The notes under the pieces were generated by a model. That model saw nothing but the letters and a program-made list of their open reading frames with translations, was not told where the DNA came from and did not search any database. The position numbers and the translations under genes are program-made. 22,658 nucleotides of DNA from a virus, in the IMG/VR virus record IMGVR_UViG_3300018481_000078, positions 1-22,658 of that record, one strand, 5' to 3'. This document shows, in pieces, positions 1 to 22,658 of this stretch (positions are counted from its first letter, which is position 1; each line of letters begins with the position of its first letter).

Positions 1-283
1 CCGCCACCCGCAGGTAGTCGTCCCACGACGAGATGAGTCCGGTGCCCTCCCGCACCTCGACATTGACCCGAGCCGCCTCCTGGGCCACCCGAGCCATTCC
101 CGCCGCCGCCTGCTCGGTGGCCTGGCGCATCCCGGCGAAGGCTTCGCCCCCGAGACTGGTCCCGACCGTGGAGAGCGCCCCAGCCAACGACCGCTGGATG
201 GCGTTGGCGACCGCATTGACGTCGGCTATCGCCGAGCCAACATCGACCCGAATCGTGGCGACGAGAGAACCCAGGCTCGCCAC
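1..283 (-). CDS. Tail tape measure protein, N-terminal part (cut by window edge)
   Basis: The reading frame stays open from a GTG start at 283 to the left edge, giving 94 residues. The N-terminus (MASLGSLVATIRVDVGSA after initiation) and the following Ala/Gln/Glu-rich helical stretch resemble the start of tape measure proteins, which set tail length and are threaded through the tail tube. A GGGAGGGA SD lies about 9 bases before the GTG. The gene follows directly after the two small tail-assembly chaperone genes, which is the usual place for the tape measure gene in siphoviruses. Function rests mainly on this position because only the first ~95 of probably many hundred residues are visible; a different tail protein is possible. 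Confidence 0.65.
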   Translation of the reverse strand, partial: MASLGSLVATIRVDVGSAIADVNAVANAIQRSLAGALSTVGTSLGGEAFAGMRQATEQAAAGMARVAQEAARVNVEVREGTGLISSWDDYLRVA

Positions 284-287
284 TAGC

Positions 288-572
288 TCAGTCCCTCCCG
301 ATCATGTCCTTGAACTGGCCGAACGAAACGACGTTGGTAGGCACCGCGGCAGGTGCTGAGGTCTTTCGCTCCGGTCGGGGATAGGGCACGAAGTTGCCGA
401 TGTTCTTCGCCCCATACGCCTGCAACATGACGCGGGTCAGCGCGTTCAGCTGGTCGAAGATGGAGGCCAGAAGCTCGTGCTCCTGGGTCCACTGGTACTT
501 GAACTCGTCGAGGGCCATCTCGAAGGCGAGATCGGACGCCAACAAGTCCTCGACCGACAACCCGGTGAGCAT
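288..572 (-). CDS. Second tail-assembly chaperone (gpT-like), possibly made as a frameshift fusion
   Basis: A 94-residue protein rich in acidic and hydrophobic helical sequence, ending in a Pro/Lys-rich tail. It sits between the first chaperone gene and the tape measure gene, the position of the lambda T (gpGT) counterpart. Such proteins coat the tape measure during tail assembly. The ATG at 572 has no well-placed SD (a GGAAGG lies about 14 bases upstream). The same frame is open upstream to 611, so it overlaps the end of the first chaperone gene (stop at 596-598) in the -1 frame. Expression as a -1 frameshift extension is therefore likely by family precedent, but no classical slippery heptamer is present. 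The role is inferred from synteny; the sequence itself shows no diagnostic motif. Confidence 0.6.
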   Translation of the reverse strand: MLTGLSVEDLLASDLAFEMALDEFKYQWTQEHELLASIFDQLNALTRVMLQAYGAKNIGNFVPYPRPERKTSAPAAVPTNVVSFGQFKDMIGRD

Positions 573-595
573 CGCAATTTGGATGACCTTCCGGG

Positions 596-865
596 TCAGG
601 TAGGGCGGGCTTCACTCTCCTCGGCCTCCTGCTGATCCTCGCTGAGGATGGCCTCGAGGCCGTCCAACCACGCGTCGAACGTATCCGGCTTCCCAGCGGC
701 GTACCACGCCAGCTCGTACATCTCCGAGACAGGGCGATCCCCGCCTCCCATCCCCGTCAGGGGCTTGCCGGTTGCGGCTTCGTAATCGACCTGGGCGCGA
801 GGCGTCAGCTTCACTTTTTCGGTCCGTCCGTCGAGGAACTCGACGGTGAACGTCGGTGCGGGCAT
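596..865 (-). CDS. First tail-assembly chaperone (gpG-like)
   Basis: An 89-residue protein. The start at 865 is chosen because AGGAG lies 7 bases upstream and the sequence then reads MPAPTFTVEFLDGRTEKVKL, a beta-rich opening seen in siphovirus tail-assembly chaperones that follow the major tail protein. The C-terminus is strongly acidic (EDQQEAEESEA). It lies just after the major tail protein gene and before the second chaperone and tape measure genes, as expected for the gpG role. Longer in-frame starts up to 949 exist but would run through a strong intergenic hairpin and lack an SD. Confidence comes from synteny and size. Confidence 0.7.
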   Translation of the reverse strand: MPAPTFTVEFLDGRTEKVKLTPRAQVDYEAATGKPLTGMGGGDRPVSEMYELAWYAAGKPDTFDAWLDGLEAILSEDQQEAEESEARPT

Positions 866-894
866 GTCTTTCTCCTGTGGTGGTGGCGACCAGA

Positions 895-940
895 CGGGCA
901 GGGAAGGTGGAGAGAAGTAATCCCTCCAACTCCCCGCCCG
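895..940 (-). other. Stable hairpin between major tail protein and chaperone genes
   Basis: On the minus strand the arms read CGGGC-GGGGAG-T-TGGAG and CTCCA-C-CTTCCC-T-GCCCG, giving about 16 base pairs (one G-U) around a short loop. It lies 12 bases after the major tail protein stop. There is no U-run, so it is not a canonical intrinsic terminator. An mRNA 3'-end stabiliser or partial attenuator for the abundant tail-tube message is a reasonable inference. Confidence 0.6.
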
Positions 941-952
941 AATGGACATCGA

Positions 953-1858
953 TCAGACGGTCGAAACGTCTGAGGCTGGCTCTGCGGCCCAGGTGGTCCC
1001 GTTGTAGACGAACGCCTTGTAGGAACTCGACCCGTCGTCGTGCCACACGACATCGTCCGCCACCCACGTTCCCGCCGGGGGAGTGGTGGTGGGGGCAACC
1101 GTGGTGAGGCCGACGTTGGCCGGGATCGGGGCGACCGCGACGGTCGAATCCGTCCAGTTGCCGCCGACAACCACCCACACGTCGCCGGTCGAGGAGTCCA
1201 CGATGAGGCTCCCGTCTGGCTCTCCGGTGGGGCCTGCGGTCGGTGCCGCCTCGATCGAAGCGGTGGCTCCGCCGCCTCCGCCTCCTCCGCCGATGGCGCC
1301 GGGGAGCGATCCCTCGCCCATGGCCGGGTCGTCGGAGACGATGCGGTACTTCGGCTCGTTGGCCAAGACCCCGAACGTGATCGGGTAGGTCAGGGCGTCG
1401 GTGCGGACCAGCGTCCACGTCACGTCACCCTCGACCTGGGCGCGGGGGATGACGTAGCGGTAGTTGAGATCACCATCGGCGAAATCGACGATGAGCGTCC
1501 GTACCAGGTTCTCGCCCGCGATCGGCAGGTACTCGAACACTCCCGGTGAGGGTTCGGAGAAGGCCCCACCCCCGAGGGCCAGGAGGATCGAGTCGGCGTT
1601 GGTCTGCATGAGGGCAAACGTCAGCGTCATCGGCTCTCGGGATGAGAGGACTCGGACCTTGTCGCCCTGCCAGGCGTCGAGATCCTCGCTCTCACGCGAG
1701 AAGGTGAATCCCACACCATCGGTCGTGACATAGCCCATGTCTACGAAACCGGGTGGGGGGGCTGTCAGGTCGCCAGGAACGGCGGCCCCTTCTGGAGCGG
1801 CCCACACGTGACCCGCTCCGGCAACGCGTACCTCGCTGCCTAGCAATGCGTTCGGCAC
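953..1858 (-). CDS. Major tail (tube) protein with C-terminal extension
   Basis: A 301-residue protein. Residues 1-180 look like a siphovirus major tail protein: an MPNALLGSEVRVAG start, a 'GYVTTDGVGFTFSRE' segment, and alternating beta-strand segments. It would polymerise into the tail tube. After it comes a run of eight glycines (190-197), then about 100 residues rich in Gly, Thr, Val and Trp, with two similar short stretches (GDVWVVVGGNWTDS and the YNGTTWAAEP region). This suggests a flexible linker to a surface-exposed beta-domain. The GTG start at 1858 has AAAGG about 10 bases upstream. The gene is followed by a stable hairpin, then the chaperone genes. The tube assignment is by position and overall character; the binding target of the extension is unknown. 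Confidence 0.8.
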   Translation of the reverse strand: MPNALLGSEVRVAGAGHVWAAPEGAAVPGDLTAPPPGFVDMGYVTTDGVGFTFSRESEDLDAWQGDKVRVLSSREPMTLTFALMQTNADSILLALGGGAFSEPSPGVFEYLPIAGENLVRTLIVDFADGDLNYRYVIPRAQVEGDVTWTLVRTDALTYPITFGVLANEPKYRIVSDDPAMGEGSLPGAIGGGGGGGGATASIEAAPTAGPTGEPDGSLIVDSSTGDVWVVVGGNWTDSTVAVAPIPANVGLTTVAPTTTPPAGTWVADDVVWHDDGSSSYKAFVYNGTTWAAEPASDVSTV

Positions 1859-1873
1859 AGTGGCCGCCTTTCT

Positions 1874-2296
1874 CTATGGTCCCGACGCCCTGATGCGGGC
1901 CGAGACGATCCAATGTGGCTTCGGCGGCGTCCACTCCGCATCGAAACCACTCCTAACCCCGAAGGGTTCCACCGTCGACACCACCCCCTCGGGGTAGGTC
2001 GCATTCTCCAAAGCCAACAGCGCCGTCTGTAGCACTGCGGCAATCCCTGATGCCACGATGTGCGTGTCTGCGTGCACATCGACCTGGCCATCATACGTAA
2101 ACCACTGGAGGGTTGGCTGAGCCATGGCGTCGGCGTTGGGGTAGTTGATCCGACAGGCCGGGAGAGTGACTCGATCTGGGTATTTCCGCGCATAAATGCG
2201 CGCACCGACCAGGGCGGTGAGGGCCTCGTTGTCCCGGAGCTCGCGGACCAAGAGGCCGTGAACGTCGATGATGCCGGGGCCGGGTTGGGTGATCAT
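1874..2296 (-). CDS. Tail terminator / tail-completion protein (DUF3168-like)
   Basis: A 140-residue protein starting MITQPGPGIIDVHGLLVRELRDNEALTALVGARIY, typical of phage tail-completion proteins that cap the tail tube at the head-proximal end ('L...L..n..l..lvg.rIy' pattern). Start ATG at 2296 overlaps the previous stop as ATGA, indicating translational coupling. It immediately precedes the major tail protein gene, the usual position of the tail terminator. No catalytic residues are expected. The domain label is recalled from pattern and synteny. Confidence 0.7.
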   Translation of the reverse strand: MITQPGPGIIDVHGLLVRELRDNEALTALVGARIYARKYPDRVTLPACRINYPNADAMAQPTLQWFTYDGQVDVHADTHIVASGIAAVLQTALLALENATYPEGVVSTVEPFGVRSGFDAEWTPPKPHWIVSARIRASGP

Positions 2297-2751
2297 GCGT
2301 CGGCCACCTCCCAAGTCGCATCGGTTCGGGAGGCAACCGCGGCGAACGCCCCGGTGAAGAACCGGGTGACGGGGAACCCGTCCAAGCCGTACTGGAAGTT
2401 TTCCGAGTTGGGGTGGTCGGCGACGACCAGGCCGATCAGCTGCACCGAGGCCGGGTTGGAGCCTCGGGCGGGGAGGGGCCAAGCCTGCGGCTCTTTCACC
2501 AGCAGCCGCTTCGCCACTGCATCGGGGTCGGTGGACCAATAGATCCTCTTGCCCGCGGCCGACTCGGTGACGGCGGTGTGGACGTCCTCGCCTTTGGGCT
2601 GGGACACCCCGCCCAAGATCGCCTCGGCCTCGTCGACGACCGCAAAGGCCAGGGCCTCGATGTGCTCGTAGGTGGCGGGACCGGCGAAGAACGCCCCCAG
2701 CTCCATCGGCGAGGCTTTGGTCCGCCAGGCGACGGTGGCGTGGACGTTCAT
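2293..2751 (-). CDS. Head-tail connector / neck protein, function not recognised
   Basis: A 152-residue protein whose start at 2751 overlaps the preceding stop (ATGA) and whose stop overlaps the next start (ATGA), so it sits inside a tightly coupled set of head-tail joining genes. A GAGG lies 6 bases before the start. The sequence begins MNVHATVAWRTKASPMELGAFF and has no motif that I can name. In this position siphoviruses usually encode an HK97 gp10-like or minor neck protein. The assignment is positional. Confidence 0.55.
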   Translation of the reverse strand: MNVHATVAWRTKASPMELGAFFAGPATYEHIEALAFAVVDEAEAILGGVSQPKGEDVHTAVTESAAGKRIYWSTDPDAVAKRLLVKEPQAWPLPARGSNPASVQLIGLVVADHPNSENFQYGLDGFPVTRFFTGAFAAVASRTDATWEVADA

Positions 2752-3092
2752 GGCCGGCCTCGGGCAATGGCAATCGTGATGTGGTTGACCTCGCCGAGTC
2801 GGGCGTTCCACTCGTGGTCGGGCGCCCCGATCACCTCGTACCGCTCCCCGTCCAACTCGACCGCGTCCCAGGCTTGGATCGGGGTGTCGGCGGGCAGAAA
2901 GACCTCCCAATGCTCGGAGAGGACGGTGCCCTCCTCCGAGGCGTCGGTCGTCCTCCGCTGCCGCACGTAGCACTTGGTCTGGGTGATGACCTCGGTGAGC
3001 ACCGGGGATCCCCACTCGTCCTCGTCGCCCGAGGGGGTGCGCCATACCAGGGCGATCGGCTTGGTGAGGAGGCGGTCAATCGGTGTGGCCAT
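2748..3092 (-). CDS. Head closure / head-tail adaptor-like protein
   Basis: A 114-residue protein with the pattern of small beta-barrel head-closure proteins: a leading 'ALVWRTPSGDEDEWGSPV', a central 'WEVFLPADTPIQAWDAVELDGERYEVIGAPDHEWN', and a short basic tail. Family members (SPP1 gp16-like) seal the portal after packaging and give the tail its docking surface. The start ATG at 3092 overlaps the previous gene by 17 bases and the stop overlaps the next start. The 'D.v..dG.rYeViG.P' motif is the best evidence and the position agrees. Confidence 0.7.
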   Translation of the reverse strand: MATPIDRLLTKPIALVWRTPSGDEDEWGSPVLTEVITQTKCYVRQRRTTDASEEGTVLSEHWEVFLPADTPIQAWDAVELDGERYEVIGAPDHEWNARLGEVNHITIAIARGRP

Positions 3093-3285
3093 GTCCCGCC
3101 ATCAGGTTCACGATTTCGACTTCGAGGGCGAATATCCGCTGTTGGGCGGCGGATATGAAGTTCCCCTGGGCGGAGACCATCTGCTCTAGCTCGCGGATGC
3201 GGAACTCCTCCTCGGTCATAGCCCGCTCGTCCTCCACCTGGCCGAAATCCGAATCGACCTGCTCTCCTTGTTCGTGCGCTCCCAT
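3076..3285 (-). CDS. Small coiled-coil protein following the fibre gene
   Basis: A 69-residue, mostly helical protein. An acidic N-terminus is followed by a heptad-like stretch (FRIRELEQMVSAQGNFISAAQQRIFALEVEIVNLM) that should form a coiled coil. The start at 3285 shares a TGATG with the stop of the S74 fibre gene, and AAGGAG lies 5 bases upstream, so it is coupled to that gene. It could be a fibre partner, trimerisation helper or small neck protein. No family recognised. Confidence 0.65.
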   Translation of the reverse strand: MGAHEQGEQVDSDFGQVEDERAMTEEEFRIRELEQMVSAQGNFISAAQQRIFALEVEIVNLMAGHGHTD

Positions 3286-4346
3286 CAGACTCCTTCCAGC
3301 GCCCCGACCCGCTCGGTCAGCTCCTGAACCTGTTTCAGGATGATCGTGACGAACTTGGCATAGTCGAGCATCCAGAACTCCTCGGGGTCGGCGGGGATGT
3401 TGAGCGGCTCGTCGTAGACCTCTTGGACCTCCTGGGCGATCAGGCCGATGCTCCTTGACTGATCCTCCCGCCACACGAAGGTGCGAGGCCGCAACCCCAT
3501 CACCTTCTCGTTGGCCTCCTCGGGGGAGAGGTCGGCAATCTGGTCCTTGAGGCGCTCATCGGACTGGCTTCCATACGTGACCCCGGAGGTGCTGACGGAG
3601 ATGGTTCCCTTCTGGACCCCATCGAGTCGGAAGTCGAGTGCCCCACCAGGAGTGTTGCGCCCAAAGATCCCCGCCTGCCCATCGGCGGCGACCGCCACCA
3701 TCCGGTTCTGGGCCCGGCTCATCCCAATCTGGGGAACGTCGTAGTTGGCGACGTCGAGCGAGAAGCTGGCCGTCCCGAAGCTCCCCGCAGGGTCGAACTC
3801 CCAATGGAGGGCGTTGGCGAAGGCAAGCCCAATGGCCCCGCCGGTCGGGTTGCGGAAGAACCCGGCATCCTGAACCCCGAATTGGAGCGAAGGCACCGAA
3901 GCCTGTCCGTTGGGAAGTCGGATCTCTCCCGCCAGCAGCTGCTCGGAGGCGTTGTTCTTGTAGAGGATGGTGTTGGGGAGATTGGCGCTCTCGATCACCC
4001 CCTTCAGCTTGTTCGACGCCCCGGATACCGGGACCGAATCGTTGAGGAGCTTGGCCCCGTCGATCCCGCTCTGGATTTGGCTGTTGCCGTGGGAGTGGGC
4101 CGGAGGGATGAGGGGGTTGACCGACTTCCAAGCCGCCGGAGGTGTGGCGTCGTATATCTCAATCACCTTCGTGTCGAGCCGGTAGATCACCTGACCCTGG
4201 ATCGGAGCCGTGATCGCAGCGTTGCGAGCCGTGGCGTTGGCGAAGCGGGGGATCGGCCCGGAGTCGATGAACTGCTGGAAGGCGAGCGGCGCGTCGGACG
4301 AGTCGGTGTAGTCCGGCACGGCCAGACCCTTGTAGAGCGAACTCAC
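3285..4346 (-). CDS. Fibre / decoration protein with C-terminal peptidase S74 intramolecular chaperone
   Basis: A 353-residue protein. Residues from about 260 form a peptidase S74 (endosialidase-type) chaperone domain: SDERLKD at 262-268, then 'LRPRTFVW', 'IGLIAQEVQEVYDE', and a terminal coiled-coil helix (KQVQELTERVGALEG). In this family the domain trimerises the fibre and then cuts itself off before the Ser of the SDxRLK motif; Ser262 and Lys267 are present. The N-terminal part carries repeats of Asn/Gly-rich beta sequence. The GTG start at 4346 has GGAGG 7 bases upstream and overlaps the preceding stop (GTGA). Its place among head-tail connector genes, rather than after the tape measure, is unusual and suggests a head or neck fibre. 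Confidence 0.85.
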   Translation of the reverse strand: MSSLYKGLAVPDYTDSSDAPLAFQQFIDSGPIPRFANATARNAAITAPIQGQVIYRLDTKVIEIYDATPPAAWKSVNPLIPPAHSHGNSQIQSGIDGAKLLNDSVPVSGASNKLKGVIESANLPNTILYKNNASEQLLAGEIRLPNGQASVPSLQFGVQDAGFFRNPTGGAIGLAFANALHWEFDPAGSFGTASFSLDVANYDVPQIGMSRAQNRMVAVAADGQAGIFGRNTPGGALDFRLDGVQKGTISVSTSGVTYGSQSDERLKDQIADLSPEEANEKVMGLRPRTFVWREDQSRSIGLIAQEVQEVYDEPLNIPADPEEFWMLDYAKFVTIILKQVQELTERVGALEGV

Positions 4347-5101
4347 GGAACAACCTCCTCGACGATGACCGGTGGCGGGTCCAAAGATACAGAGTGGAGG
4401 CTCGCGTCCTTGGGTCCGATGTCGGTTTGGTAGACCCCGGGATGGAGCCAGGCCAAAAGCCCTTCCGCCTCCGTCCCGGCGATGGTGAGTCGCCCGGCGT
4501 CGCCGTAGCGCACCGAGTAATCCCCGATCCGCTCTGAGAGGATGGGGATGGCCTCGGTGGAGCCGGGTGGGGGCAACGTGAGGACGCGGGCAGCGAGGAT
4601 CGCCACCGCCCCCCGCACGGAATCCGGTACAGGAGATGGGACCGGCACCGTCGCCCACGCCCTCACAGCTTCGGTAGCCACCAGGATCGCCACCACCGCC
4701 TCGTCGGTCGAGTACGCCCCACCGGTCAGCGCGATCACGGTCTGGGGATCGGCCCACAGGCTCGCCGGGTCATAGACATAGACCCGAGGGCCGGGATAGT
4801 GGATGGTGTCCGGAGAAAGCTCCATCTTGACTTCGGTGCGTAGCTCGGCCTCAGCCGGGGCAGCCGCCCAGGGGAAGTACCAGGCGAAAACCTCGGTGTC
4901 GTACTGACCGGGGATCGAAGTCTCGGCGGAGGTGGCGTCGACCAGCTCGAGAGTGGCCGTCCACTCCGCCGAATCGACCGCCGCCCCCTCCCCGTCCACC
5001 ATCGTCACCACCACAACCGGCTTGGTGTCGCCCTCGCGGACGACTACCGGGGATACGGCTTTGGTGGAGGCGAAGGGGAGTGCGTAGACCGGGAGCGTCA
5101 T
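4343..5101 (-). CDS. Head-tail connector protein (gp6/gp15-like) with N-terminal beta-domain
   Basis: A 252-residue protein. The C-terminal half ('DPQTVIALTGGAYSTDEAVVAILVATEAVRAWA', then 'VRGAVAILAARVL') matches the helical pattern of phage head-tail adaptors that ring the portal. The N-terminal ~105 residues are beta-rich ('VVVREGDTKPVVVVTMVDGEGAAVDSAEWTATLELV') and look like an added Ig-like or carbohydrate-type domain, making the protein about twice the usual length. The start ATG at 5101 overlaps the upstream stop (ATGA). Longer in-frame starts lack an SD. The connector role is well supported by position; the N-terminal domain role is unknown. Confidence 0.7.
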   Translation of the reverse strand: MTLPVYALPFASTKAVSPVVVREGDTKPVVVVTMVDGEGAAVDSAEWTATLELVDATSAETSIPGQYDTEVFAWYFPWAAAPAEAELRTEVKMELSPDTIHYPGPRVYVYDPASLWADPQTVIALTGGAYSTDEAVVAILVATEAVRAWATVPVPSPVPDSVRGAVAILAARVLTLPPPGSTEAIPILSERIGDYSVRYGDAGRLTIAGTEAEGLLAWLHPGVYQTDIGPKDASLHSVSLDPPPVIVEEVVP

Positions 5102-5319
5102 TCCTCGTCGACCAGGGCCAAGAGCTCGTCCTTGGTCATCCCCGAATCCCACTCGATCTCGTTGTCGGTGAGCCACGCCTGAATGTCGCCCTTGAGCCAC
5201 CCCGAGGTGGGTGATCCCTCGTGTTGGGTGGCCTGCAAGCCCTCCGGCTCTACCGGGTCCGTCACGCCGCTCGCATACAGCCAGCGCTTGTTGTCCTTGA
5301 TCCCGAGTTGCGTCGGCAT
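5098..5319 (-). CDS. Small protein with HeH/SAP-like helical motif
   Basis: A 73-residue protein with a strong SD (GGAGG, 8 bases before the ATG at 5319). The C-terminal part 'GWLKGDIQAWLTDNEIEWDSGMTKDELLALVDEE' fits the helix-extended-loop-helix (HeH/SAP/Rho-N like) pattern often found in a small gene just after the major capsid gene. It is the first gene after the capsid hairpin and is coupled by ATGA to the connector gene. Its role in virion assembly is not known to me. Confidence 0.7.
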   Translation of the reverse strand: MPTQLGIKDNKRWLYASGVTDPVEPEGLQATQHEGSPTSGWLKGDIQAWLTDNEIEWDSGMTKDELLALVDEE

Positions 5320-5334
5320 CTCAAAACCTCCTAT

Positions 5335-5377
5335 CCGGTGGGGGGCGCAGGATGAGTGCGCCCCCTGTTTTCACCGG
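5335..5377 (-). other. Very stable hairpin after the major capsid gene
   Basis: Nine perfect pairs (GGGGGCGCA with TGCGCCCCC, 7-base loop), plus an outer six-pair stem CCGGTG/CACCGG. It lies four bases after the capsid gene stop and just before the SD of the next gene. There is no U-tract on the minus strand, so it probably protects or processes the capsid mRNA, or partly reduces read-through, rather than terminating. Confidence 0.65.
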
Positions 5378-5381
5378 AGTA

Positions 5382-6383
5382 TCACGCGCCCTTGACTGCG
5401 GCGAAGGGGTAGCGGCTGGCCGAGGCGGGCTGGAGGTACGTGACCGGATTGGCCACGGCGAAGGCGAAGCGCCCACGCACCCGGAGGCCGACCATGTCCT
5501 GCTGCGCCAGGGACACCAGCTCGGAGCCGTCACCGGCAGCCGACACGTCGAGCGTCGCCTCGGTCAAGACCTTGTACTGGAGGTCGGTGCGGACGCCCAA
5601 GATGGCGTAGCTCGCATCACCCACGACCGCGAAGGTCTTGTTGGCGGCGGTGCCGAGGGCGCCCGTCCGGTCGTACCGGATCTGGAGGCCATACACCGAG
5701 TCCACCCGCCCGTCGTCCCGGAAGTCCGACAGGTAGACGGGGATGCCGTTGATCGTCCAGCCCCGGAACCCGGCGCGCATGGCGACCGCGGAGTAGACGT
5801 CCGTGGGCATGTACCCGTCCATCTCGACGAAGCCCATCGCCTCGTTGAAGTCGGTCTGATCGGGGATGGTGCCCGCTCCGGTGGCGACGTGACCGGCAGC
5901 GGTGGCGGCGGGGATGATCGCCGCGGGCCAGGAGGCAGGCTTGTTGGTCCCGGCGAACACCGCCGAGTCGATGGCATAGCCAATCGCCTCACCGAGCCGG
6001 GGCGTGACCTCGGCCCACAGGTCGATCGAGGCATCCTCGATGACTGCCTCGGGGATGACGACGATGACCGCAATCTCCTCTGCGATCAGGTTGATGCCCT
6101 TCCACTGCTGCTGGGTGACACTCTTCTTTCCCGCCTGGGAGCCTCCCGAGGACGGTTCGCCGGTCACCCACTTCGCCACAGGCAGCACGTCGAGGACGGG
6201 CAGCACCTGGGCGCCGTTGGGCATATTCACCCGGCGAAAGGATGCCAGGGCCATGGAACTCTCCACAGCCTCTTGGATGATGGAAGTCGAATAACCGACG
6301 GGGATCAGGCCGGAGGTTCCTGCCGGGGTTGGCGGAACGGTTACCGAAAGATCCGGGCGGTCGATGATGACTGGGTTCGCCAT
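5382..6383 (-). CDS. Major capsid protein, HK97 fold
   Basis: A 333-residue protein forming the icosahedral shell. Visible hallmarks: an N-arm with 'SGLIPVGYSTSIIQEAVESSMALASFRRVNMP', 'VLPVLDVLPVAKWVTGE', the E-loop region 'KKSVTQQQWKGINLIAEEIAVIVVIPEAVIEDASIDLWAEVTPRLGEAIGYAIDSAVFAGTNKP', and a C-terminal domain ending 'FAVANPVTYLQPASASRYPFAAVKGA'. These are typical of phage major capsid proteins of the phi-C31/HK97 type. The ATG at 6383 has TAGGAGG 8 bases upstream. It follows the scaffold and a small unknown gene after a 284-base gap, and a stable hairpin follows. No capsid protease is recognisable in the window. Confidence 0.92.
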   Translation of the reverse strand: MANPVIIDRPDLSVTVPPTPAGTSGLIPVGYSTSIIQEAVESSMALASFRRVNMPNGAQVLPVLDVLPVAKWVTGEPSSGGSQAGKKSVTQQQWKGINLIAEEIAVIVVIPEAVIEDASIDLWAEVTPRLGEAIGYAIDSAVFAGTNKPASWPAAIIPAATAAGHVATGAGTIPDQTDFNEAMGFVEMDGYMPTDVYSAVAMRAGFRGWTINGIPVYLSDFRDDGRVDSVYGLQIRYDRTGALGTAANKTFAVVGDASYAILGVRTDLQYKVLTEATLDVSAAGDGSELVSLAQQDMVGLRVRGRFAFAVANPVTYLQPASASRYPFAAVKGA

Positions 6384-6667
6384 TTCGCGAGCCTCCTACG
6401 ACATAGAGGGACAATTCTCTCGACCGCCGCAAGGGCTCGCATCGTGAAGTGATCGCATCTGAGGCCCGATACCGTCGCAGGGACACCGATCGAAGGCCGG
6501 ATCGCTCCTGAGAGGGGAAGATAGCCTATTTCGGACCCGGTAGAGCGACGAAACACGTTCTAAGGCCCCTCACGCCCTCTCTAACGAAGATTCCGAACTC
6601 TCCGCACCCGAGGTTAAGTGATCGAGGAAACATCGGCCTACGGGCCTGTGGCCCTGGGCATGTAGCC
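6384..6667 (-). other. 284-base gap upstream of the major capsid gene
   Basis: No credible gene lies here; short open frames lack an SD. Directly after the preceding stop (6668) is a hairpin at 6635-6667: GGGCC-TGT-GGCCC inside an imperfect GGCCTAC/GTAGCC stem. A 12-base element appears twice with one mismatch, at 6444-6455 (GTGAAGTGATCG) and 6613-6624 (GTTAAGTGATCG). A dedicated capsid promoter would be expected here by analogy with other phages, but I see no convincing -35/-10 pair on the minus strand. Confidence 0.5.
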
Positions 6668-6904
6668 CTAAAGTTCCCTCTCGACCCCTCGGACGATGGT
6701 TACGACCGTTGGCCCGGCCACGAAAAGTACCGGAACTTCGTCGCCCCACGCTTCAAGGACCGCTGCCTTCGCTGCGTCGATGAACTCTTGGGAAGGATTC
6801 TCCCCGAGATGGAAGGCGACCACGTCCCCCGGCTCCAGGACAATCGCCTGGAGCAATGCCTCGGCTGCGGTCACTGCCCTCCGCCGATCGCCCTCCGCAA
6901 CCAT
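6668..6904 (-). CDS. Small conserved-looking protein between scaffold and capsid genes
   Basis: A 78-residue protein with an alpha/beta pattern: a helix 'RRRAVTAAEALLQAIV', then 'PGDVVAFHLGENPSQEFIDAAKAAVLEAWGDEVPVLFVAGPTVVTIVRG'. The ATG at 6904 lies inside the end of the scaffold gene (34-base overlap) and has AAGGAGG about 10 bases upstream. Other siphoviruses carry a small unknown in this slot. No function recognised. Confidence 0.65.
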   Translation of the reverse strand: MVAEGDRRRAVTAAEALLQAIVLEPGDVVAFHLGENPSQEFIDAAKAAVLEAWGDEVPVLFVAGPTVVTIVRGVEREL

Positions 6905-7407
6905 GTGTTCCCGTCCTCCTTGCCCTGAACCTCTTTGCCCTGCGGCCCCTGGTCGATGGTCGGGACCGTGTACTTGGCGGCAAGGTAGGGCTTTTGCTTG
7001 ATGAGGGCGTCGATCGCCTTATCCATCCCCTCCTCGTCGTCGAGGGAGAGCGCATCCAGGTCCAAGAGCCGGATCGCGTCGTCGGGGTCGTTGACTTTGC
7101 CTGCCGAGCGTGCCCGAAGGCGCTCGGTCTTGAGGAGCACCTGGTAGCGAGCATCGACCTCCTCGGTGGCCTCCTTCTTGGCCGCCTCGATCATCTTCTC
7201 GGTGTCGGTCATCGTCTGCTGCTGATAGGTGGCCAGCTCTTTCTCCGCTTTGGTCGCCCGCTCCTCAGCGCTGGTGGCTCGGGTGCGGAGGCTCTTGTTC
7301 TCCTGCTTTTTCTTGTCGAACAGGCTCTTCAGCTTGGCCGGGTCGTCGATCCCCTCATCCTCAGGATCGGGGGTCGGGTCGGGAGGTGGTGTTCCCTCTG
7401 TCGTCAT
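6871..7407 (-). CDS. Capsid scaffolding protein
   Basis: A 178-residue, highly charged helical protein. It has an acidic Pro-rich N-terminus, a long coiled coil from about residue 25 to 90 (rich in Lys/Glu/Ala/Gln), an 'LLDLDALSLDDEEGMDKAIDALIKQKPYL' segment typical of phage scaffolds, and a basic C-terminal end that would contact the capsid protein. It acts inside the procapsid and is lost before DNA packaging. The start at 7407 has AGGAG 7-8 bases upstream and overlaps the MuF gene stop as ATGA. The position between the MuF-like gene and the capsid gene agrees. Confidence 0.85.
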   Translation of the reverse strand: MTTEGTPPPDPTPDPEDEGIDDPAKLKSLFDKKKQENKSLRTRATSAEERATKAEKELATYQQQTMTDTEKMIEAAKKEATEEVDARYQVLLKTERLRARSAGKVNDPDDAIRLLDLDALSLDDEEGMDKAIDALIKQKPYLAAKYTVPTIDQGPQGKEVQGKEDGNTWLRRAIGGGQ

Positions 7408-8216
7408 TCGCTATCTCCTGTCTCGGGCACGTCGGCCCGCTCCTTGATCACCTCTCGCCAGTCACCGGAGAGGGGATTCGTCCACGTGCTCGCCTCGTCG
7501 GGCGTGACCTCCCGCCACGTGCACCGGCATCGATCGTGCCACCCCTCGCCCCGGAGAGTCGCCCCATACGAGTAGAGCCGGGAGGCTACGACCTGGCACC
7601 ACCCACAGGCCCCGGCCTGGGTGACTCGCTGGTACTGCTTGGTTATCTTCTTCCCGTTGAGCCGGTCGGCCAGGATGCGGGCCTCTCCCGTCGTCAGCGG
7701 GCGGAACTGTTCCTCAGGGCGCGTGCCGACGAACGTGGTGGAGGCAGCGAAGGCCGGGCTGGCCACCAGATCGTCCACGGTCTGAAGCTCGACAGTCCGG
7801 AGAACGGTGTCGGTGAGTTTTCGGACCATCGGCACCGTCTCCCGGATGATCACCTCGTAAGCCGAATCCGGCTCCGTCGACAGCCGCCTCACGGCCTCCC
7901 GTATCGGCGTAACGGACCAGGCGTCGAAGTCCTCTCGGAGCCAGTCCAGATTCGGGGCGGGGAGCCGGGGGGCGATCCCGGTGTAGTCGAGCTGGGCTTG
8001 GAGGTAGGCCGCTGCCTCGTAGGAAGAAACCCGAGCCGAGCCTTCGATGACCGACCACAAGCCGGCCACCCACCGCTCCTCGTCCGTGAGTGAGTTGGAG
8101 GCGAGCTCGAGCCACAGAGCAGTCGCCGCCGCGATCGCAGCCTCTTGGATTCGGGTGAATGCGTAGTGGTGGGCGAGGGCAAGCCGGTCGAGGACCAGCG
8201 GCGATACCTCAGCCAC
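7404..8216 (-). CDS. MuF-like minor capsid (head morphogenesis) protein
   Basis: A 270-residue protein with a mainly helical N-terminal part and a C-terminal MuF-type segment: Cys204 and Cys207 in 'GACGWCQVVASRLYSYG', then 'GWHDRCRCTWREV' with His227, Cys230 and Cys232. These zinc-binding-like residues are the signature of the MuF/SPP1 gp7 family, whose members bind the portal and are packaged in the head. The GTG start at 8216 overlaps the portal gene by 8 bases and has no clear SD, so translation is probably coupled to the portal. No toxin domain is fused at the C-terminus. Confidence 0.85.
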   Translation of the reverse strand: MAEVSPLVLDRLALAHHYAFTRIQEAAIAAATALWLELASNSLTDEERWVAGLWSVIEGSARVSSYEAAAYLQAQLDYTGIAPRLPAPNLDWLREDFDAWSVTPIREAVRRLSTEPDSAYEVIIRETVPMVRKLTDTVLRTVELQTVDDLVASPAFAASTTFVGTRPEEQFRPLTTGEARILADRLNGKKITKQYQRVTQAGACGWCQVVASRLYSYGATLRGEGWHDRCRCTWREVTPDEASTWTNPLSGDWREVIKERADVPETGDSE

Positions 8217-9657
8217 CGTTCACGCCAGGGGGCGCCCCGCCGGTCTGAGAAGTGGGGGGGATTCCAGGGGAACTCAATCCGGGGGGCGCCTGTCCCACTA
8301 TCGCACCTTGCATCAGCTTTTGGAACACATCAGCGGCGCGTTGTCCTTCCATCCGAGCAATCTCCTCAGGCGTGAAGCCGATGAACTCCATGATCGTCTC
8401 CCACGGCACCCCGACCGCTTGCATCTTGGAGGCAGCGTCCATCGTCTGGGAATCGGAGCGGGTCCGGGGATCTTTCCACAGGGCGTTGAGAGTGGCGAGG
8501 GAATCCTCGGGAGCTTCCACCTCCGCCACCTTCATCACCAGCCGGGCTACCGACTCCCACGAGTCGCCGTACCCCACCTGGCGTTCGCCGATCTTGTTGA
8601 TAAGGCCTGTCTCTGACGCTTCGAGGGAGGCTGCGGAGGGCGGGTTGGCGAGGTCGGTCTGGACGAAATACGTCGGAGGGATGCGTGAGACGGCGGATAG
8701 CTGACCGATGGCATCGGATATCGCTTTCAGGTAGGGGGTGATGTCGGTGGCGGGGAAGGCCCCGAACTTTGTGTCGGGGTCCTCTGATATCCATAGACGA
8801 TCGAGGGCCACCTTGAACGGCTCCACCTCGTTGCCGTCCGGGTCGGTCGGTATCTCCAGCCCCGAGGCCCACTTTTGGCGAAGGGCCCCGAGTTCAACCG
8901 CCAGGAGCGTGTTCGAGGTCAGGTACTCGATGCGGCCGATGATCTCGGCAATGTCCCGGAGGTCGGAGCGCCCGTAGCCCCGGTAGTCGGGCCGGGTCAC
9001 GAACGGGACCATCGGGACGATGTCGTAGGAGTGGCCCACCTCCGAGATGGGTAGCCACCCACCCCGCATGGCGAACGCCTCCGAGTACATGTCGATGGTG
9101 GCTATCTCCGAGGTCGTGACCTGGGTGGCGAAGCGGACGACCCGATCCGGGAAGTAGAGGTTGGCCCGGGCCTCCCCCGAGGCAGTGTCTAGCCAAACCT
9201 TCAGGGCGGCGGCGACTGTCTGTGGATCCCCGGATTGGTTTTCGTGAGTGGTGTTGAGGGAGGACTCGGCCCGGATCTTGGGCTGGGAAGGGTCGTCGGC
9301 CGCAGGCCACACCGACACGTAGCTCGTCCCGGTGGTGACGGCCTCCCGGTGGACGACCGACTGCATCGCCTCCATCTGATTGCGCCGGAACAACTCCCAC
9401 AGCAGGTCGTTCGGGTCGTCCTCGCCGAACTGGAACCCCTGGACCTTGAGTCGCTCCTCGGTCAGATCCACCACCAGCCGCGCCCAGGGCGTCCGGCTCA
9501 TCATCAGGATTCGCTCGTAAGCCGCCCGGTATTGCGGGACCGGGTCGCGCCGGGGCTGGGTCGAGTCGTAGAGGGCGTTCCAGGTTCGACGCAGCAGCAC
9601 GTCGTATTGCCATTGGCGAAGCAGCCGGGACAGCCACTCAGTATCAGACAGGGCCAT
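8209..9657 (-). CDS. Portal protein (SPP1 gp6-like)
   Basis: A 482-residue protein, the usual length for this family. The portal is the dodecameric ring at one capsid vertex through which DNA is packed. Visible family features: 'YDSTQPRRDPVPQYRAAYERILMMSRTPWARLVVDLTEERLKVQGF' in the N-terminal region, 'RNQMEAMQSVVHREAVTTGTSYVSVW', 'IPMVPF'-like 'DIVPMVPFVTRPDYRGYGRSDLRDIAEIIGRIEYL', and 'ISRIPPTYF'-like 'VSRIPPTYFVQTDLANPPSAASLEASETGLINKI' in the C-terminal helical region. A Pro/Gly-rich tail ends the protein. The ATG at 9657 has AAGGTGGG about 8 bases upstream. Confidence 0.93.
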   Translation of the reverse strand: MALSDTEWLSRLLRQWQYDVLLRRTWNALYDSTQPRRDPVPQYRAAYERILMMSRTPWARLVVDLTEERLKVQGFQFGEDDPNDLLWELFRRNQMEAMQSVVHREAVTTGTSYVSVWPAADDPSQPKIRAESSLNTTHENQSGDPQTVAAALKVWLDTASGEARANLYFPDRVVRFATQVTTSEIATIDMYSEAFAMRGGWLPISEVGHSYDIVPMVPFVTRPDYRGYGRSDLRDIAEIIGRIEYLTSNTLLAVELGALRQKWASGLEIPTDPDGNEVEPFKVALDRLWISEDPDTKFGAFPATDITPYLKAISDAIGQLSAVSRIPPTYFVQTDLANPPSAASLEASETGLINKIGERQVGYGDSWESVARLVMKVAEVEAPEDSLATLNALWKDPRTRSDSQTMDAASKMQAVGVPWETIMEFIGFTPEEIARMEGQRAADVFQKLMQGAIVGQAPPGLSSPGIPPTSQTGGAPPGVNGG

Positions 9658-9671
9658 AGAAGTTTCCCACC

Positions 9672-9992
9672 TTATCGAATGCGCTGGATGCGGGCGGTTT
9701 CAGCAGCGTGACAGTCCGAGCACAGCCACTCCAAGTTCTCCATCGTCGTCGCCCCTCCCGCCGACCGGGGGATCTTGTGGTTGGCCTCTTTGCCAACTCC
9801 GCCGCACCGCTCGCACCGCCCCTTTGCCCGCCGGATCACCTTGCGCCGTATCCGGTCGTACTCCTTGCGTGGGACGTCGAGGTTGGCCCGCCAGTTCGAC
9901 CCCTCCCACGGAGCCGGCACATGTGCAGGGCAGAAGCTCTCCCCCCGCTCCACCAGCTCGGGGCAGCCAACAGTGCGACACGGCTTCAGCAT
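9672..9992 (-). CDS. HNH endonuclease beside terminase
   Basis: A 106-residue protein with a small N-terminal Cys/His cluster ('CRTVGCPELVERGESFCPAH') and a C-terminal HNH domain: 'RCERCGGVGKEANHKIPRSAGGATTMENLEWLCSDCHAAETA', with CxxC pairs for zinc, the His of 'NHKIP' and the 'CHxxxT' end. The ATG at 9992 shares TGATG with the large terminase stop, so the two are translationally coupled. In HK97-like phages an HNH protein encoded next to the terminase stimulates cos cleavage and packaging, so a packaging role is more likely than homing. Confidence 0.9.
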   Translation of the reverse strand: MLKPCRTVGCPELVERGESFCPAHVPAPWEGSNWRANLDVPRKEYDRIRRKVIRRAKGRCERCGGVGKEANHKIPRSAGGATTMENLEWLCSDCHAAETARIQRIR

Positions 9993-11488
9993 CAGAACGA
10001 GCGCAGAGTACGTTTCGGGCGCTTGTTGTATCTCTCGAGGCCGTCGATCGCAATCACGAAGGTGACTGCCGCGTCGATCTTTTTGCTCGACCCCTTTTTC
10101 TCCTTCTTGATGGTGTAGAGGCCCCCGGCCAGGTCTTTCACCACCGCATTCGCAATGTGGCGCCGGAGGGTCGGGCTGTCGCCGACCGTGATGGTCTGGT
10201 CCTTGATGCGCTTGTACGCCTCGGCCACCGCCGGACCCATCCGGGAGTTGGTGACAGGCCACTCCAAGATTTTTCGCGACCCGTACTTGTCGGCCCAGAA
10301 TTGGAGCTCGGTTCGCCAATACGCCGGGTCCGCCATCAGCCGGTACACCTTGAAGCGGGAGAAGGCATCCTCGATCGCGGCATCCACCTCGTCTCGGGGC
10401 ACCTGCCAGTTCTCGTCCGAGTCGTCCGGCTCCCACACCGCCAACAGGTCGAAGTGGGGGTCGTCGCCCATCGTCACGATCCCGAGGGCGGTGGCGTCCT
10501 CGTCCACCGAGCCGTCGAAGGTGAGGAGCACCTCCTCGCCGTCTTTGATTTTTTGCGGACTGGTCGCCTCGTCCCAAGCCGCCATATCCATCCACCCCGC
10601 CCCGCCGTGGCGGAACCACTGGTTGAGCCGGTAGCGGCGGAAGGCGATCGGCTGGCTCTGGCGAGAGGCCATCGCCATATCCGACTCGAACGTGACCCCC
10701 TCGACCAGGGACGGGTTAGCCTGGCGCCATGCCTCCCGGTCGTCGATCTCGGCTTTCTCGCCGTCGCTGGGCTCCCACCACCACATCCCGAACTCGTCGT
10801 CCTCGACCTCTCCTGTCGCCACCTTCACGCCGTACTCGTACAGCTGCCCGCATAAGCTCTCCGGGTCGTCGCCAGCCGTAGTGATCCCGAGGACTAGCGG
10901 TTGCTCCCTGGCCCCGGTTCCCATCGTCATCGCGTCCCACAGGTCCGAGTTGGGCTGGACATGAACCTCGTCGAAGATCACCAGTGATGGGGAGAGGCCC
11001 TGGGCGAGCTTGGCATCCGCCGAGAGAATCCGGTACACGTTGCCGGTCGCATAGACCTCGATCGCGTCCCGGTACACCCTGGCGAGTTTCGACAGTGTCT
11101 CGCTGGCGAGGACCTGGCGTCTGGCTTCGCCAAAGACGATCCGCGCCTGCATCCGATCCCCGGCGCACGAATAGACCTCCAAGCCGGGAGTGGGGCTGAA
11201 CAAGTGCTCGAGGCCGAGGCCGGAGCCGATGATCGACTTTCCATTCTGCCGGGAGACCCCGACAAGACCTCTCCGGTAGCGCAAGAGGTTGTCGTCCCGG
11301 ACCTCCAAGACCTCGTTGAGGAGCCATCGTTGCCAATTCAGGTAGCGGAGCGGCTGGCCGACTCGGGGGCCTTTCGGGACCGTGAGGAGTGACTCGGCGA
11401 ATCGGGTGACTAGCGGGCCGCGGGTGTTCTCGTATTTGGAGGGGGTGCGATATCGGGGCAGAACCATCGACGGGGCCTCAACCGTCAA
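9992..11488 (-). CDS. terL: Terminase large subunit
   Basis: A 498-residue packaging ATPase/nuclease. Walker A 'GVSRQNGKS' is at residues 77-85, Walker B 'LVIFDEVH' at about 169-176, a coupling 'GITTAG' segment follows, and the C-terminal RNase H-like nuclease shows 'TFDGSVDEDATALG' and 'DPAY' acidic residues. The TTG start at 11488 is preferred because GAGGTGA lies 6 bases upstream, a long match to the 16S end. An alternative ATG at 11467 has a shorter GAGG. It overlaps the small terminase stop by 11 bases and is coupled to the HNH gene. Confidence 0.95.
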   Translation of the reverse strand: MTVEAPSMVLPRYRTPSKYENTRGPLVTRFAESLLTVPKGPRVGQPLRYLNWQRWLLNEVLEVRDDNLLRYRRGLVGVSRQNGKSIIGSGLGLEHLFSPTPGLEVYSCAGDRMQARIVFGEARRQVLASETLSKLARVYRDAIEVYATGNVYRILSADAKLAQGLSPSLVIFDEVHVQPNSDLWDAMTMGTGAREQPLVLGITTAGDDPESLCGQLYEYGVKVATGEVEDDEFGMWWWEPSDGEKAEIDDREAWRQANPSLVEGVTFESDMAMASRQSQPIAFRRYRLNQWFRHGGAGWMDMAAWDEATSPQKIKDGEEVLLTFDGSVDEDATALGIVTMGDDPHFDLLAVWEPDDSDENWQVPRDEVDAAIEDAFSRFKVYRLMADPAYWRTELQFWADKYGSRKILEWPVTNSRMGPAVAEAYKRIKDQTITVGDSPTLRRHIANAVVKDLAGGLYTIKKEKKGSSKKIDAAVTFVIAIDGLERYNKRPKRTLRSF

Positions 11489-11951
11489 CGGAAATCACCT
11501 CTTTTTGGACCGAGGCGGAGCTTCCAATCTCCTCCAGGTCATTCAGCCCCCGCCTCACGGCCACCTCGCCCAAAGCCAAGCTCGTCCGGGCCGCAGGCGA
11601 CCATCCGAGATGGGCCATCCCCCTCAGAATCTCCTCGTCGAGCGCACGCAAGGCCCGTCGATCGGAGCCGGTGTCATTGGTCGCCAGGACCGAGGCCCGG
11701 AGCAAGGTCCGCTCGTCGAGGGCCTCGCAGATGATCAGCAACAGCTCAAGATCCGACTCCGAGAGCCAGGGAGTGTGTCCGAGGGCCCGGTCCCAAAGAT
11801 CCTGTCCGGGCCGACCAAGCTGACGGGGAGGCTCGGCGTTCCGGGCCACAGCAGCCAGCACCAGCCCCGTATCCGGCAAGGACTTGTGGGAAGGGTTCCC
11901 GAGTGCTCGGTGACGCTCGATTGGAAGTGGCGCAGGGCCGCGTTCGCCCAT
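11478..11951 (-). CDS. terS: Terminase small subunit (P27 family)
   Basis: A 157-residue protein. The start at 11951 gives 'MGERGPAPLPIERHRALGNPSHKSLPD', the hallmark N-terminus of P27-family small terminases (MGxRGPxPxP...GNPxxxPLP). The central part is helical and predicted to recognise the packaging site and regulate the large subunit. The SD is weak (AGGG about 12 bases upstream). It is the first gene of the virion operon. An intrinsic terminator lies between it and the next upstream gene, so it needs read-through or its own promoter. Confidence 0.88.
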   Translation of the reverse strand: MGERGPAPLPIERHRALGNPSHKSLPDTGLVLAAVARNAEPPRQLGRPGQDLWDRALGHTPWLSESDLELLLIICEALDERTLLRASVLATNDTGSDRRALRALDEEILRGMAHLGWSPAARTSLALGEVAVRRGLNDLEEIGSSASVQKEVISVDG

Positions 11952-12002
11952 TGAACAACGCACCCTAGAGCGGAAAGTTGTACCGAATGATCGGGGAAAT
12001 CG

Positions 12003-12030
12003 AAAAAAACCCCAGACAACGTGTGTGGGG
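12003..12030 (-). terminator. Intrinsic terminator for the small leftward gene
   Basis: On the minus strand, CCCCA...TGGGG (with inner ACA/TGT pairing) is followed at once by seven T residues. This is the clearest rho-independent terminator on this strand. It lies about 50 bases after the stop of the small gene at 12081 and upstream of the small terminase gene. Confidence 0.85.
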
Positions 12031-12046
12031 AGTCCAACCCGGCCCG

Positions 12047-12073
12047 GCATCGCACCCGGTAGGGGTGCGATGC
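12047..12073 (-). other. Perfect 11-bp hairpin after the small leftward gene
   Basis: The arms GCATCGCACCC and GGGTGCGATGC (plus-strand reading) pair perfectly around a five-base loop, 7 bases after the stop at 12081. There is no U-run; the true terminator is just beyond. It may protect the mRNA 3' end, or form a double stem-loop terminator together with the next hairpin. Confidence 0.7.
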
Positions 12074-12080
12074 CCGGTTC

Positions 12081-12317
12081 CTAGCTGGCCGCCTTCCGGT
12101 TCGCTTCCGCGATGATCTCGGGAAGCTGGCCCTCCAGGAATTCGACGTATCCGTTGAGCCGCTTTAGAACGGCCTTGGAAAGCCGGTCGGCGTAGATACC
12201 GTCTGTAATGAGCCGAATCTCGGCTGCGGCGTTAACGGCCCTGGAACCCCGTAGCTGGGTCTTGAGCCTGCCGTCCTCGTCCTTGTCGAGTCCGGCTACG
12301 TAATGGGAAGCGCTCAT
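12081..12317 (-). CDS. Small leftward protein, paralogue of the first rightward gene product
   Basis: A 78-residue helical protein. It aligns over its length with the N-terminal ~75 residues of the protein encoded at 13600-14067: both start MSAxHYxA, share 'R-A-[VI]-NAAAEI' and have a 'V-[x]-[FW]-LEG' segment followed by an Ile/Glu/Asn-rich helix. It has its own sigma70-type promoter (12366-12393), a ~40-base leader, a GAGG before the ATG, and its own terminator, so it is an independent unit (a 'moron'-like arrangement) separated from the virion operon. No DNA-binding motif is recognised. Role unknown; a regulator or nucleoid-type protein is only a guess. Confidence 0.85.
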   Translation of the reverse strand: MSASHYVAGLDKDEDGRLKTQLRGSRAVNAAAEIRLITDGIYADRLSKAVLKRLNGYVEFLEGQLPEIIAEANRKAAS

Positions 12318-12365
12318 GTCGCCTCGTCCTCTCTGCGGGTCGGCGTTTCCAACCTCGCAACCCTC

Positions 12366-12393
12366 AGTATAGCGAACGTTTCGGTAAAGTCAA
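12366..12393 (-). promoter_or_regulatory. Sigma70-type promoter for the small leftward gene
   Basis: On the minus strand, TTGACT (12393-12388) and TATACT (12371-12366) are separated by 16 bases, one of the best -35/-10 pairs in the window. Transcription would start near 12359, about 40 bases before the ATG at 12317. Confidence 0.85.
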
Positions 12394-12416
12394 GAACATT
12401 TCGGAAATTGTTTCGG
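12374..12416. promoter_or_regulatory. Direct repeats CCGAAAYGTTC overlapping the leftward promoter
   Basis: Plus-strand GAACGTTTCGG (12374-12384) and GAACATTTCGG (12394-12404) are 11-base repeats with one mismatch and a 20-base period, two helical turns. One lies in the spacer and the other just upstream of the -35. A third partial copy, TTTCGG, is at 12411-12416. Each has a dyad feel (CGAA-3 bases-TTC). This is the placement of a repressor or activator operator. Confidence 0.55.
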
Positions 12417-12440
12417 GCAGCCCAGCGCCGCCGGGCGCCA

Positions 12441-12684
12441 CTGCCAAGGGCCCAATGACACCTACTGCCAGGTGCCAGTGGGTGCGTGTGTCAGTGCCAG
12501 TGAGCAGGCTTCCTCTTCTTCCCCAGTGCCAGTGCCACCGCTTCCCCGGTACGTGATGTCAGTGGCATGGTGGTGGGCTGGTGTCAGGTGACATGCCAAG
12601 TGTCACCCCTCCCCAGTGGTGCCAGTGCCACCATGCTCAGTGATGTCACTGCCACTCAGAGTGGGTGTCAGCTGGTGCGTGTCA
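12441..12684. repeat. Iteron-like array of GTGYCA hexamers
   Basis: Eleven perfect GTG(T/C)CA copies lie on the plus strand at 12472, 12488, 12494, 12526, 12532, 12581, 12600, 12619, 12625, 12665 and 12679, with near matches at 12441, 12465, 12556, 12562, 12588, 12643 and 12649 and one inverted copy at 12456. Five pairs are head-to-tail without a gap (12488, 12526, 12556, 12619, 12643), giving a 12-base unit close to RTGYCAGTGCCA. No open frame with a start signal covers it. Iteron arrays of this kind bind replication initiators, partition proteins or phage repressors; which applies here cannot be told. Confidence 0.7.
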
Positions 12685-12690
12685 GCGCTA

Positions 12691-12803
12691 GGGCTTCCTG
12701 ATCCTGGCAGAGTGAGGGCTTCCTCGTGCATGACAGAGCGCGGGCTTCCTGATCTGCCTACCAGCGGGAGGGTTTCCTCGCATTGCCGATCGAGCGTTTC
12801 CTC
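12691..12803. repeat. Degenerate ~26-bp tandem repeat starting GGGYTTCCT
   Basis: Copies begin at 12691, 12716, 12742 and 12770, with a weaker one near 12794 (GTTTCCT); spacings are 25, 26, 28 and about 24. Each unit has GGG(C/T)TTCCT, then about 10 variable bases and often a CAG(A/C)G end. An outlying AGGCTTCCTC lies at 12506-12515 inside the hexamer array. The array touches the hexamer iterons, so both may belong to one protein-binding region. Confidence 0.6.
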
Positions 12804-12838
12804 TTTCGCTGTTACTGCCCAGAGAACACCGCGAAAAT

Positions 12839-12912
12839 CCCCCTAAAGATACCACCGGAAACTTACCCTAAGTTACCTGTCACCGACTAGACTTAGGGGG
12901 TCGTCCCGACCC
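12839..12912. other. Nested inverted repeats at the edge of the control region
   Basis: CCCCCTAA (12839-12846) and TTAGGGGG (12893-12900) are perfect inverted copies. Between them AACTTA-CCC-TAAGTT (12860-12874) is a perfect small palindrome, and GGGTCG-TCC-CGACCC (12898-12912) overlaps the right arm. The segment is relatively AT-rich for this genome. It could be an operator, an origin unwinding site, an attachment core or the 5' end of the structured RNA that follows. No convincing promoter pair is visible on either strand, although TAGACT at 12888-12893 could serve as a -10. Confidence 0.5.
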
Positions 12913-12932
12913 ACTCAGTTGGTCCTCAAGAA

Positions 12933-13415
12933 GGGGGCGATCCGAGCCCACTGCGAACATCTTCCCGGTAGGCAAGCGGAGTACCGGCGTCGTCGCCTGG
13001 ATAGCGCCCCCAGAGGGGGCAGGAAAGCCAGAATCAGCGAGGGCGAGGGACAGACGACGGTTATGGAGGCAGGAACCTGCGAGGCCCCACCTCCCCGTCC
13101 GACACCCCGAACCGGCCCGATCGGGACCATCTCAGATCGAGAAGACGTGAGGTGTCCAGGTAAGCGGACTCGGTGCGTAGTTGCAGAGCTTCAGACGCGC
13201 CTTCGGGCCATGTAAGCCGGTAACTCCCCCTCCTTGCGAGGGGGATACCTCGTTCAGGCCATCGAGAGAAATAAGCCCTGGATGCCGCTTTCGAGCAAAC
13301 CATCGAGACTCAAATCTCGGGTGGGGCATCAGATTCCGATTGTGGATTAAGTGAAAGCTGAAGAAGCGAAGCGCCGGAACCCCCCGTTGTAGGACAGGAA
13401 GCGAGAGGGGTCCGG
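12933..13415 (+). ncRNA. Candidate large structured RNA (gene-free, dense helices)
   Basis: No reading frame here has a start signal or protein-like composition. Helices found by eye: GGGGGCG+ATCC (12933-12943) with GGAT+CGCCCCC (12999-13011); GACGG/GGAGG/GCAG stacked arms closing on GAAC (13056-13099); CCCGATCGGG (13116-13125); CATCTCA/TGAGGTG (13128-13154); GCC-TTCG-GGC (13199-13208); GGTA plus CCCCCTC-loop-GAGGGGG plus TACC (13219-13249); a gapless three-way junction (13281-13330); CCGGA+CCCC with GGGG+TCCGG (13374-13415). Two UUCG-type tetraloops, readable only on this strand, favour rightward transcription. It may be a stand-alone RNA or the long 5' leader of the gene at 13600. I cannot match it to a named RNA class; the ends are approximate. 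Confidence 0.6.
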
Positions 13416-13439
13416 GCAGGTGAGAGACAGGTTCTACCA

Positions 13440-13599
13440 ACAACTACCTCCTCCTTGTAAGCGGCGCCCTTTCGGGGGCGCTGCGTACAGGGCATCGGTG
13501 TGAATCTCTCATGGATTCCCTCCTACCGGTGCCTTGTACGCAGCGAAGCTCGCTGCCGTTTCCCACCGGGGAAGCGAAACACAAGGAGGTATTGCACCT
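13440..13599 (+). promoter_or_regulatory. Structured leader of the first rightward gene, with an SD-complementary segment
   Basis: In order: CCTCCTTGT at 13450-13458, complementary over 9 bases to ACAAGGAGG at 13581-13589 (the gene's SD); a nine-pair hairpin at 13461-13484 (GCGCCC/GGGCGC core); an 18-pair stem, 13482-13499 with 13525-13542, containing an inner GAATC/GATTC stem; a perfect seven-pair hairpin GCAGCGA-AGC-TCGCTGC at 13540-13556; a TTCCC/GGGAA hairpin at 13558-13580; then ACAAGGAGGTA and the ATG at 13600. Some helices exclude each other, so alternative folds that hide or free the SD are possible. No ligand-binding class is recognised. Confidence 0.65.
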
Positions 13600-14067
13600 A
13601 TGAGTGCGATCCACTACATGGCCAGGAACGCCAAGTTCCGGCTCACCCCCAACCGCGCCATCAACGCGGCCGCAGAGATCAAGATGATTCTGCTGGCCAC
13701 CGGAGCGGACGGGCTGGGTACGTCGATCATCAACCAGCTGGAGACCACGGTCGCCTGGCTGGAGGGCGACGTCGCCACCCAGATCCAGAGGGTGATGGAC
13801 GAGAACAAGGCTGCCGCAGCCTCGACGAAGAAGGCCGTTGCGTGGCCCTCGGTCGACGAGGTCAAGGCCCTCACCGCTGCTCAGCTCCTCGAGCTGGCTG
13901 GCGTTCTCAAGGTGGACTTCGACGGCGTGAAGTCGAGCAAGGCTGCTCGTCTGGCCGCCATCGAGGCCGCCCGTCCGGTCGAGGTCAAGGCCACTCCTGC
14001 GAAGGAGACCAAGACCGAGGCCACTCCTGCGAAGGAGACCAAGTCGAAGGCGACCAAGGCTGCATAG
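13600..14067 (+). CDS. Early protein: paralogous N-domain, SAP/HeH-like motif, Lys/Ala-rich tail
   Basis: A 155-residue protein. Residues 1-75 are paralogous to the leftward protein at 12081-12317 (MSAIHYMA, RAINAAAEI, VAWLEGD). Residues ~82-125 ('PSVDEVKALTAAQLLELAGVLKVDFDGVKSSKAARLAAIEA') fit a SAP/HeH-like nucleic-acid-binding helical motif. Residues 128-155 are Lys/Ala/Thr/Glu-rich with a tandem ATPAKETK repeat, like histone H1-type tails; the repeat is near-exact in DNA (13990-14041). The ATG at 13600 is fixed by ACAAGGAGGTA 9 bases upstream; a TTG at 13534 has no SD and lies in a hairpin. It is probably a DNA- or RNA-binding early protein, inferred from composition. Confidence 0.85.
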   Translation: MSAIHYMARNAKFRLTPNRAINAAAEIKMILLATGADGLGTSIINQLETTVAWLEGDVATQIQRVMDENKAAAASTKKAVAWPSVDEVKALTAAQLLELAGVLKVDFDGVKSSKAARLAAIEAARPVEVKATPAKETKTEATPAKETKSKATKAA

Positions 14068-14166
14068 CGCTGGATGACTGCGCATCTCCCCTCATTCGTG
14101 AGGGGAGTTTGGAGTCATCGGCTCCCACCCAGGTTCTCCCTGGGTGCTCTCTACAAGGAGGTATCC
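14068..14166 (+). promoter_or_regulatory. Leader module A: TTCG hairpin, second hairpin, SD
   Basis: Hairpin 1 at 14086-14107 has nine pairs (CTCCCCTCA/TGAGGGGAG) around TTCG, enclosed by an outer GATGACT/AGTCATC stem (14073-14079 with 14113-14119). Hairpin 2 at 14126-14146 is CACCCAG/CTGGGTG. ACAAGGAGGTA follows at 14153-14163. There is no U-run, so it is not a typical terminator. It is closely similar in plan to the module before 14920. Confidence 0.75.
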
Positions 14167-14358
14167 ATGCCCAGCATGGACTTTTCGACCTGGATGAACC
14201 GGGTTGAGCAGAAGGTCGAGGCACTTTCCCAGGGGCTGTCGCTCAGCGATCTCCCCCAGGAGCTTCACTACTCAGAGCTATTCAGCGATGGGCTGACGCC
14301 CGTTGCTGCCGCTCGGGAGACGTTGGAGCGTGCCGGTTTCTACGAGTTCTCCTTTTGA
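14167..14358 (+). CDS. Small actinophage-type protein
   Basis: A 63-residue acidic helical protein with the pattern 'F..WM..V...V...GLSL.DLP...Y..LF.DGL.PV.AA...L..A', which I recall as a recurrent family of small early proteins in actinophages, sometimes labelled DUF5419 (the exact label is uncertain). The start at 14167 is fixed by a perfect SD 4 bases upstream. It is the first gene of a four-gene cluster. No function known. Confidence 0.8.
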   Translation: MPSMDFSTWMNRVEQKVEALSQGLSLSDLPQELHYSELFSDGLTPVAAARETLERAGFYEFSF

Positions 14359-14396
14359 GACTCAGACGAGCCAGCACCTTGCGAGTCCTCGACGAT

Positions 14397-14597
14397 ATGG
14401 CGTATGACGCCCGTTGCCCGGCTTGTGGCGATCTGATCGACTACTGCCGGGGCCATGGGGAAATCGGCGACCTTGCCGGGTTCCTCGCCCTGGCCGACCA
14501 CGACAACGGCGATCACACCAACTGCTCTCCGATGGGATGCGACGACGCTCCCGCATTCGGCTCTGGGTACGTGCGTGATCGGAATCGTTCCTCATGA
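14397..14597 (+). CDS. Small zinc-finger-like protein
   Basis: A 66-residue protein: 'CPACGDLIDYCRGHGEIGD', then 'DHDNGDHTNCSPMGCDD'. The CxxC, a further Cys and His, and a distal C-x4-C suggest a zinc site; similar 'CPxCGDxIDYCxGHGEIGD' proteins occur in actinophages. I prefer the ATG at 14397 over an in-frame TTG at 14355, although neither has a strong SD; translation is probably coupled to the gene ending at 14358. The stop overlaps the next ATG (ATGA). Confidence 0.7.
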   Translation: MAYDARCPACGDLIDYCRGHGEIGDLAGFLALADHDNGDHTNCSPMGCDDAPAFGSGYVRDRNRSS

Positions 14598-14827
14598 ACG
14601 TGACCGATCCCTCCCGCACCCAGGAAGGCACCCCAGTCACGATTGGCCTTCGGGTCATCGACTACGACTGGAAGTGGGGGAATGTCGAGTCCGGCCCCGA
14701 TAGCGGTGGCTGGTACGACGTTCGCCTTGACGACGGGCGCCGTTCCTACATGGACGGCACCCGGCTCTCCACAGGGCAGATCGCTTCCCGGATGGGAGCG
14801 CCTGCCGACCCAATGAAAGAAGGTTGA
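14594..14827 (+). CDS. Small protein with KOW/SH3-like beta pattern
   Basis: A 77-residue protein. Its central part, 'VIDYDWKWGNVESGPDSGGWYDVRLDDGRRSYMDGTRLS', reads as a small beta-barrel (conversion of a 'W..G.V......WYdVr.DDG....dG.RL' pattern) common in actinophage early regions. The ATG overlaps the previous stop (ATGA), so translation is coupled. No function known. Confidence 0.75.
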   Translation: MNVTDPSRTQEGTPVTIGLRVIDYDWKWGNVESGPDSGGWYDVRLDDGRRSYMDGTRLSTGQIASRMGAPADPMKEG

Positions 14828-14919
14828 GCGCTGCGACGGCCTCTCATTCGTGAGAGGCCCACGGAGCACTCGCTCCCTGGTGGGTTTCTCCCACCGGCTC
14901 TCTACAAGGAGGTATCGAA
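14828..14919 (+). promoter_or_regulatory. Leader module B: TTCG hairpin, GGTG...CACC hairpin, SD
   Basis: Hairpin 1 at 14838-14859 has nine pairs (GGCCTCTCA/TGAGAGGCC) around TTCG, with flanking GAGCG/CGCTC. Hairpin 2 at 14879-14895 is GGTGGG-TTTCT-CCCACC. The sequence GCTCTCTACAAGGAGGTATC that follows is shared with module A. Both stems differ from module A by compensating changes. Confidence 0.75.
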
Positions 14920-15195
14920 ATGGATGAGCGACGCGAGAGGTCACCCCTCATTGGGTTGGCCCAGCCGTTTTCGCCCACCAAGCCCTCGGAGACGCAGATG
15001 CAGGTCGGGCAGATGCTCGATCAGATGCTGCTCAACGAGGCAAGCCTGGTTCGTCTGCGTGACGTCCAGGCGGAGAACAGTGCTCGTGAGTTTCCTCGTG
15101 AATCCCTCGGGCATCGGACCTGGATCGCAATCGGGCGCCTGGAAGTCCAGCAGGACTCCCTGCGGCGCAAGATCCTGCTCTCGGTCAAAGGCTGA
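14920..15195 (+). CDS. Small helical early protein
   Basis: A 91-residue, charged, mostly helical protein: 'MQVGQMLDQMLLNEASLVRLRDVQAENSAREFPRESLGHRTWIAIGRLEVQQDSLRRKIL'. Arg/Glu/Gln-rich amphipathic helices suggest a helical bundle. The start at 14920 follows ACAAGGAGGTA by 5 bases. Its stop overlaps the next start (TGATG), linking it to the small membrane protein. No family recognised. Confidence 0.8.
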   Translation: MDERRERSPLIGLAQPFSPTKPSETQMQVGQMLDQMLLNEASLVRLRDVQAENSAREFPRESLGHRTWIAIGRLEVQQDSLRRKILLSVKG

Positions 15196-15341
15196 TGTGG
15201 CCTTTGATCGTGCTCAGTTGGGCGGTCTGGCTAGTCATCTTCCTCGGTTCGATCAACGACCGGGATCGCGAGCATGGGATTCCGTATCCGGTGCTCGCCT
15301 TCTGGTTCGTGATGAACCTGGTGCTGACTGGCGGTGTGTGA
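15195..15341 (+). CDS. 48-residue protein with two membrane segments
   Basis: The ATG at 15195 overlaps the preceding stop (TGATG). Residues ~3-19 (PLIVLSWAVWLVIFLGS) and ~31-46 (YPVLAFWFVMNLVLTG) are hydrophobic, separated by a charged loop (INDRDREHGIP), giving a helical hairpin in the membrane. It could be a holin-like, superinfection or anti-host membrane peptide; no lysin is nearby, so function is open. The stop codon TGA (15339-15341) forms part of stem II of the hammerhead ribozyme that follows, so translation to the end would disrupt the ribozyme. Confidence 0.7.
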   Translation: MWPLIVLSWAVWLVIFLGSINDRDREHGIPYPVLAFWFVMNLVLTGGV

Positions 15342-15399
15342 CGAAACACCCCTTCGGGGGTGTCGGCGATGGGGTGGCTCCCCACGCCCTGATGAGTCA
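15339..15399 (+). ncRNA. Type II hammerhead ribozyme
   Basis: All core elements are present in type II order. Stem II 3' strand TGAC (15339-15342); GAAA (15343-15346); stem III CACCCC-TTCG-GGGGTG (15347-15362), closed by A15346-T15363; cleavage triplet G-T-C with C17 at 15364; stem I GGCG...CGCC (15365-15388) extended by TGGGG/CCCCA around a TGGCT loop with a bulged A; CTGATGA (15389-15395); stem II 5' strand GTCA (15396-15399), which pairs with TGAC. Cleavage is expected after 15364. Further bases (GTG 15336-15338 with CAC 15403-15405) could extend stem II across a bulge, where loop contacts with stem I would form. It separates the membrane-protein gene from the terminator. Confidence 0.9.
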
Positions 15400-15410
15400 A
15401 GCCACTGAGG

Positions 15411-15476
15411 AAAGGAGGGGTTGGTCGGCCAGGGGTAGAGAGCTTGGCCGGCCAGCCCCTTTGGGTCTTTTCATTT
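15411..15476 (+). terminator. Intrinsic terminator after the ribozyme
   Basis: A long stem (GGGG-T-TGG-T-CGGCC-AG with CT-T-GGCCG-G-CCA-G-CCCC, about 15 pairs counting G-U) with a short purine-rich loop is followed by TTTGGGTCTTTTCATTTA. It is the only plus-strand hairpin in the window with a clear U-rich tail, and marks the end of the 13600-15341 gene cluster. Confidence 0.8.
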
Positions 15477-15648
15477 ATCCACTTGGTGCCACACGTGCGC
15501 ACGGCCTGTGCCCAGCGTGCTCGGCCTGCCGGGGAACATCGAATGGGAATCTCCTTGTGTGATCCCATCGGCGCCCATTTCTCCGGATTGGGTCGAGCAC
15601 GGTGAGCGCGGACTTCCTGCGCCACCTCTCTACACAAGGAGGTAGAAC
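15477..15648 (+). promoter_or_regulatory. Structured leader of the coiled-coil gene, with an SD-complementary loop
   Basis: ATGGGA/TCCCAT (15543-15548 with 15563-15568) holds in its loop CTCCTTGTGT (15551-15560), exactly complementary over 10 bases to ACACAAGGAG at 15632-15641, the SD region of the next gene. CCCA/TGGG (15574-15592) follows, then hairpin 2, GGTGAGCGC/GCGCCACC (15601-15626), and an SD flanked by CTAC/GTAG. A promoter is expected after the terminator, but I see no clear -35/-10 pair. Confidence 0.6.
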
Positions 15649-16554
15649 ATGTACGGATTCATCACGGCCCTGGAGATCAGGGTTGGTGAGACGGATCTGG
15701 CCGCCGCCATCGGTGCCCGCTCGGAGGGTGTCGATGAGGAGCTCAGCGATCTAGCTGACGTTTCTCGGGAGGCCCAGCCCGACAGTTTCTCCGTTTCCAC
15801 CGACGAGAACGGTCACATGACCGTTTCCCGAGTGGTGCGTGAGAAGGTTGGGATGGACCTCGAGGACTTGGAACAGCACTACCGCCTGGGCTACCTGGCG
15901 AGTGACGACTTCGACATCGGTGACGTCGACACCCCTTCCCTCTGCTACATGCAGAAGGGCCAGGAGTACCGGCCAGCCGAGGGCGATGATGCCGAGGGGC
16001 ACTATCGCTTCGTGTATGTGTCGGACGGCTCGGCTTTGGAGTTCGTCCAGCGGAACGAGCACCTCCAGGTGACGTTGTCGCAGCGGGACAGCGAGTTGTT
16101 CCAGGCGAATCGGACGGTCGATGCGCTCCAGGGCCAGGTCGATCAGCTCACCCGGCAACGGGACGAGTCCCAGGGCTTCCTGGAAGTGGCCAACGCTGCG
16201 CTCCAGCTTCTCCGTGAGGAGAACGAGGCTCTGCGCACAGAGGGTGCGGACAAGGACCGGATCATCACCCAGGCGGGTGAGTCGATCAACCGGGCTGCGG
16301 CCGAGATCACCGAGCTGAAGGAGTCCAACGACTACCGGATGGCTCGGATGACTCAGCAGGAGAACGACATCGCTCTTCTGCGGACCCAGAACACCGACCA
16401 GCGGAACCGGATCAGCGATCTGATGAATGCAGGAGGCCGGATTTCCGGCATCTTGGAGCAAGTCAGGACCGATCCCGGCGACGAGCCAGCCGTGACCTAC
16501 AGCGATGCGGCCGACGAGATCGACAGCATCATCACCGAGGCTCGCGAGGGCTGA
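15649..16554 (+). CDS. Coiled-coil protein of unknown function
   Basis: A 301-residue protein. The N-terminal ~115 residues are acidic and globular ('VGMDLEDLEQHYRLGYLASDDFDIGDVDTPSLCYMQKGQEYRPAEGDD'). Residues ~125-265 are a long coiled coil rich in Gln, Glu, Arg and Leu ('LQGQVDQLTRQRDESQGFLEVANAALQLLREENEALRTEG'), and the C-terminus is acidic. The start at 15649 is fixed by ACAAGGAGGTA 4 bases upstream. It is the only gene in its cluster. It could organise DNA or protein complexes; no family recognised. Confidence 0.85.
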   Translation: MYGFITALEIRVGETDLAAAIGARSEGVDEELSDLADVSREAQPDSFSVSTDENGHMTVSRVVREKVGMDLEDLEQHYRLGYLASDDFDIGDVDTPSLCYMQKGQEYRPAEGDDAEGHYRFVYVSDGSALEFVQRNEHLQVTLSQRDSELFQANRTVDALQGQVDQLTRQRDESQGFLEVANAALQLLREENEALRTEGADKDRIITQAGESINRAAAEITELKESNDYRMARMTQQENDIALLRTQNTDQRNRISDLMNAGGRISGILEQVRTDPGDEPAVTYSDAADEIDSIITEAREG

Positions 16555-16624
16555 CGGCAGCGGGTTGCGCATCCTCGGGTGCGCTTCCCCGGTGCAATCA
16601 GCACCAGACCACAAGGAGGTCAGT
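16555..16624 (+). promoter_or_regulatory. Leader module C with SD in a hairpin loop
   Basis: Hairpin 1, GCGCATC/GGTGCGC with a CTCG loop (16567-16584); hairpin 2, GGTGC-AATCA-GCACC (16591-16605); then GACC-ACAAGGA-GGTC (16607-16621), which places the SD core in a loop. ATG at 16625. Confidence 0.7.
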
Positions 16625-16927
16625 ATGGAAATTCATCTCCACGACTCGGAGCGCGCCGAGGTGAAGGCGGTGGCGAAGCAGATCCACGATCTGATCAACC
16701 GCTCCTTCACCCCACACACGCTCCACGTCTTGGCCGAGGAGCTCGCCACCGACCATCGCACTCTGGTGCAAGGGGCCATGAGGGATCTGGTGATCCCGTT
16801 CATCGGCTTCCTCGCCACCCAGGGCGACGAGGGCAGGTGGGATCTTCGCAACGAGGGTTCGGTGAAGCTCGCCATGCAGCTGCGTGACGTGATCGACTCC
16901 TCAGACATCGGGCTTCCCTTCGTCTGA
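16625..16927 (+). CDS. Small helical early protein
   Basis: A 100-residue protein, helical and mixed-charge ('DSERAEVKAVAKQIHDLINRSFTPHTLHVLAEELATDHRTLVQGAMRDLVIPFIGFLATQ'). The start at 16625 follows AAGGAGGT by 4 bases. Its stop overlaps the next ATG (TGATG), so the two are coupled. No motif recognised. Confidence 0.8.
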   Translation: MEIHLHDSERAEVKAVAKQIHDLINRSFTPHTLHVLAEELATDHRTLVQGAMRDLVIPFIGFLATQGDEGRWDLRNEGSVKLAMQLRDVIDSSDIGLPFV

Positions 16928-17136
16928 TGGGACCACCCGATATCGAGCCAACTCTCGAGGAGCAGACCAAGTGGCTCATCGAGCACTTCCTCGGTCACAC
17001 GTCAGGGCGACCCGACGACGTGGCCGAGAACTGCTGGGAGTGCGACGCTCACCGGGAGATTCGTCAGTGGGACGAGGAAGGATGGACTCTCCACCAGGTC
17101 TACCTGGATCGAGAGTACGACTTGCTGGACGCCTGA
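16927..17136 (+). CDS. Small acidic protein with CWEC motif
   Basis: A 69-residue, acidic protein, Trp-rich, with 'ENCWECDAHREIRQWDEEGW'. The C-x2-C plus nearby His could bind a metal. It is coupled to the previous gene through TGATG at 16925. No family recognised. Confidence 0.75.
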   Translation: MGPPDIEPTLEEQTKWLIEHFLGHTSGRPDDVAENCWECDAHREIRQWDEEGWTLHQVYLDREYDLLDA

Positions 17137-17230
17137 AGTAGAGAGCAGGTGCAGTCAGCCGGTTTCCCCCAAGAGCACGACGCTTGGGGGTTTCCGGGTG
17201 GAAGTACCACCACGCGCAAGGAGGGTCAGT
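17137..17230 (+). promoter_or_regulatory. Leader module D
   Basis: Hairpin 1, CCCCCAAG/CTTGGGGG (17166-17190, eight perfect pairs) with flanking CCGG-TTT...TTT-CCGG symmetry; hairpin 2, GGTGG-AAGTA-CCACC (17197-17211); then AAGGAGGG (17218-17225) ahead of a TTG start at 17231. The short TTT after hairpin 1 is too weak for a firm terminator call. Confidence 0.7.
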
Positions 17231-17449
17231 TTGATTGAGAACAACGAACGCGAGTACGTGATGCCCTATTGGGATTTCGTCGAATTTGCCCGAGAGACAA
17301 CGGTGGAATGGCTGGATTACGACCGAGCGGTAAACACCAAGCAACGTCAACCCAGTTACGACGATCTACTGGTCCATGCGATACAGATGGGTTCCGTGAT
17401 CGATGAGTGGCTGGGCCGATTCGCAGGCTCGCCAGGACCGGACGATTGA
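17231..17449 (+). CDS. Small early protein with TTG start
   Basis: A 72-residue protein beginning MIENNEREYVMPYWDFVEFARETTVEWLDYDRAV. The TTG at 17231 is chosen because AAGGAGGG lies 5 bases upstream; an in-frame start further up lies inside hairpin 2. Acidic and Trp/Tyr-rich, with no family recognised. It is the only gene between leader modules D and E. Confidence 0.7.
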   Translation: MIENNEREYVMPYWDFVEFARETTVEWLDYDRAVNTKQRQPSYDDLLVHAIQMGSVIDEWLGRFAGSPGPDD

Positions 17450-17514
17450 TCCCAGCGGGGAGGGTTTCCCCTCCCTGGTGTGATCGTCACACCGAACGCA
17501 AGGAGGTAATTGGA
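17450..17514 (+). promoter_or_regulatory. Leader module E
   Basis: Hairpin 1, GGGAGGG-TTTC-CCCTCCC (17458-17475), seven perfect pairs; hairpin 2, GGTGTGA-TCG-TCACACC (17477-17493), seven perfect pairs; SD AAGGAGGT (17500-17507), then the ATG at 17515. It is the most compact example of the two-hairpin plan. Confidence 0.75.
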
Positions 17515-18018
17515 ATGGGTTACGACATCTACTGCCGAGGCCCGCATCTTGACGTTCAGGAGGCTCGTCAGACTGCTCTCGGCATAGACCGGGACAGTCC
17601 CGAGTCCCTCAAGGCCTGGGAGCGGTATTGGGAGCTAGAGCGAACGACAGGCGCCTACTTCCGGGTCAACATCTTCGGCATGGGGCCGTTGGTGGAGGCC
17701 ATGGAGAAGTGCGGCGCTCTGGACTCGACACCCCACCCACCCTGGCCCGACCCCTGGCCGACGACCACTGACGACTCGGTTCACCCCGACGTGTTGGCGA
17801 TCCTGGCCTATGAGGGCGAGACACCGTTCATCCCGGTTTCCAAGCTGGGGTCGAACGATGGGTGGATCATCACCCCGAAGCAGGCGAAGGCCAGCCATGA
17901 GGCCATGGACGCCTTCGCCGCTGAGGAAGTGATCGAGTCCGACATGATCCCGCTCTGGGACCAGTGGGTGCATTTCCTCGGACATGTGCCCGAGCACGAC
18001 GGCGCGGAGGTCCACTGA
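17515..18018 (+). CDS. Early protein of unknown function
   Basis: A 167-residue protein starting MGYDIYCRGPHLDVQEARQTALG. The middle reads 'RYWELERTTGAYFRVNIFGMGPLVEAMEKCGAL', and the C-terminal part includes 'GWIITPKQAKASHEAMDAFAAEEV'. Together these look like a globular alpha/beta protein found as an unknown in other actinophages. The start is fixed by AAGGAGGT 7 bases upstream. The stop overlaps the SSB start (TGATG), so it is co-translated with SSB. Confidence 0.8.
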   Translation: MGYDIYCRGPHLDVQEARQTALGIDRDSPESLKAWERYWELERTTGAYFRVNIFGMGPLVEAMEKCGALDSTPHPPWPDPWPTTTDDSVHPDVLAILAYEGETPFIPVSKLGSNDGWIITPKQAKASHEAMDAFAAEEVIESDMIPLWDQWVHFLGHVPEHDGAEVH

Positions 18019-18395
18019 TGCACGATATGAACCTGGTGGTTCTCGTCGGGCGGGTGGCTTCGGAGCCGAAGGTGCGCGGGTTTCCCTCAGGCGCTCAGGT
18101 GGTCGAATACACGATCACCTCGAGAGTTGAGGAGCCACGCCGCCGTGTCGATGTGATCCCGGTCTACCTATGGGTGCTGGAAGGCGACGAGGAGCCATGG
18201 ATTCCCCAGGTCGGGGATCCAATCCTGGCCATCGGCCAGGTCCAGCGCCGGTTCTGGGAGAACAAGGCAGGCGATCGGAAGCAGCGCGTCGAGATCATCG
18301 CAGAGGAAGTTTCCCCTGTCGATCCCGAGCGTGCCCCGGCCCGCCTCATCGACGTGAGTGCGAAGCTCGCCAATGGTGGAGACGAGGAAGGATGA
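18018..18395 (+). CDS. ssb: Single-stranded DNA-binding protein
   Basis: A 125-residue OB-fold protein: 'MNLVVLVGRVASEPKVRGFPSGAQVVEYTITSRVEE' has the SSB start pattern (N.v.LvGr...pe.r..psG..v..f.iat.r). A second half, 'WIPQVGDPILAIGQVQRRFWENKAGDRKQRVEIIAEEV', follows the 'v..Gd.v.v.G.l..r.w....G..r...ev.a..v' pattern. It coats ssDNA during phage replication and recombination. The C-terminus is acidic (NGGDEEG), although the usual DDDIPF tip is absent. ATG at 18018, coupled to the previous gene. Confidence 0.88.
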   Translation: MHDMNLVVLVGRVASEPKVRGFPSGAQVVEYTITSRVEEPRRRVDVIPVYLWVLEGDEEPWIPQVGDPILAIGQVQRRFWENKAGDRKQRVEIIAEEVSPVDPERAPARLIDVSAKLANGGDEEG

Positions 18396-18616
18396 CCACT
18401 TCCCGAGTCACCATCGATTGGAAGCCAATCGCCCGAGGTCGCAAAGAGGACCGAGGGCACACCGTCGCGATGGTCGGGGAGTGGGGTGATCCCACTCGTC
18501 GCCGGGTGTTCCTCAAGTGCCAGTGCGGGAAGAAGTTCTCCGCACAGGACGTAGGCCGTGCCTATCGGACCCACGACACTCACAAACAGCGGGAGATTGC
18601 CCGCATGGACGGGTGA
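18392..18616 (+). CDS. Small basic protein with CxC motif
   Basis: A 74-residue, basic protein: 'RRRVFLKCQCGKKFSAQDVGRAYRTHDTHKQREIAR'. The CxCGKxF plus the following H...H spacing is reminiscent of a zinc ribbon or C2H2-like finger. Its ATG overlaps the SSB stop (ATGA), suggesting a linked role in DNA metabolism. No named family. Confidence 0.75.
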   Translation: MTTSRVTIDWKPIARGRKEDRGHTVAMVGEWGDPTRRRVFLKCQCGKKFSAQDVGRAYRTHDTHKQREIARMDG

Positions 18617-18752
18617 AGATTTCCGGGGGTAGGAGTTCAACCCCTTGCGCTCCTACCCCTGGGAAACCTAGTTGAAAGTTCCTAGCATTGGGCGCATGAG
18701 TGTGCGCTCAATGGTGGGAATTACCCACCGGCCTACCACAAGGAGGTAGAAC
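18617..18752 (+). promoter_or_regulatory. Leader module F, three hairpins and SD hairpin
   Basis: Hairpin 1: TTTCC plus GGGGTAGGAG with CTCCTACCCC plus GGGAAA (18620-18666), about 15 pairs. A middle hairpin: CATTG-G-GCGCA with TGCGC-T-CAATG (18686-18713). Hairpin 2: GGTGGG-AATTA-CCCACC (18713-18729). Then CTACC-ACAAGGA-GGTAG (18733-18749), with the SD core in the loop; ATG at 18753. There is no U-run after hairpin 1. Confidence 0.75.
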
Positions 18753-19769
18753 ATGAGGATAAGTTCCTCAGCAATTCCCCAGAGCCGCACCCTCATGCGA
18801 GGGCTGATGCTTGGCGACAAGTACGCCAAGGAAGCAGCATTGGAGATGGCTGGTAAAGAGATCGGCACCGGACGCACGGCAGTAGCCGCGTTGAACGATG
18901 CCGGGGCCCTTTGGGACGTGGAGATGCGCCCGGCGTATTACCTCGACCCCAACGCCAAGGCGTATGCCGTTCAGGACAACGCCTTTTGGGTCACTCGCAC
19001 CGACACCGACCGACCGATCACCGGCAGGACGGTTTCCGGGGCATACCAGCCCTTCCAGAATCGAGCGATGGGCGAGTGGGCCGACCTCCTCGTTGACCTC
19101 GCCAGCCCCGATCACGTGGCTGCGGTGACGGTCAATGGGGGCGAGAAGGTGATGGTGCTGATAAAGCTCACCCCTTCCCAGGTCGCCTTCTCCGTGGGCC
19201 AGGACGTCACGCCTGTGATGGCGGTCGGGACGGGGCATGACGGCGGTACGTCGCTGTTCGCCTCGACCATGGCCTTCCAGCAGATGTGCGCCAACACCCT
19301 CCATTGGAGTCTGCCCAAGCTGACTTCTTCGATTCGGATTCGGCACACCCGGACCATGGAGATCCAAGTCTCCGAGGCTCAGCGTGCCCTCAACCTGGCC
19401 ACCACCTGGTCAGAGGAGTTCGACCGGGAGCTGACCCGACTTCTCGAGACAGACGTCACCTACCTCGACGCAGCCCAGCTGGTCGAGGCCGAGTGGCCGA
19501 CTGCCGAGGACGAGGACATAGCCCCCCGGACCCGGACCAATCGGGAACAGGCGCAGAACGGCGTCATGGCCGTCAGGGCGAACATCGACGCCGCTTTCCG
19601 GGACACCGGATTCGGCTTCATGAGTGCCGTGACTGAGTGGGAGCAATGGGACCGCACCGGGACCAAGCTCTCCGGCCCTGAGCGCCACCTCCGCGCCATC
19701 GCCAATGAGAAGCAGGGGACCGACCGGCTGGCTACGCGCTTCCGCAATCGTCTGCTCCTCGCCAACTGA
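18753..19769 (+). CDS. DUF932-type phage/plasmid protein
   Basis: A 338-residue protein. Diagnostic stretches: 'VSGAYQPFQNRAMGEWADLLVD' (the 'v...Y.p.qN.e.....' signature), 'GGEKVMVLIKLT', 'GHDGGTSLFASTMAFQQMCANTLHWSL', and 'SIRIRHTRTMEIQVSEAQRALNLATTWSEEFDRELTRLLETDVT'. These match the DUF932 / TIGR03299 group of phage- and plasmid-borne proteins of unknown biochemical role, often near recombination and replication genes. The start is fixed by AAGGAGGTA 5 bases upstream. It heads a new cluster just after SSB. Confidence 0.85.
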   Translation: MRISSSAIPQSRTLMRGLMLGDKYAKEAALEMAGKEIGTGRTAVAALNDAGALWDVEMRPAYYLDPNAKAYAVQDNAFWVTRTDTDRPITGRTVSGAYQPFQNRAMGEWADLLVDLASPDHVAAVTVNGGEKVMVLIKLTPSQVAFSVGQDVTPVMAVGTGHDGGTSLFASTMAFQQMCANTLHWSLPKLTSSIRIRHTRTMEIQVSEAQRALNLATTWSEEFDRELTRLLETDVTYLDAAQLVEAEWPTAEDEDIAPRTRTNREQAQNGVMAVRANIDAAFRDTGFGFMSAVTEWEQWDRTGTKLSGPERHLRAIANEKQGTDRLATRFRNRLLLAN

Positions 19770-19781
19770 AGGGAGGGGTCG

Positions 19782-20030
19782 ATGCCTGTCGACCCGAAGT
19801 ACGCCAAGGGCCGGCTCACCGTCCACATTGTCGAGCTCATCGAATACGCCAACAACTTCCGCAATGCTGCGGACCCGTTGACGGCGATGATGCAACGGCT
19901 CCTGATCGACCTCAATGCCTACGCGGGCATGGACGAGGCCGGTCGCTTCAACGTCCACCAGCGCCTCACGGAGCCGGTGACGAAGAAGAAGTCCAAGGCC
20001 AAGGAGCCAGCGAAGGAAGGTGCCGGATGA
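19782..20030 (+). CDS. Small helical protein with basic tail
   Basis: An 82-residue protein: 'VHIVELIEYANNFRNAADPLTAMMQRLLIDLNAYAGMDEAGRFNVHQRL' followed by a basic tail 'KKKSKAKEPAKEGAG'. GAAGGGAGGGG lies just upstream, 12 bases after the DUF932 stop. It resembles in layout the first early protein (helical core plus Lys-rich tail). Its stop overlaps the next start (ATGA). No family recognised. Confidence 0.8.
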   Translation: MPVDPKYAKGRLTVHIVELIEYANNFRNAADPLTAMMQRLLIDLNAYAGMDEAGRFNVHQRLTEPVTKKKSKAKEPAKEGAG

Positions 20031-20239
20031 TGAAGGTGGAGTGTGTTTTCTGTGGGGAGGCCATCTCCCCACAGAAGCCCAACCACCCCGAGGAAGTGGG
20101 TTTCGTCGATCTGAGAGGCAAGGTCGGCGGAACCCATTCTCTTCATTTGGCTCGTCGCACTGGCAAGTGGGCCTGCAACACCTGCGTCGACATCAGACGC
20201 AGCGGGTCCAAGCGGAAGCAGAAAGACTCGCTTTTCTGA
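20027..20239 (+). CDS. Small zinc-ribbon-like protein
   Basis: A 70-residue protein with two CxxC knuckles: 'CVFCGEAI' near the start and 'WACNTCVDI' at about residue 50, plus a basic C-terminus (RRSGSKRKQKDSLF). This fits a four-Cys zinc ribbon. Coupled to the previous gene by ATGA. Partner or target unknown. Confidence 0.8.
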   Translation: MMKVECVFCGEAISPQKPNHPEEVGFVDLRGKVGGTHSLHLARRTGKWACNTCVDIRRSGSKRKQKDSLF

Positions 20240-20258
20240 TTCTCACAAGGAGGTATCT

Positions 20259-20540
20259 ATGGATACGAATTGGATGGATTCCTACGACTTCATCCGGCCC
20301 CTCGGTGACGGGAAATACCTAGTCATCGGGGATCTGATCTTCGGCAAGAGGATCGCCATCGCCACCCCCGATTCGCTCGGGGAACACTGGTGTTACACCG
20401 ACGACCCGGCGCGGGCGTTTCTGTCCTTCCTGTCGTGGCCGCAGCCGCCGATCGGTTGGAGTCGGCACATGCTCCCGGACGGGAGCTTTGAGTACCCGGA
20501 GGTGGATCGTGGCGAAGAAGATCAGACCGCTTCCGTGTGA
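20259..20540 (+). CDS. Small early protein of unknown function
   Basis: A 93-residue protein starting MDTNWMDSYDFIRPLGDGKYLVIGDLIFGKRIAIATPDSLGEHWCYTDD. Beta-rich and acidic, it has the look of a small globular actinophage protein. ACAAGGAGGTA (20245-20255) lies 3 bases before the ATG. It has no hairpin leader, unlike the other genes with this SD. It overlaps the next gene by 32 bases. Confidence 0.8.
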   Translation: MDTNWMDSYDFIRPLGDGKYLVIGDLIFGKRIAIATPDSLGEHWCYTDDPARAFLSFLSWPQPPIGWSRHMLPDGSFEYPEVDRGEEDQTASV

Positions 20541-20913
20541 GGCGTGTCCGTATCGACGTGACGTGCCTTCGGGGATCTGGGCTACCCACGAGTACGAGAA
20601 GTTGAGGGAGTTCGACGCTCCCACTCAGCTCCAGCCGATAGCCACCTTCGCCTGCCACGCTTCTCCCCAGGCTGTGTGTAACGGGTGGGCGATTGTGCAC
20701 AACTCTCGAGGACACGAGTTCGAGTTGGCCGGGCTTCGGGTCTGGCCACCCGAAGGAGGCATCCCCGAGCCAGTGGTCCCGCTGTTCAGTTCGGGCAACG
20801 AGGCAGCCGACCACGGTGAGCGAGAGATCCAACACCCCTCCCCGCAGGCGTTCGCCATGATGGACCGGCTCCGGGGAAAGCACCCGAGGTTGCGACCCGA
20901 TGCGCCTCAGTGA
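20509..20913 (+). CDS. DUF6283-type Cys/His-rich protein
   Basis: A 134-residue protein: 'PLPCEACPYRRDVPSGIWATHEYEKLREFDAPTQLQPIATFACHASPQAVCNGWAIVHN'. The arrangement C-x2-CPYR-x-D-x3-G-W, then F-x-CH and C-x-GW, is the signature of a family I recall as DUF6283, found in actinobacteria and their phages; the Cys/His set probably binds zinc. The GTG at 20509 has GGAGGTGG upstream and lies within the previous gene. The stop lies 14 bases inside the next gene. Confidence 0.8.
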   Translation: MAKKIRPLPCEACPYRRDVPSGIWATHEYEKLREFDAPTQLQPIATFACHASPQAVCNGWAIVHNSRGHEFELAGLRVWPPEGGIPEPVVPLFSSGNEAADHGEREIQHPSPQAFAMMDRLRGKHPRLRPDAPQ

Positions 20914-21442
20914 CCGGCCCCGGCTCGACGCCGCAATCCGGGACGCCCAGGTCTACAACATGGCCATCGACTGGAAGGCGTCGATGCAGACCGAGCAGGA
21001 GAAGGGAGACTGCATCCCGGTCGCCGTCTACACCTCGGCGTTTCTCCAAGCCCGGGGGATTGCCGCCCGGCCGATCGAGGCAGCAGCCCGCTTTGTCGAT
21101 CCGGTGATGAACCGGAGTGCCGAGATCGTCAACTCGGAGGACGAGTCGGGTTTCGGTGCGGAGAACAAGCCGGGCCTGCCCTTCGTAGGGCATGTGATCA
21201 CCGCCATACCGACGTTCCATGCGGTGGCCGACTTCTCCCTGCCCACCCAGACTTTCCAGACGCTCAAGGACGAGCTTCCCGACATTCTCCTCGCGTTCAT
21301 AAAGCCGGGTCAGGTCGCTTTTCAACACAACCTGGGCCGGGGGTATTGCATCTACGAGATGTTCCCTCGACGTGACGGATGGAAGAAGCGGTACTGGCCC
21401 TACGAAGAGATTCGGGCCGCAGCAAAGGAGCACGCCACATGA
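20900..21442 (+). CDS. Transglutaminase-like / papain-fold protein
   Basis: A 180-residue protein. 'KGDCIPVAVYTSAFLQARGIAARPIEAAAR' (Cys38) followed by 'GHVITAIPTFHAVADFSLPTQT' (His98, Asp111) reproduces the Cys-His-Asp order and spacing of transglutaminase-like proteins, where the Cys heads a helix and '.GH......g...D.t' follows. It may act as a peptidase, transamidase or deamidase, but substrate and activity are unknown. The ATG at 20900 overlaps the previous gene by 14 bases; the stop overlaps the next ATG. Confidence 0.65.
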   Translation: MRLSDRPRLDAAIRDAQVYNMAIDWKASMQTEQEKGDCIPVAVYTSAFLQARGIAARPIEAAARFVDPVMNRSAEIVNSEDESGFGAENKPGLPFVGHVITAIPTFHAVADFSLPTQTFQTLKDELPDILLAFIKPGQVAFQHNLGRGYCIYEMFPRRDGWKKRYWPYEEIRAAAKEHAT

Positions 21443-21738
21443 CATTGGAAGAGCCCAAGTTCTACGACAAGTACGGGCAGGAGATTGGACGGAGGGAGTG
21501 GGCACGCCTCCATGAAAACGACGACTACTGCCGGATCGGATACGACGAGATCGGTCACGTCTACGTGTCGACAGTCTGGCTCGGCGAGAGCCACCATCGC
21601 ATGTTCGAGACGATGGTGTTCTGGATCAGCACCGGACTGAACGGCGATCTGCCTTCGACTCGTTGGCCAACTCTCGAGGAGGCTGTTGCCGGTCACAAGG
21701 CCATGGTCGCTCAGGCCAAGTGGGAGGAATCCCGGTGA
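21439..21738 (+). CDS. Small early protein of unknown function
   Basis: A 99-residue protein: 'YDKYGQEIGRREWARLHENDDYCRIGYDEIGHVYVSTVWLGESHHRMFETMVFWISTGLNGDLPSTRWPTLEEAVAGHKAMV'. This 'G..i....W..l......R......VSTVWLG.dh......FETM.F....R..T..eA...H..~V' pattern is common in actinophage and actinobacterial proteins that I know only as hypotheticals. The start at 21439 (ATGA overlap, AAAGGAG 9 bases upstream) is preferred over 21379. Confidence 0.8.
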   Translation: MTLEEPKFYDKYGQEIGRREWARLHENDDYCRIGYDEIGHVYVSTVWLGESHHRMFETMVFWISTGLNGDLPSTRWPTLEEAVAGHKAMVAQAKWEESR

Positions 21739-21932
21739 GCGATGATCGTGGGCAGGGTGTCGCTCGGTGTCACGCCTGTGGAAGTCCAGTGCGTGAACAC
21801 CGGATGAGGCCCTGCCCACTTCTCGGCCAGGACACGATCTACGTCGGGGAGCCGGGGCGACGGGGTTCTGAGCCCAAGCCAGACACCCTGCGCCGACGGA
21901 AATATGCCCGAAAGTCCCGGAAAAAGGGCTGA
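21735..21932 (+). CDS. Small zinc-finger-like basic protein
   Basis: A 65-residue protein from a GTG at 21735 that overlaps the previous stop (GTGA). 'RCHACGSPVREHRMRPC' gives C-x2-C-x6-H-x4-C, and the C-terminus is very basic (RRRKYARKSRKKG). It is probably a nucleic-acid-binding protein. Its stop codon is part of the hairpin GGGCTGA...TCAGCCC that starts the next leader. Confidence 0.75.
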   Translation: MSDDRGQGVARCHACGSPVREHRMRPCPLLGQDTIYVGEPGRRGSEPKPDTLRRRKYARKSRKKG

Positions 21933-22100
21933 ACCTGAAAAATCAGCCCACGCCAGATTTCGATCGCTGATCGCGAAATCTGTGAAGGCGAAAGCCCTCC
22001 TGCCAGGACCTATGCGGCTATACCGGGGAGCGAAAAGACGATCCCTCGGCTGATGGTCCGAGGGATCGTGCGTCGTGCTCTCAGTACCAAGGAGGTACAG
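21926..22100 (+). promoter_or_regulatory. Structured leader of the primase gene
   Basis: Helices in order: GGGCTGA/TCAGCCC (21926-21949); AGATTTCG/CGAAATCT (21955-21981) within CGCC/GGCG; GGC-GAAA-GCC (21987-21996, GNRA tetraloop); CGATCCCTCGG/CCGAGGGATCG (22039-22068), 11 perfect pairs; GTACC-AAGGA-GGTAC (22084-22098), with the SD core in the loop. CCTCCT (21996-22001) is complementary to the SD core AGGAGG. There is no U-run. It is the longest leader after that of the first gene. No known riboswitch class fits. Confidence 0.65.
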
Positions 22101-22658
22101 GTGAAGCCTACCAATATCAGCCCCTTCGAGGGGGTAATCACCGCCCTGGAGGGGCAGGGCAAGAAGATCAAGCGCCTCAATCCCCGAGAGGTGATGGCGC
22201 AGTGTCCCGCCCACGAGGATCGCAACCCTTCCCTCCACGTGACGGACGGGGATGGGAAGGCACTCGTCTACTGCCACGCCGGGTGCCCCACCCGCTCAAT
22301 CCTCGATGCGCTCGGCCTCGACGACGAGGATCTGTTCGCCGAGGAGGGCAAGAAGCGGGAGGAAGTCGCCCACTACGACTACTACGACGAGGCAGAGAAT
22401 CTCCGCTTCCAGGTGGTCCGGTTCTACCCCAAGGACTTCCGACAGCGGAGGCCGATACCGGGAGGGCAATGGACCTGGAACCTCCACGGTGTGAGGCCAA
22501 TCCTCTACCACCTTCCCGAGGTGCTCGCCGCGGACGACATCGTCTACCTGACCGAAGGGGAGAAGGATGCCGACCGACTCATCTCCGAGGGCGTCGTCGC
22601 CACGACCGCCCCGATGGGAGCGGGGAAGTGGCACGACCACTACGCCCAATCCCTCATC
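22101..22658 (+). CDS. DNA primase with CHC2-like zinc finger and TOPRIM domain (cut by window edge)
   Basis: The GTG at 22101 follows AAGGAGGT by 4 bases; the frame is open to the right edge (186 residues). A zinc-binding module is formed by Cys35, His38, Cys58 and Cys62 ('CPAHEDRNPSLHV' and 'YCHAGC'), as in phage primase/helicase proteins. After a 'RFYPKDF' region comes the TOPRIM motif 'VYLTEGEKDADRL' at about 148-160, with the catalytic Glu153. It makes RNA primers at the phage fork. Whether a helicase domain follows cannot be seen. Confidence 0.9.
   Translation, partial: MKPTNISPFEGVITALEGQGKKIKRLNPREVMAQCPAHEDRNPSLHVTDGDGKALVYCHAGCPTRSILDALGLDDEDLFAEEGKKREEVAHYDYYDEAENLRFQVVRFYPKDFRQRRPIPGGQWTWNLHGVRPILYHLPEVLAADDIVYLTEGEKDADRLISEGVVATTAPMGAGKWHDHYAQSLI

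Follow-up and report, generated by a model that had tools for sequence, protein, structure and literature searches.

A predicted type II hammerhead ribozyme before a terminator-like hairpin in an uncultured virus genome, and related arrays in R4-type Streptomyces phages

Type II hammerhead ribozymes of bacteria and phages are represented by the Rfam family RF02276 (Perreault et al. 2011, PMC3088659) and combine the hammerhead core with a short, open stem II, loop-closed stems I and III, a pseudoknot between loop I and the 3' tail that is critical for speed, and an intergenic site in phage genomes. In prophages of Azorhizobium, Agrobacterium and Clostridium scindens they form clusters between phage genes, for which cutting of long phage transcripts into shorter mRNAs has already been proposed (PMC3088659). 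Arrays of the phage type cleave in vitro and in vivo, and in a halovirus a transcript 5' end was mapped no more than 3 nt from the cut site (PMC3088659). The haloviruses HF1 and HF2 carry a variant, HHphage, beside an early polycistronic unit (PMC3088659). An engineered counterpart is RiboJ, a hammerhead from plant satellite RNA followed by a hairpin and placed ahead of a gene, which in Escherichia coli raises the transcript about 2-fold and the protein two- to tenfold (PMC6206723). The class, its phage association, the prophage arrays and the mRNA-processing idea are therefore not new (PMC3088659), as the sequence-only reading of the locus studied here had rightly said of the class, and the role of bacterial and phage hammerheads has been described as an open question (PMC6155905).

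Here we analyse a stretch of 22,658 nt (the window) from an uncultured bacterial virus genome (IMG/VR record IMGVR_UViG_3300018481_000078). Its hammerhead shares the features listed above for RF02276 and does not differ from that family as a ribozyme; a bulged A15369 and a directly following terminator-like hairpin are peculiar to the window locus and its relative. Whereas the prophage ribozymes are clustered, the window has one copy, at an operon end and before the terminator-like hairpin. The arrays that we describe in R4-type Streptomyces phages are denser than the prophage clusters, at 8-14 per genome; they are conserved from genus to genus and remain at gene borders even where the neighbouring genes have been swapped. 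HHphage has insertions near C3 and leads its operon, whereas the core of the window element follows the consensus and the element lies at an operon end. With RiboJ the window locus shares a hammerhead of the self-cutting class that has a hairpin behind it at the border of a message, and the R4-type arrays likewise lie upstream of ribosome-binding sites; RiboJ, however, acts at a message's 5' end, and the window element would instead make a 3' end. New are thus another type II member in a variant setting, with the hairpin immediately behind it, and the R4-group arrays, which deserve follow-up; no report of hammerheads in Streptomyces phages was found in the literature searched, most subscription papers lying outside its reach.

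Identity and anatomy of the window element

By sequence and predicted fold, the element at 15339-15406 (+) is a genuine type II hammerhead, a ribozyme of the self-cleaving class. It matches the Rfam model RF02276 (Hammerhead_II) over exactly this interval and strand with 39.0 bits (gathering cut-off 37, E 7.6e-5), and the Rfam scan of the whole 22.7-kb window gave no real match to any other RNA. Since this score lies just 2 bits above the cut-off, we built an independent covariance model (R1) on 25 hammerheads taken from other phages, leaving out the window and its relative. R1 gave the element 54.3 bits, with E-values of 3e-12 and 1.6e-11 in searches of 54 kb and 286 kb, respectively, and found no further hammerhead in the window, where its next match was at chance level (E about 1). 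A loose structural descriptor hit a single site in the window, the hammerhead, and just one site in total across 300 dinucleotide shuffles of the whole window. A chance hammerhead-like fold in a GC-rich intergenic stretch is highly improbable: the narrow Rfam margin would fit such an origin, but the R1 value from the larger search, the rarity of descriptor sites in shuffles and the covariation with the relative contradict it.

At minimum energy, 15335-15405 folds as the hammerhead, with stems I and III closed by loops and stem II open-ended, as also in the covariance alignment. The invariant core is present as CTGATGA, GAAA and U16.1-C17, in line with the requirement for CUGANGA ... GAAA ... 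UH. The sequence-only reading had named a type II hammerhead with every conserved core base and three paired stems and had proposed a covariance search with the Rfam hammerhead models; both covariance scores bear out the identity, and sequence, fold and covariance alignment agree on the bases and stems. It had overlooked the pseudoknot between loop I and the 3' tail, 5 bp of exact TGGCT/AGCCA complementarity, a tertiary feature that natural type II hammerheads typically have. The features of the locus are as follows.

15195-15341 (+), gene for a predicted two-helix membrane protein of 48 aa (ORF list)
15339-15406 (+), whole predicted type II hammerhead (Rfam, R1, fold)
15339-15342 (+), stem II 5' strand TGAC, partner 15396-15399 (sequence, R1 alignment, fold)
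15343-15346 (+), core GAAA (G12 A13 A14 A15.1), invariant in alignment A1
15346-15363 (+), stem III hairpin, 15346-15352 with 15357-15363, 7 bp including A15.1-U16.1, closed by C(UUCG)G (sequence, fold)
15364-15365 (+), predicted cleavage site, C17 (H17, 15364) / G1.1 (15365), from the hammerhead consensus position
15365-15388 (+), stem I hairpin, 9 bp (4 + 5; 15365-15368 with 15385-15388 and 15370-15374 with 15380-15384), bulged A15369, loop TGGCT (sequence, fold)
15375-15379 (+), loop I TGGCT, first pseudoknot partner, complementary to 15400-15404
15389-15395 (+), second core strand CTGATGA (C3-A9) (sequence)
15396-15399 (+), stem II 3' strand GTCA (sequence, R1 alignment, fold)
15400-15404 (+), 3' tail AGCCA, second pseudoknot partner (sequence, relative)
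15411-15418 (+), Shine-Dalgarno-like AAAGGAGG with no gene behind it, overlapping the base of the next hairpin (sequence)
15415-15461 (+), strong terminator-like hairpin, -38.3 kcal/mol, followed by TGGGTCTTTTCA (fold; pairing kept in the relative)

Relatives were sought with the 48-aa, 91-aa, portal and terminase proteins, and one contig bearing the locus was found (IMGVR_UViG_3300045996_001029, 48 kb), which aligns with most of the window, the nucleotide identity being 77-89% (about 84%). The portal search additionally gave a 4.7-kb fragment whose span lies outside the ribozyme locus, and no relatives of the portal protein in bacterial genomes. In the relative, stems II and III are identical to those of the window, stem I has changed from TGGGG/CCCCA to CCGGG/CCCGG by two compensatory pairs, and the pseudoknot is kept except that one T-A pair has become a T-G wobble. 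The core reads CTGAATGA where the window has CTGATGA, with an extra A after A6. A natural hammerhead with an insertion after A6 had low activity in vitro (PMC3088659). The compensatory stem changes together with an insertion of this low-activity type suggest that the structure may be under selection at the locus while full-speed cleavage is perhaps not maintained in both genomes, unless the extra A is an assembly error; ribozyme activity may be dispensable or tuned. Relatives keeping neither core nor stems had been named beforehand as evidence against the ribozyme, and half of this applies: in the sole close relative the stems are kept and the core carries an insertion. Each contig has a single hammerhead (one in 22.7 kb and one in 48 kb), and neither shows the clustering of phage arrays.

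The 48-aa protein upstream is 98% identical in amino acids between the two genomes and the DNA changes are mostly synonymous, a pattern by which the ORF is under purifying selection. Its TGA stop (15339-15341) lies inside stem II, as had been read from the sequence. When the last 20 nt of the gene are folded along, the last codons form pairs with the 3' strand of stem II, beating stem II itself by ~4 kcal/mol in nearest-neighbour folding with the pseudoknot left out; in the relative this competing pairing has a far smaller lead of 0 to 1.3 kcal/mol (nearest-neighbour folding). Ribosomes finishing the gene had been proposed to compete with folding. Ribosomes at the stop would indeed cover stem II, but unoccupied last codons would themselves outcompete it, so that in this folding model ribosomes could either help or hinder the hammerhead.

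Downstream, the predicted cut (15364/15365) falls before the hairpin at 15415, hence between message and hairpin as proposed. The claim that an intrinsic terminator follows holds for the strong hairpin, whose pairing is maintained in the relative by G-U/A-U exchanges, but less so for the rest: its U-tract is interrupted (TGGGTCTTTTCA) and it is absent from the list of a consensus terminator scan.

Hammerheads at gene borders of Streptomyces phages

A blastn search with 81 bases found the element between genes in many Streptomyces phages; the matching Microbacterium phage Kelcole has no hammerhead. Whole-record searches identified 8-14 hammerheads per genome in 19 R4-type phages, most of them members of the subfamily Arquatrovirinae, counts that give no prevalence figure since the genomes were picked for matching, as well as two in Halorubrum virus VOLN27B and none in 14 control genomes. 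With R1, the 19 phage arms yielded 195 type II hammerheads, which without exception lie on the coding strand and at junctions of small genes. In Amela (Camvirus) and phiHau3 (Hautrevirus), both of the same subfamily, R1 detected no hammerhead, nor did it in SV1 and phiC31; the absence from the former two indicates that the device is not essential to the subfamily.

The structure is conserved by covariation. In an unfitted MAFFT alignment of 30 hammerheads (A1), 16 of 20 pairs vary in both partners, and the paired cells amount to 88%, compared with 67% after shuffling and 36-48% when slid; in the model-fitted alignment A3 (150 rows), 97.8% are paired. Among 161 parsed copies, H17 is C in 148, U in 9 and A in 4. 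A pseudoknot of at least 5 bp is found in 72 of the 161 homologues, compared with 26 of 161 with shuffled tails.

Several observations concern individual copies. A contiguous stem II is lacking from 49 of the 161 parsed copies as scored, and those inspected (e.g. L178 3986-4050 and L179 4482-4548) carry a single additional base after A9, before stem II (CTGATGA-T-GGC); it resembles an extra core residue known from a viroid hammerhead. In five phages one hammerhead directly follows another, at a distance of 1-2 nt, at a single junction (L184 8787-8919, L185 12029-12164, L192 11867-11998, L181 13500-13634 and L183 8073-8201), where double cutting would free a ribozyme-sized fragment. In phage R4 (NC_019414.1, L180), whose record names S. 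coelicolor A3(2) as host and which has nine predicted cut sites, the annotated small ORFs gp60.1, gp67.1 and gp75.1 overlie hammerheads (4263-4346, 6626-6718 and 9574-9675), and for gp72, gp76 and gp81 the 5' end as annotated includes one; gene calls or start sites of R4-type phages are probably wrong at such overlaps. The two hammerheads of VOLN27B (65063-65129 and 66938-67005; L195 3064-3130 and 4939-5006, minus strand) lie on either side of an ATP-dependent DNA helicase gene and have cores altered near C3, like the halovirus HHphage variant (PMC3088659).

The usual phage order is stop, hammerhead, Shine-Dalgarno sequence (SD), start. For the 195 R4-group hammerheads, an upstream ORF stop is nearby in 179, an SD with a start codon follows within 40 nt in 170, and both are present in 156; among the 179 with a stop, 52 lie 1-7 nt from it and 8 overlap it. 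A second set comprised at least 92 hammerheads on IMG/VR contigs fetched by core pattern, of which, among the matches listed, 84 were scorable: the stop abuts the ribozyme in 43 and overlaps it in 23. With 66 of 84 abutting or overlapping, a stop codon in or beside stem II is the norm, and the view that the overlap with the stop codon makes the window setting special is not borne out. In the R4-type phages, three gene families have a hammerhead upstream in 18 of 19, 18 of 18 and 15 of 15 copies while facing 9, 5 and 5 different upstream families, respectively, and two families have one downstream in 18 of 19 copies each. The hammerhead stays while the neighbouring gene is swapped, and so belongs to the gene border rather than to one gene.

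What is unusual in the window is the strong terminator-like hairpin in the place of a downstream gene. At the position equivalent to the window AAAGGAGG, other phages have a true SD and a start codon. Among the matches listed for the 92 IMG/VR hammerheads, at most one weak case besides the window has a terminator-like hairpin right after the ribozyme; given this rarity, the punctuation role suggested for the arrays may not apply at the window. The window locus is ordinary and well formed, but it led to culturable phages that infect laboratory strains of Streptomyces and have about ten copies each at defined junctions, which makes the question of their role directly testable.

Possible roles of the window locus

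The reading we favour, and consider probable, is that, in a tailed phage of actinobacteria known only from uncultured material, a functional-looking hammerhead ends an operon of early type, where a co-transcriptional cut would leave a hairpin-capped 3' end. Hammerhead cleavage yields a 2',3'-cyclic phosphate and a 5'-OH. Co-transcriptional self-cleavage at 15364/15365 would sever the message from the downstream hairpin. Because in the type II topology the cut lies between two closed hairpins (III and I), the upstream mRNA would keep its stop codon, and its last nucleotide, bearing a cyclic phosphate, would lie flush with stem III and its UUCG cap, contrary to the earlier proposal that cleavage exposes a new 3' end. 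An end closed in this way would be expected to resist tailing and 3' exonucleases. The downstream piece freed by the cut would be about 105 nt long, with a 5'-OH, stem I and the terminator-like hairpin. Structured 3' ends become targets of exonucleases in E. coli once they receive short A-tails, and Streptomyces tails RNA with a PNPase orthologue (PMC3997798). For the locus itself, we infer cleavage in vivo, protection of the end and a benefit to the phage.

In the R4-type arrays, cuts would divide long transcripts into individual messages that carry a hairpin at either end, the downstream product retaining the SD. More tentatively, type II hammerheads may serve as a general punctuation of phage operons, in the order stop-hammerhead-SD-start, with hairpins at both ends of each message, persistence at the border and 8-14 copies per R4-type genome; the window would then be an end-of-operon form in which a ribozyme-made 3' end replaces that of the terminator.

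It is rather unlikely that the element instead sheds the terminator hairpin so as to destabilise the upstream operon, with ribosomes at the TGA delaying the cut and tying the lifetime of the message to translation. The stop codon within stem II fits this idea, as do the last codons, whose ability to pair with the stem II 3' strand means that ribosome traffic could alter folding. However, the new 3' end would be a flush UUCG-capped hairpin with nothing unpaired, hammerheads abutting a stop are frequent where no terminator follows, and the competing pairing is far weaker in the relative. We regard as unlikely that the locus is a decaying relic, a junction ribozyme that lost its downstream gene and left an SD-like stretch before the terminator. 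The AAAGGAGG stretch with no gene behind it, the core insertion in the relative and the single hammerhead in both contigs, compared with 8-14 in R4-type phages, would all suit decay, but core, stems and pseudoknot are intact in the window and the stem I changes between genomes about 16% apart are compensatory rather than free.

A further alternative takes the 3' fragment of roughly 105 nt (15365 to about 15470) as the product of interest, a small RNA with a ribozyme-cut 5' end and a terminated 3' end. Strong hairpins at both ends of the fragment, the retained pairing of the second one and a retained, exposed AAAGGAGG-like stretch are consistent with it. It is nevertheless distinctly unlikely: the single-stranded linker is just moderately conserved in the relative, no target is known, and after the ribozyme other phages carry a gene instead.

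Other noncoding stretches

The window contains further intergenic structures. A multi-hairpin leader at 14822-14920, ending in CTCTCTACAAGGAGGTA, has 2 mismatches in 99 nt to the relative (the genomes are about 84% identical), and leader-like stretches precede other window genes (14069-14163 and 18705-18748), possibly a shared regulatory leader. The two-hairpin leaders at 14069-14163 and 14828-14914 were considered as hammerheads and rejected, as they have no CTGANGA core. Between the divergent arms, about 1.2 kb (12430-13600) is without convincing genes and had no Rfam match in the scan of the window; it contains CAGTGCCAGTG-type repeats and several hairpins.

In Streptomyces phage Omar (NC_054662.1, 48633-48750; L179 11134-11251, minus strand), a noncoding stretch matches bacterial 16S rRNA (RF00177, 68.4 bits, model positions 106-311). 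It corresponds to a shortened 16S 5'-domain with GAGTAACACGT ... GGTGAGGTAACGGCTCACCAAGGCGACGA and is perhaps a 16S-mimic RNA. A weaker copy is present in Streptomyces phage Stella (OP751154.1, 45531-45641).
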